Source of the DNA: Fictibacillus terranigra
Lineage (GTDB): Bacteria > Bacillota > Bacilli > Bacillales > Fictibacillaceae
Direction of reading: 5' to 3'
Length of the DNA stretch: 64,000 nt
Assembly: GCF_030412265.1 (NCBI RefSeq)
Contig: NZ_JAUHLN010000004.1
Span: 186,001-250,000, forward strand
Shown here: in pieces, positions 1 through 64,000 of the stretch
Numbering within the stretch: the stretch's first letter is position 1
Layout: each line of letters starts with the position of its first letter
Program-made: the position numbers and the translations under genes
Notes under the pieces: model-generated
Told to the model about the DNA's origin: nothing
Seen by the model: only the letters and a program-made list of their open reading frames with translations
Database searches by the model: none

Positions 1-210
1 TTTAAGGGCTTGAATGATTTTGGGATGGCGATGTCCCTGGTTCACGGCTGAATAAGCACTTAACATATCCATGTAATTGCTTCCGTCAGGATCTTTTACC
101 CACACACCTTCGGCCTCTGAAATAACAATAGGAAGCGGATGATAGTTGTTCGCTCCAAACTGTGATGTTTTATCAATGATCTCTTCTGTTTTTGTTTTCG
201 TTTGATTCAT
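1..210 (-). CDS. rocD: Ornithine aminotransferase, N-terminal part (runs off window)
   Basis: The reverse-strand frame begins with ATG at 210 and stays open to the window edge (70 residues). The visible part carries [18 protein letters not shown] and NQGHRHPKI, typical of the N-terminus of PLP-dependent ornithine--oxo-acid aminotransferase, which converts ornithine and 2-oxoglutarate to glutamate semialdehyde and glutamate. An AGGAGA ribosome site lies 8-13 bases upstream. The gene starts only 27 bases after rocA ends, so the two probably share the sigma-54 transcript. The PLP lysine lies outside the window. Identity is inferred from the N-terminus plus the roc context. Confidence 0.9.
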
Positions 211-237
211 TTTTAAATCTCCTCTCATTTATAAGAT

Positions 238-1784
238 TTATAGAGTCTCTGAAGTTGTTTTTGCCTGCATGTGAAGGATCAAGTAGTCAGGTCCGCCTGC
301 TTTGGAGTCTGTTCCTGACATGTTGAATCCGCCAAATGGCTGATAACCAACGATCGCACCTGTGCATCCACGGTTGAAATAGAGGTTTCCAACGTGGAAC
401 TCCTGCTTGGCACGCTCTATGTGCTCACGGTTGTTGGTGACTAGCGCACCTGTTAAGCCATAGTCTGTGTTATTTGCTATTTCCATCATGTGATCGAAAT
501 CAGTTGCTTTACAGAATGCGACCACAGGACCGAAGATTTCTTCTTGCATTAAGCGCGCTTTTTCGTCGACATCGGCAATGATGGTCGGCTGGATGAAGTA
601 GCCCTTGGAGTCATTTCCTTCTCCGCCTGTTGCCAATCGGCCTTCCGTTTTTCCGATTTCGATATAGCTCATGATTTTTTCGAACGCTTTTTGATCGATG
701 ACCGGTCCCATGTACGTATCTGCGCTTACGGGATTTCCGACGGTTAATTGTTTTGTAAGCACCACTGCTTTTTCAAGCACTTCATCATACACATCCTGAT
801 GGACAACGGCACGGGATCCAGCCGAACATTTTTGTCCGGAGAAGCCAAATGCAGAGTAAACGATGGAAGAAGCAGCTAAATCCGTATCCACGTCTTTATC
901 GATCACCATCGTATCTTTTCCGCCCATTTCCGCGATTACACGCTTCAGCCAGATTTGGCCAGGGTGAACTTTCGCCGCGCGCTCATAAATATGGAGCCCA
1001 CTTCGCGAGAACCTGTGAAAGAAACAAAGCGAGTTTTCGGATGGTCCACCAAATAGTCGCCGACTTCTGCTCCGCTTCCCGGAATGTAGTTTAATACGCC
1101 GGCAGGAAGGCCTGCTTCTTCCATCACTTCTACGAATTTCGCAGCCACAACAGGCGTTGTATTGGACGGCTTAAGCAGAACAGTGTTGCCGGCGACAATC
1201 GCAGCAACCGTCGTACCAGCCATGATCGCTAACGGAAAGTTGAATGGAGAAATAATCACACCCACTCCAAGTGGAATATAGTTGAACTTGTTGATTTCAC
1301 CTGCACGGCTGTTCACAGGCACGCCGTCTTTTAACTTGACCATTTGACGAGCATAAAACTCAAGAAAATCGATCGCTTCTGCAGTGTCCGCATCTGCTTC
1401 TTTCCATGGTTTCCCGGCTTCTTTTACGAGGTAAGCGGAGAATTCATGCCTGCGGCGGCGAATGATTGCTGCGGCACGGAACAAAATGTTAGCTCGTGCT
1501 TCCGGCTCCCACTTTTTCCATGTTTCAAATGTAGAAACAGCGGCTTGCATCGCTTTCTCTGCTAAATCCTGATTAGCTTTGGAAACCGTACCAATCACTT
1601 CGTTTTTGTTCGAGGGATTGATGGATACGATCTTTTCCTCTGTAGTGATGCGGTCCCCGCCAATGATCAGGGGATATTCTTTATCCAGAGCAGTTTGAAG
1701 AAGCATCAATGCTTCTTCAAACGCCTTCTTATTTTCTAAGTCTGTAAAATCTGTAAATGGTTCGTGTTTGTATGCGACTGTCAT
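238..1784 (-). pseudogene. rocA: 1-pyrroline-5-carboxylate dehydrogenase, split by a frameshift
   Basis: Two adjacent reverse frames (1784-945 and 927-238) together encode about 508 residues of the P5C dehydrogenase family (usual length about 515), which oxidises P5C/glutamate semialdehyde to glutamate with NAD. The N-terminal part reads normally to [12 protein letters not shown]. The frame then slips at about 990-993, giving nonsense residues and a stop at 945. Continuing with one added base restores the expected [17 protein letters not shown] and then AEMGGKD and the catalytic-Cys loop [10 protein letters not shown]. The catalytic Glu and Cys are both downstream of the break, so the first fragment cannot be active. 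This is either a true one-base loss or a sequencing error. No other damage is visible. Start ATG 1784 has a GGAGGG-type site upstream. Confidence 0.9.
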
Positions 1785-1820
1785 TGAAATCCCTCCAATT
1801 TTATTTTCATTTATTCATAT

Positions 1821-1837
1821 TGCAAGTTTCGTGCCAA
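1821..1837 (-). promoter_or_regulatory. Sigma-54 (SigL) promoter of rocA(-rocD)
   Basis: Read on the reverse strand this is TTGGCACGAAACTTGCA, a full match to the -24/-12 consensus (TGGCAC-N5-TTGC). It lies about 40 bases upstream of the rocA start, placing transcription near 1810. Sigma-54 promoters need an AAA+ activator, and RocR is encoded immediately beside it. Confidence 0.92.
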
Positions 1838-1875
1838 AGCTGGCTTTGCAGCAAATGGGCCTTATTAAGATAATG

Positions 1876-1938
1876 ATCGCAGAAAAATTTTGCACTGTTA
1901 TGATTATTTTGCAGCCTGCATGCAAAAAATCTTTGCAT
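1876..1938. promoter_or_regulatory. Two RocR upstream activating sites (candidate)
   Basis: Two TGCA-flanked dyads lie between rocA and rocR: ATGCAAAAAATCTTTGCAT at 1920-1938, a near-perfect palindrome, and a weaker one at 1876-1896 ending AAAATTTTGCACT. They sit about 75 and 120 bases upstream of the predicted sigma-54 start, the usual range for enhancer binding. Their form resembles the RocR/UAS elements of the Bacillus subtilis roc operons. That RocR is the binder is inferred. Confidence 0.75.
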
Positions 1939-1960
1939 ATAAGAGGGTGATTCATATACA
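1933..1960 (+). promoter_or_regulatory. Candidate sigma-A promoter of rocR overlapping a RocR site
   Basis: TTGCAT (1933-1938), 16 bases, TATACA (1955-1960), 32 bases before the rocR start. The -35 box lies inside the 1920-1938 dyad, so RocR bound to its enhancer would cover its own promoter, which fits negative autoregulation. Confidence 0.5.
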
Positions 1961-1991
1961 CTTCATATAGAACAGCATTGGGGGATTGTCC

Positions 1992-3413
1992 ATGACGGAT
2001 CAGATTCATAATTTTAAGAACCTTAATCTGATTTTAAAAAGAATCATCGATGAAATAGACGTTGGTTTGCATGTGGTTGACGAAAAAGGAAATACGATCA
2101 TCTACAACCAAAAAATGATGCAAATTGAATCCATGGATATTCATGATGTGCTTGATAAGAATTTATTGGATGTGTTTCGTTTTACGAAAGAGGGGGACAG
2201 TACACTCGTACTGGCATTACAAGAAGGAAAAGAAACAAGGAATGTGAAGCAAACGTATTTTAATAACAAAGGCAAAGAAATCACAACCATTAACAATACA
2301 TTTCCTGTGATTAAAGATGGTGAAATTACCGGTGCGGTAGAGATTGCAAAAGATGTTACAAAGCTTGAACGGCTCATTCGCCAGAATATTAGCCGCAGGG
2401 GAAATGCCAGATATACTTTTGAAAGCATTATAGGGAGCAGCCCACCTTTATTAGAGGTCATCGAAAACGCAAAGCGAGCAACAAGAACGTCTTCCTCCGT
2501 ACTTATTGTAGGTGAAACCGGTACAGGTAAAGAGCTGTTTGCGCAGAGCATCCATAACGGAAGTATTCGTTCCGCCGCACCATTTATTTCGCAAAATTGC
2601 GCGGCTCTTCCTGATAACTTGATTGAAAGCCTGCTGTTTGGAACAAAAAAGGGTGCATTTACCGGTGCGACTGAGCATCCGGGATTGTTTGAGCAAGCAG
2701 AAGGAGGAACGTTGCTTTTAGATGAAATTAATTCTCTTAATCCGAATTTACAGGCAAAACTGTTAAGGGTTTTGCAAGAGAAAACCATTCGACGCATCGG
2801 GGATACAAAGGACACTCCGATAAACGTAAGAATTATTGCTACCATCAACGAGGACCCAATAGATGCGATTGCCAATCAGCATTTAAGAAAAGATTTATTT
2901 TATCGCTTAGGAGTAGTCACGCTCTTCATTCCTCCGCTCCGCGACCGGAAAGCAGATATCCCGCAGCTGGCGAAAAACTTTGTTGATAAGTATAATGAGT
3001 TATTTCAAATGAATGTAAGAGAGGTCGACGAACAAGTTATGGAATCCTTTCTTGCATATGAGTGGCCTGGAAATGTAAGAGAACTGGAGCATGTTATTGA
3101 GGGTGCGATGAATTTAATCATTAATGAGGATTCCATCAATTATTCTCATCTGCCGTTTCAATACCGAAATAAATCGAAGTTTAAAGAAGTGATTACATCT
3201 GACTCTGCAATTGAACAATTCATGCTGAATACAGCCCAACCGACAGTGCAGCTAAAGGAACAAATGGACATGATTGAAAAGTACTATATTCAAAAAGTAT
3301 TAAAAACGAATAAATATAACATATCCGCCACTGCAAAACATTTAGGCATTAGCAGGCAAAGTCTCCAATATCGGATGAAAAAATTTAATCTGCAGGGGAA
3401 TGAAGGACAATAA
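1992..3413 (+). CDS. rocR: Sigma-54-dependent activator of arginine catabolism RocR
   Basis: A 473-residue enhancer-binding protein: an N-terminal PAS-type sensor (about 15-130), an AAA+ domain with Walker A GETGTGKE near residue 175 and the sigma-54 contact loop GAFTGA near 220, an R-finger region, and a C-terminal Fis-type HTH (about 438-466, NISATAKHLGISRQSLQYR). The AAA+ entry LLFGTKKGAFTGA lacks the usual ELFG, as I recall for RocR. RocR senses ornithine/citrulline and activates roc genes with SigL. I chose ATG 1992, because the TTG at 1986 abuts the GGGGGA ribosome site while ATG 1992 is spaced 6 bases from it. The gene is divergent from rocA with shared control sites, and ends in a strong hairpin. 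Confidence 0.93.
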   Translation: MTDQIHNFKNLNLILKRIIDEIDVGLHVVDEKGNTIIYNQKMMQIESMDIHDVLDKNLLDVFRFTKEGDSTLVLALQEGKETRNVKQTYFNNKGKEITTINNTFPVIKDGEITGAVEIAKDVTKLERLIRQNISRRGNARYTFESIIGSSPPLLEVIENAKRATRTSSSVLIVGETGTGKELFAQSIHNGSIRSAAPFISQNCAALPDNLIESLLFGTKKGAFTGATEHPGLFEQAEGGTLLLDEINSLNPNLQAKLLRVLQEKTIRRIGDTKDTPINVRIIATINEDPIDAIANQHLRKDLFYRLGVVTLFIPPLRDRKADIPQLAKNFVDKYNELFQMNVREVDEQVMESFLAYEWPGNVRELEHVIEGAMNLIINEDSINYSHLPFQYRNKSKFKEVITSDSAIEQFMLNTAQPTVQLKEQMDMIEKYYIQKVLKTNKYNISATAKHLGISRQSLQYRMKKFNLQGNEGQ

Positions 3414-3418
3414 AAAAG

Positions 3419-3480
3419 GGTGCCAGGCACCGCAATTACACAAGTGTGTAAACGCGGTGCCTGGCACCTTGCTTTGTTCT
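3419..3480. terminator. Bidirectional terminator between rocR and yhjB, built from GGTGCC palindromes
   Basis: Perfect 15-bp arms (GGTGCCAGGCACCGC at 3419-3433 and its complement at 3454-3468) enclose a second small hairpin (TTACAC/GTGTAA). T-rich tracts follow on both sides. Each arm is itself the GGTGCCWGGCACC palindrome found elsewhere in the window. It separates two convergent genes. Confidence 0.8.
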
Positions 3481-3487
3481 TTTTTAC

Positions 3488-4987
3488 TTATGCGCCCCTT
3501 CGCTCGGGGTGCGCTTCTTCGGCCGGCTGGTTAAACAGGTAGTCCTTCACCGGGGTGCTGGAAGCTTGAGCTCTCTTCACAAAGAACGGATTCAGCACAA
3601 GTACAGTCAGGAAGTTAGCTGCAATTCCCCAGAATCCTTCATAGATACCAAACGAGGTGCCGGTTGCGTAAACGGTAAATGTAACAGCCAGTCCTGCGAG
3701 CAATCCGATAATGGTCGCTTCTCTTGTTTGATTTTTCCAAAATAGACTGATGACGATCGCCGGAAAAATCTGCACCATGCCTGAAACACCTAAAAGCTGC
3801 AAGGAAACAAGAGCAGAAGGGAAGACGAGGCCGAACAGCAGAGCCAGTCCAATCACAACGAATACCATTCCGCGCGTGATCATCGTTAATCTGGAAGCTT
3901 TCACCTGCGGATTGATCAAGTCACGGTATATGTTATTGGCAAACAGGTTCGATGCACCAATCGCCATGATCGAGCAAGGGATGAGTGATGCCAGTGCGAT
4001 CGTTGAATAGGCCAGTCCTTGAGCAACACCGCCGTAAGAGGTTTGGATCAGGCTCAATAAAGCAAAGCGCGGATCGGTCCCTTTTGGCAGGACGAGAAAA
4101 GCAATGAACCCAAGGAAAACCACGAGAATTAAAACGATATTGTATAGCGGCAAAAACATCGCATTCTTGCGGAGGGCATCACCGCTTTTCGCCGTGAATA
4201 TTCCGGTTGCTGCATGGGCCCACATGAAGAGTGCCAGCGAAGAAACGAGTGAAGCGGTAATGAACCAAGGGATTCCCTTCGGCCCGGAATTTGGAATAGT
4301 TAACAGCTGCGGCGCTTCTTTTACGATCTGATCGACCATCGGGTTCCAGCCGCCAAAGTGGATGATCGGAAGAGATACCACCATAAACAGCATGATGGCC
4401 CACACCAAAACATCTTTAATGATCGCTGTGTAGGTTGGACCTTTGATTCCACTGAAAAAGGTATAAAGAGCAACGAGCAGGAACGACGTAATGACAACGA
4501 CCTTAACATTTATAAAACCGGTTCCGGCTACTTGAAGCGTATCCTGAATTCCGCTGAGCTGCAGACAGATGTAAGGAATGAGCATAAGCACACCGACAAT
4601 GGCGATGAGCGCAGAAAGAAGCTTGCTGTCAAACCGTTCCCGCGCATAATCAGCCAGCGTGGTCAATTTATGATGATTTGCCACTTTCCAAAGCTTAGGA
4701 AGAAAAAAGTAAGAAATAAAGAAAGCGAGTACGGAATATGGAATCGCAAAGAAGGCAAGGCTTCCGGCAGAATAAGCTGTGCTTGTCAGCCCGAGAAACG
4801 TGTAGGCGGTGTACAGATCAGCTCCCACGAGGAACCAGACGAGCAATCCGCCAAAGCGCCTTCCGCCGACGGACCATTCTTCAACCGAACTTCGGACAGA
4901 TTTATCCCTTCCGGCCAGGAAACCGATTAAAACGACAGTGAGAATAACAAAGATGGTAATGGACAGTGCTGTAAGATTTCCCTGCAT
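3488..4987 (-). CDS. yhjB: Sodium:solute symporter family permease, YhjB-like
   Basis: A 499-residue polytopic protein with about 13 hydrophobic helices and SSS-family landmarks (VEEWSVGGRRFGG near the N-terminus, GADLYTAYTFLGLTSTAY in TM2, SGIKGPTYTAIIKDVL in the middle). It likely couples sodium or proton entry to uptake of an organic solute. The substrate is not readable from sequence. Start ATG 4987 is preceded by GGGAGG at good spacing and lies next to the stop of the small upstream gene. That small DUF3311 protein and the permease form the pair known as yhjC-yhjB in B. subtilis. Placement beside roc genes is suggestive of an amino- or carboxylic-acid substrate, but this is only inference. 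Confidence 0.85.
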   Translation of the reverse strand: MQGNLTALSITIFVILTVVLIGFLAGRDKSVRSSVEEWSVGGRRFGGLLVWFLVGADLYTAYTFLGLTSTAYSAGSLAFFAIPYSVLAFFISYFFLPKLWKVANHHKLTTLADYARERFDSKLLSALIAIVGVLMLIPYICLQLSGIQDTLQVAGTGFINVKVVVITSFLLVALYTFFSGIKGPTYTAIIKDVLVWAIMLFMVVSLPIIHFGGWNPMVDQIVKEAPQLLTIPNSGPKGIPWFITASLVSSLALFMWAHAATGIFTAKSGDALRKNAMFLPLYNIVLILVVFLGFIAFLVLPKGTDPRFALLSLIQTSYGGVAQGLAYSTIALASLIPCSIMAIGASNLFANNIYRDLINPQVKASRLTMITRGMVFVVIGLALLFGLVFPSALVSLQLLGVSGMVQIFPAIVISLFWKNQTREATIIGLLAGLAVTFTVYATGTSFGIYEGFWGIAANFLTVLVLNPFFVKRAQASSTPVKDYLFNQPAEEAHPERRGA

Positions 4988-4988
4988 T

Positions 4989-5189
4989 TTAATGCAAGCC
5001 TCCCTTTGATTTCTGAAGATGATAGATTCCAAATGTACATAAAGGGGTTAAAACGATCCATAGGAACAGCCAGAAATGGAGAAACGGAAGTCCTAAAATG
5101 ACAGGTTCGATCCGATTTACAAACGGCAAAACTGCCAGCTGTGCGAGGAAAGGAAGGGAAATGATTAAGATCAGTAATATTTTCTTCAT
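4989..5189 (-). CDS. yhjC: DUF3311 small membrane protein, YhjC-like
   Basis: A 66-residue protein with two hydrophobic segments (about 3-24 and 30-56) separated by PFVNRIEPVILGLPFLHFW, the DUF3311 signature. Such proteins are regularly encoded just upstream of an SSS-family permease and are thought to be accessory to it. The stop codon is one base from the permease start, so translation is probably coupled. Ribosome site AGAAGGAG lies just upstream of ATG 5189. Confidence 0.82.
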   Translation of the reverse strand: MKKILLILIISLPFLAQLAVLPFVNRIEPVILGLPFLHFWLFLWIVLTPLCTFGIYHLQKSKGGLH

Positions 5190-5231
5190 GATGCTGCGCT
5201 CCTTCTAGGTGATCTTTTAAATTGAATGTTC

Positions 5232-5259
5232 ATTATCATAACAGCAATAGAACGTGCAA
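5232..5259 (-). promoter_or_regulatory. Sigma-A promoter of yhjC-yhjB
   Basis: On the reverse strand TTGCAC (5259-5254), 16 bases, GATAAT (5237-5232), about 45 bases before ATG 5189. Confidence 0.6.
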
Positions 5260-5425
5260 ACAAGAGGAATTGAACAAATAGTTAAAATATTTAGTATAAA
5301 TTGAAAATGATAAGGCTTTCATTGGCTTTTTAATGGAAAAAACTCCTCATGGCCTGGTGATGCCGGAATTAAAAAAACTCCTGCTCACTGCATGTAACCA
5401 TACAGAAACCAGAAGCTCCTCGTGT

Positions 5426-5974
5426 TTATTTCTCGAAAACATATACTTTTCCATTCTCAATATGCCTGCCAAGCTTCGGTCCGGTGAACCCCCGTTTCAA
5501 TAACTCTTTACGCATAAACATCATCACGCCGCCATGGCCGACAATCAATATATCTTTCTCCGGCTCCTGAAGGATTTTATCGAGCGTGTCACGGATCTGC
5601 TGAACGACTTCTTGTCTGCCGGGACTTTGAGAGGGGTGCTTCAGCAGCCATGCCAAACGTATAAAAAGGAGGTGGATCATCAGCGGCAGTTTCACTCTGG
5701 ATCGAAAAAACGGTGAAAGCTTAATTTCCCTAAGGCTCTCCAAAAAGATGATCTCTCCATCAAATGCACGGCGGGCGGTCTTCTCCGCCCTTGAAAGATC
5801 GCTGGAATAGCAGGTTTTCCAATCTACACCGCCTAAATCCGCTTCATTTTCCTCTATTTCAGACGCATCATATTCTTTTACCCACTCCATCAATTCATCA
5901 GATGAAAAAAACCCTTTTGGATACCCTCTCGTTACTTTAAAATGGCGCATCAATCCAACTTTTATCACACTCAA
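5426..5974 (-). CDS. Histidine phosphatase (phosphoglycerate mutase-like) family protein
   Basis: A 182-residue protein with the histidine phosphatase core. The catalytic His lies in LMRHFKV near residue 11 (RHF rather than the usual RHG), followed by YSSDLSRAEKTA, and the second His in ILIVGHGGVMM near residue 147. Members remove phosphate from small molecules or proteins. The exact substrate is unknown. It follows the TetR gene by about 20 bases on the same strand and is probably the last gene of the SRPBCC-FAD-TetR operon. The change from RHG to RHF still leaves the phosphohistidine, so activity is likely. Confidence 0.8.
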   Translation of the reverse strand: MSVIKVGLMRHFKVTRGYPKGFFSSDELMEWVKEYDASEIEENEADLGGVDWKTCYSSDLSRAEKTARRAFDGEIIFLESLREIKLSPFFRSRVKLPLMIHLLFIRLAWLLKHPSQSPGRQEVVQQIRDTLDKILQEPEKDILIVGHGGVMMFMRKELLKRGFTGPKLGRHIENGKVYVFEK

Positions 5975-5995
5975 CTCCCATTGCCCTAACCGGCT

Positions 5996-6592
5996 TTAAG
6001 ATTTTGTAAACATCCTCATCAGCAGCTCGACCCTTGGCATCTCATAGCCAGCTGATCCAGGGATGTTTAACGTCATCAATCCTGAAATGACAGTGAAATA
6101 ACAGGAGATCAACTCGCCGATGTCGCCTTCTGCCAATTCTCCGATTTTCTGGCCTTCTTCAAACAGCGGTTTCAGCAGCTCAACATACATCTCCATCGTC
6201 GCGCCCTGAAGGAGCTGCTCAGCCTCCTCGGGCACTTCTTCAGAGGTTCTTGCCTGATGCATGAGCATAAAATAAAGCTGGCCTTCTTCGTCGAGAATCT
6301 CTTCGGTTAGCCTCGTTAATTTCTCAAGAGGGGAGCCTTTCATATGATGTACCTGCTCGGTGCCTGACACCGATTCTTGGATGGCCTGCTCGACAAGCGT
6401 TGTGAAGAGTTCATCCTTTGACTTGAAGTAACGGTACATGAGGCCCTGGCTGATACCGGCCTCCCCGCTGATCATGCTCATTTTTGTCCCGATGATTCCC
6501 CGCCGCGCGAACACCTTTAGGGCGGCCGCCAGTATCTGTTCTCTTCGCTCATCACGAATCTGACGGAGCTGTTCTTCGTTTAATGGTGGCAA
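5996..6592 (-). CDS. TetR family repressor of the SRPBCC-FAD operon
   Basis: A TetR protein with an N-terminal HTH (AALKVFARRGIIGTKMSMI ... GISQGLMYRYFKSKDEL) and an all-helical ligand domain. I prefer the TTG start at 6592 (198 residues, MPPLNEEQLRQ), which has GGGAG about 10 bases upstream. A TTG at 6625 would add 11 residues but has no good ribosome site. The gene lies 27-60 bases after the FAD gene, in the same operon, whose promoter carries a perfect TetR-type palindrome (8562-8582), so it likely represses its own operon until a ligand is bound. A GGTGCCTGACACC palindrome (6359-6371) is embedded in frame and encodes part of ESVSGTEQV. Confidence 0.85.
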   Translation of the reverse strand: MPPLNEEQLRQIRDERREQILAAALKVFARRGIIGTKMSMISGEAGISQGLMYRYFKSKDELFTTLVEQAIQESVSGTEQVHHMKGSPLEKLTRLTEEILDEEGQLYFMLMHQARTSEEVPEEAEQLLQGATMEMYVELLKPLFEEGQKIGELAEGDIGELISCYFTVISGLMTLNIPGSAGYEMPRVELLMRMFTKS

Positions 6593-6652
6593 AATAGTTT
6601 CACTCCCACGTTCTCTTCTTACCAAAAGTATACCAATTTCAATCTCTAAGCT

Positions 6653-8125
6653 CTAATGAATGCAGCTGATCGGCTGAAAAACTTCTCCATGGAAGGTCGG
6701 AAGGATGTCATCCAGGAGTTCCTCCAGTGGCTTTTTGTGTTCTGCGAGAAGTTCATCCAGCCATAAGCGTCCTTTTGGGCACGCTGATAAAACATCTGTC
6801 ACGGTTTGGGGATTAAGGATGCATTGCGGAGAAACGGACAAGGTATTGACGGCCCAATAGGTCCCATAAAGCTTCCAATCCTGCTCTTCTGTAGCGCGTT
6901 TGAGATAGAGATCCATGAATTTTTTTCCGCACTCCATTCCTTTTAGCGGCTGCGAACCTTCATACTCTACCCCTTTCCATTGCAGATCCGCGATGCAATT
7001 GAGCCACCAGGCAGGGGTAATTACATCCTGGATTTTTTGAAGAACGTTCTGTTCGAAATGAGGTTTGGGATCTGTTCGCTGTTCACGGAGCATTGAATGG
7101 AGGACTTCAGCTTCCATTGCGGAGACGGTCATGCCCTGGCCGAAAATAGGATCAAAGTTACAGAAGGCATCACCTATAACGATTAGTCCCTCAGGCCAAC
7201 GTGCCATCTGTTCGAAATGCTGGCGGAACAGTGCCGGAACACGGTAGCTCCTGGGGTTGGCCAGCGGTTCAAGTTCACTGACGATCTCAGAGATGAGGGG
7301 ACTCGGAAGCCGTGCGATTTCTTTTGCGTAAGCCTCAGGTTCGGCTGGGGGATGGATTCCGTCAGGACGATAAAGCAATGTTTCTGCCACATTGTTTTCG
7401 ATAAATGAAAACACGCCATGGTATGTTCCTGCAGACGGATGGCCGGCGATCACAATCGCATCCCACTTTTCTGCGAGATGAAGTGAATGCGATGGAATCT
7501 TATATCTCCGGGTGCTGTATCCGATGGCCGCTGTCATCCGATCAGGAGCAGGAACCCCGTATCCAAGCTCCTTCAGCCATTGTGGAAGCTTGGAGGAGCG
7601 CCCGCTCGTATCCACCACTAGATCAGCGCTGATCTCCCTTTCCTCATTCGATACGCGGTCTCTTCCAAGAATGCCAGTTATGGTTTGACGGTCTGACGAG
7701 GATAACAAGTGAACAACATCATGCTTCTGCAGAAACTGTACATTAGGAATTTTCCTTACTCGCTGACGGATCACAAACTCAAGGACAGGCCTGCTGAACT
7801 TAATGTCATTCCGCGGATATTGGCCGACCATTGTGCCGTATTGATTCTGCTGATAAATGGTTTTATTTAGGGAGGAAGGCGCTCCATGAGGGACTAAATC
7901 CTTTTCATAATCCGGAAAAAAGCGGTCGATCACAGCTTTACCGCGGCCTGTGATCCGGTGTGGATGAAAGGCTTGCGGAGTGCCTGGCCGGAGCTCGGGT
8001 TTCTGTGAAAGAGCATCTTTTTCAACGATAATCACTTTACCGTAAAAATCAGACAGTACACGTGCGGCCAGTAAACCAGCGATACCTCCGCCGATAACCA
8101 TTGCAGAATCCCATCTTAACGCCAT
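6653..8125 (-). CDS. FAD-dependent monooxygenase/oxidoreductase
   Basis: A 490-residue flavoprotein of the aromatic-hydroxylase/geranylgeranyl-reductase type. It has a dinucleotide-binding GGGIAGLLAARVL near residue 12, a second FAD contact ADLVVDTSGRSSKLP near 170, and the ribityl-binding GDAFCNFDPIFGQGM near 325. Such enzymes hydroxylate, epoxidise or reduce lipophilic or aromatic substrates using NAD(P)H. The substrate cannot be read here. It lies 3 bases after an SRPBCC (polyketide cyclase-like) protein and before its TetR regulator, so the two upstream proteins probably act on the same hydrophobic small molecule. No membrane segments are evident. Confidence 0.82.
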   Translation of the reverse strand: MALRWDSAMVIGGGIAGLLAARVLSDFYGKVIIVEKDALSQKPELRPGTPQAFHPHRITGRGKAVIDRFFPDYEKDLVPHGAPSSLNKTIYQQNQYGTMVGQYPRNDIKFSRPVLEFVIRQRVRKIPNVQFLQKHDVVHLLSSSDRQTITGILGRDRVSNEEREISADLVVDTSGRSSKLPQWLKELGYGVPAPDRMTAAIGYSTRRYKIPSHSLHLAEKWDAIVIAGHPSAGTYHGVFSFIENNVAETLLYRPDGIHPPAEPEAYAKEIARLPSPLISEIVSELEPLANPRSYRVPALFRQHFEQMARWPEGLIVIGDAFCNFDPIFGQGMTVSAMEAEVLHSMLREQRTDPKPHFEQNVLQKIQDVITPAWWLNCIADLQWKGVEYEGSQPLKGMECGKKFMDLYLKRATEEQDWKLYGTYWAVNTLSVSPQCILNPQTVTDVLSACPKGRLWLDELLAEHKKPLEELLDDILPTFHGEVFQPISCIH

Positions 8126-8128
8126 TAC

Positions 8129-8539
8129 TCAGTTCCGCCCTTCTAAAATAGTTTTTAGGTTGTTTAAATCCTGTTGACCGGCAGCGACAACTTGGGAGAA
8201 CTTCTCATCCGGCATGCCCGGCATCTGAAAACCGGTTAAGAGTACTTCACAGCCATCACCGTTTGGGATTACCCGCATCGCATCACAAATTTCAACACCA
8301 GGCGCAGGGATGGAATGATGATCAAGAACGCCGAGAGTATTTTTTTCAGCCACTCTTACCTCAGAGGTGCAGTAAGGGGTTTCCATCATCGAGGCATCAC
8401 TGTCCTCACACTTTTGGATGGACTGGCAGAAAGAGACCCATTGGGGAAAGTTCTCCATGTTGTAGGTAAACTCATAAACCTCATGTGCCGGGCACTTGAT
8501 CGAAACACTGATCGTTTTGGAGGAAAGGTAAACAGTCAT
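8129..8539 (-). CDS. SRPBCC family (START/polyketide cyclase-like) protein
   Basis: A 136-residue protein of the SRPBCC fold: beta start VYLSSKTISVSIKCPAHEVYEFTYNMENFPQWV, then the helical lid at the C-terminus (FSQVVAAGQQDLNNLKTIL). The fold forms a deep hydrophobic pocket used to bind or cyclise polyketides, lipids or hormones. I chose ATG 8539, which has AAAGGAG at 7 bases. The upstream ATG at 8578 would lie inside the operator. It is the first gene of a four-gene operon with the FAD enzyme (3-base gap), TetR and a phosphatase. Confidence 0.8.
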   Translation of the reverse strand: MTVYLSSKTISVSIKCPAHEVYEFTYNMENFPQWVSFCQSIQKCEDSDASMMETPYCTSEVRVAEKNTLGVLDHHSIPAPGVEICDAMRVIPNGDGCEVLLTGFQMPGMPDEKFSQVVAAGQQDLNNLKTILEGRN

Positions 8540-8561
8540 ATAAAAACTCCTTTCAAATTTT

Positions 8562-8615
8562 ATGAATGAACGATTCATTCATTTTTAAGATATGCGGTAT
8601 ATCGGCAGAAGTCAA
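8562..8615 (-). promoter_or_regulatory. Promoter and TetR operator of the SRPBCC-FAD-TetR operon
   Basis: On the reverse strand TTGACT (8615-8610), 17 bases, TATCTT (8592-8587) form a strong sigma-A promoter. Four bases after the -10 box lies a perfect palindrome, ATGAATGAA-CGA-TTCATTCAT (8562-8582), which covers the transcription start. Its TGAATGA/TCATTCA form is typical of TetR-family operators. The TetR gene is the third gene of the operon. Confidence 0.88.
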
Positions 8616-8710
8616 CCAATATTTAGAAAAAAACAGGATTTTTATTTTGCATATGTTCATGCGCGGTGAAATTTTGGTAATATAAAAGGGAGGAATATGA
8701 TGAAACGGCG

Positions 8711-9664
8711 GTGGACCCTTTGGAACAAGATAGATTAAAGAAGGTCATTGAAGCGGCAAAGCTTTATTATTTGCTGGATTACAATCAAAACCAAATAGCG
8801 GCTGAATTAGGCATATCGAGGCCGACCGTTTCAAGGCTGCTGCAGCAGGCCAAAAGCGAAGGGATCGTTCAAATCAAGATTATGGACCCCACGAATGGCA
8901 TCGAGCAGCTGGCGAGTCAGCTTGAAGAAAAATTCCATTTAAAAAAAGCGCTCGTTGCGTCCATTCCACAATATGAAAGCAATTGCATAAAAAAGGGCCT
9001 CGGCGAGAAAGCTGCGGAGTACCTATATGAAATTGTTAAGGATGGAGATATGATCGGGGTTACATGGGGAACCACTTTATATAATGTGGCGTGCCAGCTG
9101 AAGCAAAAGCTTGTAAAGGACGTTAAGGTTGTCCAGCTGAAAGGCGGCATCAGCCATTCCGAAACCAACACGTACCATTCGGAAATCCTGGATTTATTCG
9201 GGAAAGCATTCAATACGGTACCGATTCACCTTCCGCTTCCGGCGATAGTTGATCACATTGTCGTTAAGCAGGCGATGGAAGCCGACCGCCATATTAAACG
9301 TATACTGGACATGGGAAAAAACGCGAATATCGCACTTTTTACGATAGGTCCTGTAAAATCGGAATCCCTGTTATTCCAGCTCGGATATTTTTCCGAGGAA
9401 GACCTGAAGCATATCCATGCAAAAGCTGCAGGCGATATCTGTTCCCGTTTTATTGATGAAGAAGGGCAAATTCTAAATGCGAGCCTTAATGAAAGAACGC
9501 TTGGAATCGATCTAAATGATCTGAAGAAAAAGGAGCATTCCATCCTGGCAGCAGGAGGGCAGCTAAAGATCGATGGCATTTATGGGGCGCTAAAAGGCGG
9601 ATACGCGAATGTGCTTGTGACCGACCAGTTTACGGCACGGTTTTTGTTGGATAAAGAAGAGTAG
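8711..9664 (+). CDS. deoR: DeoR-type (SorC family) deoxyribonucleoside regulator
   Basis: A 317-residue SorC/CggR-family repressor: an N-terminal HTH (YNQNQIAAELGISRPTVSRLLQQAK, about 20-45) followed by the sugar-phosphate isomerase-like effector domain (GVTWGTTLYNVA and related blocks). It matches B. subtilis DeoR, which represses dra-nupC-pdp and is relieved by deoxyribose-5-phosphate. The only in-frame start is GTG 8711, 17 bases after the GGGAGG site. That site is instead ideally spaced for an out-of-frame ATG at 8697 opening a 13-codon ORF that overlaps the deoR start, so translation may be coupled. It stands just upstream of deoC, with its own terminator. Confidence 0.88.
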   Translation: MDPLEQDRLKKVIEAAKLYYLLDYNQNQIAAELGISRPTVSRLLQQAKSEGIVQIKIMDPTNGIEQLASQLEEKFHLKKALVASIPQYESNCIKKGLGEKAAEYLYEIVKDGDMIGVTWGTTLYNVACQLKQKLVKDVKVVQLKGGISHSETNTYHSEILDLFGKAFNTVPIHLPLPAIVDHIVVKQAMEADRHIKRILDMGKNANIALFTIGPVKSESLLFQLGYFSEEDLKHIHAKAAGDICSRFIDEEGQILNASLNERTLGIDLNDLKKKEHSILAAGGQLKIDGIYGALKGGYANVLVTDQFTARFLLDKEE

Positions 9665-9670
9665 AAAGTT

Positions 9671-9697
9671 AAAAGTCCCCATCCAGGGGCTTTTTTG
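9671..9697 (+). terminator. Terminator of deoR
   Basis: AAAAG(T)CCCC / GGGGCTTTT stem around ATCCA, followed by six T residues, 7 bases after the stop codon. Confidence 0.7.
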
Positions 9698-9717
9698 ATG
9701 GAAAAAATACTTTTACA

Positions 9718-9768
9718 TTTGTTCATTTAATTATTTACAATTGTTCAGTAGCTTGGTATAGTGTTCAT
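9718..9768 (+). promoter_or_regulatory. Promoter of deoC-cdd-nupC with repeated DeoR half-sites
   Basis: TTTACA (9734-9739), 17 bases, TATAGT (9757-9762): both boxes match at 5 of 6. Three copies of a TGTTCA half-site occur at 9718-9725, 9740-9747 and 9761-9768, at 21-22-base steps around the promoter. DeoR of B. subtilis recognises a TTGAACAA-like palindrome plus direct half-sites, so these are the likely operator. Which copies bind is unknown. Confidence 0.7.
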
Positions 9769-9835
9769 GCAAGCGGAAAACAAACGTATGACTGAAAGCG
9801 TTTTATTACTTTTTCACTAGAAAGGAACGACCTGT

Positions 9836-10513
9836 ATGTCAAATATTAAATTGGTTCAAATGATCGACCATACATTATTAAAAGCGGATGCAACCCTGGA
9901 ACAAATTCAAGTACTTGCTGAGGAAGCAAAAGAGCACAAGTTTGCTTCTGTATGCGTGAATCCAACTTGGGTGAAGGCAGCTGCTGACATCTTGAAGGAT
10001 ACACCAGAGGTTAAAGTTTGTACGGTCATCGGATTTCCTCTTGGAGCATCGACTTCAGAAGTGAAAGCTTTCGAAACGAAGGTTGCAATCGACAACGGAG
10101 CAGACGAAGTAGACATGGTCATCAACATCGGGGCACTAAAAAGCAAGCAATTTGATGTTGTAGAAAACGACATCAAGGCGGTTGTTGAAGCAGCAAAAGG
10201 AAAAGCACTTACAAAAGTAATCATCGAAACCTCTTTGCTTACTGACGAAGAAAAAGTGATCGCGTGTGAGCTGTCTGTCAAAGCGGGTGCGGATTATGTT
10301 AAAACTTCCACAGGATTTTCAACAGGCGGAGCCACTCCTGAAGATGTAGCACTAATGAGAAAAACAGTCGGACCTGACGTAGGTGTTAAAGCGTCCGGCG
10401 GTGTACGCAGCCTTGAAGATGCAGAGAACGTTGTAAAAGCAGGTGCCACTCGTATCGGCGCTAGCTCGGGTGTTGCTATCGCAAAAGGTCAGACGTCTAA
10501 TAGCTCTTACTAA
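9836..10513 (+). CDS. deoC: Deoxyribose-phosphate aldolase
   Basis: A 225-residue class I aldolase (usual 220-225) that splits 2-deoxyribose-5-phosphate into glyceraldehyde-3-phosphate and acetaldehyde. Landmarks are the opening [19 protein letters not shown] near 61, the [13 protein letters not shown] block, and the Schiff-base lysine in [15 protein letters not shown] near residue 155. The glycine-rich phosphate site KASGGVR and GASSGVAI follow. Ribosome site AAAGGAACG precedes ATG 9836. It heads the deoC-cdd-nupC cluster under the DeoR-like promoter. A 126-bp repeat separates it from cdd. Confidence 0.95.
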
Positions 10514-10535
10514 TATTTAAAGTGCTTCATTGCAA

Positions 10536-10661
10536 GTTGATTGAAGTGCAAGGTGCGAGACTCCTGCGGGGGTAGCGTGACAGGTAAGACCATGTAGGCG
10601 CTTGCGCCTGGGGCTTACCGCACGCCCCGCGGAAAGCGAGCATCCTAGAACGGAAATCAAC
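10536..10661. repeat. Dispersed palindromic repeat, copy 1 (short form)
   Basis: A 126-bp element in the deoC-cdd gap bounded by GTTGATT and its near complement GGAAATCAAC. Inside are AGGTGCGAGACTCCTGCGGG, TAGCGTGACAGGT, the palindromic core GGCGCTTGCGCC and CACGCCCCGCGGAAAGCGAG. The same blocks in the same order occur at 49627-49855. As RNA it would fold into a long hairpin and could tune expression between deoC and cdd. Related elements are common in Bacillaceae; their function is not known to me. Confidence 0.85.
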
Positions 10662-10716
10662 CACTAGTAAGACCAACAAAGCTTACAAAAAAACGACTTG
10701 AATGGAGATCTGAAAC

Positions 10717-11112
10717 ATGGAAACAAAAAGATTGGTTGAAAAAGCAATCGAAGCCCGTCAAAAGGCATATGTTCCTTATTCCAAATTCCAAGTTGGTGCA
10801 GCATTGCTGACCGAGAACGATTCATTGTTTCTCGGCTGTAATATTGAAAACGCTTCTTTTGGCATGACGAACTGTGCCGAAAGAACCGCTATTTTTAAAG
10901 CGGTTTCAGAGGGCGAGCACACCATCAAAGCAATCGCGGTCGTCGGTGACACAGCAGGTCCGATCTTTCCGTGCGGCGCATGCCGTCAAGTGATTGCGGA
11001 ATTTTGCAGCACAGATACCAAAATTATTTTGGCCAACTTAAAAGGCGACATCAAAGAAACAACCATCAGTGAACTGCTGCCTGGATTCTTTTCTTCAAAG
11101 GATTTAGTCTAA
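10717..11112 (+). CDS. cdd: Cytidine deaminase
   Basis: A 131-residue homotetrameric-type cytidine deaminase, converting (deoxy)cytidine to (deoxy)uridine. The zinc site is complete: CAERTA near residue 53 (Cys ligand and catalytic Glu) and PCGACRQ near 85-88 (two Cys). The substrate loop YSKFQVGAALL lies near the start. GGAG lies about 10 bases before ATG 10717. Lying between deoC and nupC, it joins nucleoside uptake to deoxyribose breakdown. Confidence 0.95.
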   Translation: METKRLVEKAIEARQKAYVPYSKFQVGAALLTENDSLFLGCNIENASFGMTNCAERTAIFKAVSEGEHTIKAIAVVGDTAGPIFPCGACRQVIAEFCSTDTKIILANLKGDIKETTISELLPGFFSSKDLV

Positions 11113-11159
11113 TTAAGTTCTCACACAACGATGTGAAATAACAACTAGGAGAAATTATT

Positions 11160-12341
11160 ATGACATATATCATTGCGATTTTAGGACTTGTTGTTGTGCT
11201 TGGATTAGCACTTCTTGCAAGCAATAACCGTAAACAAGTAAATTATAAGCCGATCGCCTTTATGATCGTCTTACAGCTTGTATTGGCTTATATTCTTTTA
11301 AACACCAAGTTTGGATTGGTGGTCATTAAAGGGTTTGCAGGTGTATTCGAAAAGCTGCTTGAATATGCGGCTGCAGGTGTTAACTTTGTGTTTGGCGGAA
11401 TTGCGAATGACGGACAAATGCCGTTCTTCTTGAATGTTCTGCTTCCGATCGTCTTTATCTCTGTATTGATCGGTATTTTCCAATATATTAAAGTTCTTCC
11501 GCTCATCATGAAAGGAATTGGATTCCTGCTCAGCAAAGTAAACGGCATGGGCAAACTGGAGTCTTATAATGCGATTGCTTCTGCTATGGTAGGACAATCA
11601 GAAGTATTTATCACGGTTAAAAAACAGCTGGGACGCATACCGGAGCACCGCTTGTATACATTGTGTGCTTCTGCGATGTCAACGGTTTCCATGTCCATCG
11701 TCGGTGCTTACATGACGATGATCGAACCAAAATATGTGGTAACTGCACTCGTTCTTAACCTGTTCGGCGGTTTCATTATCGCATCCATCATCAACCCTTA
11801 TAAAGTGGATGACAACGAAGATATTCTTGAAGTTCAAGAAGAAGAGAAACAGTCATTCTTCGAGATGCTCGGCGAATATATTATGGACGGATTTAAAGTT
11901 GCGATCATTGTTGGTGCGATGCTCATTGGATTCGTAGCATTGATGGCTGCGATCGACAGTGTGTTCGACTTGATATTCGGCGTAACCTTCCAGCATGTGC
12001 TCGGCTATATCTTTGCACCGGTAGCATTCATCATGGGTGTTCCTTGGGCTGAAGCGGTATCTGCTGGCGGAATTATGGCCACAAAGCTAGTAACAAATGA
12101 ATTCGTAGCCATGATTCAGCTTGGCAAGGTGAAGGAAGCAATGAGCCCGCGTACGCTGGGGATCATCTCAGTTTTCCTTGTGTCCTTTGCAAACTTCTCA
12201 TCCATCGGTATCATTGCCGGAGCGGTGAAGGGATTGAGCGAGAAACAAGGAAACGTGGTTGCACGATTCGGATTGAAGCTTCTTTACGGTGCGACACTTG
12301 TCAGCGTACTTTCAGCAATCATCGTAAGCTTCATCCTGTAA
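11160..12341 (+). CDS. nupC: Concentrative nucleoside transporter, NupC type
   Basis: A 393-residue CNT-family permease that takes up pyrimidine (deoxy)nucleosides with protons or sodium. It has about ten hydrophobic helices and the family blocks [36 protein letters not shown] and [16 protein letters not shown]. Length is usual for bacterial NupC (about 395). Ribosome site AGGAG is 8-12 bases upstream. It is the last gene of the cluster. A nucleoside phosphorylase (pdp), often adjacent in Bacillus, is absent here. Confidence 0.95.
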
Positions 12342-12357
12342 TTCAAAACGAACATAA

Positions 12358-12415
12358 AGAGGGCATATCCCTTTCTGCCGCAGCGGAGGGGATTTGCTTT
12401 TTCTTTTTTACGAAT
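12358..12415 (+). terminator. Imperfect terminator after nupC
   Basis: GGCATATCCC and GGGGATTTGC pair imperfectly around a GCCGCAGCGG loop, followed by a T-rich run (CTTTTTCTTTTTT). Confidence 0.55.
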
Positions 12416-12464
12416 AAAAGTGAGGTGAATTTGCCTGTGAGGTTTTATTCTCACAGCAAACGTT

Positions 12465-13097
12465 ATGGGTGACGTCGGTTTATTTCTTTCAGGAGCGGCC
12501 CTATTCTTAAACAGCATCATGCTTTTCGGCAAAGCAGATGGCAGGAGTGTCGGATATTTTAACTTGTTTGTCGGAGTGCTTCAGGTGGTCATTCCGTTTT
12601 ACCTGATCGTAATCTCGGATCAGCAGCACTGGACGATTTTTAACCTGGCTTCTATTTTTTTGTTCGGGCTGACGTATTTATTTGTTGGAGTAACGAACGT
12701 AAATGGCCTTCACGGCAGCGGGCTCGGCTACTATTCACTGTGGGTTTCGATCATTGCAGTACTGTATGCAGTCGTGTCCTTTCTGAAGTTTCATGATACA
12801 GTCGGCAGCTTGACATGGGCGGCATGGGCTTATTTATGGTTCCTGTTCTTCCTGTCTGGCGCATTAAATAAAAGGATTGATGTGTATATCGGGAAGGTGG
12901 CATTCGTACAGTCATGGGTGACGCTTACGTTCCCTGCTCTGCTTTCATTAGCAGGAGTTTGGAAAACGCAGGCTGTTTCTCTGACATGGACATATGTGCT
13001 GCTCGTATCATTCGTGTACTTTATTATTTGTACCATTCAGCTGGTGCAGTCTTCACAGAAAAAAGAAGAACGCTTAGAAGTACAGGCGGCTTCATAA
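12465..13097 (+). CDS. AmiS/UreI family channel (urea or short-chain amide transport)
   Basis: A 210-residue protein with seven predicted helices, matching the AmiS/UreI family: opening GDVGLFLSGAALFLNSIML, then FGLTYLFVGVTNVNG and TWAAWAYLWFLFFLSGAL. Members pass urea or aliphatic amides through the membrane. No urease or amidase gene is next to it, so the substrate is open. The start ATG 12465 has no close ribosome site. Instead a CTGTGAG-N8-CTCACAG hairpin (12435-12456) sits just upstream and includes the nearest GAGG, which might limit translation. Confidence 0.8.
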   Translation: MGDVGLFLSGAALFLNSIMLFGKADGRSVGYFNLFVGVLQVVIPFYLIVISDQQHWTIFNLASIFLFGLTYLFVGVTNVNGLHGSGLGYYSLWVSIIAVLYAVVSFLKFHDTVGSLTWAAWAYLWFLFFLSGALNKRIDVYIGKVAFVQSWVTLTFPALLSLAGVWKTQAVSLTWTYVLLVSFVYFIICTIQLVQSSQKKEERLEVQAAS

Positions 13098-13103
13098 TTG
13101 CAA

Positions 13104-13140
13104 AGAAATTCTCTCGAAGGAACGGGAGGATTTCTTTTTT
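13104..13140 (+). terminator. Terminator after the AmiS/UreI gene
   Basis: AAGAAATTCTC and GGAGGATTTCTT pair with one wobble, followed by T residues, directly after the stop codon. Confidence 0.65.
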
Positions 13141-13188
13141 CGTCGGTGTAATCATCCATCAACGAATAAGAGAATGGAGGCGGTTGGA

Positions 13189-13463
13189 TGGCAAAAGAAG
13201 AGCTGCCGGCCGTGTGGTTTGAAAATCAGCAAGCATTGGAATCCAAGCTATGCTGAAGCACTTGAAAGCGGATTGTGCTACGGGTGGATTGACAGCCAGC
13301 AGGAAAAGTATGATGATCAAACATGGCTGCAGCGATTTACCCCGAGAGGGCCGAGAAGCATATGGTCAAAGGCAAGGAAAAAGCGGAGGAACTTATTACA
13401 GCAGGGAGGATGAAGCCTGCTGGACTCCGTATGGCCTTCATAAAAAATGAAAGAGGAAAATGA
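13189..13463 (+). pseudogene. Remnant of a YdeI/OmdA family gene
   Basis: Three pieces of one protein family occur in three different frames. From 13189 MAKEELPAVWFENQQALES is followed by a stop. From about 13246 SYAEALESGLCYGWIDSQ through TWLQRFTPRGPRSIWSK follows. From about 13377 KEKAEELITAGRMKPAGL continues to 13463. The family norm is about 190 residues, so internal segments (including the usual WLKIAKK region) and the C-terminus are missing. A GGAGG site still precedes the first ATG. Several deletions are needed, so this is real decay and not a single read error. Its tail overlaps the rluF start. Confidence 0.8.
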
Positions 13464-14155
13464 TGCGAATCAACAAATACATCAGTCAAACCGGCGCCAT
13501 TTCAAGAAGGGAAACGGACAGGCTTCTTAAAGCGGGAAGGATTACCGTCAATGGCGTGAGATGCGAAATTGGCCAGCTGGTGGATCCGGACGATCAAGTA
13601 CTTATTGATGGGAAACCGATCGAAAATAAGGTAAACTCGGTATACATTGCATTAAATAAGCCGGCTGGCATCACATGTACGGCCGCTCCGCATATTAAAG
13701 GAAACATCATAGAATGGGTGAGTTATCCTGATCGTATTTTTCCGGTTGGCCGTTTGGATAAAGCTACCGAGGGACTGATCCTGCTCACGAATGACGGAGA
13801 ATTGGCCAATGCCATCTCTCATTCTGATCATGGCCATGAAAAGGAATACTTAGTAACACTTAACAAGGCTTTTAGCGATGAGTTTGTCGCTCATATGGCA
13901 CGCGGCGTTCAAATTCCAGAAGCCGTCACGAAGCCTTGTTTTATAGAAAGAATAAGCGAGGATGAGTTCAGAATCATTCTCACACAGGGATTGAACCGCC
14001 AGATACGCAGAATGTGCCGGGCTTTTGGCTATACGGTTACGAAGCTCGAGCGAATCCGGGTTATGAACATCGAGCTTGGTGAACTGCTTAGAGGCGAATG
14101 GCGTAAATTAACGGCTATTGAGGTCGAAGAGCTGAGAGGGCGGCTCGGAATATAG
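13463..14155 (+). CDS. rluF: 23S rRNA pseudouridine synthase, RluF-like (RsuA family)
   Basis: A 230-residue RsuA/RluB/E/F-family enzyme that isomerises a uridine in rRNA. It has an S4 RNA-binding domain (RINKYISQTGAISRRETDRLL, 1-60), then the catalytic domain with the active Asp in GRLDKATEGLILLTNDG near 100, and the C-terminal motif QGLNRQIRRMCRAFGY near 178. ATG 13463 is preferred over the adjacent ATG 13460 for ribosome-site spacing (AGAGG). It lies 23 bases before the radical SAM gene, probably in one transcript. Confidence 0.88.
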   Translation: MRINKYISQTGAISRRETDRLLKAGRITVNGVRCEIGQLVDPDDQVLIDGKPIENKVNSVYIALNKPAGITCTAAPHIKGNIIEWVSYPDRIFPVGRLDKATEGLILLTNDGELANAISHSDHGHEKEYLVTLNKAFSDEFVAHMARGVQIPEAVTKPCFIERISEDEFRIILTQGLNRQIRRMCRAFGYTVTKLERIRVMNIELGELLRGEWRKLTAIEVEELRGRLGI

Positions 14156-14178
14156 GAAAGAAGAGGGAGGGAAACAAC

Positions 14179-15048
14179 ATGAAGGCACAGCTGAAGGATA
14201 TCGTCTCAAAGAGCATATTGACTCCAGGTGTGGGACAGCTGGATGATTTTTCGCATTCGCTGAATCCGTATGCCGGCTGTACCTTCGCTTGTTCCTACTG
14301 TTATGTTAGGCAGCTGCCGATTTCTCTATATCGTGAAGAAGAGTGGGGTACTTGGGTCGATATTAAGACCAACGCAGCTGAACTGTTGAGGCAGGACCTT
14401 TTAAAGGCTAGAAAAAAGGGCCCTGTAACGATCTTTATGGCGTCTTCCACTGACCCTTATCAGCCGCTTGAGCACGAAACGAAGCTGACGCGAAGCTTGC
14501 TCGAGGTTATGCTGGACGTGCCGCCGGATTTTCTCCATGTTCAAACGCGCTCACCGTTAGTGAAGCGTGATATCGACTTATTAAAAAAGTTTGGCGATAA
14601 AGTGAGGGTATCGATGACAATCGAGACTGACAAGGAAGATATCAGAAAAGCGTTCGCCCCAACTGCTCCGCCTATTCCGGCGCGTATGAAAGCATTAAAG
14701 GAGATCAGGGAAGCGGGCATTACTACCCAGGCCAGTATATCACCGCTTTTGCCTTGTTCGAGGGAATTTCCGCAAAGGCTGCGCCCGATTGCCAACCGGG
14801 TAACGATCGATGATTTTTGGCTTGGGGACGGAAGCGGCGGCAAGCGCACCGAACGCCTTGGCATCTACGAAATTTATAAACAGACCGGTATGGAAAAATG
14901 GTACAATCCAACAGCCCATAAAGTCGTTTTGAACATGATGCGAGAACAGATCGGTGACGAAGTCGAAGTGATGCTCTCAAAAGACGGCTTTACACCGGTC
15001 GATCAAGCGCGAAAACCGGCTATCGGAGAGAATTTAAAATTTTTTTAA
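14179..15048 (+). CDS. SPL-like radical SAM protein
   Basis: A 289-residue radical SAM enzyme of the spore-photoproduct-lyase-related family. The [4Fe-4S] cluster motif CTFACSYCYV (CxxxCxxC) lies near residues 32-39, followed by MASSTDPYQPLE and RVSMTIETD, typical of the SPL-family radical SAM proteins. It lacks the length and N-terminal region of true SplB (about 340 residues), so a repair function is unproven. Ribosome site GGGAGGG precedes ATG 14179. Its terminator hairpin, 45 bases downstream, was split by the insertion sequence. Confidence 0.82.
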   Translation: MKAQLKDIVSKSILTPGVGQLDDFSHSLNPYAGCTFACSYCYVRQLPISLYREEEWGTWVDIKTNAAELLRQDLLKARKKGPVTIFMASSTDPYQPLEHETKLTRSLLEVMLDVPPDFLHVQTRSPLVKRDIDLLKKFGDKVRVSMTIETDKEDIRKAFAPTAPPIPARMKALKEIREAGITTQASISPLLPCSREFPQRLRPIANRVTIDDFWLGDGSGGKRTERLGIYEIYKQTGMEKWYNPTAHKVVLNMMREQIGDEVEVMLSKDGFTPVDQARKPAIGENLKFF

Positions 15049-15095
15049 ATGGGTATTTTGGCTGCCGGACCTTTATATAGCGAATATGACAGGAA

Positions 15096-15119
15096 AAAGC
15101 ACAGCAGAGGCTGTGCTTT
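15096..15119 (+). repeat. Left 24-bp target duplication of the IS (former terminator hairpin)
   Basis: AAAGCACAGC-AGAG-GCTGTGCTTT-type stem-loop identical over 24 bases to 16635-16658. On this side the T tract is cut after three T by the IS end, so it is a hairpin without its full T run. It lies 47 bases after the radical SAM gene stop. Confidence 0.88.
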
Positions 15120-15128
15120 CAGAACGTC

Positions 15129-15177
15129 GACAAACCCCTCTCCAATTATATATTGGTGGAGGGGTTTGTCTGTTTTT
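15129..15177. terminator. Hairpin at the left end of the IS
   Basis: Perfect 12-bp arms (GACAAACCCCTC at 15129-15140 and complement at 15159-15170) with extra inner pairing, followed by TGTTTTT. It can stop readthrough leaving or entering the element. Confidence 0.7.
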
Positions 15178-15261
15178 CAGGCAAATTATTTATTTCTTAA
15201 ACTGGACATGGCCCTCGCCATGTCCAGTTGGCTAATTTCTTTAAGTTCATGGCAGCGAAAG

Positions 15262-16554
15262 TTAGCATCGCCTGCACAGACACTTTTTTTTCAGTCCTCT
15301 GAATCTTGTCCATCGCATACCATGCTTTTCTTTCCCATCTGCGAAAACACGTTCAATGGTTTCTTTTCGCTGGGCATATATTTTTTTATGGATCTCCGTA
15401 TGTCTAAGGTGATCCGCTTCTTCTATGTATTCTTCCCAAAGGTGCCGATGAATCATTTTCCTGTGTTCCTGGCTTTGAGTACACTGTTGAAGGAGTGGGC
15501 ACGTTTGACAGATCTGAGGGTTTGAAGCATATTGACGATAACCCTCACGGGTTGTTGTTCGATAGGTAAGGATTTCCCCTTGGGGACAAAGATAACAATC
15601 ATGGTGCTCGTCATAGACATATTCATGTTTTCGTAAGTACCCATCTTTCGTTCTTGGCCGGGTATACGGCATTACTGCACGGATTTCCTGGTCCATTAAA
15701 TATTTAGCGATCGGTGGCGTTTTGTATCCTGCATCTACGGCAATGGCATTCGGTTTACCTACTTGTTCCATCAACTGGTTGACTAAAGGCTCAAGCATTC
15801 GGCTGTCATGGACATTGGCACCTGTCACCAGGTTTCCTAAAATAAATCCTCTAGCGTCACAGGCGGTGTGAAAAGAGTAAGCAAATAGCTTCTCTCGTTC
15901 ATCTTTTACATAGTAGCCGCTTTCTGGATCCGTGGTGCTAATCTTGGATTCCTTTGTTTCATTCTTCGTTTGAGGGGGGAAGGGCTTTTTTCCGTTTTTC
16001 TCTCGGTCGATATGAATCTCTTTCTCAAGTTGAGATTGATAACTTCTGGTTTCTACACGTACGGTCTTTTTATCAAACTTCTTCTTATTCGCATTCGCTT
16101 TGACATGAGTAGAATCAATAAACATAACGGAGGGGTCTACCAATCCATAATTCATGGCTTCACGAAGAATACGATAAAAGATGTGTTCAAAGAGACCACT
16201 ATCCTGAAAACGGCGTTCATAGTTTTTACCGAAGGTGGAGAAATGCGGAATCTTTTCACTGAAGTCATAACCTAAAAACCATCGGTAAGCGACATTGGTT
16301 TCGATCTCCTTTATGGTCTGGCGCATGGAACGAATCCCAAAGAGATATTGTAAAAGTGCAATCTTAACCAAGACCACAGGATCTACGCTTGGACGGCCAT
16401 TATCAAGCGAATATGTATCTTTAACCGCATCATAAACAAAATTAAAATCCATCACTTGATCGACTTTGCGGACTAAATGATCCTGTGGAACGAGATCATC
16501 AAGAGCAACCATTGTAACTTGATGACGTCCTTCTGAAGAATGTTTGGATAACAT
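15262..16554 (-). CDS. IS1182-family transposase, zero-frame product
   Basis: A 430-residue DDE transposase: an N-terminal DUF772-type domain (LVPQDHLVRKVDQVMDF ... SMRQTIKEIETNVAYRWFLG), then Asp in FIDSTHVKA near 147, Asp in AVDAGYKTP near 272 and Glu in ERVFADGKEKHG near 401. The zero frame ends GLKKKCLCRRC, which is not the family C-terminus. At 15284-15291 the gene reads CTG AAA AAA AAG. A -1 slip on A_AAA_AAG continues as VSVQAMLTFAAMNLKKLANW to a stop at 15197, the expected family ending. So either programmed frameshifting or an indel in an A8 run is present. ATG 16554 has GGGGGAAAG upstream. Confidence 0.88.
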   Translation of the reverse strand: MLSKHSSEGRHQVTMVALDDLVPQDHLVRKVDQVMDFNFVYDAVKDTYSLDNGRPSVDPVVLVKIALLQYLFGIRSMRQTIKEIETNVAYRWFLGYDFSEKIPHFSTFGKNYERRFQDSGLFEHIFYRILREAMNYGLVDPSVMFIDSTHVKANANKKKFDKKTVRVETRSYQSQLEKEIHIDREKNGKKPFPPQTKNETKESKISTTDPESGYYVKDEREKLFAYSFHTACDARGFILGNLVTGANVHDSRMLEPLVNQLMEQVGKPNAIAVDAGYKTPPIAKYLMDQEIRAVMPYTRPRTKDGYLRKHEYVYDEHHDCYLCPQGEILTYRTTTREGYRQYASNPQICQTCPLLQQCTQSQEHRKMIHRHLWEEYIEEADHLRHTEIHKKIYAQRKETIERVFADGKEKHGMRWTRFRGLKKKCLCRRC

Positions 16555-16634
16555 GTTCTTTCCCCCTCAAACAGTATCTTCTCTAAGGATACAATAAAAA
16601 AAGCTTGTAGACATGAGACTTTGTCTACAAGCTG

Positions 16635-16660
16635 AAAGCACAGCAGAGGCTGTGCTTTTT
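16635..16660 (+). terminator. Right 24-bp target duplication, with intact T tract
   Basis: Stem AAAGCACAGC/GCTGTGCTTT with six T residues in all. This copy keeps the original terminator form of the radical SAM gene. It equals 15096-15119 over 24 bases. Confidence 0.8.
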
Positions 16661-16779
16661 TAATATAGGACTTTACTCTTCAGACCAATGCACCCTTTTG
16701 TTGAATTTTCTGAAAAAAGATGTACTTGTCCCTTTGCTCTATGAATAATGAATGTATCTCATAGAATGGAGGAAGTCAT

Positions 16780-17721
16780 ATGAAAAAGTCATTGGTCATA
16801 AAGTGGCTGGTCGTTTTGAGTTTTCTTGCCTGTGTTTTTTTGGCCGGAATGCGTTTTAGCTCGGCCACAAAAGATGCGGGTGAAGTGGAATGGAACGGCA
16901 GCCAGCTGAGTTCGATGGAGGTTAATGGCAAGCCTTATGTGTCTGCAGAAGAACTGGCTCAAGCCACGGGTTCTGAGCTTCATAAAGGACGACATCATTA
17001 TACTGTTTCTTCGAGGCTTGACCGCATCATGAAAAAAGGCGTCATCCGGGTAGGCACGACAGGGGACTATAAGCCGTTTACCTTTTACAACAAAGACACG
17101 AAGAAGTTTGAGGGGTACGATATAGAAGCCGCAGAGTTAATGGCGAAGGACCTTGGAGTTAAGGTCAAGTTTGTAAAAACGTCATGGCCGACACTCATGA
17201 ATGATTTGCTCGATGATAAGTTTGATATCGCAGCAGGGGGAATCAGCCGCAATACGGAGCGCCAAAAGACGGCACAGTTGACCCGGCCTTATATGAATGA
17301 AGGGAAGTCACCGTTAATTCGTGAGGCGGATAAGGAGAAGTATACAAGTCTTAAAGCGATCGATCAGCCGGACGTTACCATAGGAGTAAATCCTGGAGGA
17401 ACGAACCAAAAGTTCGTGGACGCCAACATAAAGCAGGCGAAAGTGGTAGTCGTTGAAAACAATTTAGAGATTCCGCACATGGTCGCAGAGGGAAAAGTAG
17501 ACGTCATGATTACGGACAGTACCGAGGCGATGTACTATGCGAGCAGGGATCAAAGGCTTTACGCTGCCCTTACTGATAACACCTTTACGAAAAGCCAAAA
17601 AGGATACTTGATCCCTAGAGGCGATTCAGTCTTTGAAAACTGGGTCAACCTCTGGATGGATGAAATGGAGCTGCAAGGTGAGTTTAACCGGTTAAAGGAC
17701 AAATACATCTACAACAAATAG
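16780..17721 (+). CDS. Exported substrate-binding-fold protein, cyclohexadienyl dehydratase (PheC)-like
   Basis: A 313-residue protein with an N-terminal hydrophobic segment (about 8-26). A short copper-amine-oxidase-N-like stretch (VEWNGSQLSSMEVNGKPYVSAEELAQ) follows, then a periplasmic-binding-protein type II domain (about 80-313). The latter closely follows periplasmic cyclohexadienyl dehydratase PheC: RVGTTGDYKPFTF, VKTSWPTLMNDLLDDKFDIA, GGISRNTERQ, VNPGGTNQKFVDANI, ITDSTEA and YLIPRGD. PheC turns prephenate/arogenate into phenylpyruvate/phenylalanine outside the cytoplasm. In this organism it could instead be an orphan amino-acid binding protein; no ABC permease is adjacent. Ribosome site ATGGAGGA precedes ATG 16780. 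Confidence 0.78.
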   Translation: MKKSLVIKWLVVLSFLACVFLAGMRFSSATKDAGEVEWNGSQLSSMEVNGKPYVSAEELAQATGSELHKGRHHYTVSSRLDRIMKKGVIRVGTTGDYKPFTFYNKDTKKFEGYDIEAAELMAKDLGVKVKFVKTSWPTLMNDLLDDKFDIAAGGISRNTERQKTAQLTRPYMNEGKSPLIREADKEKYTSLKAIDQPDVTIGVNPGGTNQKFVDANIKQAKVVVVENNLEIPHMVAEGKVDVMITDSTEAMYYASRDQRLYAALTDNTFTKSQKGYLIPRGDSVFENWVNLWMDEMELQGEFNRLKDKYIYNK

Positions 17722-17736
17722 CTAAAAAAGGATGTG

Positions 17737-17772
17737 AAAGGAGGCCCAAGGACACTTTTGGCCTCCTTTTTA
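17737..17772 (+). terminator. Terminator of the PheC-like gene
   Basis: Perfect 10-bp stem AAAGGAGGCC/GGCCTCCTTT followed by T residues, 15 bases after the stop. Confidence 0.85.
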
Positions 17773-17851
17773 TGTGATACAGGCAGAGTTGCGTGCACTT
17801 CAGGGAGAATTTTAAGAAATACGCGCCAATCTCATAACAGCCAAATAGGCA

Positions 17852-17891
17852 TAAAAATAATCCTGGGTATCCAAACGGATATCCCAGGATT
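17852..17891 (-). terminator. Terminator of the 3D-domain gene
   Basis: Reverse-strand stem AATCCTGGGATATCC/GGATACCCAGGATT with one mismatch, then ATTTTTAT. It lies just past the stop codon at 17905. Confidence 0.8.
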
Positions 17892-17904
17892 ATCATTTAA
17901 ACGA

Positions 17905-18702
17905 TTATTTCTCGTAAACTGTTACTTTTACGTCTTTACGGCCCCAGTTGATCGCATCACCGTGGTCTGGAATGAACACATCGATCATCTTGCCGTTGAT
18001 TCCGCCGCCAGTGTCTGCAGCAATCGCTGTGCCGTAGCCTTCAACCACTACTTTTGAACCAAGCGGAATCACCTCTGGATCCACTGCAATTACTTTGCCG
18101 TCATTGTATTTTTGCAGATCAATGCCCATTCTTGTTTTGCCGGAACAGCCGTCACAATCTGCAGTATAGGCAGAGCTGTTTACCGTGAAGCTTCGTGTGG
18201 AGTAGGAAGGGCTCTTTTGGCGAAGCTTTGAGAACGTCTTAGGTCCTGCGATGCCGTCAGCTGTGATGCCCTGGTTTTTTTGAAATGAAGCCACAGCCGA
18301 AACGGTGCTGTCACCGTAAATGCCATCAACCGTTGAATCGTATGTATTCCATGCTTTCAATAAACGCTGTAATTCAATAACGGGTTTTCCCATATCACCG
18401 CTGCGCAATACTTTAATTTTACTGATGGTCGCTGATCCTGCGATACCATCAACCTTCAAACGAGACTGTTCTTGAAAGCGTTCAACTGCGCCTTTCGTTA
18501 TAGGACCATAGTAGCCAGTAGCTGTATGATATGGAAACACGCCCTTTGTCATCAAGTATTCCTGCAATTGTTTCACGTCACTGTTGCTTGAGCCTGTAGA
18601 AAGCATTTGACTGCCTAGAGCGGCGCTGCTGTGTCCAGGAAAAAACAAGCCAGTACAGAGGACTGCCATCATCAACAATCCCATTAGTTTTTTCAACATC
18701 AT
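17905..18702 (-). CDS. Secreted peptidoglycan-binding and 3D-domain wall protein
   Basis: A 265-residue secreted protein: a signal peptide (KKLMGLLMMAVLCTGLFFPGHSSAA), two PG_binding_1 repeats (about 35-95, SNSDVKQLQEYLMTKGVF; and about 100-160, PVIELQRLLKAW), then a C-terminal 3D domain (about 175-265). In it the three Asp are visible: TADCDG, IAADTG and MIDVFIPDH. The 3D domain is the double-psi barrel of MltA/YocH/Rpf-like wall lytic enzymes, so it probably cleaves glycan strands. Of two adjacent ATGs I chose 18702, five bases from GGGGG. It lies alone between two terminators. Confidence 0.85.
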   Translation of the reverse strand: MMLKKLMGLLMMAVLCTGLFFPGHSSAALGSQMLSTGSSNSDVKQLQEYLMTKGVFPYHTATGYYGPITKGAVERFQEQSRLKVDGIAGSATISKIKVLRSGDMGKPVIELQRLLKAWNTYDSTVDGIYGDSTVSAVASFQKNQGITADGIAGPKTFSKLRQKSPSYSTRSFTVNSSAYTADCDGCSGKTRMGIDLQKYNDGKVIAVDPEVIPLGSKVVVEGYGTAIAADTGGGINGKMIDVFIPDHGDAINWGRKDVKVTVYEK

Positions 18703-18946
18703 GTATTCCCCCTTAAAATTTTTGATAAACCCTTTAGTTTTTTCGCTAAGAAATGACAAAATAGGGGGAAATCTTGAATAAACGCTTCTATTTTCCTATG
18801 AACCTTACAAGAAAAGCCAATCTGCTGTTTCGGCAATTTCCAGCAGGGTATCTAGTCTAATAGAGACGGAATAAGAAAGACTGACCCTATAATGGATCAG
18901 CCTGCTTCCATATGAGATAAATTTTGGATATTCTGATAAAAAGTAT

Positions 18947-19133
18947 TTAAAACAATAATCCCATGACCAACGTCGAGTAATAGACTCCGTTTATGTACGT
19001 GTCGTTTCGAACCAACCCTTCCGCTTCAAAACCGAGTTTCTTGTATAAAGAGATGGCCCGGTGATTGTCTTCTCTGGTCACTAGGCTGATTCTCCTGGTG
19101 ATTCGGTTATGCTTAGCCCATTCAATCAGCTCA
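18947..19133 (-). pseudogene. C-terminal remnant of a GNAT acetyltransferase
   Basis: The reverse frame reads LIEWAKHNRITRRISLVT, then NHRAISLYKKLGFEAEGLVR and YYSTLVMGLLF with a stop at 18947. This is the last 60 or so residues of a GNAT fold, including the acetyl-CoA-facing LYKKLGF motif. The N-terminal two-thirds and the start are missing. The open frame is cut exactly at a GGTGCCTGGCACC palindrome (19134-19146). The rest of the 556-bp gap (18760-18946) shows nothing recognisable. Confidence 0.75.
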
Positions 19134-19146
19134 GGTGCCTGGCACC
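19134..19146. repeat. GGTGCCTGGCACC palindrome at a gene truncation point
   Basis: Perfect 13-base palindrome, the same unit as in the 3419-3468 hairpin and related to GGTGCCTGACACC (6359-6371) and GGTGCCTGTCAC (22748-22759). Here it marks the broken end of the GNAT remnant. Confidence 0.7.
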
Positions 19147-19149
19147 GCG

Positions 19150-19177
19150 AACTAAGCCTTAAGTCTTAGTTTTTTTA
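19150..19177 (+). terminator. Small terminator-like hairpin
   Basis: AACTAAG/CTTAGTT stem followed by seven T residues. It lies upstream of the sigma-W promoter and may insulate xpaC. Confidence 0.5.
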
Positions 19178-19253
19178 CGTTTACGGGGCTATAGAGATGT
19201 TCAACATAATCATGTATGGTAGAGATATAGAAAAAGTAAATTTTTTCTAAAAA

Positions 19254-19279
19254 TGAAACCCGAGTTTGTTCTATTCGTA
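19254..19279 (+). promoter_or_regulatory. Sigma-W type ECF promoter of xpaC-yaaN
   Basis: TGAAAC (19254-19259), exactly 16 bases, CGTA (19276-19279). This is the full ECF sigma-W consensus, 36 bases before the xpaC start. The B. subtilis xpaC-yaaN pair is, to my knowledge, also sigma-W dependent, so envelope stress (detergents, antimicrobial peptides, alkaline shock) likely induces it. Confidence 0.88.
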
Positions 19280-19315
19280 GTAATAGAAAAGACATGATGT
19301 CAGGAGTCGATTCTT

Positions 19316-19978
19316 ATGAACTGGTTTTTGTCCGTATTTGTCAAGGTGATCAGTGCAATCAATACGATGGTCATCGTCTGGCTGCTGTCCTTTTTTGCGT
19401 TTGATCAGTCTTTCTTGCTCTCGAGTGCCTTTGCGGCCGGGGGAGCGGTGATCGGCTATTTGATGACAGCGATGCTATGGAATTACCGCATACTGCGAAA
19501 ATATAAGCTGACCCGCAGTGAATTTAAATATATCAAGAAAAATTTAAATGAAGCAAAGCCAAAGATATACAGGCTGCAGAAGACACTGTTTTCCATCCGG
19601 GACATCCCGACCTTGAAACAGAGGATTGAACTGACAAAGATCACAAGAAAAATATACAGCATGACCAAAAGGGAGCCAAGACGTTTTTTCCAAGCGGAGC
19701 GTTTTTACTTTTCTCATTTGGATTCAGCTGTTGAGCTGACTGAAAAATACGCGTTCTTATCAGGACAGCCAAAGAAAAGCTGGGAGCTTCAGGATTCTCT
19801 TTCTGAAACAAGAAGGACGTTGAAGGAACTTACCGAATACATTGAAGAGGACCTTTACCACTTGATCTCTGATGATGTGAATCAGCTGAAATTCGAGCTG
19901 GATGTGGCCAAGCATTCAATAAAAACCTTGAAAGATTCAAAATTAGAAACGAAAGCAGGAGATTATAATGAGCGATAA
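19316..19978 (+). CDS. xpaC: XpaC family membrane protein
   Basis: A 220-residue protein with two N-terminal hydrophobic segments (about 4-25 and 28-52). A charged, helical, probably coiled cytoplasmic part follows, containing the XpaC family block [21 protein letters not shown]-like at about 120-140. XpaC was first named for 5-bromo-4-chloroindolyl phosphate hydrolysis. Its true role is unknown, and the link with a TelA-type partner suggests envelope or toxic-ion stress protection. CAGGAG precedes ATG 19316. The gene overlaps yaaN by 11 bases, so the pair is translationally coupled. Confidence 0.85.
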
Positions 19979-21146
19979 TACGTCCCCTCTCTATAATCAT
20001 GACGATAAATTGGACATTATGACTGATTTGCTCTCCGATCCGTTCGGTGGCAATGAAAACGTGCAGGAGATAAAGGCTGGAGAACAGGAGAAGCAAAAAA
20101 GGCTGATCGACGTTCTGCCTGAAGAAAATAAAGCAAAAGCCTACCAGCTGGCTGAGCAGATCGATCCGAAGAATCACCAGGCGATGATTACATACGGTAC
20201 GCCGGCACAGTCCAAATTACTTTCCTTTTCCAACACAATGCTGGATCAGGTCAAAAAGCAGGATGTCGGGCAGGTCGGCGAAATCATCCATGACTTAATG
20301 AAAAAGCTCAGCCATGTGAACCCAGATGAGCTGCAGTCGAACAAACCGTCTTTAATCGGCCGGATGTTCGGCAAGATTTCCGGCTCTGTTCAAGAGGTGC
20401 TTTCCAAGTATCAAAAGACAGGCGCTCAGATCGACCGGATCAGTGTTAAACTCGACAGCAGCAAGAATGTGCTGCTCGCCGATATCGTTATGCTTGAAAA
20501 ATTATATGAGCACAACAAAGAATATTTTCAGGCGCTGAATGTCTATATCGCTGCAGGGGAACTGAAGCTGGAGGAACTGAACGGGAAAATTATCCCTGCG
20601 CTCCGTAAAGAAGCAGAGGCAACAAACGACCAGATGAAATATCAGGAAGTTAACGATATGGTGCAGTTTGCCGACCGACTGGACAAGCGCCTTCATGATC
20701 TAAAGCTAAGCCGGGAGATCACGATTCAAAGCGCACCGCAGATCCGTTTGATTCAAAACACGAATCAGGCGCTGGTGGAAAAGATCCAGTCCTCCATCAT
20801 GACGGCCATTCCGCTTTGGAAAAACCAAGTGGCGATCGCACTGACCCTTCTTCGCCAACGGAGCGCGGTAGAGGCGCAGAAACAGGTTTCGAAAACGACG
20901 AATGAACTGCTACTGAAAAATGCTGAGATGCTAAAAGCGAACACGATCGAAACCGCCAAAGAAAATGAGCGAGGATTGATCGATATTGAAACGCTCAAGA
21001 AAACGCAGGAAAACCTTCTGACAACATTAGAGGAAACACTTCGCATCCAGGAGGAAGGCCGCCACAAACGGCGTCTGGCTGAAAACGAGCTGGCTCAGAT
21101 GGAAACCGGATTGAGGCAGAAGCTGCTTGAGATTAAAGGACAATAA
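19968..21146 (+). CDS. yaaN: TelA/YaaN family toxic-anion resistance protein
   Basis: A 392-residue soluble, almost wholly helical protein of the TelA family. Key blocks are [19 protein letters not shown] near 65, LGRM-type [10 protein letters not shown] near 125, [19 protein letters not shown] near 150 and [20 protein letters not shown] near 260. Founders gave tellurite resistance, and later work links the family to TerD-type and envelope stress systems. The mechanism is not established. It starts inside the xpaC 3' end, with GGAG upstream, and has its own terminator. The operon has a sigma-W promoter. Confidence 0.88.
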
Positions 21147-21156
21147 CGGATTTAAG

Positions 21157-21187
21157 GGCTGTACCACACGAGGTGGTACGGTCTTTT
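21157..21187 (+). terminator. Terminator of xpaC-yaaN
   Basis: GTACCAC/GTGGTAC core stem (21161-21179) extended by GGCT/GGTC, then TTTTT. Confidence 0.75.
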
Positions 21188-21338
21188 TCCTGGTGTTGGG
21201 GAGTTGCCCGGAAACGTCATACGTGTTTTCTCAAACCAAAGAGAACGCCAATTTTTTATTTCAAGCGTCCTCTTCAGTTCCTCACTACTTTTCTATAAAA
21301 TAAAGAGAAAGAATATTCAGTAAAAAAAGGAGGTCCGT

Positions 21339-22277
21339 ATGCTGACACGTGAAATGGATTCTTTTCCTTATCCGTTTAAGGGCGAGCAATACCGTTATTC
21401 CAATAACTCCGTCCCCATGACCCGGCCATCCAGTATAGAAATTACTCCACGTTATACAGAAGAGATTCAACTTAAGCGTAATTTGCTCAACAATTATCCC
21501 GAACGCTGTTTTCAAACGATGCCGCATACGTTAAAGGGACAGTGGGAGGCTGTAGATTTGGTCACTGAACATCTGGCAGCTTTTTTTCCCAGTCAGTTTG
21601 CGCTCCAGAAAAACGGCGATCACTGGACGTTCGAAAACAAACTGCTAGGGGAGGCATTTACTTTTACCTATGGTGATGAAACGACGATTCCGTATCAGCC
21701 TTTAGACTTTATTGGCAGGCATGTGCAGGAAGATCTCATTTTTATGCTGGAGAGGGATGGGGATCTTCATTTGGATGCAGGACAGCTCTGTTTTCCGGCC
21801 AACTGGTCACTCGCATTCAACCTTGGGATGAGATTTAAAGAAATTCACCATCCAATTCCGGGATTTAAAGAGGAGGAGCTGGATGAGCGCATCCTGCGTT
21901 TTTTAATGAGGATGGAAGCAGGGAGTCCATGGGAGCGGCTGAATTGGTCGTTAATGGCGGGAAACAAGCTCGATACATCATTGGAGACGTTTCATGAATG
22001 GGGAAAAGAACGAAAGAACGTAACAGAAGTAAATGCTGGAGACCTCGTTCATCTTCGGGTGGAAGTTCAAAAGCTGTTTCGTCTGCCGCAAAGCAACGGC
22101 ATTCTGTTCACGATTCATACTCATCTGTTGGCGATCAAGGACTTGGCGGCCAATCGAGACTGGCTGCAGCAGTTTTATCATATTTTAAAAGAGCTTCCCG
22201 AACATATTGCGGAATACAAAGGGATCGCTCTCTATCAAAAACCGCTTCTATCCTACCTGAAAGGGAAACTGACATGA
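21339..22277 (+). CDS. Haem-dependent oxidative N-demethylase (DUF3445), alpha-type subunit
   Basis: A 312-residue protein of the DUF3445/HODM alpha-subunit family. Recognisable blocks are FPYPFKGEQYRYSN at the start, PLDFIGRHVQEDLIFML, CFPANWSLAFNLGMRFKEIHHPIPGF, ERLNWSLMAGNKL and LRVEVQKLFRLPQSNGILFTIHT. In studied members a PAS-like domain binds haem b and oxidatively removes a methyl group from dimethylamine or a similar amine, taking electrons from a partner reductase. That partner is here two genes on. It overlaps the next gene by four bases (ATGA). GGAGG precedes ATG 21339. Confidence 0.85.
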   Translation: MLTREMDSFPYPFKGEQYRYSNNSVPMTRPSSIEITPRYTEEIQLKRNLLNNYPERCFQTMPHTLKGQWEAVDLVTEHLAAFFPSQFALQKNGDHWTFENKLLGEAFTFTYGDETTIPYQPLDFIGRHVQEDLIFMLERDGDLHLDAGQLCFPANWSLAFNLGMRFKEIHHPIPGFKEEELDERILRFLMRMEAGSPWERLNWSLMAGNKLDTSLETFHEWGKERKNVTEVNAGDLVHLRVEVQKLFRLPQSNGILFTIHTHLLAIKDLAANRDWLQQFYHILKELPEHIAEYKGIALYQKPLLSYLKGKLT

Positions 22278-22714
22278 CGTTTGTACCGGGAAAGCGAAAA
22301 TACCTCATTTGCGGTGATCCATCTGGTATAAATTTGGTGCAGCCCATCATCCAAAACATTATGGAACAACATTTATCCTTTGAAGTGATGGAGATTAAAG
22401 ATGAGGAAAAGGTACGAAACTGGCTGGACCATCAGAAAATGGGGTGTTATCTGTATGTTTCAGCAGCGTGGCCAGAGATTGAGCGACTTAAAAACATCAC
22501 CGAAGACATAGGTTTCTCAGAAGAAGAGGTGCAATTCCTCGGCCGCGGGGAACAAATGATCAAGGTGTTCTGCTGCCGCTGCCATGGACTGACTGAGCTG
22601 GCTAGATCGGATGCGTCAGAAATCACATGCTCCCAATGCGGCTTACTGCTTTCGGTAAGTGACCACTATTCATCATTGCGGAAGGCGTACTTAGGCTATG
22701 TGGCCAAACTTTAA
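22274..22714 (+). CDS. DmmA-like subunit of dimethylamine monooxygenase family
   Basis: A 146-residue protein starting at the ATG that overlaps the preceding stop (ATGA). The N-terminal half is alpha/beta (KRKYLICGDPSG, CYLYVSAAWPEIERLK). The C-terminal part has a zinc- or iron-binding ribbon, CCRCHG near 99-103 and CSQCGLLLSVSDHYS near 119-133. The family is found with DUF3445 and a PDR/VanB reductase and is thought to serve electron delivery or assembly. The upstream-extended open frame is not used: the overlapping ATG fits the coupling seen in this operon. Confidence 0.75.
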   Translation: MTFVPGKRKYLICGDPSGINLVQPIIQNIMEQHLSFEVMEIKDEEKVRNWLDHQKMGCYLYVSAAWPEIERLKNITEDIGFSEEEVQFLGRGEQMIKVFCCRCHGLTELARSDASEITCSQCGLLLSVSDHYSSLRKAYLGYVAKL

Positions 22715-22730
22715 TAGGAGTTGAACGGAA

Positions 22731-23696
22731 ATGTTTTTGGCGGAGAGGGTGCCTGTCACGGTAAATACTATACATAACGAAACGGCACGTGTGAAACGTT
22801 TTGAGCTTGCTTCGCTTGACGGCCAGCCGCTGCCACCCTATAGCGGAGGTTCACATATCGCTGTTTTTATGAAAACAGAGAAAGGGCAGGTTCATCGCCA
22901 CTACTCTTTAACCGGATATACAAATAAAAAAGGACATTATGAGATTGCTGTCGCACTAAACCAAGATTCAAAAGGTGGTTCCGCTTATATGCACCATAAA
23001 GTAAAAGAAGGGGATACACTGCACATCAGTTACCCGAAAAATCATTTTCCTTTGAGCTTTAAAGCGAAGCGGCATGTGTTCTATGCGGCGGGAATCGGAA
23101 TCACGCCTTTTATAAGGATGATGGAGGAATTAAGAGAAAGGGATGCTTCCTTTGAACTGCATTATGCTGCCAAGACAAAGGAATCCTGTGCGTTTTATTC
23201 TTCCCTGAAAACAACTTATCCCGAACAGTGCTGCTTCTATTTTTCCCAAGAAGACGAGGGAGAGAGGATGAATAAAGTTTCTCTTGCTCAACATCCGATC
23301 GGAACCCATGTGTACTTTTGCGGACCGGGTTCTTTTATTACTGAATTCACTGATGCAGCAGCAAAATTAGGCTATCCATCTTCCAATATTCATGTTGAAC
23401 GGTTTACCTCGCCAAAACCAAGCGTTCGGAACGCTTTTCAAGTAAGACTGAAAAATGGATCCACCGTGCAGGTAGCTGAAGATCAGACCTTGCTCGAAGC
23501 TCTTCTTGACCATGGAATCGATGCTCCGTATTCTTGCCGTGCAGGACGCTGCGGTACGTGTGAGATCAAAGTTAAAAAGGGGGAGGTTGACCATTGCGAT
23601 TCTTTTCTGACAGAAGAGGAGAAGGAACGACAAGAAACGGTCATAGCGTGTGTATCGAGGGCAAAATCAGCTGAATTAGTATTAGAAATAGAGTAA
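22731..23696 (+). CDS. PDR/VanB-type ferredoxin reductase
   Basis: A 321-residue reductase with three domains. The flavin domain (about 1-100) has HRHYSLTGYTNK; the NAD(P)H domain (about 105-225) has FYAAGIGITPFIRMM and VYFCGPGSF. The C-terminal plant-type [2Fe-2S] domain (about 235-321) has Cys in YSCRAGRCGTC near 268, 273 and 276 and a fourth near 306. It passes electrons from NAD(P)H to an oxygenase, here the DUF3445 haem enzyme two genes upstream. It lies 16 bases after the DmmA-like gene. A degenerate GGTGCCTGTCAC palindrome lies within codons 6-10. Confidence 0.9.
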   Translation: MFLAERVPVTVNTIHNETARVKRFELASLDGQPLPPYSGGSHIAVFMKTEKGQVHRHYSLTGYTNKKGHYEIAVALNQDSKGGSAYMHHKVKEGDTLHISYPKNHFPLSFKAKRHVFYAAGIGITPFIRMMEELRERDASFELHYAAKTKESCAFYSSLKTTYPEQCCFYFSQEDEGERMNKVSLAQHPIGTHVYFCGPGSFITEFTDAAAKLGYPSSNIHVERFTSPKPSVRNAFQVRLKNGSTVQVAEDQTLLEALLDHGIDAPYSCRAGRCGTCEIKVKKGEVDHCDSFLTEEEKERQETVIACVSRAKSAELVLEIE

Positions 23697-23816
23697 CGAA
23701 TCTTTTTATTTTTCTGTTCGTATATATGGGAAAAGGAGTGGGATCAGGGTGGTGGTTTTCGGAAACAGTTTGGGCGTGATCGTCATGACATCTCCTTGAT
23801 TATTGGATCTATAAAG

Positions 23817-23888
23817 ATGAAGCGAAACGGTGCTCTGGCTTTTATTATGATTCTCCTTTTCCTTAACTTACTATTTGAGAAACTATAG
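23817..23888 (+). CDS. Possible 23-residue hydrophobic peptide
   Basis: MKRNGALAFIMILLFLNLLF then three residues and a stop: two positive charges followed by one membrane-spanning stretch, the shape of small Bacillus membrane peptides. It lies between the reductase stop and the operon terminator at 23910, so it would be on the same transcript. The ribosome site is weak (GGA at about -13), and no homologue comes to mind. The rest of the 425-bp gap (23697-24121) holds no gene I can support. Confidence 0.25.
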   Translation: MKRNGALAFIMILLFLNLLFEKL

Positions 23889-23909
23889 AAGTATTATCAC
23901 CAATTAATA

Positions 23910-23945
23910 AACCTGAATCCCATTAAAGGATTCAGGTTTATTTTA
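23910..23945 (+). terminator. Terminator after the N-demethylase operon
   Basis: Perfect 11-bp stem AACCTGAATCC/GGATTCAGGTT with a CATTAAA loop, then TATTTTATT. Confidence 0.85.
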
Positions 23946-24078
23946 TTCCTTCAGTTTTACAGCCCTTTAAAATGCTTGTACAATTCTAAATTAAAGATCG
24001 GTAATAAGACATAACCGTACTTCGTCACAATTTTGTAAGTTGAAGATAACACTTTTTGTAGTCAATAAGTATCCAAAA

Positions 24079-24092
24079 TGTAAGCGCTTTAA
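24079..24092 (+). promoter_or_regulatory. Candidate CcpA (cre) site before the PTS operon
   Basis: TGTAAGCGCTTTAA matches the catabolite-response element at about 12 of 14 positions against TGTAAGCGCTTACA. It lies 30 bases before the regulator start, as expected for carbon catabolite repression of a sugar operon. Confidence 0.55.
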
Positions 24093-24121
24093 AATATGAT
24101 GGATACAGGAGGGATGATGAC

Positions 24122-26179
24122 GTGCAACTGGAAGAACGGCCGGCCTTATTGTTGAATCAGCTTTCTGCACTTAACAGACCAACCATGTCGCAGCTTATGG
24201 ATCAGACCCATTTGACCAAGCGGCAGATTACGTACGATCTTGAAAAAATTAATGAATGGCTGAAGGATCGGAGTCTTCCTCCTATCTCTTATAAACGAAG
24301 AACATGGATTGAGGTTCCGGAACGAGTCATTGATTATGCGGGCAAGCAGTTAACGGGAGAGTCTTTTATTTTTACGGAAGAAGAAAGGCTTTATTCCATC
24401 TTTTTATTCCTGTTTATCAGAAAAGAGTATATCTCGTCTGCTCACTTTATCTCTCTCCTGAAGGTCAGTAAAAACACAGTAATTGCGGATGTGAAAAAGG
24501 CGAATGACAGGATCAGCCCGTTCCTTGTGAAAATTCATTACACAAGGGAACGGGGATACCACTTAAAGGGAACCGAGCTTGATAAAAGGGTCCTGTTAAT
24601 GAATCATTTAACCAGACTTTTTCAGAAGCCGTCGGGTAAAAAAATAATTGAATATCTCATAACAAAAGCAGGTTATGAGCTTAGAGTGGATGAAATAACC
24701 ACTCTTCTACAGTCGCTTGAACGGGATTTCAATCTTCAATTTGTGGAAGAACGCCTGCACCAGTTCGCTCATTTTCTACAATTCTATTATATCCGGCTTC
24801 TGGAAAAAAAGGTGGTCCGTCTTCATCCTGATGAGATTGAGATTCTTAAACAAGACAGGTTAATAGAAACAGCCAAACAAATCGTTCACCTATTAGAGCT
24901 GGATACCGTCGAATCAGAATTGGCCTACCTTGTCATTCAGCTATTAGGACTTTCATTGGGAAATGCATCTGCTGTACAGGATGATTATGATCTGCTGCTG
25001 CAAATATGTGAAAGGCTGGTCACAGACTTTGAATCCAAGGCCTGCATCTCATTTGAAGAAAAGAATACAGTCGTTGAAACACTCTATCAGCATCTGAAAC
25101 CCGCTTACTATCGGATGAAGTACCGAATACCCATCCACAATCCTTTGCTTATTCAGATCAGAGAAGAACACAGGGAACTATATACGATTGTAAAGGAACT
25201 GCTTGAGCCCGTTGAAATCCTTCTCAATATCTCTATACCCGAGGAAGAAGCAGGGTTTATTACCATCCATTTTGGAGCTTTGCTCGAAAAACCGAAGCAC
25301 ATTGCAGCTAGAAAAAAGAGAGCATGGGTGGTTTGTCCGAGTGGAATAAGTTCCTCACTGATGGTAAAGCACCAGCTCGAGTCCCTGTTTTCAGAGATCA
25401 CGATTGACCGTACGATGTCATTGCAGGAATTTAAAAAGGATCAGAGCTCCAATTTTGATCTTATTTTCTCGACTGTACAGCTTCCGACAAAAAAACGCTA
25501 TTTCCTTGTCAAACCGATCATGACGCCCGTTGAAAAAAGTACGCTTATCAATGATGTTTATCAATTTTTATTTGGGATCCAATATGAGCCGGTTTCAACA
25601 AAAGACATCCTTACTATTGTTGAAGGTTTTGGGGAGATCCATGATAAAGCAGGTTTGACCGAGGCTTTAAATCAATTTATGTTTCAAAAAAGGACCAACG
25701 TAAACAGGAGGAACAGTCCAGTGCTAAGTGACTTAATTACAAATGATACCATCCAATTTGCGGAACAGCTCCCAGACTGGGAGGAAGCGATAAAGGAGGC
25801 AGCCCAGCCGCTTCTTATTAAAGGGGTAATAGAGTCTTCCTACATTGATGCCATGATTGAAAATGTACACACCATGGGCCCTTATGTCATTTTGGGCCAA
25901 GAAATTGCTATTCCGCATGCACGCCCGGAAATGGGAGTGAATCAGGTAGGTATGAGTTTTCTTAAACTTGAGCGGCCAGTCTATTTTTTGAACGATGAGA
26001 AGCATCCTGTGTCCTTATTGTTCTGTATAGCTGCGATCGATAATACGACCCACTTGCAGGCTCTGTCACAGCTTACAAAACTTTTAAGCAATAAAGACAA
26101 TGTAAAAAGATTAAAAGCTATGAAAAACATAGATGAAATCATGGAGCTCATTCATGAATATTCCAAAGCGGTGCAGTAA
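24122..26179 (+). CDS. BglG-family PTS regulator with EIIB and EIIA domains
   Basis: A 685-residue MtlR/LicR-type activator. N-terminal HTH domains (about 1-160, MSQLMDQTHLTKRQITYDL and LLKVSKNTVIADVKKA) are followed by two PRD modules (about 180-395). An EIIB-like domain has Cys in VVCPSGISSSLMVKHQL near 405. A C-terminal EIIA domain of the fructose/mannitol/ascorbate type has its His in AIPHARPE near 599. Phosphorylation by HPr and the cognate EII sets its activity. GTG 24122 follows AGGAGGG by 8 bases. The operon encodes IIB and IIC but no separate IIA, so this IIA domain may also serve transport. Confidence 0.88.
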   Translation: MQLEERPALLLNQLSALNRPTMSQLMDQTHLTKRQITYDLEKINEWLKDRSLPPISYKRRTWIEVPERVIDYAGKQLTGESFIFTEEERLYSIFLFLFIRKEYISSAHFISLLKVSKNTVIADVKKANDRISPFLVKIHYTRERGYHLKGTELDKRVLLMNHLTRLFQKPSGKKIIEYLITKAGYELRVDEITTLLQSLERDFNLQFVEERLHQFAHFLQFYYIRLLEKKVVRLHPDEIEILKQDRLIETAKQIVHLLELDTVESELAYLVIQLLGLSLGNASAVQDDYDLLLQICERLVTDFESKACISFEEKNTVVETLYQHLKPAYYRMKYRIPIHNPLLIQIREEHRELYTIVKELLEPVEILLNISIPEEEAGFITIHFGALLEKPKHIAARKKRAWVVCPSGISSSLMVKHQLESLFSEITIDRTMSLQEFKKDQSSNFDLIFSTVQLPTKKRYFLVKPIMTPVEKSTLINDVYQFLFGIQYEPVSTKDILTIVEGFGEIHDKAGLTEALNQFMFQKRTNVNRRNSPVLSDLITNDTIQFAEQLPDWEEAIKEAAQPLLIKGVIESSYIDAMIENVHTMGPYVILGQEIAIPHARPEMGVNQVGMSFLKLERPVYFLNDEKHPVSLLFCIAAIDNTTHLQALSQLTKLLSNKDNVKRLKAMKNIDEIMELIHEYSKAVQ

Positions 26180-26197
26180 AAAAAGGAGGGACTGGAA

Positions 26198-26479
26198 ATG
26201 AAAATTTTAGCTATATGCGGTTCAGGTTTAGGAAGCAGTTTTATTCTTGAAATGAATGTTCAGGAAATTATTAACGAGCTGGGGGTGTCAGGTGTGGAGG
26301 TAAGCCATTCTGATTTAAGCTCTGCGACCCCTGACATGGCAGATCTATTTATCGCTGCCAGGGATATTGCGGAAAGTGCCACCCACTTGGGAGAGGTCGT
26401 TGTCATTGACAGCATTATTGATATGGATGGAATTCGAGAGAAACTAAGAGAAGAGTTTACCAAAAAAGGAATGCTCTAA
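26198..26479 (+). CDS. PTS subunit IIB, ascorbate (UlaB)-like
   Basis: A 93-residue IIB of the L-ascorbate/galactitol superfamily. The phosphorylated Cys is residue 7 in ILAICGSGLGSSFILEMNV, followed by SDLSSATPDMADLFIAARD and a C-terminal helix. It takes phosphate from an EIIA and gives it to the sugar carried by the IIC encoded next. It lies 18 bases after the regulator stop, with AAAGGAGG upstream, and 23 bases before IIC. The true sugar is uncertain because the family also covers non-ascorbate substrates. Confidence 0.88.
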   Translation: MKILAICGSGLGSSFILEMNVQEIINELGVSGVEVSHSDLSSATPDMADLFIAARDIAESATHLGEVVVIDSIIDMDGIREKLREEFTKKGML

Positions 26480-26502
26480 AGAGCCTGAAGGGGGAACTGG
26501 TC

Positions 26503-27873
26503 ATGGGTGAAAGATTTCTTAAATTGATGATGGATATTCTAAGTCAGCCTGCTGTTCTTGTTGCTTTGATTTCTTTGATTGGTCTGCTTCTTCAGAAAAA
26601 ACCAGCGAGTGAGGTTGTCAAAGGAACAACAAAGTCCTTTTTAGGATTTCTTGTTATTGCTGCAGGCGCAAATATCCTCGTTGGGGCACTCGATCCATTC
26701 GGAAAAATGTTTCAGGAAGCGTTTCATGTAAATGGTGTCGTGCCCAATAATGAAGCCATTGTAGCAATGGCATTGACAAAGTACGGATCGGCTACGGCGT
26801 TAATCATGTTTTTTGGAATGATTGCCAACATTCTCGTTGCCAGATTTACCAAATTAAAATATATCTTTCTCACAGGACATCACACATTATACATGGCTTG
26901 TATGATTGCCATTATATTGGTGGTTTCAGGGTTAAAAGGGATAGGGCTCATTGTTGTGGGTTCCATTGCCCTTGGTTTAACGATGGCAGTGTTCCCGGCG
27001 ATGACCCAGCCTTTTATGCGAAAAATAGTAGGAAACGATAATGTAGGATTCGGACACTTCTCTTCTCTTGGCTATATCCTGTCAGGATTGGTAGGAAAAG
27101 CAGTTGGAAAGGGATCTCGCTCTACAGAGAAAATCAATTTCCCTAAAGGCCTTGCTTTTCTTCGTGACAGTTCAGTCACTATTGCACTTACGATGACGGT
27201 TCTTTACTTGGTTATTGCCTTGTTTGCGGGCCCTTCCTATGTTGAGAAGGAATTAAGCAATGGAACACATTACCTTGTCTTCGCTGTCATTCAGGCGGTC
27301 ACATTTGCTGCCGGGGTGTTTGTGATCCTTTCCGGTGTTCGACTCGTATTGGCTGAAATTGTACCTGCTTTTAAAGGAATATCTACTAAACTCGTGCCAA
27401 ATTCCAAACCTGCACTTGATTGTCCAATTGTATTTCCTTATGCACCAAACGCGGTCTTAATAGGTTTTTTCTGCAGCTTTTTGGGCGGAATCGTAGGCAT
27501 GGCAATCTTGGGCTGGGCTGGTGCCGTAATCATATTGCCAGGAGTTGTCCCTCATTTCTTTACAGGGGCTACGGCAGGTGTATTCGGTAATGCTACCGGA
27601 GGTATACGCGGTGCGACCATTGGATCGTTTGCTAACGGTTTGCTTATTACATTTCTTCCTGTTTTCCTGCTTCCGGTACTTGGGGATCTTGGATTTGCGA
27701 ATACCACCTTCTCAGACAGCGACTTTGGGGGCGCTGGAATTATTTTAGGAAATGTGGCTGATTCGTTCGGGGCGACAGGTGTTACGGTCTTTGTGGCAGC
27801 CATGTTAGTGATTGCCGTTCTCTTCGGGTTACGAAAAAAACCGCAGCAAGAAAAGGAAGAGATTTCGGCTTAA
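26503..27873 (+). CDS. PTS subunit IIC, ascorbate (UlaA)-like
   Basis: A 456-residue membrane permease with about 11 helices and UlaA-family motifs: KGTTKSFLGFLVIAAGANIL near 40, LTGHHTLYMACMIAI near 125, VGFGHFSSLGYILSG near 182 and FPYAPNAVLIGF near 310. It moves the sugar while IIB phosphorylates it. The operon lacks the ula decarboxylase and epimerase genes that follow ulaABC in ascorbate users and instead continues into transketolase, which argues for a ketose or another substrate directly usable by transketolase. Confidence 0.88.
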   Translation: MGERFLKLMMDILSQPAVLVALISLIGLLLQKKPASEVVKGTTKSFLGFLVIAAGANILVGALDPFGKMFQEAFHVNGVVPNNEAIVAMALTKYGSATALIMFFGMIANILVARFTKLKYIFLTGHHTLYMACMIAIILVVSGLKGIGLIVVGSIALGLTMAVFPAMTQPFMRKIVGNDNVGFGHFSSLGYILSGLVGKAVGKGSRSTEKINFPKGLAFLRDSSVTIALTMTVLYLVIALFAGPSYVEKELSNGTHYLVFAVIQAVTFAAGVFVILSGVRLVLAEIVPAFKGISTKLVPNSKPALDCPIVFPYAPNAVLIGFFCSFLGGIVGMAILGWAGAVIILPGVVPHFFTGATAGVFGNATGGIRGATIGSFANGLLITFLPVFLLPVLGDLGFANTTFSDSDFGGAGIILGNVADSFGATGVTVFVAAMLVIAVLFGLRKKPQQEKEEISA

Positions 27874-27901
27874 AGCGAAGTGCTAATATGGGAGGTTTTC
27901 G

Positions 27902-28753
27902 ATGAGTCAAACGATTACTGAAATGGAACTCTTAAGAGATAAGATCCGTTTAAAAACGTTAAAGGAACTCCACCATCTGGGCTTTGGTCATTATGGGGGC
28001 AGCTTATCGATTGTTGAAACGCTGGCTGTGCTATATGGAGGCGTCATGAAGATTGACCGTGCCAACCCCAAGTGGGAGGAACGGGATTACTTTATCCTGT
28101 CAAAAGGCCACGGAGGCCCGGCATATTATGCGGCCTTAGCAATGAAGGGATTTTTCGCGGAAGAGGTGCTGTACACTCTAAATCAGAATGGGACATCGCT
28201 GCCCTCGCACCCTGATCGAAACCTGACACCGGGAGTCGATATGACAACAGGTTCACTTGGCCAGGGTATTTCTGTAGCGGTAGGGGTGGCTCTTTCTCAT
28301 AAACTGTCAGGCAAGTCGAATAGCACCTATTGCATTGTGGGTGACGGTGAATTAAACGAGGGGCAGTGCTGGGAGGCGTTTCAGTTTGCGGCGCATCACA
28401 AATTAAACCATCTTTCTGTTTTGGTAGATGATAATAAAAAGCAGCTCGACGGATTAACAAAGGATATCATCGATCCCATCGATTTTGCTGAAAAGTTTAA
28501 TGCCTTTGGATTCTATACCTTAAAAGTAGACGGAAGCTCCATTCCTGAAATTTACGATGCGATTAAGCTTGGAAAGTCGCAAATTGAAAAACCGGTTGCC
28601 ATTATATTAGACACGATAAAAGGCCAGGGCGTTCCATACCTTGAAACAAAAGCAGACAATCACCACATCCGTCCTAATGCTAAAGATGAAGCGGCCATAC
28701 TCGAAGCGATAGCAGAACTTGAGCGCAGTATGGAAAGGAGGATAACAGGATGA
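27902..28753 (+). CDS. Transketolase, N-terminal (TPP pyrophosphate-binding) subunit
   Basis: A 283-residue N-terminal half of a split transketolase. It has HHLGFGHYGGSLSIVETLAV at the active-site entrance, DYFILSKGHGGPAYYAAL, TTGSLGQGISVAVGVAL and the TPP-metal motif GDGELNEGQCWEAFQFAAHH near 147. Together with the next gene it makes one full enzyme that moves a two-carbon ketol unit between sugar phosphates. GGAGG precedes ATG 27902. It overlaps the partner gene by four bases. Split transketolases in sugar operons include the apulose-4-phosphate enzyme and others, so substrate should not be assumed to be xylulose-5-phosphate. Confidence 0.92.
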   Translation: MSQTITEMELLRDKIRLKTLKELHHLGFGHYGGSLSIVETLAVLYGGVMKIDRANPKWEERDYFILSKGHGGPAYYAALAMKGFFAEEVLYTLNQNGTSLPSHPDRNLTPGVDMTTGSLGQGISVAVGVALSHKLSGKSNSTYCIVGDGELNEGQCWEAFQFAAHHKLNHLSVLVDDNKKQLDGLTKDIIDPIDFAEKFNAFGFYTLKVDGSSIPEIYDAIKLGKSQIEKPVAIILDTIKGQGVPYLETKADNHHIRPNAKDEAAILEAIAELERSMERRITG

Positions 28754-29712
28754 TTGAATCAGCAGCTGCATTTTATGAAGTGGAAGAAGTTGAAATGAGG
28801 CAGGCATATGCCAGCACTCTGCTTGAGCTGGCAAAACAAAATCCAAACATCATTGCACTGGAAGCTGACCTCATGAGCTCGATCTCTACCAATAAAATTC
28901 AGGGGCAGATACCGGGGCAGCTGATCAACTGCGGCATCATGGAAGCCAACATGATGGGAGTAGCTGCCGGGCTCGCACTGACCGGAAAAATTCCTTTTCT
29001 CCATACATTTGCCCAGTTTGCAACCCGACGTGCCTTTGATCAGTTGTTTGTCTCAGGGGGATATGCACGGTTAAACCTGAAAATTTTGGGCTCTGATTCA
29101 GGGGTAACGGCGGAACACAATGGTGGAACACATATGGCATTTGAAGATATGGGACTCGTTCGTCTGATCCCGAATGCCGTTGTATACGAAGCAAGCGACT
29201 CAACCATGTTGTCCTATTTACTCCGTAAAATTTCCAGTGAATACGGTGTGCATTATATACGGACGATGAGGAAAGCAGCCGTGAAAATTTACAATTCCGG
29301 CGAGACTTTTGAAGAAGGAAAAGGAAAGATTCTCCGTGAAGGAGGAGATGTAACGATCATCGCCAGTGGGATCATGGTAGCCGAGGCTTTAAAGGCCGCA
29401 GATATCCTCCGCAATCATGGAGTACGGGCAACGGTGGCAGATATGTATTCCATAAAGCCGATCGATGAAGAGTTAATTATTAAGTTGGCAAGAAAAACGG
29501 GGGCAGTCGTAACCGCGGAAAACCACAATGTCATTGGAGGGCTGGGAAGTGCAGTGGCTGAAGTATTAAGTGAGCATTGTCCTACACCTTTGAGAAGGAT
29601 CGGCGTCAGGGAACAGTTTGGCCAGGTAGGTAAAACTGAATATTTGAAGGAAGTTTACAACCTGGCAGCCAAGAATATTGCCGAGGCTGTAAGAGAGTTA
29701 AAGCCGTATTAA
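28750..29712 (+). CDS. Transketolase, C-terminal (pyrimidine-binding) subunit
   Basis: A 320-residue C-terminal half. It has ALEADLMSS-type residues near 36, INCGIMEANMMGVAAGLAL with the catalytic Glu near 64, FLHTFAQFATRRAFDQLFVS, TAEHNGGTHMAFEDMGLVR and the C-terminal transketolase domain with TAENHNVIGGLGSAV near 256. The start overlaps the N-subunit stop (ATGA), so the two are made in equal amounts. It ends the PTS operon; a terminator follows at once. No other sugar enzyme is present, so the imported sugar phosphate may be the direct ketol donor or acceptor. Confidence 0.92.
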   Translation: MIESAAAFYEVEEVEMRQAYASTLLELAKQNPNIIALEADLMSSISTNKIQGQIPGQLINCGIMEANMMGVAAGLALTGKIPFLHTFAQFATRRAFDQLFVSGGYARLNLKILGSDSGVTAEHNGGTHMAFEDMGLVRLIPNAVVYEASDSTMLSYLLRKISSEYGVHYIRTMRKAAVKIYNSGETFEEGKGKILREGGDVTIIASGIMVAEALKAADILRNHGVRATVADMYSIKPIDEELIIKLARKTGAVVTAENHNVIGGLGSAVAEVLSEHCPTPLRRIGVREQFGQVGKTEYLKEVYNLAAKNIAEAVRELKPY

Positions 29713-29740
29713 AAGCAAACCCATAGGGTTTGCTTTTTTT
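29711..29740 (+). terminator. Terminator of the PTS-transketolase operon
   Basis: Perfect 11-bp stem AAAGCAAACCC/GGGTTTGCTTT with a 3-base loop and a long T run. Confidence 0.9.
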
Positions 29741-29897
29741 CATCACATCCACTACCGAGGATAAACGAAATCTTCTCCCAGTAAATAAGAATTTATTCCT
29801 AGATAGAAAAGGTAAAAAAAGTAAAAAAACTCACATTCAATTATTGGATATTTATGGAATAATAATACTTGTTTAATCCATAAAGGAGGGAATTAGA

Positions 29898-30500
29898 TTG
29901 AAAGTATTAAAAGCTATGCTAGTTTCAGTCAGCTTGTTTGCATTGTGCCTGACATACGTGCCGAAGCCGGCAGAAGCAGCTAAAGTGAAGGGGTTTGATT
30001 ACAAAGCAGGAGATATATTGATCACCAAATCCTATAACTCCTACAAATTGGTCGGTCATGCGGGAATTGTGCTGCCCGATGGAAAAAATGTTCTCTTTAC
30101 GAGCATGAGCTACAATAAAAAGCCTTATGTGTGGAGCATCAGCAAGTGGCTAGATCATTATGACACGACGAAGGTCGTTCGCCACAATAAAGCGTCTGTT
30201 GCAAACAAAGCAGCTCAAAATGCGTATGATAATTATTGGAAGAAAGGCGCGAAATATAAAAATAGTACATATAAGGTTTCAACTGATCCTACTAATCGAA
30301 AATATTTGTATTGTTCCGAGATCGTTTGGCAGGCTTATTATTATGGAGCTGGCGTTGATTATCAAATGAAAATGTATAACCATGGTACCGGAAAGGAAAT
30401 CTACGTAAGACCCTCTGTAGTAAAGCCGTATTTCTATGTGGACACAGAACTTCAAAAACATAATGGCTTTAAAACGGTGAAGAAGATCAATTGGAAGTAA
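29898..30500 (+). CDS. Secreted YiiX/YebB-like NlpC/P60 cysteine hydrolase
   Basis: A 200-residue secreted protein with a signal peptide ending PAEAA near 28, then a permuted papain-like (YiiX-type) domain. The catalytic His is in LVGHAGIVL near 54 and the Cys in YCSEIVWQAYYYGAG near 139. Such enzymes cleave amide bonds, often in the cell wall or in lipids. The actual substrate is unknown. AAAGGAGG precedes the TTG/ATG start region; ATG 29898 reads MKVLKAML. It stands alone and shares a bidirectional terminator with the convergent glucosaminidase gene. Confidence 0.8.
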   Translation: MKVLKAMLVSVSLFALCLTYVPKPAEAAKVKGFDYKAGDILITKSYNSYKLVGHAGIVLPDGKNVLFTSMSYNKKPYVWSISKWLDHYDTTKVVRHNKASVANKAAQNAYDNYWKKGAKYKNSTYKVSTDPTNRKYLYCSEIVWQAYYYGAGVDYQMKMYNHGTGKEIYVRPSVVKPYFYVDTELQKHNGFKTVKKINWK

Positions 30501-30502
30501 AT

Positions 30503-30533
30503 AAAAAAAGCAGACATTATGTCTGCTTTTTTT
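30503..30533. terminator. Bidirectional terminator
   Basis: AAAAAAAGCAGACA/TGTCTGCTTTTTTT perfect stem with a TTA loop, between two convergent genes. Confidence 0.9.
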
Positions 30534-32685
30534 ATTTACCGATGGTTTTGTAGGCGGGGATCTCCAGAATGAGTTTATAAGATGAGAGCAGTTTGTACAG
30601 GTTGTACATTTGGGTCGTCTGTTTGGAAGCCCAGCCGATATCTGTTGCATATTGATGAGTCGCCGTGCCGGTTAAAGACGCAGCCAGCGGATTCCATCTC
30701 ATTTTATAAAGAGTATCCTGTCCAGCCTGGATATAATCTTTGGAAATAAACTTTGCTCCGCCGATAATGGCGGCTCTAGGGGTAAACCAGCCTTCGTCGT
30801 AGGCGCGTTTGGCTCCCATGTTGATCGGGTCGCGGTCAACCGCTCCAATTCCATACATATTGTAAACGGTTTTGCCATTATAGACGACACCGGTTGCGAG
30901 TTTGGATTTTCCGTTCCCGGTTTCAAGCAAAGCATGGGAGATGAGGTAAATTTCATTTATTCCGTACGCTTTTCCAGCTTCAATAAAAGCATCGGCGTTT
31001 CCTTCCAAAATGCCCTTGCCTGCCAGAATCCTTTCATTGACTTCACTGTTATCTAAGCTCGCACTCTGAGAAAGTTTTAAAAATTGATAGGACTTAACCG
31101 GATCGTTTTTAAAATTGTTAACGTTCAGCAGGTATCTTACGTCCTCAGGGCTGGCATTGACCCATGTTTTATTGTAGATCACCTGATACCAGGTATAGCC
31201 GTCAGCGCCTTTAACCGTATTCACTATCTGAAGCTTTTCCCCGTTGCTGACATTGCCGACAACCCAGTATTGATCTCCTGCGCCGCCCCTGACACGCCAG
31301 CCGGTCCCATCCACCACCCCGGTGGTGCTGCTCGAAAGATCAAGCGCATCTTTACGGATAAACGTAGTGTACTTTTTATCGGTTTGCGGGTTCACTTTCA
31401 TCTGAATGGCGGCCATCTCATCCAGTGTCATTCCATAAGCTGTATTGGTGATCCCTGGATTGGTTTCTGCCTGAACCGCCAAGTAGGAAGTACTGACATA
31501 CCCGGTTTTTCCGCCGGCAGATACTTTGGCCCAGCCCTTGGCCTCCGAATGAACGGTGACAGGCGTGTTGTGTTTAAGTACGGCCATTATGGAATACGTC
31601 GTTGCAGGGCCAGAACGCATGTTAAGGCTCGAGTTTATTCCGACCTTAACAAACTTAGTCACTGTCTTTGCAGGTTCAGCTGGCTTGCTGGGCACTGGCT
31701 TCGCGGCAGAGAGATAGCTTGAATCCACATACCCGTTTTTATTGTTGGCCTTAATCTTAGCCCAGCCATTGGATTCGGAATAGACCGTTACTTGCAGGCC
31801 GTTCACAAGTTTAGTAATGATGGCTGCATTGGCCGAAGGGCTTTTTCTCAGATTTAGCTTATCGGATGATGATACTTTTACATATTTGGTTGCCGGTTTG
31901 GGAGCTGGCTTGGATGCACTAACCACCGGCTTCTTGGCAGATAGATACACGGAGCCGGCATACCCGTCCTTGCCATTGGCTTTGATTTTAGCCCACCCTT
32001 TCGACTCGGAATAGACCGTAACCGCTAAACCATTCTTTAGTTTTGTTACGATCGCTGATGTGGCAGAAGCACTTTTTCTCAGATTGAGAGTGTCTCCTGA
32101 CTTCACCATAACATATTTCGTAACGGTTTTCGGTTTAGCTGTATTTGGGGCAGCTGGAGGGTTGGAAGTGGACAAATAAGCTGAGCTGACATAGCCTGTT
32201 TTTCCACCGGCTGTGATTTTTGACCATCCCCCGGATTCAGAATAGAAGGTCACCTTTGTTCCTTTTGCTAATTTGGCGATGACCGCTGCACTTGAAGAGG
32301 CGCTTTTGCGCATATTTAATGTGCCCTGGCTTACTTTTACATATTTAATGGCCGTTTGTGGTTTCGCGGCGCTTATCGTTGTTTTAGCTGAAGGTTTGGT
32401 AATCAGATACTTGGAACTGACATAGCCATATTTCCCGTTGTACTTAAGCCTTGCCCATCCTTTGCTTTCTGAATAGACGATTACCTTGTTGCCTTTTACG
32501 AGCTTGGCGATAATGGCTGACTTTGTCGTTGCGCTTTTTCGCAAGTTCAGGCTTGAGCTTGCACTGACATTCACATACTTCGTTTTTAACTCCTGAGCGG
32601 ACACGGGTTTGGTATGTGTACTCTGGTATAAAGCGGCTGTGGTTAGTACGGCAAAACAAAACCCCGGAATTGCTAGCTTTTTCAT
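30532..32685 (-). CDS. Secreted N-acetylglucosaminidase with five SH3b repeats
   Basis: A 717-residue secreted autolysin. A signal peptide (1-30) precedes five SH3b domains (about 36-95, 113-170, 190-250, 268-330, 345-405), each with SLNLRKSA.../W(A/S)K...GYVSS.YLS and separated by Ala/Lys/Pro-rich linkers. The C-terminal GH73 N-acetylglucosaminidase has its catalytic Glu in SHALLETGNGKSKLA near 587. It cuts GlcNAc-MurNAc bonds in peptidoglycan, as LytD/LytG do. The repeats probably bind wall cross-bridges. The final repeat differs most (NMRSGPATTYSIM), so repeats 1-4 look recently duplicated. Confidence 0.9.
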   Translation of the reverse strand: MKKLAIPGFCFAVLTTAALYQSTHTKPVSAQELKTKYVNVSASSSLNLRKSATTKSAIIAKLVKGNKVIVYSESKGWARLKYNGKYGYVSSKYLITKPSAKTTISAAKPQTAIKYVKVSQGTLNMRKSASSSAAVIAKLAKGTKVTFYSESGGWSKITAGGKTGYVSSAYLSTSNPPAAPNTAKPKTVTKYVMVKSGDTLNLRKSASATSAIVTKLKNGLAVTVYSESKGWAKIKANGKDGYAGSVYLSAKKPVVSASKPAPKPATKYVKVSSSDKLNLRKSPSANAAIITKLVNGLQVTVYSESNGWAKIKANNKNGYVDSSYLSAAKPVPSKPAEPAKTVTKFVKVGINSSLNMRSGPATTYSIMAVLKHNTPVTVHSEAKGWAKVSAGGKTGYVSTSYLAVQAETNPGITNTAYGMTLDEMAAIQMKVNPQTDKKYTTFIRKDALDLSSSTTGVVDGTGWRVRGGAGDQYWVVGNVSNGEKLQIVNTVKGADGYTWYQVIYNKTWVNASPEDVRYLLNVNNFKNDPVKSYQFLKLSQSASLDNSEVNERILAGKGILEGNADAFIEAGKAYGINEIYLISHALLETGNGKSKLATGVVYNGKTVYNMYGIGAVDRDPINMGAKRAYDEGWFTPRAAIIGGAKFISKDYIQAGQDTLYKMRWNPLAASLTGTATHQYATDIGWASKQTTQMYNLYKLLSSYKLILEIPAYKTIGK

Positions 32686-32939
32686 CTCGATCTCCTCTGC
32701 ACATCATTCTAAAATCAAAATGCTTCACATTGTTTGATTCATAGATGTGTATCGGCCACTGGTACGAAATGTTTTATTACATTTAGTTAACAAATCGGAA
32801 AAATAGTTCTATTTACGCAGACGATTAACAAGGGATTCAAAGGGATTCTGGGGAATTAGTACCTAACAGATTATAGGCTCTAACAACTTCAGCATGGCAT
32901 TGCTTGTTTTCACTCTAAAAAAAGTGGGAGGAAGAATGG

Positions 32940-34499
32940 ATGTATCCGACGATTGGAAGGTTATTTGAGCAGACGGTAAGCAAGTATCCGAATAAGGAAG
33001 CGCTGGTTGATGTGTCCCGTAACCGAAGATGGACGTATGGAGAATGGAATCAGTATGTCAACCGGACTGCACAGGCGTTCTTAGCTGCGGGGGTAAAGAA
33101 GGGGGATGTGGTTTCTGTCTTCATGTACAACACGAGTGAATTTGCGACGGTTTACTTTGCTTGTGCAAAAATAGGCGCCGTCATCAATCCGATTAATTTC
33201 CGGTTAAAATCAGGTGAAGTCTCGTATATTCTCAATGATTCCAAACCTGTTCTTTTTATTTATGAAAAAGATCTGGAGCAGCAGGTGAAGGTTTTGTTTG
33301 ATGAGTTTCCACTTGTTTCCTTCTGGTCGGTCAGCGATGAAGCACCGGAGCGGGCAGTTCGTTTTCACGACAGGGTTCAAGAAGCTCAAGGCTCACCGCC
33401 ACATGTTGAAATGGACGAGAACGACTTGTATGCGATCATGTATACGAGCGGAACGACTGGACAGCCAAAAGGAGTGATGCACCGCCACAGGGACATGGTC
33501 GAGCAGAGTTTAACCTGCATGCAGGCTCTGCAGCTGAGGCCGTCAGACAGAGGATTGGCGGCTGCTCCCATGTTCCATTGTGCTGAACTGCACTGTGCAT
33601 TTTTGCCGCGGGTCCATAATGGATGTACGACAGTAATCATGCACCATTTTGATGCAAAAAAAGTCCTTCAAACGATTCAGGACGAAAAAATTTCGGTGAT
33701 GTTTGCCGCGCCTACCATGTGGAACATGATGCTGCAGGAAGAACTCTCTCAATACGAGACCTCTTCCATGAGGTTCGGTCTTTATGGCGGAGCATCGATG
33801 GCCCCCGTTCTCGTTCGGGCGCTTGGGGAGAAGCTGGGCATTCAGCTTGTACAAGCGTATGGTATGACGGAGATGGGACCCGCTATCGCCTTTTTGTTTG
33901 AAGACGAACAGGAAGCAAAAGCCGGCTCTGCCGGAAAAGCTTGCTTTAATCATGAAATCCGTGTCGTTCGGCCCGGTACTAAAGGTCCGTCTGACCCCGA
34001 AGACATCCTTCCGCCGGGAGAGGCCGGAGAAATCATCGTCCGGGGGCCAAGCATGATGAAAGGGTACTACAACCGGAATGACGCTACCGAGCAAGCAGTA
34101 CATAAAGGATGGTATCATAGCGGAGATATTGGTTATATGGATGAAGAAGGATACCTTTTTGTTTCTGACCGGATGGACGATATGATCATCAGCGGGGGAG
34201 AAAATATCTACCCGCGTGAAGTGGAAGATCTTTTATACGAGCATGACGGAGTACTTGATGTAGCTGTGCTTGGAGAGCCTGATGAAAAGTGGGGAGAGCG
34301 GGTGACGGCCATCGTCGTGAGGAAAACAGGGGAACTTTCCGAGGAAAACCTTGATGCCTTCTGTAAAAACAGCCAGAAGCTGGCAGATTACAAGCGGCCA
34401 AGAAGATTTGTTTTTGTCGATGAAATGCCGAGAAACGCAAGCGGCAAAATTCAAAAGTTCCTGCTCCGTGAAAAGTATACAAACATACCTGCACAATAA
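32940..34499 (+). CDS. Long-chain fatty-acyl-CoA synthetase (AMP-forming)
   Basis: A 519-residue ANL-family ligase. It has the P-loop YTSGTTGQPKGVMHRH near 167, the A5 motif YGMTEMGP near 307, the A7 motif WYHSGDIGYMDEEGYLF near 395, DRMDDMIISGGENIYPREVE near 413 and the catalytic Lys in NASGKIQKFLL near 507. It activates fatty or other carboxylic acids to acyl-AMP and then acyl-CoA. Chain length cannot be read. GTGGGAGG lies 7-14 bases before ATG 32940. It is a single gene; the 254 bp upstream show no clear feature. Confidence 0.88.
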   Translation: MYPTIGRLFEQTVSKYPNKEALVDVSRNRRWTYGEWNQYVNRTAQAFLAAGVKKGDVVSVFMYNTSEFATVYFACAKIGAVINPINFRLKSGEVSYILNDSKPVLFIYEKDLEQQVKVLFDEFPLVSFWSVSDEAPERAVRFHDRVQEAQGSPPHVEMDENDLYAIMYTSGTTGQPKGVMHRHRDMVEQSLTCMQALQLRPSDRGLAAAPMFHCAELHCAFLPRVHNGCTTVIMHHFDAKKVLQTIQDEKISVMFAAPTMWNMMLQEELSQYETSSMRFGLYGGASMAPVLVRALGEKLGIQLVQAYGMTEMGPAIAFLFEDEQEAKAGSAGKACFNHEIRVVRPGTKGPSDPEDILPPGEAGEIIVRGPSMMKGYYNRNDATEQAVHKGWYHSGDIGYMDEEGYLFVSDRMDDMIISGGENIYPREVEDLLYEHDGVLDVAVLGEPDEKWGERVTAIVVRKTGELSEENLDAFCKNSQKLADYKRPRRFVFVDEMPRNASGKIQKFLLREKYTNIPAQ

Positions 34500-34526
34500 A
34501 AAAGCAGCCGGTGACGGCTGCTTTTT
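34499..34526. terminator. Bidirectional terminator
   Basis: AAAAAGCAGCC/GGCTGCTTTTT perfect stem around GGTGAC, between the acyl-CoA synthetase and the convergent CBS gene. Confidence 0.88.
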
Positions 34527-34540
34527 ACACGAAAGTTCCA

Positions 34541-34912
34541 TTACAATTGCTGAAGGAGGGCTTGCTGAATTCTTCGGATAACGTCTCCGCGGCTGATGAC
34601 ACCGACAACCCGTTTTTCCTTTTCGACCACCGGAAGCTTTTTAAAGTGATGTTTAGCGAGAAGATGCAGTACTTTTTCCATTTCATCCTGCGGAGAAAAG
34701 ACGAAGGAAAAGAAATCATAGATTTGCCGTTCACGGGGTTTGATGGAACGTAATATATCACCGTCGGACACCATACCAAGCAGCTTTCCGTGCTCATCGA
34801 CCACTGGCACTCCACCGATCTTTTCTTGAACAAGCAAACGAAGGACGTTTCGGAGGGTATCATCCGGGTTGGCTTTAATCACATTGGAGATCATGAACTC
34901 TTGAACTTTCAT
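34541..34912 (-). CDS. Two-CBS-domain protein
   Basis: A 123-residue protein made of a tandem CBS pair: domain 1 (about 1-58) with MISNVIKANPDDTLRNVLRL and VPVVDEHGKLLGMVSDGDI, domain 2 (about 70-120) with LPVVEKEKRVVGVISRGDV. CBS pairs bind adenine nucleotides and sense energy state. With no other domain its partner is unknown. ATG 34912 is 8 bases from AGAGG; a GTG three codons earlier lies on that site. A large hairpin separates it from the yhcC-like gene upstream. Confidence 0.85.
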   Translation of the reverse strand: MKVQEFMISNVIKANPDDTLRNVLRLLVQEKIGGVPVVDEHGKLLGMVSDGDILRSIKPRERQIYDFFSFVFSPQDEMEKVLHLLAKHHFKKLPVVEKEKRVVGVISRGDVIRRIQQALLQQL

Positions 34913-34936
34913 AAAAAGCACCTCTTTGAAAATGGT

Positions 34937-34979
34937 TAGAGAAAAGCCATAGAAGTCGACATTCTATGGCTTTTCTCTA
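34937..34979 (-). terminator. Large hairpin ending the efflux operon
   Basis: Perfect 18-bp arms (TAGAGAAAAGCCATAGAA at 34937-34954 and complement at 34962-34979), loop of 7. The distal arm overlaps the stop codon of the preceding gene. The T tract is weak, so stopping may be partial and the CBS gene may be read through. Confidence 0.7.
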
Positions 34980-35375
34980 TTTATTATCGCGTTTTTTATT
35001 CATTGCTTTTAAAGCGTTGCGGTAATCGCTATCTTTCATCGAAAGCTTTTCCGGTTCATCCTGAGGAGCCGCAGGCTTAGACGTTTTTAATCTCTGCAAT
35101 GCATGACGGTACTCGATGTCACCCATCTCATTCGAGTCTTTCTCAGGCACGTTCTCTTGGACTGCTGGCGATGATGCAGCTATATTCTCGTGATTTTCCT
35201 GGGCAGCGGCGGTTTCATCTCGTGCAGGTTTGTGCACGGGTTCTTCCACAGCTGGAGACTGAACGTCTTCATTCTCCGTATTTGCCTTGTTCCTGGCGGC
35301 AAAAGCCCTCGTATTAATAACAATTAAGACTGCAATTAAAATCACGGCGACTACTATAAGTAATATGCCGATCAT
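34977..35375 (-). CDS. Single-pass membrane protein with acidic disordered tail, YhcC-position
   Basis: A 132-residue protein with an N-terminal membrane helix (3-22, IGILLIVVAVILIAVLIVIN), then a long polar tail rich in E, A, P, N. Near the end lie two related motifs, DIEYRHALQRLK (about 86) and DSDYRNALKAMNKK (about 114), which look like a repeated docking peptide. It follows the WrbA-like gene by 11 bases in a locus whose gene order equals yhbJ-yhcA-yhcB-yhcC of B. subtilis. I do not know a function. The position suggests an efflux or redox accessory. Confidence 0.7.
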   Translation of the reverse strand: MIGILLIVVAVILIAVLIVINTRAFAARNKANTENEDVQSPAVEEPVHKPARDETAAAQENHENIAASSPAVQENVPEKDSNEMGDIEYRHALQRLKTSKPAAPQDEPEKLSMKDSDYRNALKAMNKKRDNK

Positions 35376-35386
35376 TTTTCCATCAC

Positions 35387-35914
35387 CTACCGTTCTGTAA
35401 ATTGCTGTGCAACCTGAGCTACACGCTCTCCCAATGCGCGTCCAAGCGCCTGGTCGTCCTCGGTAATGAGGTCATTCCCTTCAATCGGACAAGTTATTCC
35501 GACGCCGTAGTAAGATCCATACAGGGCATTTTCCGGGATGTTGCCAGGAAGGCCAGCAATAATCATACCTTGGTGAAGCATTGGAGTAATGAGGTTAAGA
35601 AGAGTCGCTTCCAATCCTCCGTGGGTGGTGGCTGTTGTACAGAATACAGCCCCCACTTTGTTGATGAGTTTTCCTTCCGCCCATAAATAGCCAAGCTTGT
35701 CGATCCAGCTTTTTAGGCCAGAGCTGATGGTTCCGAAATGGCCGGGGCATCCCCAAATGATCGCATCCATCTTAGGAAGGGAATAAACATCAGCTTCATC
35801 TACATGCTGCAGGTACACATTGGCGCCGCTCACTTGCTGTGCTCCGGCTGCGATGGATTCGGCTAATGCCTTTGTGTGGCCGCCTTCACTATCATAGACA
35901 ATACATATATTCAT
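35387..35914 (-). CDS. yhcB: WrbA-like flavodoxin-fold NAD(P)H:quinone oxidoreductase, YhcB-like
   Basis: A 175-residue flavodoxin-fold protein. It has the FMN phosphate loop [16 protein letters not shown] near 8, [17 protein letters not shown] near 75 and [16 protein letters not shown] near 94, all WrbA marks. It likely reduces quinones by two electrons to avoid radical cycling. It lies between the MFS pump and the small membrane protein in one operon, suggesting protection from redox-active drugs that the pump also removes. ATG 35914 has GGAGGA upstream. Confidence 0.85.
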
Positions 35915-35948
35915 GAAACATTCCTCCAGATTTTAATACAGTACGTTG

Positions 35949-37571
35949 TTAGGACACGTTCTTAGGCGCAGGCAGCAGAAGAATTTCATCTTTCTGAGGC
36001 ACTGGCGCGGCCGCTTCTCTGACCTTGTCTTTTCGAACGTCACGGAGAAAGAGGCTTAGTACCAAACCAATGGCCGAAATAACGGTTGCGATAATGAAAG
36101 CATCGTTAATGCCATTAATGCTGGACTGCTGGCTCGCTTTTCCAAATAGAATCGTTACCGCCTGATGCTGAGCCTGTGAAACAGGAAGATGCAGTGTGAC
36201 CGCTACTTTTTGAACAAATTCATGGAAGGATGCCATGAAGAAAGGATCAGCTGTATTCATGGATCCCTCCATTTCATTCATATGAAACGTTGTCCGGTTT
36301 GTAAAAATCGTAGTGATCAGGCTGATACCAATGGAGCCCGAGACCTGGCGCAGCGTATTGGACATCGATGTACCATGGCTGCTCAGGTGCTTAGGCAGCT
36401 GGTTAAGACCCGCTGTCATGATCGGCATCATTAAGAATGACATTCCGAACATACGGAACATATATAGGATGACGATGAACGTGTAAGGTGTATCCATCGT
36501 TAATCGTGTAAAGAAATAAGTCGTTACCGTTGTGATCGCCATACCAAAAATCGCGAGAGGACGAGGCCCCAATTTATCAAACAGTGTTCCTGAGACCGGA
36601 GACATGACCAGCATGATCAATGCCCCCGGCAGCAATAGCAGTCCGGAATCAAGCGGAGAATAGCCGCGGATGGTCTGCAGATAGATCGGAAGCAAGAACA
36701 TCCCGGAGAATAAACTGATCGTCAAAACGACATTTATAACACTGGCTAATGAGAAGATTCCATAGTTAAAGATCCGCATGTCGAGCAGCGGCTTCTCAAT
36801 ACGAAGCTGCCTGATCGTGAAAATCATGAGCAGGACAGCCCCTGCAATCATGGTTGAAAGTACGACCGCATCATCCCAGCCATCATTTCCTGCTTCACTG
36901 AATCCATAAAGGAGCAGCGACATACCGGCAAGAGATGTAAAGACGGAAGGGCCATCAACCGTAACCTTTTTTGGCGGCTGTATGTCCTTCAGGCTGAAAA
37001 ACGCGAGAATTAAGACGACAAAACCGAGCGGCACCATTCCAGTAAAGAGAAGATGCCAGTCATAGTTCTGTACGACAAAACCTGAGAGTGTGGGGCCGAC
37101 TGCTGGAGCAAACATCATGGCAAGACCAAAAATCCCCATCCCTTTACCACGGATTTCCGGAGGGAAAATAAAGATAATGATGGTCATTACAAGAGGTGCC
37201 AGCACTCCGCCGCCAACGGCCTGGATTAAACGTCCAACCAGCATGATCGGGAACCCTGTTGAGATCCCGCAGATCAAAGAGCCGAGCGTAAAGCAGAACA
37301 TGGCGAACAAAAAGAGGCGGCGAACCGCGAACCGCTCAATCAGAAACGGTGAGAGCGGAATAAGTGCACCATTGACCAGCATATAGCCTGTCAATAGCCA
37401 TTGTGCTGTATTCGCTGACACTCCGAATTCCGTGATTAAGTGGGGAATGGCCACGTTCAGCAGCGTCTGGTTCAGGATTGCAAGGAATAAACCGACCATG
37501 AGTATGGCTAATAAAGGAATAAATCTTTTTATATTGTGTGAGTCTTGCGGCTGTTGAAATTCGCTTGACAT
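35949..37571 (-). CDS. yhcA: DHA2-family multidrug MFS transporter, YhcA-like
   Basis: A 540-residue pump with 14 predicted helices and the drug:proton antiporter-2 motifs LNQTLLNVAIPHLITEFGV in TM1, LLTGYMLVNGALIPLSPFL, GRLIQAVGGGVLAPLVM and FAPAVGPTLSGFV. It exports lipophilic drugs with proton import. Paired with the HlyD/EmrA-type adaptor encoded 44 bases upstream, it matches EmrAB-like pumps found in some Bacillus. GGAGGAAGA precedes ATG 37571. Control is probably by the divergent MarR. Confidence 0.9.
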   Translation of the reverse strand: MSSEFQQPQDSHNIKRFIPLLAILMVGLFLAILNQTLLNVAIPHLITEFGVSANTAQWLLTGYMLVNGALIPLSPFLIERFAVRRLFLFAMFCFTLGSLICGISTGFPIMLVGRLIQAVGGGVLAPLVMTIIIFIFPPEIRGKGMGIFGLAMMFAPAVGPTLSGFVVQNYDWHLLFTGMVPLGFVVLILAFFSLKDIQPPKKVTVDGPSVFTSLAGMSLLLYGFSEAGNDGWDDAVVLSTMIAGAVLLMIFTIRQLRIEKPLLDMRIFNYGIFSLASVINVVLTISLFSGMFLLPIYLQTIRGYSPLDSGLLLLPGALIMLVMSPVSGTLFDKLGPRPLAIFGMAITTVTTYFFTRLTMDTPYTFIVILYMFRMFGMSFLMMPIMTAGLNQLPKHLSSHGTSMSNTLRQVSGSIGISLITTIFTNRTTFHMNEMEGSMNTADPFFMASFHEFVQKVAVTLHLPVSQAQHQAVTILFGKASQQSSINGINDAFIIATVISAIGLVLSLFLRDVRKDKVREAAAPVPQKDEILLLPAPKNVS

Positions 37572-37615
37572 GTTATTCTTCCTCCTTTCTTAGGAAGTAT
37601 CATTCTTATCAATCA

Positions 37616-38254
37616 TTAGTTTTTAGAAATTTTTACTTCTGCGTTCATACCTGGCAATACTTTATCAGATGAGTTTGTGATTGAAATTTTAACAGGTACA
37701 GTTTGAGTTACTTTTGTGTAGTTGCCGTCATCGTTTGATTTAGGCATTAATGAGAATAAAGAATTTGTGGCAAAACCAATTTTTTCAACGTTCCCATCAA
37801 GGGTAGTTTCATCGTCACCATCGACAGTAACGTCAACTTGGTCACCCTCTTCAATATCTTTTAATTCGTCTTCTTTAATGTTCGCGATCACGTATAGATC
37901 GTCCATGTTGACTTCACTTGCAAGGGTTTGGCCCGCTTGAACCATTTGGTCATCGCTCGCTTGTTTTTTAATGATGGTTCCATCGGCAGGAGTTTTAATA
38001 TCCATTGATTTTTCAGCACCGGAAATTTTTCCGATTTTATCATCCTTTGTGACCTTTTTACCTTCTTCCAGGTTCCAATCAGAAAGTTTTCCATCGGTTG
38101 GAGCAGTGATGTTGCGCAGATCACCTGTTACCTTTGCATTGTCAGTCGAAACATAATTGCTATTCTGGAAATAGTAATACGCTCCTCCTGCGATTAAAAC
38201 TATGACTACGAGAAATGCTACGATGTTGGTCATGAGTAAACGACCTCTAGACAT
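37616..38254 (-). CDS. yhbJ: EmrA/HlyD-type efflux adaptor, YhbJ-like
   Basis: A 212-residue adaptor anchored by one N-terminal helix (about 9-29), followed by a biotinyl-lipoyl-like hairpin domain (YVSTDNAKVTGDLRNITAPTDGKL, then IKTPADGTIIKKQ) and a beta-barrel part. It lacks the long coiled-coil hairpin of Gram-negative EmrA, as expected without an outer membrane. It works with the MFS pump encoded next. AAGGAGGG precedes ATG 38254. First gene of the yhbJ-yhcA-yhcB-yhcC-type operon. Confidence 0.88.
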   Translation of the reverse strand: MSRGRLLMTNIVAFLVVIVLIAGGAYYYFQNSNYVSTDNAKVTGDLRNITAPTDGKLSDWNLEEGKKVTKDDKIGKISGAEKSMDIKTPADGTIIKKQASDDQMVQAGQTLASEVNMDDLYVIANIKEDELKDIEEGDQVDVTVDGDDETTLDGNVEKIGFATNSLFSLMPKSNDDGNYTKVTQTVPVKISITNSSDKVLPGMNAEVKISKN

Positions 38255-38349
38255 TTAGTTGCCCTCCTTAATTATTAATATTATTAACTGTAGATCACAG
38301 CTAACTGTTAATGATTGATACCTCTGTGAAGTTTTACTTTTATCCAAAG

Positions 38350-38373
38350 ATACTTTATGATAAAGGTATTATA
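38350..38373 (-). promoter_or_regulatory. -10 box and dyad of the efflux operon (candidate MarR site)
   Basis: A consensus TATAAT reads on the reverse strand at 38373-38368. Directly after it lies ATACTTTATGATAAAGGTAT (38350-38369), with perfect CTTTAT-G-ATAAAG arms. A second small dyad, GTAAACACTTTAC, lies at about 38378. No good -35 is seen. The position between divergent MarR and efflux genes suggests an operator. Confidence 0.45.
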
Positions 38374-38485
38374 TAAGTAAACACTTTACCACAAAAAGGC
38401 TGAAGTGCACAATAAAAATGAATTTTAATTTTTTAAGGGTTAATGATACTATCATGTTGAGCCAAATAACCCAAAGGGGATTGCT

Positions 38486-38935
38486 ATGGAACAAAAATTA
38501 CAAGCTCAAATCGAGCAGCTTGATCGCATCAAGGACACGTTCTTTCAATTGCAAAGAGCGTTTATTCAAAATCAAATCAAGGAATTCCCATATAGTTTGA
38601 CACCAACCAAGTACGCGGTGCTTAAGATGCTGTTTCAGAAACAAAGAAGCATGGTAGTGGATATTTCCAAGACGATGGGAATGACTTCAGGAGCGACAAC
38701 GACACTTTTGAACCAGCTGGAAGAAGACCAGCTGATCCAGCGTACACGTGATGAAAAGGATCGGAGAGTGGTCTGGGTCGTATTATCGGAAGCCGGAGAA
38801 TCGCTCATTTCTGCCATCATTGAAAAACGGAATGGCTTTTGGGCAGAAATGCTTTCCACTCTAACCAAGGAAGAGCAAGATGAATATATTCGATTGTTAA
38901 AAAAAATAGAAGCTGGGATTAAAGCCAAAGTTTGA
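38486..38935 (+). CDS. yhbI: MarR family regulator, YhbI-like
   Basis: A 149-residue MarR protein: an N-terminal helix for dimerisation, winged HTH (ISKTMGMTSGATTTLLNQLEEDQLIQRTRDEKDRRVVWVVL, about 62-105) and C-terminal dimer helices. It is divergent from the efflux operon across a 231-bp AT-rich gap with dyads, so it likely represses that operon and itself. AAAGGGGA is 6 bases before ATG 38486. A second MarR gene follows in the same direction 54 bases later. Confidence 0.87.
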   Translation: MEQKLQAQIEQLDRIKDTFFQLQRAFIQNQIKEFPYSLTPTKYAVLKMLFQKQRSMVVDISKTMGMTSGATTTLLNQLEEDQLIQRTRDEKDRRVVWVVLSEAGESLISAIIEKRNGFWAEMLSTLTKEEQDEYIRLLKKIEAGIKAKV

Positions 38936-38989
38936 CGCAAGCCAGGCTTTGCTTCATCATTTCCTGCAATGCCAGCAAGGAGAATAGCT

Positions 38990-39409
38990 ATGAAAAACCG
39001 AGAAGCGCTCGTTCAGGATCTCGTGACAACCTATAGAAATCAAAATAGAAAGGCCAGGGCATGTTTTCATGCTTTGCTAAAGGATTTTATTCCGCTTAAC
39101 GAATATGCGGCTCTAAAGGTACTTCGCTGCCACGGTGATCAGATGGTATCGGAAATTGCGGATCGGCTGCAGGTGACGAACAGCCATATTTCTGTAACAA
39201 GCGATAAATTGATCAACCGCGGTCTCGTCACACGAAAACACAGTGAGCAGGACCGGAGAATCGTTTATTTATCGATCACGCCAAAAGGGGAACAGCTCGG
39301 GGATGAAATGGATCAAGTCCTGCATGATTTCTATCAGGAAACGTTCAGTGAATTTACAGTAGAAGAAATAGAAATATTTATCAAGTTATTGAATAAAATA
39401 AAAATGTAA
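38990..39409 (+). CDS. Second MarR family regulator
   Basis: A 139-residue MarR protein with winged HTH IADRLQVTNSHISVTSDKLINRGLVTRKHSEQDRRIVYL (about 60-100). I chose ATG 38990, 9 bases after AAGGAG; an earlier in-frame start at 38969 lacks such a site. It lies 54 bases after the yhbI-like gene and is only distantly similar to it, so it is not a recent duplicate. Two tandem MarR genes beside one pump suggest layered control. Its target is unknown. Confidence 0.83.
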   Translation: MKNREALVQDLVTTYRNQNRKARACFHALLKDFIPLNEYAALKVLRCHGDQMVSEIADRLQVTNSHISVTSDKLINRGLVTRKHSEQDRRIVYLSITPKGEQLGDEMDQVLHDFYQETFSEFTVEEIEIFIKLLNKIKM

Positions 39410-39511
39410 ATCAGAAGGGGGAGGCACCCTTTTTCATTGGGAATTCGATTGTAAATTTCCTGAAATGCTTTAGTATTAAAGGGTATAGTCTACATACAAA
39501 GGACGTGCTCA

Positions 39512-40219
39512 ATGAAAAAGCATATACCCAATCTGCTGACACTTGGAAATTTATATTGCGGTTTTTTTTCGATCGGCTATATTATAGACGGCGACAGCAA
39601 GAACGCCACCATCCTGATCTTTATCGCCATCATGCTCGATGCGGTTGACGGCAGGGCAGCAAGAATTCTTGGAGTGACCAATGAGATGGGAAAGGAACTC
39701 GATTCCCTGGCAGATATCGTTTCATTCGGGGTAGCACCAGCCTTTTTAGCCGCTCATACGTACTTTGCCGACTTTCATTATATATACGGGGTAGCGATGT
39801 CCGGAATCTTTCCAGTGTTCGGAGCCTACCGTCTGGCCCGTTTCAATGTAACCTCCCAAGAAGAATCGCTAAAGCACTTCACCGGAATCCCGATCACACT
39901 GGCAGGAGCGATCGTTACGTTCTTGGTTCTGTTTGTAAAAATGATCCCGCTGTGGGTTTTCATCATTGCTTTCTACGGGCTGGCGATTCTGATGGTCAGC
40001 ACCATTAAAATTCCAAGCTTCAAAAACATCAAACTGCCCAAAAACGGTGTCATCGTCACTCTGTTTTTGTTCTATATGTTCTATCTCCTGGCTAAGGCAA
40101 GATTTGAGAAAGTGCCGGTGTTCTTCTATGTAGCACTGGCGATCTACATCCTGTTTATCATCATTCGGTTTATCCGTGTTAAAGAGCCGAGGCTTCCGAA
40201 GTGGAAGCGCGGGAGATGA
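39512..40219 (+). CDS. pssA: CDP-diacylglycerol--serine O-phosphatidyltransferase
   Basis: A 235-residue membrane enzyme that joins serine to CDP-diacylglycerol to make phosphatidylserine, the precursor of phosphatidylethanolamine. The CDP-alcohol phosphotransferase motif is complete: DAVDGRAARILG ... EMGKELDSLAD, residues about 43-69, with all four Asp. About seven helices follow the opening IPNLLTLGNLYCGFFSI. Type II PssA length is normal. No psd gene is adjacent. AGGACG is about 8 bases before ATG 39512. Confidence 0.93.
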   Translation: MKKHIPNLLTLGNLYCGFFSIGYIIDGDSKNATILIFIAIMLDAVDGRAARILGVTNEMGKELDSLADIVSFGVAPAFLAAHTYFADFHYIYGVAMSGIFPVFGAYRLARFNVTSQEESLKHFTGIPITLAGAIVTFLVLFVKMIPLWVFIIAFYGLAILMVSTIKIPSFKNIKLPKNGVIVTLFLFYMFYLLAKARFEKVPVFFYVALAIYILFIIIRFIRVKEPRLPKWKRGR

Positions 40220-40228
40220 TCTTGGAGC

Positions 40229-40261
40229 ACCCATCCTTATTAGTAAAGGATGGGTGTTTTT
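40229..40261 (+). terminator. Terminator of pssA
   Basis: Perfect 11-bp stem CACCCATCCTT/AAGGATGGGTG followed by five T. Confidence 0.9.
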
Positions 40262-40433
40262 GTGTGTCAAAACATGTCGATGTATGTCTAACATCAATAT
40301 GCAGTTTTCGAACACCTCCTTTTAGAGCTCAAGCCATGGAAATCGTTATCATCATAAAGCAAACAAAAACTTATGCATTTTCACCGGGAATATCTTTGCA
40401 GCAGCCTGGCTGAATTTTGACGAAAAAATCTTG

Positions 40434-40483
40434 TTGACCAGAGTGGTCAACGAGCATATACTGACATTGACCGATATGGTCAA
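40434..40483 (+). promoter_or_regulatory. Promoter with two perfect TetR operators
   Basis: Two copies of TTGACC-N5-GGTCAA (40434-40450 and 40467-40483) with perfect 6-bp arms and centres 33 bp apart, three helical turns. TTGACC of copy 1 is also the -35 box. Seventeen bases on is TATACT (40457-40462), and copy 2 covers the predicted start at about 40469. Both sites would block polymerase, and bound dimers lie on the same DNA face. The TetR gene starts 15 bases later. Confidence 0.9.
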
Positions 40484-40497
40484 CCGATTGGCGATAA

Positions 40498-41139
40498 ATG
40501 ATGAAAGAAGTGCTGCCTGTGTTTTCGAAATTTTACAATCTGGAAGATGAAAAACAAATCAAAATCTTGAATGCTGCCATCAAAGTGTATGTGCAGAAGG
40601 GGTATGACCATGCTTCGACCAACGAAATCGTGAAGGAGGCTGGCATATCTAAAGGATTGCTGTTTCATTACTTTAAGAATAAAAAGACGTTGTATCTTTT
40701 TTTGTTTGATCACTGTATGGACGTGGTCGTGGAAAACTTTTACAAAAAGGTGGTCATGGAGGAAACAGACTTCTTCAAAAGGCTCCAGGACATGACGCTG
40801 ATTAAGATTGAGCTTCTTCATACGTATCCAGATATCTTCCGATTTTTTGAGAAAGCGCTGCTGGAGGAATCGGATCAAATCAGAGGCGATTTTCAAAGCA
40901 AGATTAAGGATTTTAAGGCTAGCAGCTGCACGTGGCTTTTTGATGGGATTGGTACCTCGAAGTTTCGGGACGATCTGGATCTTACAAAAGTCATAAAAAG
41001 TATGCTTTGGGCTTTTGATGGCCTCAGTGAAGAAATACTGGCCAAAGCGAAAGTGCAGGATGAGGCGGTTGATTATGACGAGGTGTTTGCGGAAGCCAGT
41101 GAGTACATTGATTTATTCAAAAAGGCTTATTACAGATAA
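40498..41139 (+). CDS. TetR family regulator of the adjacent ABC exporter
   Basis: A 213-residue TetR protein with HTH AAIKVYVQKGYDHASTNEIVKEAGISKGLLFHYFKNKKTLY (about 25-68). It sits under a promoter carrying two perfect palindromes and is followed 13 bases later by an ABC-2 exporter, so it probably represses the whole operon and itself. Two adjacent ATGs (40498, 40501) open the frame. The ribosome site is poor, so its level may be low. The inducer is unknown. Confidence 0.87.
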   Translation: MMKEVLPVFSKFYNLEDEKQIKILNAAIKVYVQKGYDHASTNEIVKEAGISKGLLFHYFKNKKTLYLFLFDHCMDVVVENFYKKVVMEETDFFKRLQDMTLIKIELLHTYPDIFRFFEKALLEESDQIRGDFQSKIKDFKASSCTWLFDGIGTSKFRDDLDLTKVIKSMLWAFDGLSEEILAKAKVQDEAVDYDEVFAEASEYIDLFKKAYYR

Positions 41140-41152
41140 GGAGGCTTCGGCC

Positions 41153-42046
41153 ATGAATGTGATTGAAATTAAGAACTTAACGAAAAGATATGGCAATGCC
41201 AGAGGAATCGAGGACATCAGCTTTCATGTGGAAGAAGGGGAGATCTTTGGTTTCATCGGTCCGAATGGCGCCGGTAAATCCACAACACTCCGAACACTGT
41301 TGTCGATCATCTTTCCAACAAGCGGAAGCGCAACGATTTTCGGTAAAGACGTCATTAAACACGGGCCGGAAATCAAAAAACAAATCGGGTATCTGCCTTC
41401 AGAGGTGTTCTACTACGACAAAATGAAAGTGAAGGACCTCCTGAACTATTCGGCGAGCTTTTATAAAAAAGACTGCAGAAAAAGGATTCATGAGCTAGCG
41501 GAAATCATGGATCTGAACCTTAATAAGCGCATCGAGGATTTGTCCTACGGAAACCGGAAAAAGGTGGGTATCGTTCAGGGGATGCTGCACGAGCCGAAGC
41601 TGATCATTCTGGATGAGCCGACTGGGGGATTGGATCCGTTGATGCAGCAAAAGTTCTTTGATCTATTAAAAGAAGAGAACAAAAAGGGAGCGACCATCCT
41701 GTTTTCTTCCCACATTCTGAGTGAAGTGCAGAAGATGTGTGACCGGGTCGCGATCATTAAAGAAGGCGAGCTCATTACCGTCGAGAAGATCAGCACCCTT
41801 CAGGAAAACAACCATAAGAAGATTAAAATTGAAACAAAACAGCCGGTGGATGCTGGATGGTTTGCAGTGGATGGCGTCACCAACATTGAGAGTGATGGTC
41901 ATAAAATCAGCTTCCTGTACAGCGGCAACATTAACATCATCATGAAAAAGCTTGCCGAAATGGAACTGTCCAACCTTTGGGTGGATGAACCAGACCTTGA
42001 GGAAATCTTTCTTCATTATTATGAGAAGGAGGAGGGTTCCAAGTGA
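41153..42046 (+). CDS. ABC-2 type exporter ATPase
   Basis: A 297-residue ATPase. It has Walker A GPNGAGKST near 38, Q-loop IGYLPSEV, signature LSYGNRKKVG (a variant of LSGGQ), Walker B LIILDEPTGGLDP near 155 and the H-loop SSHILSEV. It ends with the C-terminal extension seen in drug/bacitracin exporters. ATG 41153 has AAGGAGG 9 bases upstream; an upstream-extended frame overlaps the TetR gene and is not needed. Its stop overlaps the start of the first permease by four bases (GTGA). Confidence 0.9.
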   Translation: MNVIEIKNLTKRYGNARGIEDISFHVEEGEIFGFIGPNGAGKSTTLRTLLSIIFPTSGSATIFGKDVIKHGPEIKKQIGYLPSEVFYYDKMKVKDLLNYSASFYKKDCRKRIHELAEIMDLNLNKRIEDLSYGNRKKVGIVQGMLHEPKLIILDEPTGGLDPLMQQKFFDLLKEENKKGATILFSSHILSEVQKMCDRVAIIKEGELITVEKISTLQENNHKKIKIETKQPVDAGWFAVDGVTNIESDGHKISFLYSGNINIIMKKLAEMELSNLWVDEPDLEEIFLHYYEKEEGSK

Positions 42047-42794
42047 ATATCTTCTTGCATGAGCTTAAGGTGAACCGTAAGTCCATGCTGATCTGGGCAT
42101 TTGCGCTGGCGGCAGTCACGGTGCTGTTTTTTTCGATCTACCCATCGGTTGAAAAGGATGGTGATCAGTTTATTAAGGTCCTTCAAAATTATCCGGAAGG
42201 TGTGCTTAAGGCATTAGGCGTTCAGATCAGCACGATCACATCACTTCTGGGATTTTACTCGTATTTCTTTTTATATGTGATGCTGTGCGGTGCCATTCAG
42301 GCGATGAACCTTGGCACTGGCATTCTTTCCAAGGAAGTCAGCGGGAAGACAGCCGAGTTTATTCTCACGAAACCAGTGACAAGAGCTTCACGAATGTCAT
42401 TTTTATCGCTGTTTCATACGGTATGGCATCTGCAGCAGCGACATCTGATTTTAATGAAAAAGCTTTCTTTTTCATGTCTGCGGCAAATTTCTTTGTTCAA
42501 CTCGTGTTTGCATCGCTTGGTTTTCTCGTAGCTTCAGCTTTTTCAAGGATTCGGCAAGTATTGCCGATTTCGCTCGGTACGGTATTTGCTTTCTTTATCA
42601 TCAGCACGTTCGGCTCTGTTATAGGGGATAAAGCCATACGTTATATTACACCGTTTAAATTTTTCGATCTGCCGTATATTATGAAGCATTCCTCTTATGA
42701 ACCGGTATATATCAGTATTGGTGCGTCCGTTGTAGTGGTGGCGGTGGCTGCCAGTTACATGCTGTTTACGAAAAAAGACATCCATGCGGCATAG
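42043..42794 (+). pseudogene. ABC-2 exporter permease, broken by internal deletion and frameshift
   Basis: The frame from GTG 42043 reads normally (NIFLHELKVNRKSM, LGTGILSKEVSGKTAEFILTKPVTRA) to about 42390 and then turns to nonsense, ending at 42531. From about 42393 a second frame gives the rest of the same family (FTNVIFIAVSYGMASAAATS to ASYMLFTKKDIHA, stop 42794). The intact paralogue next door has about a dozen extra residues here (RIIITSKLAASL-like between KPVSR and VLLVIFNLV), so the lesion is a deletion that is not a multiple of three, not a plain read error. It may leave the exporter with only one working permease. Confidence 0.85.
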
Positions 42795-42819
42795 CAGGAT
42801 AAGGAAGAGGTGACAAACA

Positions 42820-43614
42820 ATGAATATCTTTTGGAGAGAGCTGAAATATAGCCGTAAGTCCATGATTTGGTGGTGCGTCGGCATTCTGTTTATGGTGGTT
42901 TCAGGAATGAGCAAGTATGGAACGATGAAAAGTTCCGGGCAGTCGGCGAACGAGATCTTCGGTGCGATGCCTAAATCACTTCAGGCGATATTTGGGTTGA
43001 GCTCACTGGATTTGTCAACGGTCATGGGGTTTTACGGAATGCTGTTTTCGTATCTCGTCTTAATGGCAACTATCCATGCTGTCATGCTCGGAGCCAATAT
43101 GGTTGCAAAAGAAGAGCGTGACAAAACATCAGAGTTTCTAATGGCCAAACCAGTCTCCCGCATAAGAATCATAACATCGAAGCTTGCAGCATCACTCGTG
43201 CTGCTCGTTATCTTTAATCTCGTAACCTATGCTTTTTCCACTGCCATGGTGAAGCACTATGAGTCCACTGCAGACACAGGTGAGATTTGGAAGTTCATGG
43301 CTGGATTGTTATTGCTGCAGGTCTTGTTCCTGGCAATCGGCATGGTGATCGCGGCTATCACCAAGCATCCTAAGAGGGCCACGTCCCTGGCTGCCGGGAT
43401 CCTTCTCGCTGCCTATATCCTGTCGATCGTCATCGAACTGAATGACAAGCTTGATGCTCTCAAGTACATTACGCCTTTTAAATACTTTGAGGCGAAGAAC
43501 CTGTTAAGTGACAGCGGGGTGGACGCGGTGTTGGTTACTCTGGCAGCGGTTATTTGTGCAGCTTGCTTATCGGCTGCCTTTGTCTTTTATAAAAAGAGAG
43601 ATTTGAAGAGTTAA
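42820..43614 (+). CDS. ABC-2 exporter permease (intact)
   Basis: A 264-residue permease with six helices. It shares its start (MNIFWRELKYSRKSMIWW) and the conserved EERDKTSEFLMAKPVSR and ITPFKYFEAKNLL blocks with the broken permease before it, so the two arose by duplication. GAAGAGGTG precedes ATG 42820. With the ATPase it could still form a homodimer-type exporter. Terminator follows at 43628. Confidence 0.85.
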   Translation: MNIFWRELKYSRKSMIWWCVGILFMVVSGMSKYGTMKSSGQSANEIFGAMPKSLQAIFGLSSLDLSTVMGFYGMLFSYLVLMATIHAVMLGANMVAKEERDKTSEFLMAKPVSRIRIITSKLAASLVLLVIFNLVTYAFSTAMVKHYESTADTGEIWKFMAGLLLLQVLFLAIGMVIAAITKHPKRATSLAAGILLAAYILSIVIELNDKLDALKYITPFKYFEAKNLLSDSGVDAVLVTLAAVICAACLSAAFVFYKKRDLKS

Positions 43615-43627
43615 AGAAAATGCAGGG

Positions 43628-43661
43628 ACAAAACCATCTTCCCGGATGGTTTTGTTTTTTT
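43628..43661 (+). terminator. Terminator of the TetR-ABC operon
   Basis: ACAAAACCATC/GATGGTTTTGT perfect stem, then six T. Confidence 0.88.
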
Positions 43662-43819
43662 ATGGATCAGCGTGTATAGCAACTTTCCAAATGAATAATC
43701 GGAATAGTCGAAAAGTATTCTCATTCTTCTTTCAATATGGTAGTGTAAGAATTAACGAAGTATTTGATTCTCTTTTATAAAAAATGAAGGATTTAATTCT
43801 AAACGGAAAGGAGTATTTG

Positions 43820-44665
43820 ATGGATCAGCTTCCTTTTAAACGTTTAGTAAAAGAAAAATTCCCGCATTTATCGGGAGGCCAGAAAAAGGTCGCAAACTAT
43901 CTGATCGAAAACCTGGATGAAGCAGTCTTTAAGACCGCTTATCAGATTGGAAAAAAAGCAGGTGTAAGTGAAACGACGGTTATACGTCTTTCTTACGCAT
44001 TAGGCTTTGAAAGTTTCAGTAAAATGCATGATCAGATTCAAGATCAGCTGCTGCAGCTGGCTCAAACTGATCATTTGAAGGAAAAAGAACGTGATGACCG
44101 CCATGATCTTTTTACCAAAGTCATCGAAAGCGAAGTCCACATTTTAAGGCATCTTTTAAACGAGGCCAATGTCCAGGAAATTTGGAAGGCAGTAGAGGTC
44201 TTGATCCAGGCGGATCAAATATTAATTGCGGGTCATCGTATTTCACATGCAGCGGCTTACTGGTTTTCCTATACGCTAGGCTCTTTACGAGAAAATGTTT
44301 GGTTAAGTTCTCCTTCTGGAGATTTTTTTGAAAAGTTCTGCAGTCTTACCAACAAATCGGCCGTCGTTATCTTCTCTTTTCCGAGATATGCAACCGAAGC
44401 CCTGAAAATGGCAGGAATCGCGAAAAAACACGGGATTTGCCTCATATCGGTCACTGACCGTCTCCTTTCTCCCGTCGGAAGCATTTCTGATATTGCATTA
44501 ACCACGGAAGAAAATGCAGAAGCCGGCCCGAATTCCATTGCGTCTGTTATTACCTTATTGGATCTGATCATTGCAGGGATTTATGAGAAGGACAAAAAAC
44601 GCATTCAAACCAGGCAGGAAAAATTAGAGAATCTGTACACAAACTACGATGTTTTTAGTGAATAA
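43820..44665 (+). CDS. RpiR/MurR family regulator (HTH plus SIS domain)
   Basis: A 281-residue RpiR-family protein: N-terminal HTH_6 (FPHLSGGQKKVANYLIENL ... YQIGKKAGVSETTVIRLSYALGF, about 12-65) and a SIS sugar-phosphate/isomerase domain (about 115-270, ILIAGHRISHAAAYWFSY, VVIFSFPRYATEALKMAGIAKKHG). I chose ATG 43820 with AAAGGAG 7 bases upstream, over an ATG at 43784. It heads a set with an amino-acid permease, a GNAT and an N-acylamino acid racemase, so its ligand may be an amino-acid derivative and not a sugar. Confidence 0.87.
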   Translation: MDQLPFKRLVKEKFPHLSGGQKKVANYLIENLDEAVFKTAYQIGKKAGVSETTVIRLSYALGFESFSKMHDQIQDQLLQLAQTDHLKEKERDDRHDLFTKVIESEVHILRHLLNEANVQEIWKAVEVLIQADQILIAGHRISHAAAYWFSYTLGSLRENVWLSSPSGDFFEKFCSLTNKSAVVIFSFPRYATEALKMAGIAKKHGICLISVTDRLLSPVGSISDIALTTEENAEAGPNSIASVITLLDLIIAGIYEKDKKRIQTRQEKLENLYTNYDVFSE

Positions 44666-44714
44666 GAAAAAGAAAAAGACGGATAAAAATTAGAGAAAGA
44701 GGTGTGATATCATC

Positions 44715-46202
44715 GTGCAAAATTCTCCATCAGCCGTTCGTATTGAAGATGCAGCACGGCCAGTTTCCGGCCAAACACACTTGGAGCGAAAGCTTAAAAC
44801 AAGACATCTTTCCATGATTGCCATTGGAGGCACCATTGGAACGGGACTGTTTTTAGCCAGTGGTTCAATCATTCACACAGCAGGACCCGGCGGTGCAGTT
44901 GCTGCTTATTTGGTTGCAGGTGTTATGGTTTACTTTCTCATGACGAGCTTAGCTGAAATGGCGGCGTTCATTCCTATTACCGGTTCCTTTAGTACGTATA
45001 CGTCCAGGTTTGTCGATCCTGCTCTGGGATTTGCAATAGGCTGGAACTATTGGTATAACAATGCAATTGTCGTCGCTCTGGAATTGGCAGCTTCATCTCT
45101 GATCATGAAATACTGGCTTCCTGGTGTGCCTGGTATTGTCTGGAGTGCTTTATTTTTGGCTCTTATCTTCGGCTTAAATATTTTATCGGTAAAGGGTTAT
45201 GGTGAATCTGAGTTTTGGTTTGCGATCATAAAGGTAGCGACTATTATTATTTTCTTAGCTGTAGGAGTGTTGATGATTTTTGGGATTATGCACGGGAATT
45301 CAGCAGGATTTGAAAATTTCACTAAGGGACCGGCGCCGTTTAATGGAGGTATTTTTTCTATTTTAGGAGTGTTTATGGTGGTCGGCTTTGCCTTTCAGGG
45401 TACGGAGCTCGTAGGGATTGCGGCAGGAGAAAGTGAAAACCCGAAAAAGAACATCCCAAAAGCAATTAAACAGATTTTCTGGAGACTGCTTTTATTCTAT
45501 GTACTGGCCATTATTGTCATTGGATTTTTGATCAGTTATGATGACCCGCGATTGTTAAGCACGGATATACAAGATATTGCGGTCAGCCCTTTTACGCTCG
45601 TCTTTAAAAATGCAGGGTTTGCGATGGCAGCTTCTGTTATGAATGCAGTCATTCTTACTTCTGTGCTATCCGCCGGAAATTCAGCGATGTATGGAGCATC
45701 GCGGGTCTTATGGGTACTTGCTAAAGAGGGCAAAGCCCCTTCGTTCCTGAAAAAAGTAAATGCAGGCGGGGTGCCGGCAAACGCCGTGTACTTTTCCGCC
45801 ATTATTGGGATGGCCGCTTTTCTAACTTCGCTTTTTGGAGAGGGAACGGTCTATACTTGGCTGCTGAATGCAGCAGGCCTGTCGGGCTTCCTTTCATGGC
45901 TGGGAATTTCCATTACACATTATCGCTTCCGAAAAGCCTACCTGGCTCAGGGTAGAGCGTTACATGATTTGCCATACGTATCTAAATGGTTTCCGCTAGG
46001 TCCGATCTTGGCTACCGTCCTGTGCCTGACTGCCATATTCGGACAAAATTACGCTGCTTTCTTTGAAACGCAGATCGACTGGTATGGCATATTAGTGTCC
46101 TATATTGGACTTCCTTTGTTTTTACTTGCTTTTCTCGGATACAAAATGATAAAGAAAACAAAAATGGTTCCATTGCAGAAAGCGGATTTCAACCAGGATT
46201 AA
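44715..46202 (+). CDS. Amino acid permease, APC superfamily (AAT family)
   Basis: A 495-residue permease with 12 helices and AAT-family marks: LKTRHLSMIAIGGTIGTGLF near 27, PITGSFSTYTSRFVDPALGF, GWNYWYNNAIVVALELAA and FAFQGTELVGIAAGESENPKKNIPKAI near 230. Members carry amino acids with protons. The exact amino acid is unknown. AGAGGTGTG lies before the start. It is 49 bases after the RpiR gene and 13 before the GNAT, in one operon. Confidence 0.92.
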   Translation: MQNSPSAVRIEDAARPVSGQTHLERKLKTRHLSMIAIGGTIGTGLFLASGSIIHTAGPGGAVAAYLVAGVMVYFLMTSLAEMAAFIPITGSFSTYTSRFVDPALGFAIGWNYWYNNAIVVALELAASSLIMKYWLPGVPGIVWSALFLALIFGLNILSVKGYGESEFWFAIIKVATIIIFLAVGVLMIFGIMHGNSAGFENFTKGPAPFNGGIFSILGVFMVVGFAFQGTELVGIAAGESENPKKNIPKAIKQIFWRLLLFYVLAIIVIGFLISYDDPRLLSTDIQDIAVSPFTLVFKNAGFAMAASVMNAVILTSVLSAGNSAMYGASRVLWVLAKEGKAPSFLKKVNAGGVPANAVYFSAIIGMAAFLTSLFGEGTVYTWLLNAAGLSGFLSWLGISITHYRFRKAYLAQGRALHDLPYVSKWFPLGPILATVLCLTAIFGQNYAAFFETQIDWYGILVSYIGLPLFLLAFLGYKMIKKTKMVPLQKADFNQD

Positions 46203-46215
46203 ACGGAGGTGCTGC

Positions 46216-47034
46216 ATGACACAGAGTATTGTAATCCGATCCCTTCGTCTTATTGAAGAGCTGGAGGATGTAAGAAGGCTGGAGGCAAAGATCTGGGGAG
46301 AAGCCGACTCGACACCATCACACCAGACCATTACTGCAGTGAAAAACGGCGGATTGGTATTAGGAGCCTATGACGGGGAACGCCTGGTGGGATTTCAATA
46401 CAGCTTTCCAGGATATAACGGAAAAACGAGTTATCTTTGTTCCCATATGCTTGGGATTGATGAAGAGTTTCGAAATAAAAAAATTGGAGAGAAATTAAAG
46501 ATCGCCCAGTGTGAGGAGGCAAAAAAGATAGGCTACCCTCTTATTACCTGGACGTATGATCCATTGGAAAGTATTAATGGTTATTTGAATATCTCAAAGC
46601 TTGGCGGCGTTTGTTCTTCCTATATTGAAAACTGTTATGGTGAACTGGAAGATCCATTGAACAGTAAAATTCCTACAGACCGCTTTCTTGTCGAATGGCA
46701 TATCGATCAGGAGCACATCCCCCGCAGATCTTCGGTTCATCACCTTGAACAGGCGGTGGAAATGTCACTCATTCAATGGAAGAAAAATGGGGACGGGCTG
46801 CCCGTTCCTTTGAGCGCTCCTCTGGCTGGGACAGAAAGCGATAAGGCGATTGTGGCTATCCCAAAGAATTTTAGAATGATCAGAGAAGCCAGCCTGAAGG
46901 AAGCCATAAACTGGCGTTTGAAAACACGGGAAATTTTTACTGGCTTGTTTCAGAACGGCTGGCAGGTGACCGATTTCATAAAGAATGACGTTAAGGAGCT
47001 TCCAGTACAATTTTATGTGCTGACCAAAAGATAA
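46216..47034 (+). CDS. GNAT acyltransferase, probable amino-acid N-succinyl/acetyl transferase
   Basis: A 272-residue protein with an N-terminal GNAT domain (about 5-150): VRRLEAKIWGEAD, VGFQYSFPGYNGK, SHMLGIDEEFRNKKIGEKLK (the acetyl-CoA loop region) and a C-terminal extension. A GNAT of this size beside an N-succinylamino acid racemase occurs in Geobacillus. There it succinylates D-amino acids so that the racemase and a desuccinylase can give L-amino acids. The same role is inferred here. Note that no M20 desuccinylase is in this cluster. Confidence 0.82.
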   Translation: MTQSIVIRSLRLIEELEDVRRLEAKIWGEADSTPSHQTITAVKNGGLVLGAYDGERLVGFQYSFPGYNGKTSYLCSHMLGIDEEFRNKKIGEKLKIAQCEEAKKIGYPLITWTYDPLESINGYLNISKLGGVCSSYIENCYGELEDPLNSKIPTDRFLVEWHIDQEHIPRRSSVHHLEQAVEMSLIQWKKNGDGLPVPLSAPLAGTESDKAIVAIPKNFRMIREASLKEAINWRLKTREIFTGLFQNGWQVTDFIKNDVKELPVQFYVLTKR

Positions 47035-47076
47035 TTGGACTTTGCTTTATGGCGAAGGAAAAGAGGAGAACTGCAA

Positions 47077-48225
47077 ATGAAAATAAGCCAAGTCATATTA
47101 CGGCATATGAAACTAGATTTACTCCACCCCTTTACAACCAGCTTTGCCACAGAATATGACAGGGAATTTATTCTCGTCGAAGTAAGAAGTGAGGATGGAA
47201 CTTCTGGATGGGCAGAATCAGTAGCGATGCCTGATCCTGTCTATAATGAAGAAACAGTGAAAACCAACTGGCACATGCTCGAGGATTACTTAATCCCCAT
47301 CTTGCTTCATAACGATATTCAGCATCCAGATGAACTCACTGAACAATATTTTGCTTTCATCAAAGGCAATTATATGGCAAAAGCTGCTATAGAGGGTGCC
47401 GTTTGGGATTTGTATGCGAAAAAGCAAAACCAGCCCCTTTCAAGTGCACTTGGAGGAACAAAAAAACAAATTGAGGTCGGCGTCAGTATCGGAATAAAAG
47501 ACTCTGTTGCGGAAACGCTAAAAACGATTGAATCCCGTCTTTCAGAGGGCTATAAACGCTTTAAACTTAAAATTAAACCAGGATGGGACATTGAATTAAT
47601 CGAAAAGGTACGTTCGGCTTTTCCAGATATCCCTCTTATGGCTGATGCAAATTCTGCGTACACCTTAAATGATGTGGATCGGTTAAGAGCGCTTGACGAT
47701 TATCAATTAATGATGATTGAACAGCCGCTCGCCTATAACGACATTATTGACCATGCAGACTTGCAGGCCGAACTGAAAACACCGATTTGCCTCGATGAAA
47801 GCATCCACTCTTTGGATGATGCCCGAAAGGCTTTAAAGCTGGGAAGCTGTAAAATTATTAATATCAAAATTGGCCGTGTGGGAGGCCTTACTCAAGCCAA
47901 AAAAATTCATGACCTGTGTCAGGATCAGGGTATTCCTGTATGGTGCGGGGGGATGCTCGAATCGGGAGTGGGAAGAGCCCACAATATTGCGATTACTACT
48001 CTTCCGAACTTTGTTTTGCCAGGTGATACTGCGGCCTCCTCACTTTACTGGGCAGATGACATTATTGAGCCTGAGGTAACAGTGGAAAATGGATGGATCT
48101 CAGTTCCAGACTCCCCAGGTATCGGCTATCAGCCAAGCCTTGAAAAAATAAATAAATATACGACATATAGCCGAACATATAGAACGGAGAGGACTGCAGC
48201 CCAAACCGAGTCTTGCCTCATTTAA
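47077..48225 (+). CDS. N-acylamino acid racemase / o-succinylbenzoate synthase (enolase superfamily)
   Basis: A 382-residue member of the MLE subgroup: paired catalytic lysines in [10 protein letters not shown] near 164 and [10 protein letters not shown] near 264, and metal ligands Asp, Glu, Asp in [16 protein letters not shown] and CLDESIHS. Such enzymes may be MenC, N-succinylamino acid racemase, or both. Placement with an amino-acid permease and GNAT, and not with menaquinone genes, favours the racemase role. ATG 47077 has GAGGAG 7-12 bases upstream; the frame extends back to 47035 without a site. A terminator follows. Confidence 0.88.
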
Positions 48226-48236
48226 GTACAAACCAG

Positions 48237-48274
48237 AAGCACAACAACCCGTATGGAGAGTTGTGCTTTATTTT
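48237..48274 (+). terminator. Terminator of the RpiR-racemase operon
   Basis: AAGCACAAC/GTTGTGCTT stem with a 14-base loop, then TATTTTAT. Confidence 0.8.
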
Positions 48275-48354
48275 ATGGCATTAATGATTTCTTTCGCCAG
48301 AAGTATTATAATGACAGAACGTGAACCAGAAAATTGATCGATGAATTGGGTGGA

Positions 48355-49548
48355 ATGATGAGTACAGCTCGTGTGAAAATAAAATCTTCCGATAAAAGCA
48401 TCAAAGGTGGATCACCGCTGATCGTAAGCGATGCCGTTTCTTACGTGGACAAAGGTCTGGCAGAAGGAACAATCATTGAAGCCGTTGATGAAAGCGGCAA
48501 GTTTATAGGCAAAGGTTATTATGGCAAGCAGAATAAAGGGATCGGCTGGATTTTGAGCCGGAACCCCAAGGAACGGATCGACCAGTCCTTTTTTGAAAAG
48601 AAATTAAAGGCAGCCTTCAAAGACCGGGAGCCGTTTTTTGAAGATCCGCTCACTACCGCCTTCCGTGTTTTTAACGGAGAAGGTGACGGAATCGGCGGTG
48701 TCACCATGGATTATTTTGATGGATATTACGTCATCAATTGGTACAGTGAAGGGATCTATCAATTCAAGGAATTTATTTTACAAGCGCTTAGAAACCTGAC
48801 AGACTTTAAAGGGATCTATGAGAAGAAGCGGTTTGCTGAAAAAGGAACGTACATTGAAGATGATGACTTTGTTGAAGGAGAGCGAGCGCAGTTTCCCCTT
48901 ATCGTCCAGGAAAATGGCATTCATTTTGCGACGTACTTAAATGAAAGCGCGATGGTCGGTGTGTTCCTTGATCAGCGGGAAGTGAGGAAAGCCATCCGGG
49001 ACAAGTACTCGGAAGGCAAGAGGGTATTGAATACCTTTTCGTATACCGGTGCTTTTTCAGTGGCAGCCGTATTGGGCGGAGCAGTAAAAACGACGAGTGT
49101 CGATCTGGCCAATCGAAGCCGAAGCAAGACACAGGAACAGTTCAGCATCAATGGTATTGATTATGAGTCACAAGATATTATCGTCGAGGACGTATTTAAC
49201 TATTTCAAATATGCGGTAAGAAAAAAGCTGCTGTTTGACCTGGTCATCCTGGATCCGCCGAGCTTTGCGCGTTCCAAGAAACATACGTTCAGCGCTGGAA
49301 AAGACTATCCGGCACTGCTTGAACAGGCGATTGCCATCACGGAAAAGAATGGAGTAATCGTCGCCTCATCCAACTGCAGCACGTTTGGCATGAGCAAGTT
49401 CAAAGGCTTTATTGAAAAAGCGTTCCGCCAGACCGGCGGCAAGTATAAAATTCTTGAAGAGCACAGACTTCCTGAAGACTTTAAGACGATCAAAGAGTTT
49501 AGAGAAGGAGATTATCTTAAAGTCGTTATTCTAAAAAAACTGCCATAA
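48355..49548 (+). CDS. ywbD: Class I SAM-dependent rRNA (cytosine-5) methyltransferase, RlmI/YwbD-like
   Basis: A 397-residue enzyme: an N-terminal PUA domain (about 1-75, PLIVSDAVSYVDKG), a linker and a Rossmann methyltransferase (about 185-397) with VLNTFSYTGAFSVAAVLGGA near 225, TSVDLANRS and the catalytic LVILDPPSFARSK near 295. It likely methylates 23S rRNA. Two adjacent ATGs (48355, 48358) follow GGGTGGA. The TTG at 48334 is less likely. A terminator-like structure interrupted by a mosaic repeat follows. Confidence 0.87.
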   Translation: MMSTARVKIKSSDKSIKGGSPLIVSDAVSYVDKGLAEGTIIEAVDESGKFIGKGYYGKQNKGIGWILSRNPKERIDQSFFEKKLKAAFKDREPFFEDPLTTAFRVFNGEGDGIGGVTMDYFDGYYVINWYSEGIYQFKEFILQALRNLTDFKGIYEKKRFAEKGTYIEDDDFVEGERAQFPLIVQENGIHFATYLNESAMVGVFLDQREVRKAIRDKYSEGKRVLNTFSYTGAFSVAAVLGGAVKTTSVDLANRSRSKTQEQFSINGIDYESQDIIVEDVFNYFKYAVRKKLLFDLVILDPPSFARSKKHTFSAGKDYPALLEQAIAITEKNGVIVASSNCSTFGMSKFKGFIEKAFRQTGGKYKILEEHRLPEDFKTIKEFREGDYLKVVILKKLP

Positions 49549-49551
49549 TAT

Positions 49552-49885
49552 AAAAGGGGCTGTCCTGAAAGTCAAAAATTGACCTTCAGGCAGCTCCTTT
49601 TTCGCGCAAAAAATCTTCAATGAAAAGTTGATTATAGTGGAAGGTGCGAGATCCTCGAAAATGAAAATCACATTTTCTTCGTGCGATGCACCGCTGCCGC
49701 AGCGTTCCTTGTCCTGGGGGACTAGCGTGACAGGTGAGACTCCCGCAGGCGCTTGCGCCAAAAAGTAGGCGTTCACGCCGGTAAGGCTCACCGCACGCCC
49801 CGCGAAAGTAGGCGCTCGCGCCGGTAAAAGCGAGCGGCCTGAAACGGAAATCAACGGCTTCCAGACTTCTAGGACAGCCCCTTTT
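49552..49885. repeat. Mosaic repeat, copy 2 of the dispersed element, inside a split terminator
   Basis: Outer 15-bp perfect arms (AAAAGGGGCTGTCCT at 49552-49566, complement at 49871-49885) enclose a 229-bp element (49627-49855) bounded by GTTGATT and GGAAATCAAC, the same family as 10536-10661. Relative to copy 1 it carries extra short modules. One is a GAAAATG/CATTTTC hairpin (49657-49677); two are 23-base units with GGCG(T/C)TC(A/G)CGCC cores (49762-49784 and 49805-49827, 21 of 23 identical). The first outer arm can also pair locally with 49583-49600. This fills the 355-bp gap. Confidence 0.85.
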
Positions 49886-49903
49886 TTAGATTACGGTGTT
49901 TTT

Positions 49904-51202
49904 TCAGGGTAAACGGAACAACCAAAGTTCTGTTTTACTATTCGGATCTTCCATTCCAAAGTCATCGTCATTAATGACAGCCAATTTTTTGCCCTGAACT
50001 AACGACATTCCCTCTGCTTTTTCATAAGGATAATCGTAATTTAAAAGATTCAATACTTCCTTCTTAGCAACCATTTTAATTCCTGCAGCTTTTAAATCTT
50101 TTGCGTTCATTTGTTCGAGCGTTTTTCCTTTATGTTTGTCCCTTCCTAAGATATTTGTTGCACCTTGAAAATTTATTTTATATATTTTCTTCAATTTCGC
50201 TTTTTTTCCTATTTCTGAATCTCGTTCGTCGACAAGCAAATGATGTTCATTAATAGCATAAAGATCAGAAACTCCAATATCTTTTTGATCAAATCCCAAC
50301 TTTCGTCCATTATCAGCAAGGTATGCATATTCGGCTATTACCTTTGAATTTTTTACATTTATTTTTAGAATCCGAACTACTCTCGAATTTTCACCAGGGT
50401 TTGACAGTGCACTTTGTGTCATGGTGAAAAGATAACGTCCATCTGGAGTAATCGTCACGCTTTCGAATCCTTTATTTTCCATTCGTTTTGTTAGAACTGC
50501 AGGCAAACTCCCCTTTACAGGAATCAGAGGAGCGTTTTTAAATTTAGATTCCATCCCAGACGGTATTAACCGTTTTACAAGGGTACCATCTTTTTTTATC
50601 TGGACTAGACTTGGCCGGTATTCATCACTTAACCAAAACGTTTGATCTGTTGGATTGTAAGCAAGCCCTTCAGTATCTAAACCATAGGGATCATATGACA
50701 AAACATTTTTCCCTTTCGCATCATATGGTGCTTCATCAAATTTTTTAAAATTAGGCAAACCTGTAATAGTGGAGCTTCCCGTTACAGGATCTGATCCATT
50801 TGGTAACTTTAATTGAATGATTTCTACTATTTTTAGTTTTCCTTTAGAAATTTCCATTTTATACACTGCAGGCGTATACTTTGGTATTGGAAAGGTTCTC
50901 CGTTCTTCACTATTTACGGTCATTTTCCCGTTGGGGCCCCGATCGGACGAAGAATAAAAAATGTTATCAGGGTCACCTGGCAAATGGAGAAGAGAAGATC
51001 CTAGCGCTCCATGGATATTTTTAGATAACTTTGGTGGATTTTCTAATGGATATTTTCCAATAAGCTTAACAGAAGGGGTCGAAGTACTCTTCTTTTCTTT
51101 ATTCTCTTCTTGCTTCTTATTGGTGGATGGTCTGGAGCATGCGAATATGGCTATGCATATGAACGAGATTAAAACTACTTTAAGAAACATAAATTTTTTC
51201 AT
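49904..51202 (-). CDS. Phytase-like (esterase-like activity of phytase) lipoprotein
   Basis: A 432-residue lipoprotein: signal peptide with a lipobox ending FAC near residue 22, a Lys/Glu/Ser-rich linker, then a beta-propeller of the phytase-like domain (PF13449 type). That domain has SSDRGPNG near 85, GLDTEGLAYNPTDQTFWLSDEYRPSLVQI near 175 and KGFESVTITPDGRYLFTMTQSAL near 245. DTEG and DEY are family marks. Such proteins may hydrolyse phosphate esters at the cell surface, but activity is rarely shown. It is clearly more AT-rich than its neighbours, which hints at a different origin. Confidence 0.8.
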   Translation of the reverse strand: MKKFMFLKVVLISFICIAIFACSRPSTNKKQEENKEKKSTSTPSVKLIGKYPLENPPKLSKNIHGALGSSLLHLPGDPDNIFYSSSDRGPNGKMTVNSEERRTFPIPKYTPAVYKMEISKGKLKIVEIIQLKLPNGSDPVTGSSTITGLPNFKKFDEAPYDAKGKNVLSYDPYGLDTEGLAYNPTDQTFWLSDEYRPSLVQIKKDGTLVKRLIPSGMESKFKNAPLIPVKGSLPAVLTKRMENKGFESVTITPDGRYLFTMTQSALSNPGENSRVVRILKINVKNSKVIAEYAYLADNGRKLGFDQKDIGVSDLYAINEHHLLVDERDSEIGKKAKLKKIYKINFQGATNILGRDKHKGKTLEQMNAKDLKAAGIKMVAKKEVLNLLNYDYPYEKAEGMSLVQGKKLAVINDDDFGMEDPNSKTELWLFRLP

Positions 51203-51300
51203 CCTGAACTCCTTTTTCTTTTGTATCGTTTACTTTCTTATAATGGGCAATTACTACGGTATTATAATCGCATTTTAATTTGTCGTCTCCTTCTTATTTC

Positions 51301-51405
51301 TCTAGCGTTTTAAAGTTTGATGAAGCCCCTTCCGGATATAAGGACTTTGACAAAGGGGCAGCAAAAAAGTTTGTTATTGAACCTCATGGCGTGATGAAAA
51401 ACTGA
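51301..51405 (+). pseudogene. C-terminal scrap of a zinc-type alcohol dehydrogenase family gene
   Basis: The frame reads SSVLKFDEAPSGYKDFDKGA then AKKFVIEPHGVMKN and a stop at 51403-51405. This is the typical end of medium-chain zinc alcohol/formaldehyde dehydrogenases (DEAP.GYK.FD.. then ..V..P). No start or catalytic part remains. The rest of the 484-bp gap (51203-51686) holds only the control elements listed next. Confidence 0.55.
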
Positions 51406-51547
51406 CTTAATTTTTAAAAGGACACTTGACTGCCCCATTTAATTCCATTACTATTAAGATTGAAAAATTTGAATATTTCGTGAACATGTGGTTAGGGAAT
51501 CATTTGGCAAGGAGCAGTGAACCTGTCGCCTGTTAAAAGGATTCTTC

Positions 51548-51642
51548 TGTAAGCGCTTCAAAAAACCGGATTGGTATACCACAGCGAACCTGTGATTTGC
51601 TGCCGTCGCAATCTTTTACTTATAGTTCTATAAAACTATAAG
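51548..51642 (+). promoter_or_regulatory. Control region of the OFA transporter gene: cre-like site and perfect dyad
   Basis: TGTAAGCGCTTCAA (51548-51561) resembles a CcpA cre site and shares 12 of 14 bases with the one at 24079. Further on, CTTATAGTT-CTATAA-AACTATAAG (51619-51642) is a perfect dyad overlapping a candidate -10 box TATAGT (51621-51626), with TTGCTG 18 bases before it. The dyad may be an operator. The regulator is not in the window. Confidence 0.5.
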
Positions 51643-51686
51643 ACAAGTTTGTGGCGGCTTTTTATTACATAAAAGAGGAGAGGGTT

Positions 51687-52961
51687 ATGATGAGCAAGGT
51701 CAAAAATCGATGGCTGATTGCGCTGTCGGGCGTGGGAATTCATATTTCCATCGGCTCCGTTTATGCGTGGAGCAATTTTACCACGCCTTTATCAGAAAAG
51801 TTTAAGTGGACAGCCAGTGAGGTGCAGCTGACGTTCAGTCTGGCCATTCTTTTTCTGGGGCTGTCTGCAGCATTTTTGGGGCATTTCGTAGAGAAGTACG
51901 GCCCTCGTAAATCCGGATTGCTGGCTGCCGCCTTTTTTGGGACCGGTGTGGCTGGTTCGGGACTGGCCGTTCAGTTAGAGTCATTGCCATTATTGTATGT
52001 TTTTTATGGGGTACTTGGAGGAATCGGTCTTGGCGTAGGTTACATCGCTCCGGTATCGACACTAGTAAAGTGGTTTCCTGATCGAAGAGGGCTTGCGACC
52101 GGACTTGCCATCATGGGGTTTGGATTCGCTGCGGCCATCAGCTCGCCGATCATGGACAGTCTCATTAAATCAGTCGGGATTGCCAACACGTTTTATATCC
52201 TTGGAATCTCATATTTTGTGGTCATGGTTCTTTCCTCTTTATACCTGGAAAAACCAAAAGAGGGCTGGGTGCCTGCAGGCTATCGCAAGAAGGTGGACAG
52301 CGGAAAGGCAGCTGTCACTGAGGATTTGTCGCAGCTGACAGCCAATGAGGCGGTTAAGACAAAACGATTCTATTATTTATGGCTCATGCTGTTCATTAAC
52401 GTGACCTGTGGGATCGCTATTCTATCAGCAGCTAAACCGCTCGCTGAGGAAAGCATAGGAATGACTACCACCGAAGCGGCAGCGCTGGTGGGTGTTTTAG
52501 GCTTATTTAATGGATTTGGAAGGATCGGCTGGGCGTCCGTATCCGACTATATCGGCAGGACCAATACGTACACAACGTTTTTCGCCGTGCAGATCGTCCT
52601 GTTCTTTTTACTTCCGAACGTTACGACCACGATCATTTTTGAAATCATGCTCGCTATCGTATATACCTGTTATGGAGGAGGATTTGCGTCCATTCCGGCA
52701 TATATCGGTGATTTATTTGGAACCAGACAGCTCGGTGCCATCCATGGTTACATTTTAACGGCATGGGCAGCCGCAGGATTGGCAGGTCCGCTGTTTGCCG
52801 CCTGGGTGAAGGATACTACAGGAAGCTACGCAGAAAGTCTTACCTTCTTCGCTGCCCTGTTTATCGTGGCGCTGATCGTTTCATTCCTTGCACGGTTGGA
52901 TATCCGCAGGATTAAAAGGGAGAAAGAATCGGACGAACAGTTGCACGTTCTCCATTTGTGA
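51687..52961 (+). CDS. OFA-family (oxalate/formate antiporter-like) MFS transporter
   Basis: A 424-residue MFS protein with 12 helices and OxlT-family motifs: GVGIHISIGSVYAWSNFTTP in TM1, FLGHFVEKYGPRKSG in loop 2-3, GLGVGYIAPVSTLVKWFPDRRGLATGLAIMGFG and FGRIGWASVSDYIGR. OFA members exchange small carboxylates such as oxalate/formate or take up lactate. I chose ATG 51687 after GAGGAGAGGG; an upstream frame to 51651 lacks support. The formate-type oxidoreductase and FdhD genes that follow suggest formate or oxalate as substrate. Confidence 0.87.
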   Translation: MMSKVKNRWLIALSGVGIHISIGSVYAWSNFTTPLSEKFKWTASEVQLTFSLAILFLGLSAAFLGHFVEKYGPRKSGLLAAAFFGTGVAGSGLAVQLESLPLLYVFYGVLGGIGLGVGYIAPVSTLVKWFPDRRGLATGLAIMGFGFAAAISSPIMDSLIKSVGIANTFYILGISYFVVMVLSSLYLEKPKEGWVPAGYRKKVDSGKAAVTEDLSQLTANEAVKTKRFYYLWLMLFINVTCGIAILSAAKPLAEESIGMTTTEAAALVGVLGLFNGFGRIGWASVSDYIGRTNTYTTFFAVQIVLFFLLPNVTTTIIFEIMLAIVYTCYGGGFASIPAYIGDLFGTRQLGAIHGYILTAWAAAGLAGPLFAAWVKDTTGSYAESLTFFAALFIVALIVSFLARLDIRRIKREKESDEQLHVLHL

Positions 52962-53005
52962 TTTATAATTTTATAAGCAAAAAGCACAAAAAAAGGTTGT
53001 CGTTT

Positions 53006-53368
53006 ATGAACAATTATGAAGCGGAATTCAGTAATCTGGTAAGAGCTTTTCGTAAGCGCCATATGGGGAAAGGCCCCCGGCAGATCAAAACGACCTTTTG
53101 CAAAAATTGGGCCATTTGTGAAATGGAAGGCAATCTTTCACCGGTCGAGAAGTTTATTTCAGGCTCTAATGAAGGCAGGCAGATGCTTCGTTCGGCTCGA
53201 ACCGAGATGGTAAAGGACATGTACAAAAAGAACCATCCAGTTGAAATGGAAGAATTGCTGGGCGCTTCGTTTCTGGAGCTTTTTGTAGATATTGATATCG
53301 AAAAAGACTTCGGGATGTCAATCTTCGTTTTTAACGAAAATATTCAAGACAAATTTATTAAAAAGTAA
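53006..53368 (+). CDS. DUF2294 protein, YrhF-like
   Basis: A 120-residue protein with the DUF2294 pattern: EFSNLVRAFRKRHMGKGPRQIKTTFCKNWAICEMEGNLSPVE split over residues 7-48, then ARTEMVKDMYKKNH and LLGASFLELFVDIDIEKDFGMSIFVF. Function unknown. In B. subtilis the homologue yrhF is near the formate dehydrogenase gene yrhE, and the same pairing is seen here. ATG 53006 has AAAGGTTG upstream; an earlier in-frame GTG at 52958 overlaps the transporter stop. A terminator follows. Confidence 0.82.
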   Translation: MNNYEAEFSNLVRAFRKRHMGKGPRQIKTTFCKNWAICEMEGNLSPVEKFISGSNEGRQMLRSARTEMVKDMYKKNHPVEMEELLGASFLELFVDIDIEKDFGMSIFVFNENIQDKFIKK

Positions 53369-53411
53369 GGACCATCTGTGTTGGCACTTGGCAGCGTTCC
53401 TGTTAAAGACT

Positions 53412-53466
53412 ACCACCGCGGTTCCCGGTTTCGCGTAATCGGGTCCCCGGTGGTTTTTGTTTTTTA
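53412..53466 (+). terminator. Terminator between DUF2294 and the FDH-like gene
   Basis: ACCACCG/CGGTGGT stem (53412-53454) with a nested CCCGGTTTCGCGTAATCGGG hairpin, then TTTTTGTTTTTT. Confidence 0.82.
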
Positions 53467-53582
53467 AGGGCTGGTTCTGAAATTCTATGTTCCAGCACCC
53501 CATATACTTTGAAGAGGAATTAGATAATCGACAATCGAAATCATTCGACAGCCTGTAAAAAAGTTAAAAAGGAGTGTGCCGT

Positions 53583-55940
53583 ATGGGAAAAACGAAACAT
53601 CAAGGACCGATAAAACTTCCAAAAACACCTGCTCCCAAGCATTGGGTCAGCCCGGTTCCGTTTGGCCTTGGAAAGATAAAGCCCGGCCATATTCGTGATA
53701 CGATGAAAGCCGCATGGGAAAACCGAGATAATCTTTCTTACGCGGGCAAGATCCTGACGCAGGGCGTCTGTGACGGGTGTGCGCTTGGGGTGTCCGGACT
53801 TTACGACCAAACCCTCGCTGGGCCGCACGTTTGTACGACACGATTAAATGTCCTTCGATTGAACACCATGCCGGCGATGAAAGAAGAGATCGTTCATGCT
53901 GACATTGACGAACTTCGTAAATACTCAAGCGCCGAGCTGAGAAAGCTTGGACGTGTTCCTTATCCTCTCATCCGCCGCAAAGGAGAGCGAAAGTTTTCAC
54001 GAATTTCATGGGATGACGCCATGAACACCATCGCGGGTAAGATGAAGAAGCTTGATCCAAAACAGATCTCGTTCTTCCTTACATCAAGGGGGATTACGAA
54101 CGAATCGTATTATGTGGCGGCCAAAGTGGCGCGGTATCTGGGAGTGAACAATATTGATAACGCTTCCCGCATCTGCCACTCGCCGTCAAAAACCGCTTTG
54201 AAACGATCGGTTGGAGTGGGTGCTTCTACCTGTAACTACCAGGACTGGATCGGATCGGACGTTATTGTCTTTTGGGGTTCAGTCGCCGCGAACAACCAGC
54301 CGGTCTCCACAAAATATATGTATGCAGCTAAGCGTAACGGCACGAAGATCATCTGCATTAATCCGTACCGTGAACCATCGATGGAGAAGTACTGGATTCC
54401 GTCCATTGGAGAATCTGCCCTTTTCGGAACGAAGCTCGCGGATGATTTTTATCAAGTCAATATTGGCGGAGATATCGCGTTCATGCACGGCATCATGAAG
54501 CATTGGTTTGAGATGGAGAAGAGAGAGCGCGGCTCAGCGATCGACCACAATTTTGTGAATCAGCATGTGAACGGCTATGAGGAATTAAAGAGGAAGGTTC
54601 AGAAACAGAGCTGGGAAGCGATTGAACAGTCATCAGGCGTCAGCAAGGAGCGCATCTATGAACTTGCAGAGCTTCTTGCCAGAAGCAAGTCCGGTGTTTT
54701 CGTCTGGTCCCTTGGATTAACGATGCATACCTTTGCTTCTGATAACATCTCACAGGTTGCCAATCTGGCGCTGCTGAGGGGCTTTTTGGGACGGAAGCAT
54801 TGCGGGCTTATGCCGATACGGGGGCATTCCAGTGTTCAGGGCTCCGGGGAGATGGGTGCCGATCCTTTTGTACTGCCGGGAGGTGATTTTGAACCGAAAA
54901 ATATAGAGCGAATTGAAAAGCTGTGGGGATTTGAGATTCCAAAGTGGCAGGGAGATGTACTGGGCGTTTCACTTGAAAATATCATGCTGCCAGAGGGACA
55001 TGAACGGAAAATCAAAATGTATTATCTGTCCGGCGGCAATTTTCTTGAAACGATGCCGGATCCGGTCTTTGTGGAGAAGGCACTCTCTTCCCTTGAGCTG
55101 CGTGTCCATCAGGATATCATCTTTAACACATCTACATTGGTGGATGCAAAAGAGACAGTCATCGTTCTTCCTGCAAAAACACGCTACGAGCAGGAGGACG
55201 GAGGGACCTCGACTTCCACCGAACGCATGGTGTATTTTTCCCCTGAAATTAAAGGGAACAGCCAGAAGGTAGAGGAAGCGAGAACCGAATGGAAAATTTA
55301 CATCGATCTTGCTAAGCGTGTAAAACCAAAGAACGCCCATCTGGTTGGATTTAAGAGCGGCCATGAGATTCGCCGGGAGATTGCAAAAGCCAATCCGAAC
55401 TACGAGGGGATCCAGCATTTAAAAGACCGAGGCGATGTATTCCAATGGGGAGGCGCATGGCTCTGTGAAGATGGGATCTGCCCGACTCCGGACGGCAAAG
55501 GCAACTTAATTCCAGTCGATATTCCTGATTTGAAAAAGGGCAAAGGAACGTATTATGTAACTACGCGGAGAGGAAAGCAGTTTAACTCCATGGTCTATAA
55601 CGAATCCGATCCGTTCAATGGTGCAGAGAGATACGATGTGCTGATGAATGAAAAGGATGCGAAGGAACTGTCCATCGAAGATCGAGAGAACATCGTCGTT
55701 TATAATCAGCACGGCGTTTTCCAGGGGCGTGCCAAGTTCATCGACATCGCCAAAGGAAACATTGAGCTTCATTTTCCTGAAGGCAACTTCCTGCTGCCTA
55801 AAGGTGTGTATGAAAAATTCGCCAAGATCCCAAGCTATAATGTTGCGGTCAAAGTGGAAAAAGCAGAGAGATTTAACGCCCGAAAGGATATGAATTACCT
55901 GGAGAAGCCGATTCCTGATCTGGAAACGGAGATCAGCTAA
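53583..55940 (+). CDS. FdhF/YdeP family molybdopterin oxidoreductase (formate dehydrogenase-like)
   Basis: A 785-residue bis-MGD enzyme. The iron-sulfur Cys pair is in QGVCDGCALG near 62-66 with further Cys in HVCTTRL. Then come ISWDDAMNTIAGKM, the molybdenum-ligand Cys position in SRICHSPSKTA near 198 (where FdhF has selenocysteine), VFWGSVAANNQPVS, INPYREPS and a C-terminal MGD-binding domain (ITTRRGKQFN-like YVTTRRGKQFNSM). It lacks the N-terminal ferredoxin/NADH domains of YrhE-type FDH. ATG 53583 is 8 bases after AAGGAG. FdhD follows 11 bases on, supporting a formate-type reaction. Confidence 0.88.
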   Translation: MGKTKHQGPIKLPKTPAPKHWVSPVPFGLGKIKPGHIRDTMKAAWENRDNLSYAGKILTQGVCDGCALGVSGLYDQTLAGPHVCTTRLNVLRLNTMPAMKEEIVHADIDELRKYSSAELRKLGRVPYPLIRRKGERKFSRISWDDAMNTIAGKMKKLDPKQISFFLTSRGITNESYYVAAKVARYLGVNNIDNASRICHSPSKTALKRSVGVGASTCNYQDWIGSDVIVFWGSVAANNQPVSTKYMYAAKRNGTKIICINPYREPSMEKYWIPSIGESALFGTKLADDFYQVNIGGDIAFMHGIMKHWFEMEKRERGSAIDHNFVNQHVNGYEELKRKVQKQSWEAIEQSSGVSKERIYELAELLARSKSGVFVWSLGLTMHTFASDNISQVANLALLRGFLGRKHCGLMPIRGHSSVQGSGEMGADPFVLPGGDFEPKNIERIEKLWGFEIPKWQGDVLGVSLENIMLPEGHERKIKMYYLSGGNFLETMPDPVFVEKALSSLELRVHQDIIFNTSTLVDAKETVIVLPAKTRYEQEDGGTSTSTERMVYFSPEIKGNSQKVEEARTEWKIYIDLAKRVKPKNAHLVGFKSGHEIRREIAKANPNYEGIQHLKDRGDVFQWGGAWLCEDGICPTPDGKGNLIPVDIPDLKKGKGTYYVTTRRGKQFNSMVYNESDPFNGAERYDVLMNEKDAKELSIEDRENIVVYNQHGVFQGRAKFIDIAKGNIELHFPEGNFLLPKGVYEKFAKIPSYNVAVKVEKAERFNARKDMNYLEKPIPDLETEIS

Positions 55941-55951
55941 AAGGAGCAGCC

Positions 55952-56740
55952 ATGAAAGATAACGTCATGAAAAGCATCAACATTGTAAAATATGATGGGG
56001 ATTCATTCCGTCACGTACAGGATCAAGTAGCGAATGAATACGCCCTGACCATCTATGTGAATGATAATGAGTTCGCCACCATGGTCTGCACGCCGACCTA
56101 TATGGAGGATCTCGTCACCGGTTTTTTGGCGTCAGAGGGTGTCATCCGTCTGCCGCGAGAAATCGAGTCGCTGTCCATCGATGAAGACAGAGGGTTTGCG
56201 TATGTACAGCTGGTGGATAAGAAGCCGGTGGCAAATCAGCTTCAATCCAAGCGGTTCATCGGATCCTGCTGCGGAAAGAGCCGGCAGTTCTACTTTCAAA
56301 GTGATGTGAAGAATGCCAAAACCATCCTATCGAAATCAACCATTGGGGCGGAGGAGTGCATCAAGCTGATGGAAGCGATGCAGGACTGCTCGGATGATTT
56401 TCATTCTACCGGGGGCCTGCATAATGCTGCTCTTTGTACGAGTGACGAGCTGCTTCTCTCCCGTTCGGATATTGGCCGCCACAATGCGCTGGATAAAATT
56501 TACGGACATTGCCTCAGAAACAAAATTGCGCTTGGCGATAAAGTGATTGCGTTCAGCGGAAGGATCTCATCGGAAGTGCTGCTGAAGGTATCCAAGATTG
56601 GAGCGGGCATCATCCTTTCGAAGTCAGCCCCAACCACACTGGCTCTGGAACTCGCACATGATCTTGGAATTACAGCTGTCGGATTCATCCGCGGCAGCCG
56701 GTTGAATGTGTATACGCATCCTGAGAGGATTATTTTGTAA
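55952..56740 (+). CDS. fdhD: FdhD sulfurtransferase for formate dehydrogenase
   Basis: A 262-residue protein that carries sulfur from a cysteine desulfurase to the molybdenum cofactor of formate dehydrogenase. The catalytic pair is in GSCCGKSRQFYF near 105, and the family blocks HSTGGLHNAALC near 150, SDIGRHNALDKIYG near 173 and FSGRISSEVLLKVSKIGAGI are all present. It lies 11 bases after the FdhF-like gene, with AAAGGAG upstream. Its presence supports activity of that enzyme. Confidence 0.95.
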   Translation: MKDNVMKSINIVKYDGDSFRHVQDQVANEYALTIYVNDNEFATMVCTPTYMEDLVTGFLASEGVIRLPREIESLSIDEDRGFAYVQLVDKKPVANQLQSKRFIGSCCGKSRQFYFQSDVKNAKTILSKSTIGAEECIKLMEAMQDCSDDFHSTGGLHNAALCTSDELLLSRSDIGRHNALDKIYGHCLRNKIALGDKVIAFSGRISSEVLLKVSKIGAGIILSKSAPTTLALELAHDLGITAVGFIRGSRLNVYTHPERIIL

Positions 56741-56743
56741 TGA

Positions 56744-56779
56744 AGAAAGCCGATTCTTCAATGGAATCGGCTTTCTGCT
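56744..56779 (+). terminator. Terminator of the FDH-fdhD operon
   Basis: Perfect 13-bp stem AGAAAGCCGATTC/GAATCGGCTTTCT just after the stop. Confidence 0.85.
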
Positions 56780-56860
56780 ATGTGTGGATTGAATAAAAAA
56801 ACCGGACTAATCCCATCCCTAATTAAATGGATAAATGATGACAGACACCGTGTGAGGTAT

Positions 56861-57511
56861 TCATATACCCAGTGAGTCTTTTAAAAAAGTTGTCAAGTAT
56901 TCGACACTGGTTATTTTTTTATTGCATTCGCTGCTATCAGCGCAAATAAGATTGCCGATGGCCTTGTAGTAATCCGGGTTTTTAGACTGTTTCGCTTTTG
57001 TTACAGTGGAAAAATAGTCGACCTGGCCATAACCATTACAGAAGGAACAAATATTACTTTTATTAGTTGGTGTAAATTTACATTCAATGCCTGCCATTCT
57101 TCCATCCAGCTCATATACAATAAATTTTTTATTGGATCTTAGATCGTTCCAGCTTAAATAGGTCAGCTGGCTGTGGTCTATTTTTGATAAATCAGGCAGC
57201 TTTAATTTTTTATTCTTCGGAAACATTATTTTAAGCTGCTGTTCGGTGATTTTTGGAAAGGGCAGCAAAAAGGCTGAAAGACGCTGGATATATTGCTCAT
57301 ACTCGGCATCTGTTTTCAATCTCGAAAGATCGAGGATTTCTTGCTGGTCCAATGATGCATTTGGAATGTGGCCCAAAATTTTGGCAGTGGCTGAGTCGAC
57401 CACAGCCGCCAAAACAGTTGGAGGTAAATTCTTTTTGGTGCTGTCCTTGATCAAGGAAATCTGTTGTTTTATAAAATTTAACTGTTCATTTTTAATGAAT
57501 CTTTCGGTCAT
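56861..57511 (-). CDS. FusB/FusC-family EF-G-binding protein
   Basis: A 216-residue protein with the FusB two-domain form. An N-terminal helical bundle (1-80) is followed by a C-terminal domain with a four-Cys zinc finger: CSFCNGYGQVDYF near 153 and CADSSECNKK near 186-191. It also has ITEQQLKIMFPKNKKLKLP and LSWNDLRSNKKF. FusB-type proteins bind elongation factor G and free it from fusidic-acid-stalled ribosomes. Chromosomal Bacillus homologues are widespread and may serve in ribosome rescue. I chose ATG 57511 (GGAGAG 7 bases upstream) over ATG 57526, which lies on that site. Confidence 0.87.
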   Translation of the reverse strand: MTERFIKNEQLNFIKQQISLIKDSTKKNLPPTVLAAVVDSATAKILGHIPNASLDQQEILDLSRLKTDAEYEQYIQRLSAFLLPFPKITEQQLKIMFPKNKKLKLPDLSKIDHSQLTYLSWNDLRSNKKFIVYELDGRMAGIECKFTPTNKSNICSFCNGYGQVDYFSTVTKAKQSKNPDYYKAIGNLICADSSECNKKITSVEYLTTFLKDSLGI

Positions 57512-57613
57512 CACATATCTCTCCAATCATTTGCTGACGTCTCTTTCCATTTATTCTAAAAAATTCAGCAGGCTTTTAAAATGGAGAAAATGACTTGGAA
57601 ATGTTTTTTACAT

Positions 57614-57646
57614 AAAAAAGCACTGATGGAGGATTTTCACCAGTGC
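57614..57646 (-). terminator. Terminator of the CD3324-family gene
   Basis: Reverse-strand stem GCACTG/CAGTGC with weak inner pairing, then six T. Confidence 0.65.
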
Positions 57647-57652
57647 GGTTCT

Positions 57653-57922
57653 CTACTTTTTTTGTGAATAAACGATTTTCTTAATGGTTTCGGTCGAGAG
57701 GTAATATTTCTTAGCGAGTTGCTGGATACTGCTGCCACTAATAAAAGAATGTTTAATGGCGGCATTCCGATGATCAAGCAGCCGTCTCCCGCCACTTAAA
57801 GTTCCCCATTTCCGATACTCCGTTTCCTGCTTAGGAATGTAAAGGGTCTCCCCTTGAACATACTTTTGGATTTCCACAATCAGATTTTCAGGTAAAACTT
57901 TGTTTGCATTAATATATTTCAA
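57653..57922 (-). CDS. CD3324 family protein (small HTH-like)
   Basis: An 89-residue protein. The family's opening KYINANKVLPENLIVEIQKY begins directly after a TTG at 57922, so I take that as start (AAGGGG lies 9-14 bases upstream). Further marks are VQGETLYIPKQ, WGTLSGGRR and a C-terminal HTH, SSIQQLAKKYYLSTETIKKIVY. The open frame reaches up to 58054 without family similarity. The family resembles Mor/sigma-70 region 4-type HTHs and is of unknown function. Confidence 0.8.
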   Translation of the reverse strand: MKYINANKVLPENLIVEIQKYVQGETLYIPKQETEYRKWGTLSGGRRLLDHRNAAIKHSFISGSSIQQLAKKYYLSTETIKKIVYSQKK

Positions 57923-58001
57923 TTTTGCCAGCCCCTTATTTTGATTTTGAGAAAATAAGGTGCAAAGCCAAAATATTAGAAAAGCCTGTTCAGCGATAGA
58001 A

Positions 58002-58094
58002 CTAAATGTTTCGCCCCATGCAAAGTATCGCCTTTCCAATAATAGGCTTTGCATGAGTGGTAGAAGTTCCAGAAAATCTTATGCGATTTTCCAT
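58002..58094 (-). CDS. Possible 30-residue peptide or N-terminal gene stub with a very strong ribosome site
   Basis: ATG 58094 follows AAAGGAGGTG at 7 bases, one of the best ribosome sites in the window. The frame MENRIRFSGTSTTHAKPIIG and ten more residues ends at 58002. I recognise no family. It may be a small protein, a leader to the CD3324-type gene 80 bases on, or the stub of a lost gene. Confidence 0.35.
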   Translation of the reverse strand: MENRIRFSGTSTTHAKPIIGKAILCMGRNI

Positions 58095-58338
58095 CAGTAA
58101 GCACCTCCTTTACCTTATTATAACGAAATTTTCGATTTGGTCGAAACGAATTAGCTTTTTTTATATGCACACCTGTCCATAAAAGAACAGATCTTTCCGT
58201 ATTGTTTTCAGTTCCTTCCTTCAAAAAACCAGATTTATGATGAAATTGTCGAATGCCGATGCTCCGAGCCGAATTTTTTCATTTGGACAAGCGTTTTGCT
58301 AACATAGAGTCATCAATAAACAAGGAGTTGAGCACGAC

Positions 58339-59271
58339 ATGGCAAATCAAACGAGACTAGGAAGGACAGATCTGTTAGTTAACCCGATTGGACTTGGCAC
58401 TAACGCGGTAGGAGGACATAATCTGTACCCCAATCTGGATGAGGAAGCAGGTAAAGAATTGGTGCGCCGGGCATTAGACATCGGGATTAACTTTTTGGAT
58501 ACCGCTTTTATTTATGGCCCTGAGCGCTCAGAAGAATTGATCGGCCAGGTATTAAAAGAAACAGGCAGCCGTAATAAAGCAGTCGTTGCTACAAAAGGAG
58601 CTCACAAATTCGTTGGCAAAGAGATCGTGTTCGATAACTCGCCTGCTTTCTTGAAAGAAGCGGTGGATGGAAGCTTAAAGCGTCTGCAGACTGACTATAT
58701 TGATCTGTTTTATATTCACTTTCCTGACGAGGACACACCAAAGGACGAAGCGGTCGGCGCCCTCAAGGAACTGAAGGATCAGGGGAAAATCAAGGCGATC
58801 GGAGTCTCTAATTTTTCCATCGAACAATTAAAGCAAGCTAATGCTGATGGCTATGTCGACGTATTCCAGGGAGAGTACAATCTATTGCAGCGTGACGCTG
58901 AAAAAGAACTGCTTCCTTATACTGAAGATAAAGGGATTTCTTTTGTTCCTTATTTCCCTCTGGCGTCCGGATTGTTGGCCGGACAGTATGACAAGGATAC
59001 GAAGTTTGAAGACCTTCGTGCCAAGATGCCTCACTTCCAGGGCGAGGACTTTGTCCGCAACCTGGAGAAGGTCGACCAGATCCGTAAGATTGCGGATGCT
59101 AAAAATGCAGAAGTCGCACATGTTGTTTTGGCATGGTACTTGACCCAGCCTTCCATTGATACGATCATTCCGGGAGCAAAGCGTGCGGATCAAGTAAGCA
59201 ATAACCTGAAAACATTGGATGTTCAATTGACGGATGAGGAGATCAGGGAGATCGGGAGAATTTTCTCTTAA
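58339..59271 (+). CDS. iolS: Aldo/keto reductase, IolS-like
   Basis: A 310-residue AKR11-type enzyme, the same length as B. subtilis IolS. It opens with [20 protein letters not shown] and has the catalytic Asp and Tyr in [16 protein letters not shown] near 53-60, Lys in VVATKGAHK near 85 and His in [15 protein letters not shown] near 126. The NADPH-site GVSNFS and [14 protein letters not shown] follow. It reduces aldehydes or ketones with NADPH. The substrate is unknown, and no iol operon is adjacent. AAGGAG is about 10 bases before ATG 58339. Confidence 0.88.
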
Positions 59272-59368
59272 GAACAACGCTTGAAGAAAAAAAGGAATGG
59301 GTGGATAATAGGTTTGATATGATGCTGTAAGGTTTTTGAATATGGCAGCACGGAAAAGGTGAACCCCC

Positions 59369-59599
59369 ATGTATCTCTCCTTGAAAGAAACGGCAGAGTT
59401 TCTTGATCTGCCGGAAACGTATATTGAAAGTTTAATTCAGCAAAAAAAGATTCGTGCTTTTCATGATGGGAACGAGTATCTCATCAATAAAGAGCAGTTC
59501 AATACCCACCTTGAGCAGATGGAGAAGTACAAGAAGCTGGTGGAAGAGTATATGAACGAGCCCATTCCTGAAGATTGGGATGCAAAAGATGAGGACTGA
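59369..59599 (+). CDS. Excisionase-type HTH DNA-binding protein
   Basis: A 76-residue protein with a MerR/Xis-like winged HTH (YLSLKETAEFLDLPETYIESLIQQKKIRAFHDGNEYLINKEQF, residues 2-45) and an acidic C-terminal helix (EDWDAKDED). Such orphan proteins bind short DNA sites. There is no integrase nearby, so a phage excisionase role is unlikely. Ribosome site AAAGGTG lies upstream. It has its own terminator. Confidence 0.78.
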   Translation: MYLSLKETAEFLDLPETYIESLIQQKKIRAFHDGNEYLINKEQFNTHLEQMEKYKKLVEEYMNEPIPEDWDAKDED

Positions 59600-59601
59600 T
59601 G

Positions 59602-59643
59602 AAAACCCTGAATGCAATCTGAGGATGCGCTCAGGGTTTTTTC
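59602..59643 (+). terminator. Terminator of the excisionase-like gene
   Basis: AAAACCCTGA/TCAGGGTTTT stem with a 19-base loop, then T residues. Confidence 0.75.
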
Positions 59644-59691
59644 ATGAGGAATCAGTGCAGGAACGTAAACGATGAGTTTGATGCACTATAA

Positions 59692-60299
59692 ATGAACGCG
59701 ATCTCCACGAACGTAAGAGATTTGTACAACACCGTAAAAGGGCTCGGAGCCCGCTCTGGGTGAGATCGGTCACATTGTTGAAGTGATTGAAGGAATTTCG
59801 GAACAGACGAACCCTTTGGCGCTCAATGCGGTCATTGAAGCGGCAAGAGGAGGGGAGCACGGAAAAGGTTTCGCAGTCGTGGCAAGCGAAGTACGGAAGC
59901 TTGCCCAACAATCCGGAGAAGCCACTCGGCAGATCAGTGACATTATTTTTCACATACAAAATGAGACGGTGCAAGTGGTCCAGAAGATGGAACTTGTGAA
60001 CGCAGAGGTAAGAGAAGGGATCGGTGTAATGAATGAGGCAGGTGCATCCTTTAAACAGATCCAGCATTCCATTCAATCAGTGACAGAGCATATCAGACGG
60101 GTTTCTGACGCCATGCATGGCGTCTCTGCAGGAATCGAACAGAGGTTTCGTCCATGGATTCCATCTCGGGGATTACCGCCGAAACAGCCAGGTCTTCACA
60201 GTAAGTTCTGGCTTCAACACAGGAACAGTTGGCTTCCATCGAAGAAATGTCAGCCCAAACCGCTTCACTGGCAAAGCTGGCACATACGTTTAAAATGTA
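59692..60299 (+). pseudogene. Methyl-accepting chemotaxis protein, C-terminal ruin
   Basis: Pieces of an MCP signalling domain occur in shifting frames. [17 protein letters not shown] is broken by a frameshift near 59755; [41 protein letters not shown] and [19 protein letters not shown] run to about 60138. A second shift leads into [20 protein letters not shown], a stop at about 60199, then [20 protein letters not shown] and KLAHTFKM, ending at 60299. The sensor, membrane and HAMP parts are absent. At least two frameshifts, one stop and a large deletion show it is dead. Confidence 0.88.
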
Positions 60300-60330
60300 A
60301 AAAAAAGCAGAGAGTTTCTGCTTTTTTTTA
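60300..60330. terminator. Bidirectional terminator
   Basis: AAAAAAGCAGA/TTCTGCTTTTTT stem between the chemoreceptor ruin and the convergent hypothetical gene. Confidence 0.8.
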
Positions 60331-60333
60331 TGT

Positions 60334-60708
60334 TTAGTTAATGATCGCGGAAGTTCCTACTAATGATTCAGGTGTTCTTCCAATGGACAGCAGGCTAAGT
60401 TTAGCATAGCCTGCATTGTGGCATCGTGCGATGGTTTCACGCAGAGCCCCAATGTTTGTATCTGCCAAAAGTTTTTCAACTTCATTTTTATAGAGCTGGA
60501 TGACAGATTCATGGACGAACTCTGGAGAGTAGCGTCTGCAATCTTCATTCATGATAAGAGACCCCATGTATTGATATTTGAACTGAAGGGCTCGAGTGAG
60601 ATTGATGATGTGTACCCATTTTTCGTAGAGGGAAGGAAACGTACGCTCAAGGTTTTCTAATGCTGCCTTCGCTTCTTTCAATTCGCTGTGGCTGCTTAGG
60701 GTGATCAT
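60334..60708 (-). CDS. Hypothetical helical protein coupled to an acyl-CoA thioesterase
   Basis: A 124-residue protein, predicted mostly helical ([40 protein letters not shown]), with no membrane segment. I do not recognise a family. Its ATG (60708) overlaps the stop of the thioesterase gene in the form ATGA, so it is made with that enzyme and may act with it. GAAGGAAGG precedes the start. Terminator at 60300-60330. Confidence 0.7.
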
Positions 60709-61238
60709 ACTAATGCGCCTTCCTTCTCCCAAGGTTTACGGAGTGAAATGACCTCAGCGAGTTCTTTGCTTCGCGCTCTGCGGATCTTACGCATTTCTGC
60801 GCGGTCGCTTGCTGTATTGAAAAGGAATTTTTCCTCTTCGGTTTCAGGAATCACAGCCGGTACTTCAACCGGACGTTTGTCATCACCTAATGCAACAAAT
60901 GTTAAAAAGGCTGTAGCTGCAATTCTTCTTTCACCTGTAATGATATCTTCGGCAATGACTTTACAGAAAATCTCCATCGAGCTTTTTCCGGTATAAGAGA
61001 CGAAGGACTCAATACAAACGGAGTCGGTCTGGTGAATGGGGTGCAAGAAATCGATGGAATCGGTTGATGCTGTCACACATGTTTTCACACGGGCATGCCG
61101 GCGTGCCGATAAGGACGCAGCAGCGTCGAGTTTTTTCATCAGTACTCCGCCAAATAAAGTATTGTAGTTATTCAAGTCGCAGGATAAAACCTGATCTGTA
61201 TTTATAATACGGCTTTCGCTTGTTTTTTTAGCTTCCAA
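60705..61238 (-). CDS. Acyl-CoA thioesterase (hotdog fold), YkhA-like
   Basis: A 177-residue hotdog thioesterase of the BFIT/YciA/YkhA type that hydrolyses acyl-CoA. It has the active-site block NTLFGGVLMKKLDAAASLSARRHA (Asn and Asp near 25 and 38), SIDFLHPIHQTDSVCIESFVSY near 65 and the Arg/Lys-rich C-terminus. ATG 61238 has AAAGGAAG upstream. Four-base overlap with the hypothetical gene. A long dyad at 61360-61384 lies about 120 bp upstream. Confidence 0.88.
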   Translation of the reverse strand: MEAKKTSESRIINTDQVLSCDLNNYNTLFGGVLMKKLDAAASLSARRHARVKTCVTASTDSIDFLHPIHQTDSVCIESFVSYTGKSSMEIFCKVIAEDIITGERRIAATAFLTFVALGDDKRPVEVPAVIPETEEEKFLFNTASDRAEMRKIRRARSKELAEVISLRKPWEKEGALV

Positions 61239-61359
61239 AACAATCTTCCTTTCTTCATGTACATCTTGCTGTCACCGGGGATACTTTTATGAGTTTCCCT
61301 CTTACAGGTACCAAGTGTACTCCTCCAGGAAAAGGAAGTACAATTGTAATTTTTTATCC

Positions 61360-61384
61360 TTTACATAGACACAATCTATGTAAA
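61360..61384. promoter_or_regulatory. Long perfect dyad upstream of the thioesterase gene
   Basis: TTTACATAGA (61360-61369) and its exact complement TCTATGTAAA (61375-61384) flank a 5-base centre. It has no T tract and lies between the LysR terminator and the thioesterase gene, so a protein-binding operator is more likely than a terminator. A cre-like TGTAAATGCTTTCA (61379-61392) overlaps one arm. Confidence 0.55.
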
Positions 61385-61419
61385 TGCTTTCACCTAAAAA
61401 GTATGAACATTGAATAGGA

Positions 61420-61457
61420 AAAAGGCGGCTCCCTAAGGGGAACCGCCTTTCTTTTTT
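61420..61457 (-). terminator. Terminator of the LysR gene
   Basis: AAAGGCGG(T)TCCCC/GGGA(G)CCGCCTTT stem read on the reverse strand, followed by TT-rich sequence. Confidence 0.8.
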
Positions 61458-62340
61458 AACCCTCTGCTAATTGTTCCTTTGCATAGTTGAGCCACTCTTT
61501 TGCAGCAAAGGATAAGTATTGATCTTTATTCCAGATCAAGGCAAGGTGCCAGCTGATGGAAGGGTTGATGACTTTAATCGCACGCACTTCCTCAGACAGA
61601 TGCCGGCAGATGCTCTCAGGAAGAAGAGATACACCCAATTTACAGATGACCATTTCCTCGATAAACGACCACTGCGAGCTTTCGGATGTTATATGAGGAC
61701 TGAACCCCGCCTGATTGCAGGAAGAGATGATGCGGTCATGAAGCACAAAATCCTTGTTGAACAAGATAAATGATTCGTTGCTGAGCTCCACAAGATTGAT
61801 TTCCTCCTGGTCCGCCAGCGGGTGATCCGGGTGGATAATCAGCCGCAAATCCTCTTCCATAAATGCAAAATACTCAAACATGTCATTGTTTGTGGGCAAT
61901 ACGATCACCCCTATATCCAGCTGAAGGCTGGCGACTTCTTCCTCAATTTTCTTCGATCCATCCTCCACGAGTTCAAACGTGATGTGAGGGTATTTACCGT
62001 GAAAACTGCCGATCAATTTTGGAAAGAGACGAGGATCAAAGATGGGAGGAAGACCGATCCTGATATGCCCCTTTTTTAAGCCGACAAGGTTATCCAGCTC
62101 CATTTCCAGATTGTTGAACGCTTTATCGACGAGCTTCGCCTGCTCAAAAATGGTCCGTCCGGCATCCGTCAAGGTCAGTCCTTTTCGCGATCTGTCAAAG
62201 AGAACGACGCCAAGCTCGTCCTCCAGATTTTTGATCATTTTGCTGATGGTCGGCTGGGTTATGAAAAGTGCATCAGCTGCCCGGGTGAAGCTGTTATATT
62301 TGGCTACTTCAATAAAATACTGTAATTGTTTAATATCCAC
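61456..62340 (-). CDS. LysR family transcriptional regulator
   Basis: A 294-residue LysR protein: N-terminal winged HTH (DIKQLQYFIEVAKYNSFTRAA, then FITQPTISKMIKNLEDELGV, 2-60) and a LysR substrate domain (90-290, GHIRIGLPPIFDPRLFPKLIG). I chose GTG 62340 (AGGTG close upstream), which gives the normal VDIKQLQYF start. The frame continues to 62415 without family similarity. Divergent from the FG-GAP gene at 62466, so that gene is a possible target. Inducer unknown. Confidence 0.85.
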   Translation of the reverse strand: MDIKQLQYFIEVAKYNSFTRAADALFITQPTISKMIKNLEDELGVVLFDRSRKGLTLTDAGRTIFEQAKLVDKAFNNLEMELDNLVGLKKGHIRIGLPPIFDPRLFPKLIGSFHGKYPHITFELVEDGSKKIEEEVASLQLDIGVIVLPTNNDMFEYFAFMEEDLRLIIHPDHPLADQEEINLVELSNESFILFNKDFVLHDRIISSCNQAGFSPHITSESSQWSFIEEMVICKLGVSLLPESICRHLSEEVRAIKVINPSISWHLALIWNKDQYLSFAAKEWLNYAKEQLAEG

Positions 62341-62465
62341 ATTGCACCTGCTTGCCGCTTGAACGGCGTTATTTTTATGTAGTTTATCACGATTGCTGGA
62401 TAAAAACCAAAACAAGACAATTGTGCATATACTGTTTTATTGAAATCGAAAGGCGGGGACTACGA

Positions 62466-63173
62466 ATGTACAGACAGCGGCAGGAAGTTGATATAAAAAG
62501 GGGAAATGTAATCGGCGACGGTGCGATTGATACGGTTTATCTCATGGCTGAAAAAACACCGCACAGTCCGTACTGGGTGAACATTGAAGCCGTCGTTCAG
62601 GACGGAAGAACGAACAGGTACACAAGGATTCCGCTCAAAGAAAATTCAGGATACAATCCTACCCTCTTTCTTGGCGATTTTACAGGGGATAAGGTAGAAG
62701 ACATCATGGTGGTCATGGATACGGGAGGCAGCGGCGGGATGATCAACGCCTATATCTTCGCCTTCAGAAACGGACAATTCCGACCGCTATTTGACTCCGA
62801 GGTTTTCAATAACAGATACAAGTACAGTGTCTTTTACCTGAACCAATATAAAGCCCAGGTCAACAGCATTAATGTGCGCCAAACATTCATCATCGATCTA
62901 AGTACAAAAAACAAGGAATATCTATCGGAGATCTATAATGCGGATGGAACGTTAAAAGCACCGATCCAGGGCTTTGTTTCTCCAATAGCCGGCCTTTACC
63001 CTGTTGATTTTGACCGAAATGGAGTCTATGAGCTGCTCGCTTACCAAAACATCGCCGGCCGATATAACGCCGACCGCCTCGGCTATGTGCAGACGACCCT
63101 GAAGTGGAACGGCCGGGAGTTTGGTACGGAGGTGCAGAATGTGGCGATTTTTGGCGGGGATCAAATGGGCTAA
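62466..63173 (+). CDS. FG-GAP/VCBS repeat protein
   Basis: A 235-residue protein with three Asp-rich integrin-like calcium motifs: DIKRGNVIGDGAIDTVYL near 9, LFLGDFTGDKVEDIMVVMD near 70 and YPVDFDRNGVYELLAYQ near 178. The blades between them suggest a partial beta-propeller. No signal peptide is seen, though Bacillus homologues are often surface or spore-associated. AAAGGCGGGG precedes ATG 62466. A terminator follows. Confidence 0.75.
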   Translation: MYRQRQEVDIKRGNVIGDGAIDTVYLMAEKTPHSPYWVNIEAVVQDGRTNRYTRIPLKENSGYNPTLFLGDFTGDKVEDIMVVMDTGGSGGMINAYIFAFRNGQFRPLFDSEVFNNRYKYSVFYLNQYKAQVNSINVRQTFIIDLSTKNKEYLSEIYNADGTLKAPIQGFVSPIAGLYPVDFDRNGVYELLAYQNIAGRYNADRLGYVQTTLKWNGREFGTEVQNVAIFGGDQMG

Positions 63174-63179
63174 GTGGCA

Positions 63180-63206
63180 AACCTCTCTTGCCGGAGAGGT
63201 TTTTTA
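63180..63206 (+). terminator. Terminator of the FG-GAP gene
   Basis: AACCTCTC/GAGAGGTT stem, TTGCCG loop, six T. Its stem is the same as that of the riboswitch terminator at 63471. Confidence 0.88.
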
Positions 63207-63266
63207 CAGTTAAGAAGATACACAAAGAACAATCCTGCTGCTTCCTCGGAATTATATAAAAAATTA

Positions 63267-63295
63267 TTGACTTTCCCCCTTCTGCCGATTAAAGT
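63267..63295 (+). promoter_or_regulatory. Promoter of the S-box transcript
   Basis: TTGACT (63267-63272), 17 bases, TAAAGT (63290-63295), placing the start about 30 bases before the riboswitch. Confidence 0.65.
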
Positions 63296-63329
63296 AATAA
63301 CTATATTTTCAAAAAATTAAATATTCATT

Positions 63330-63499
63330 CTCTTATCAAGAGTGGCAGAGGGACTGGCCCTATGACGCCCAGCAACCGTTCCATAATGGAATTGGTGCTA
63401 ATTCCAGCAAAACAGCAGGCTGTTTTGAGAGATAAGAGAGGACGGAATCGGTATACATAAAAAACGATGAAACCTCTCTTTTCCGGAGAGGTTTTTTTT
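63330..63499 (+). promoter_or_regulatory. SAM-I (S-box) riboswitch with terminator
   Basis: The aptamer has P1 arms CTCTTATC (63330-63337) and GATAAGAG (63431-63438), and the S-box conserved blocks AAGAGTGGCAGAGGGACTGG, CCCAGCAACC and GGTGCTAATTCC. The terminator is AACCTCTC/GAGAGGTT plus eight T (63471-63499). The aptamer 3' strand AAGAGAGG (63434-63441) is fully complementary to CCTCTCTT of the terminator (63473-63480), giving the antiterminator. So with SAM bound, P1 forms and transcription stops; low SAM allows the gene at 63574 to be read. Confidence 0.97.
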
Positions 63500-63573
63500 C
63501 GTAGACATGGGCTTGTTGCCTGTACAAAATCACCTTGAAGAGAGTAGGATACAAAAAATGGGGAGTTGGGGAA

Positions 63574-64000
63574 ATGAAAAAATTCATTAAATGCGCGGCT
63601 GTCTCAGTGGTCGCTTTATCACTTTTATTAACAGGGTGTTCATCCGGCAGCGATACGATTAACGCCCGAAAACATGAGAAGGTGTCGTTTGATAACGTGC
63701 CGAAGCGGTTTGCTAAAGGACAGGGAGCACGGATCAAGGTCATCCGCAAAATCGGTGGTGATGATCATACGGCACAGTTTTTAGCCGGCGCTAAAGCGGA
63801 AGGAGAGGCACTTGGTTTTACGGTTGATACCTATACAGCAAACGGTGATACCGCCAAGTTTCACGATGCGATCGCCCAGGCGGCCGAGGAGAATTACGAT
63901 GGTTTCATCATCTCTCACGGTGACGATGCAGCTACCATTAACGACATTAAGAAGCTGCGGGAAAAAGGAAAGAGCGTCGTGACATTCGATTCCAATCCAG
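63574..64000 (+). CDS. Sugar-type ABC substrate-binding lipoprotein under SAM control (partial)
   Basis: The frame is open from ATG 63574 to the window edge (142 residues). A lipoprotein signal (SLLLTGC, Cys near 23) is followed by a periplasmic-binding-protein type I domain of the RbsB kind: IKVIRKIGGDDHTAQFLAGA, KAEGEALGFTVDTYTANGDT, FHDAIAQAAEENYDGFIISH and KLREKGKSVVTFDSNP. The S-box upstream ties it to sulfur/methionine supply. A methylthioribose uptake system (MtsABC-type, predicted from earlier comparative genomics of methionine regulons) is the leading guess. The permease and ATPase would lie beyond the window. Confidence 0.85.
   Translation, partial: MKKFIKCAAVSVVALSLLLTGCSSGSDTINARKHEKVSFDNVPKRFAKGQGARIKVIRKIGGDDHTAQFLAGAKAEGEALGFTVDTYTANGDTAKFHDAIAQAAEENYDGFIISHGDDAATINDIKKLREKGKSVVTFDSNP

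Follow-up and report, generated by a model that had tools for sequence, protein, structure and literature searches.

A ula2-type operon of Fictibacillus terranigra combining an ascorbate-family phosphotransferase system with a split transketolase

Layout, Control, and Distribution of the Operon

The window analysed here, a 64,000-nucleotide stretch of the Fictibacillus terranigra genome, carries on its forward strand five ORFs free of internal stops in the order regulator, IIB, IIC, TktN, and TktC, which is the layout of a ula2-type operon. The regulator gene (24122-26179, 685 aa, GTG start) is followed by the genes for IIB (26198-26479, 93 aa, Pfam PTS_IIB), IIC (26503-27873, 456 aa, EIIC-GAT), TktN (27902-28753, 283 aa, Transketolase_N), and TktC (28750-29712, 320 aa, Transket_pyr and Transketolase_C), with a 4 bp overlap between the last two ORFs. 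The five-gene operon is real and intact, and its coordinates and Pfam domains agree with the original prediction of a phosphotransferase system (PTS) joined to a split transketolase. An intrinsic terminator on the same strand (29711-29740; 12-bp stem, 3-nt loop, and T run) closes the operon. Its hairpin (29711-29737), which was overlooked by a simple pattern scan, folds with a dG of -15.5 kcal/mol (z -6.4), and none of 200 shuffles was found to be equally good.

A cre-like palindrome (24079-24092, forward strand), a putative catabolite repression site, lies 30 bp upstream of the regulator start with one mismatch to the cre pattern; across the whole window this pattern yields 10 matches against 2.6 expected. 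A matching TGWAAGCGCTTTAM is present upstream of the regulator in all four genus relatives examined. No 16-bp UlaR2 site was detected near 24122 with up to three mismatches allowed (one match elsewhere, 0.99 expected), although this is a weak test because the site was defined in streptococci. Promoter-like sites numbered 12, as against 12.0 in shuffles.

The arrangement is not a product of chance, since five of the seven genomes in this genus, including that of the window, hold a match to IIC, and since the same five genes are present in all eight of the 398 sampled class genomes holding this type of TktN at E <1e-150, these eight being the stronger ones of 19 TktN matches (the other 11 at 1e-80 to 1e-87). 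IIC, TktN, and TktC stand together in 80/80 named loci, these being the top 80 from at least 583 and biased to near relatives, and among the matches listed the operon type extends across Bacillota, Enterobacterales, Pasteurellaceae, and a Fusobacteriales MAG. Bacillus swezeyi NRRL B-41294 is another of its carriers. As predicted, no further sugar enzyme recurs across the 93 operons compared. A same-strand ORF follows within 120 bp downstream in just 17 of the 93; these ORFs are of mixed kinds, some being probably spurious, and two encode sugar-phosphate aldolases (FSA-like in L087, DeoC in L150), so a conserved extra sugar enzyme was rejected.

The PTS Subunits and the Supply of EIIA

IIC is assigned to the ascorbate/galactitol (GAT) PTS family (Pfam EIIC-GAT, 504.8 bits, 2.4e-151, cut-off 24.2) and, by IIC family cut-off, to the L-ascorbate PTS family. 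It exceeds the cut-off of 380 of NCBIfam PRK09410.1-1 with 611.8 bits and stays below that of PRK12996 (654.7, cut-off 890); IIB and IIC score under several ascorbate equivalog cut-offs, with one IIC model being passed. Relatives of IIC adjoin transaldolase, FSA-type aldolase, DeoC, or ordinary transketolase, neighbours that are consistent with sugars entering the pentose phosphate pathway. IIB carries Cys7 (codon 26216-26218, forward strand) in the motif CGSGLG, and this cysteine is conserved in 91/91 IIBs of such operons.

The regulator is of the UlaR2 type by its Pfam domains, comprising an N-terminal HTH, a PRD (aa 298-386), an EIIB-like PTS_IIB domain (aa 401-461) in which Cys405 is present, and an EIIA domain (PTS_EIIA_2, aa 538-679, 8.5e-39). 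The last of these (25733-26158, forward strand, PF00359), a putative phosphoryl donor for IIB, contains His599 (codon 25916-25918, forward strand) within IPHARPE. The histidine is conserved in all 46 fused domains adjoining a transketolase, three sub-threshold, His-less fragments of own-genome proteins not being counted as EIIA domains.

The operon includes no dedicated EIIA gene, as had been foreseen, and the regulator's EIIA domain is the single one borne by it, with both His599 and IIB Cys7 intact. The genome has matches to HPr and enzyme I, together with 11 EIIA_2 matches, four of which are free-standing genes. All four reside in other PTS operons (two fructose-type, one mannitol-type, and one second ascorbate-type), and an orphan dedicated EIIA was rejected on this ground. 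A dedicated EIIA elsewhere that serves this IIB had been named by the original prediction as its own potential refutation; the free EIIA of the C15 operon in the same genome, 38% identical over 124 aa to the regulator's EIIA domain, could serve this IIB.

Among the 80 named relatives (the best out of at least 583), EIIA was fused only in 32, free only in 40, of both kinds in two, and not seen in six. Four of the six are Pasteurellaceae loci (L129, L144, L148, and L158) with no EIIA within the stretch examined per locus; EIIA can therefore come from elsewhere, and these loci would count against each operon carrying its own. Where the fused EIIA is the sole one, it is better conserved than the HTH-PRD part in 40/40 loci (medians 54% vs 34%). 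Where both kinds are present, the free EIIA is nearer to the window's regulator EIIA in seven of eight cases, a count from whose nine original "both" rows L100 and L124 were dropped, their second EIIA-like match not being mapped as a free subunit in the operon, and to which the genome's own C15 operon was added. The exception is C15 itself, in which the EIIA of that operon's own regulator (43%) is nearer than the free one. In L049, whose IIC is 86% identical, EIIA-IIB-IIC is kept and the remainder of the regulator is gone. The accompanying EIIA tree is a quick one with long branches flagged and free EIIAs hand-thinned to 13/46. On comparative grounds, namely the fused/free alternation, the conservation, and L049, the regulator's EIIA may thus double as the transport EIIA for IIB as predicted, with the four Pasteurellaceae loci weighing on the other side.

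The Split Transketolase

TktN is the ThDP-binding subunit and TktC the pyrimidine-binding plus C-terminal subunit, their closest solved chains being 6yak (split transketolase N component, 1.4e-71) and 6yaj (3.9e-82), respectively. The motifs for transketolase chemistry are intact: TktN His30, His70, His103, Asp148-Gly-Glu, and His254 and TktC Glu65, to which we assign presumed ThDP-binding or catalytic roles, are invariant in the alignments. TktC additionally bears the subfamily markers Asp116 (29095-29097, forward strand) and Asn124 (29119-29121, forward strand), at positions that we take to be the phosphate and acceptor-hydroxyl recognition sites of ordinary transketolases. The pair occurs in 93/93 clade sequences, whereas His and Asp occupy these columns in 6/6 ordinary transketolases; the clade count omits 12 rows (the six transketolases counted separately, AptB, and five own-genome ThDP enzymes), and L007 is not included. 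L006, an own-genome protein that is DXS-like by motif, has Asp in the Asp116 column and no Asn in the Asn124 column. The TktC clade is monophyletic (SH-aLRT 99) in a quick tree with long branches flagged and the enterobacterial rows hand-thinned to a chosen ten; Salmonella TktC is presumably this split enzyme. The transketolase is a distinct subfamily by its Asp/Asn signature, and the fixed signature provides a concrete reason to seek an unusual substrate. An ordinary transketolase (L003) is also encoded in the window's genome.

Proposed Mechanism and Alternatives

We lean, by somewhat more than an even chance, towards a Bacilli form of ula2 in which a ketose PTS takes its phosphate from the regulator's EIIA and the operon's own transketolase uses the resulting sugar phosphate. 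The ascorbate-family PTS would import and phosphorylate a small ketose, for which a ketopentose is the likeliest candidate and a ketotetrose a possible one. We infer a phosphate relay that would start at PEP, proceed via enzyme I and HPr to regulator His599 and next to IIB Cys7, and end on the sugar at IIC, which would make the regulator both sensor and transport EIIA. The specialised two-subunit transketolase would then pass the sugar phosphate directly into the non-oxidative pentose phosphate pathway, although L049, which retains the PTS in a genome with no TktN match at E 1e-80, would count against such direct use. Should the regulator's EIIA be a working part of the transporter, transport flux would be read directly off a transcription factor. 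A bolder version, to which we give tentative credence well short of even, is that the PTS makes a ketose phosphate foreign to central metabolism (for example, from an L-configured sugar of ascorbate breakdown), that the Asp116/Asn124 transketolase cleaves it, and that the regulator's EIIA works in the transporter.

It is rather doubtful that the PTS imports ascorbate or a breakdown product such as L-xylulose or L-erythrulose, with the altered transketolase handling an L-configured phosphate, even though both IIC and IIB are members of the ascorbate PTS family and Asp116/Asn124 stand at the presumed recognition positions. The induction of pneumococcal ula2 by ascorbate alone among the sugars tested (PMC4324149) speaks for it and, together with the unspecific acidification from pentoses (PMC3302838), counts against the ketose reading. 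The five genes, however, encode no ascorbate-6-phosphate lactonase, decarboxylase, or epimerase, hence the operon alone would have no means of processing ascorbate itself, and ascorbate catabolism proper was rejected; the breakdown-sugar idea is our own proposal and is speculative. About as improbable is a purely regulatory EIIA, as in other PRD regulators, with a different EIIA, for instance the C15 one, supplying IIB. The likeness of the C15 protein, the four Pasteurellaceae loci, and the cross-feeding of EIIA-less PTSs by EIIA-Glc cited in PMC3302838 are in its favour, but the contrast in conservation between EIIA and HTH-PRD, the fused/free alternation among those best 80 relatives, and the EIIA-IIB-IIC remnant in L049 argue against it.

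Two further alternatives concern the enzyme. The conserved ThDP-side motifs and presumed catalytic Glu65 would suit an ordinary transketolase of the pentose phosphate pathway that is produced on demand and has no special substrate, yet the marker pair that sets the clade apart from ordinary transketolases, its monophyly, and the presence of L003 in the same genome make this unlikely. By far the least probable is that TktN-TktC is the apulose-4-phosphate transketolase AptAB, in keeping with the apulose-type substrate originally put forward. The two enzymes share a two-subunit make-up and a place in a sugar operon, but AptA and AptB (E. coli SE15) are 39% and 32% identical to the window's subunits, values not above what the general split transketolase of Carboxydothermus hydrogenoformans would lead one to expect. 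AptB, moreover, carries Asn and Leu in the marker columns and falls outside the TktC clade. Sequence, marker residues, and tree alike led to the rejection of AptAB membership.

Comparison with Known Systems

Contrary to the original statement that no pathway of exactly this form had been described, S. pneumoniae SP2127-2131 (spd_1957-1961), termed ula2, has the same five genes, the same regulator domains, and no separate EIIA (PMC3302838, PMC4324149); the operon type and the main ideas of the prediction are already published for that species. In 2012 the EIIA of the pneumococcal regulator was suggested to energise the PTS, which would carry xylulose or ribulose; pentose tests gave unspecific acidification only and no substrate was demonstrated (PMC3302838). 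Induction by ascorbate was reported in 2015 to run through UlaR2 (PMC4324149). All five proteins are orthologous to those of the pneumococcal locus (L159) at 33-62% identity over nearly full lengths (IIC 62%, IIB 49%, TktN 59%, TktC 48%, and regulator 33% over 609 aa, with 49% in its EIIA domain), and both TktCs belong to the NGGTH clade. The pneumococcal operon possesses a UlaR2 site, whereas none was found upstream of the window's operon; conversely, the cre-like site upstream of the latter has no counterpart found in pneumococcus (PMC4324149).

The operon beside yfcC-pta-ackA in Salmonella and relatives shares IIB, IIC, TktN, and TktC in the window's order (IIC 63%, IIB 54%, TktN 60%, and TktC 53% identical in Salmonella) but pairs a LacI-type regulator with a free EIIA where the window has the fused regulator. 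The ula operon, with its UlaABC ascorbate PTS, has the PTS family in common with the window and differs in its lactonase, decarboxylase, and epimerases, while the AptA/AptB operon has an ABC transporter and an FGGY kinase. The split transketolase of C. hydrogenoformans (6yaj, 6yak), the closest solved relative of both subunits, has His and Asp at the marker columns of its C chain, like ordinary transketolases and unlike the window's TktC. The literature searched holds no proven substrate for the operon type; the passages of PMC11176438 (Listeria) covered have nothing on this operon, and the tag STM2340 occurs once in PMC3475680. To these systems the present sequence comparison would add support for a dual-role regulator, a transketolase subfamily, the disfavouring of apulose, and the lack of a recurring extra enzyme across the operons, and it makes the 2012 idea of the regulator as transport EIIA testable by the replacement of one histidine.

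Operon Layout and Distribution

The window (G000:C11:186001-250000) belongs to a host genome of 4.97 Mb whose relatives are Bacilli. All five open reading frames of the plus-strand operon were found where the original prediction had placed them, with the domains it had assigned: a regulator with PRD, EIIB, and EIIA domains (24122-26179), IIB (26198-26479), IIC (26503-27873), and the subunits of a split transketolase, TktN (27902-28753) and TktC (28750-29712), which overlap by four bases. A terminator lies 3' of the operon and a cre-like palindrome 30 bp upstream of the regulator; a matching palindrome was seen upstream of the regulator in 4/4 genus relatives examined, two of which stopped short of the cre-like site in one alignment. 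His599 of the regulator lies within IPHARPE and Cys7 of IIB within CGSGLG, while Cys405 is retained in the regulator's EIIB-like domain. The genes further upstream (21339-23696), one of which encodes an oxidoreductase carrying Fer2 and a DmmA-like domain (47.7 bits against a cut-off of 33), look like amine N-demethylase or monooxygenase genes separate from the sugar operon.

IIC was matched in five of seven genus genomes, the window's own included (94-100% identity), and at E ≤ 1e-90 in 113 of 398 sampled class genomes. TktN was matched at E ≤ 1e-80 in 19 of the 398, eight of them below 1e-150, and all eight carry the five-gene operon. A TktN-alignment search of genome contigs gave at least 583 loci, of which the best 80 were retained. 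IIC, TktN, and TktC share one strand in all 80; EIIA occurs only on the regulator in 32 (all Bacillota, L102 having its regulator in two pieces), only as a free gene in 40 (39 Enterobacterales and the Pasteurellaceae locus L145), and in both forms in two (L137, Fusobacteriales; L147, Erysipelotrichaceae), with no EIIA seen in six (L093, L161, L129, L144, L148, and L158). Contig ends interrupt L093 and L161; in the other four, all Pasteurellaceae, no EIIA-like stretch was found anywhere in the fetched DNA, and in L129 IIB was likewise not found. A Salmonella locus (L171) is annotated with a LacI-family regulator, IIA, IIB, IIC, and two transketolase genes, adjoining yfcC-pta-ackA. An IMG/VR contig with EIIA-IIB-IIC-TktN-TktC (L085:1936-5920) is probably host DNA inside a viral collection, since its EIIA and the one from Escherichia albertii form a pair. 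The expectation that no other sugar enzyme belongs to the operon held: a same-strand frame follows within 120 bp in 17 of 93 operons, the kinds are mixed, and no sugar enzyme recurs.

The Regulator EIIA as Proposed Donor to IIB

Four comparative lines agree that the EIIA domain of the regulator would feed IIB, as the original prediction had proposed. Fused and free EIIA alternate among relatives, and the active His is retained in 46/46 fused and 46/46 free EIIA domains beside a transketolase. In 40/40 loci, moreover, a sole fused EIIA is closer to its counterpart in the window than the HTH-PRD part is to its own (medians 54% versus 34%), the identities to the window being 50% for fused EIIA, 29% for HTH-PRD, and 56% for IIB in the subset with IIC under 72% (n = 20). 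This contrast is not special to transketolase operons, since 13 operons with fused EIIA only and without TktN-TktC show it too (47% versus 29%). Of eight operons in which both kinds coexist, seven (L053, L058, L059, L060, L076, L137, and L147) have a free EIIA more similar to the regulator EIIA of the window than their own fused domain is; the opposite holds for the eighth, on contig C15 of the own genome (free 38%, fused 43%). The latter, a second ascorbate-type PTS operon (L065:4472-11203), comprises a regulator, free EIIA, IIB, and IIC together with a phosphotriesterase/phospho-furanose-lactonase-like protein, a creatininase-like protein, and a SIS sugar isomerase.

The fourth line is a locus from the same order (L049), in which a lone 151-aa EIIA gene is 74%, IIB 81%, and IIC 86% identical to the window. 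Nothing is left at this locus of the regulator's other domains, and the EIIA nests among fused ones in the tree; it looks like a regulator that has been reduced to its transport portion. The EIIA-IIB-IIC set (L049:9350-11520; 74-86% identical) is kept there without an adjoining regulator or transketolase. Against the role of the regulator EIIA stand the four EIIA-less Pasteurellaceae loci, which, if they work, must use an EIIA from elsewhere.

Transketolase Subfamily and Candidate Substrate

The nearest solved structures of the TktN-TktC pair are those of the split transketolase of Carboxydothermus hydrogenoformans. Arg17, Ser44, and Arg171 of TktC match human transketolase residues known as phosphate ligands, the Ser44 position being Ala in 24 and Cys in three of 93 clade sequences. 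In the alignment with the human enzyme, along which its numbering was counted, Asp116 replaces His416 and Asn124 replaces Asp424. Asp and Asn are found in 93/93 clade sequences, and His and Asp in 6/6 other transketolases (the own canonical L003; L053, L062, L063, L075, and L077); the NGGTH-motif sequences form one side of a tree branch (SH-aLRT 99). The two substitutions hint at an aldehyde product or acceptor other than the usual one. A 2018 paper on Salmonella, by contrast, speaks by its title for ordinary transketolase activity, provided that the third transketolase it covers is the present split enzyme, which it reportedly is. The marker letters occur also outside PTS operons, since a TktC adjoining rfbH on a Desulfobaculum bizertense plasmid (L168:6123-7921), a stretch with no PTS gene annotated, has the NGGTH signature.

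As to the imported sugar, relatives of IIC lie beside an ordinary transketolase and transaldolase (L062), transketolase and DeoC (L063), an FSA-type aldolase and transketolase (L077), or transaldolase alone (L080 and L083), neighbours that fit sugars entering the pentose phosphate pathway. In L087, an FSA-like gene follows an operon of the present transketolase type. A ketopentose is the most likely substrate, followed by an ascorbate breakdown sugar. An apulose-type sugar, among the candidates originally named, is disfavoured: AptA and AptB of E. coli SE15, located via locus tags in PMC13001218, are 39% and 32% identical to the window's subunits, and AptB differs from TktC at both Asp116 and Asn124. 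In Vagococcus salmoninarum (L150:4131-9446), two GmhA-like isomerases and DeoC surround IIB and IIC beside the present transketolase type, possibly a heptulose route.

The Pneumococcal Counterpart

The published accounts drawn on here concern Streptococcus pneumoniae. SP2129-30 was described as a PTS of the ascorbate type that lacks an EIIA of its own, beside which lie a regulator containing both EIIB and EIIA domains and the transketolase halves SP2128 and SP2127; it was suggested there that the EIIA of the regulator powers the PTS, with xylulose or ribulose as the cargo, but pentose tests gave unspecific acidification only (PMC3302838, 2012). The operon, named ula2, forms a single transcript by RT-PCR, is activated by UlaR2 with ascorbate (array changes of 2.3- to 3.2-fold), and is listed for S. 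agalactiae, equi, mitis, pyogenes, suis, and uberis (PMC4324149, 2015). Deletion of ulaR2 reduced growth in vitreous humour in vitro; of two strains, one also grew less well in the eye (PMC6780617, 2019). Loss of the polyamine transporter potABCD raised SP_2127-2130 more than 200-fold (Table 2 of PMC8540371, 2021), far exceeding the ascorbate effect, and two of these genes 20- to 28-fold by qRT-PCR.

The original interpretation was partly right but is largely in print already, and its claim to novelty falls: PMC3302838 and PMC4324149 describe the pneumococcal operon, so neither the layout nor either of the two main ideas is new. What the present analysis adds is a comparative testing of the regulator's proposed dual role and a signature that marks the transketolase subfamily.
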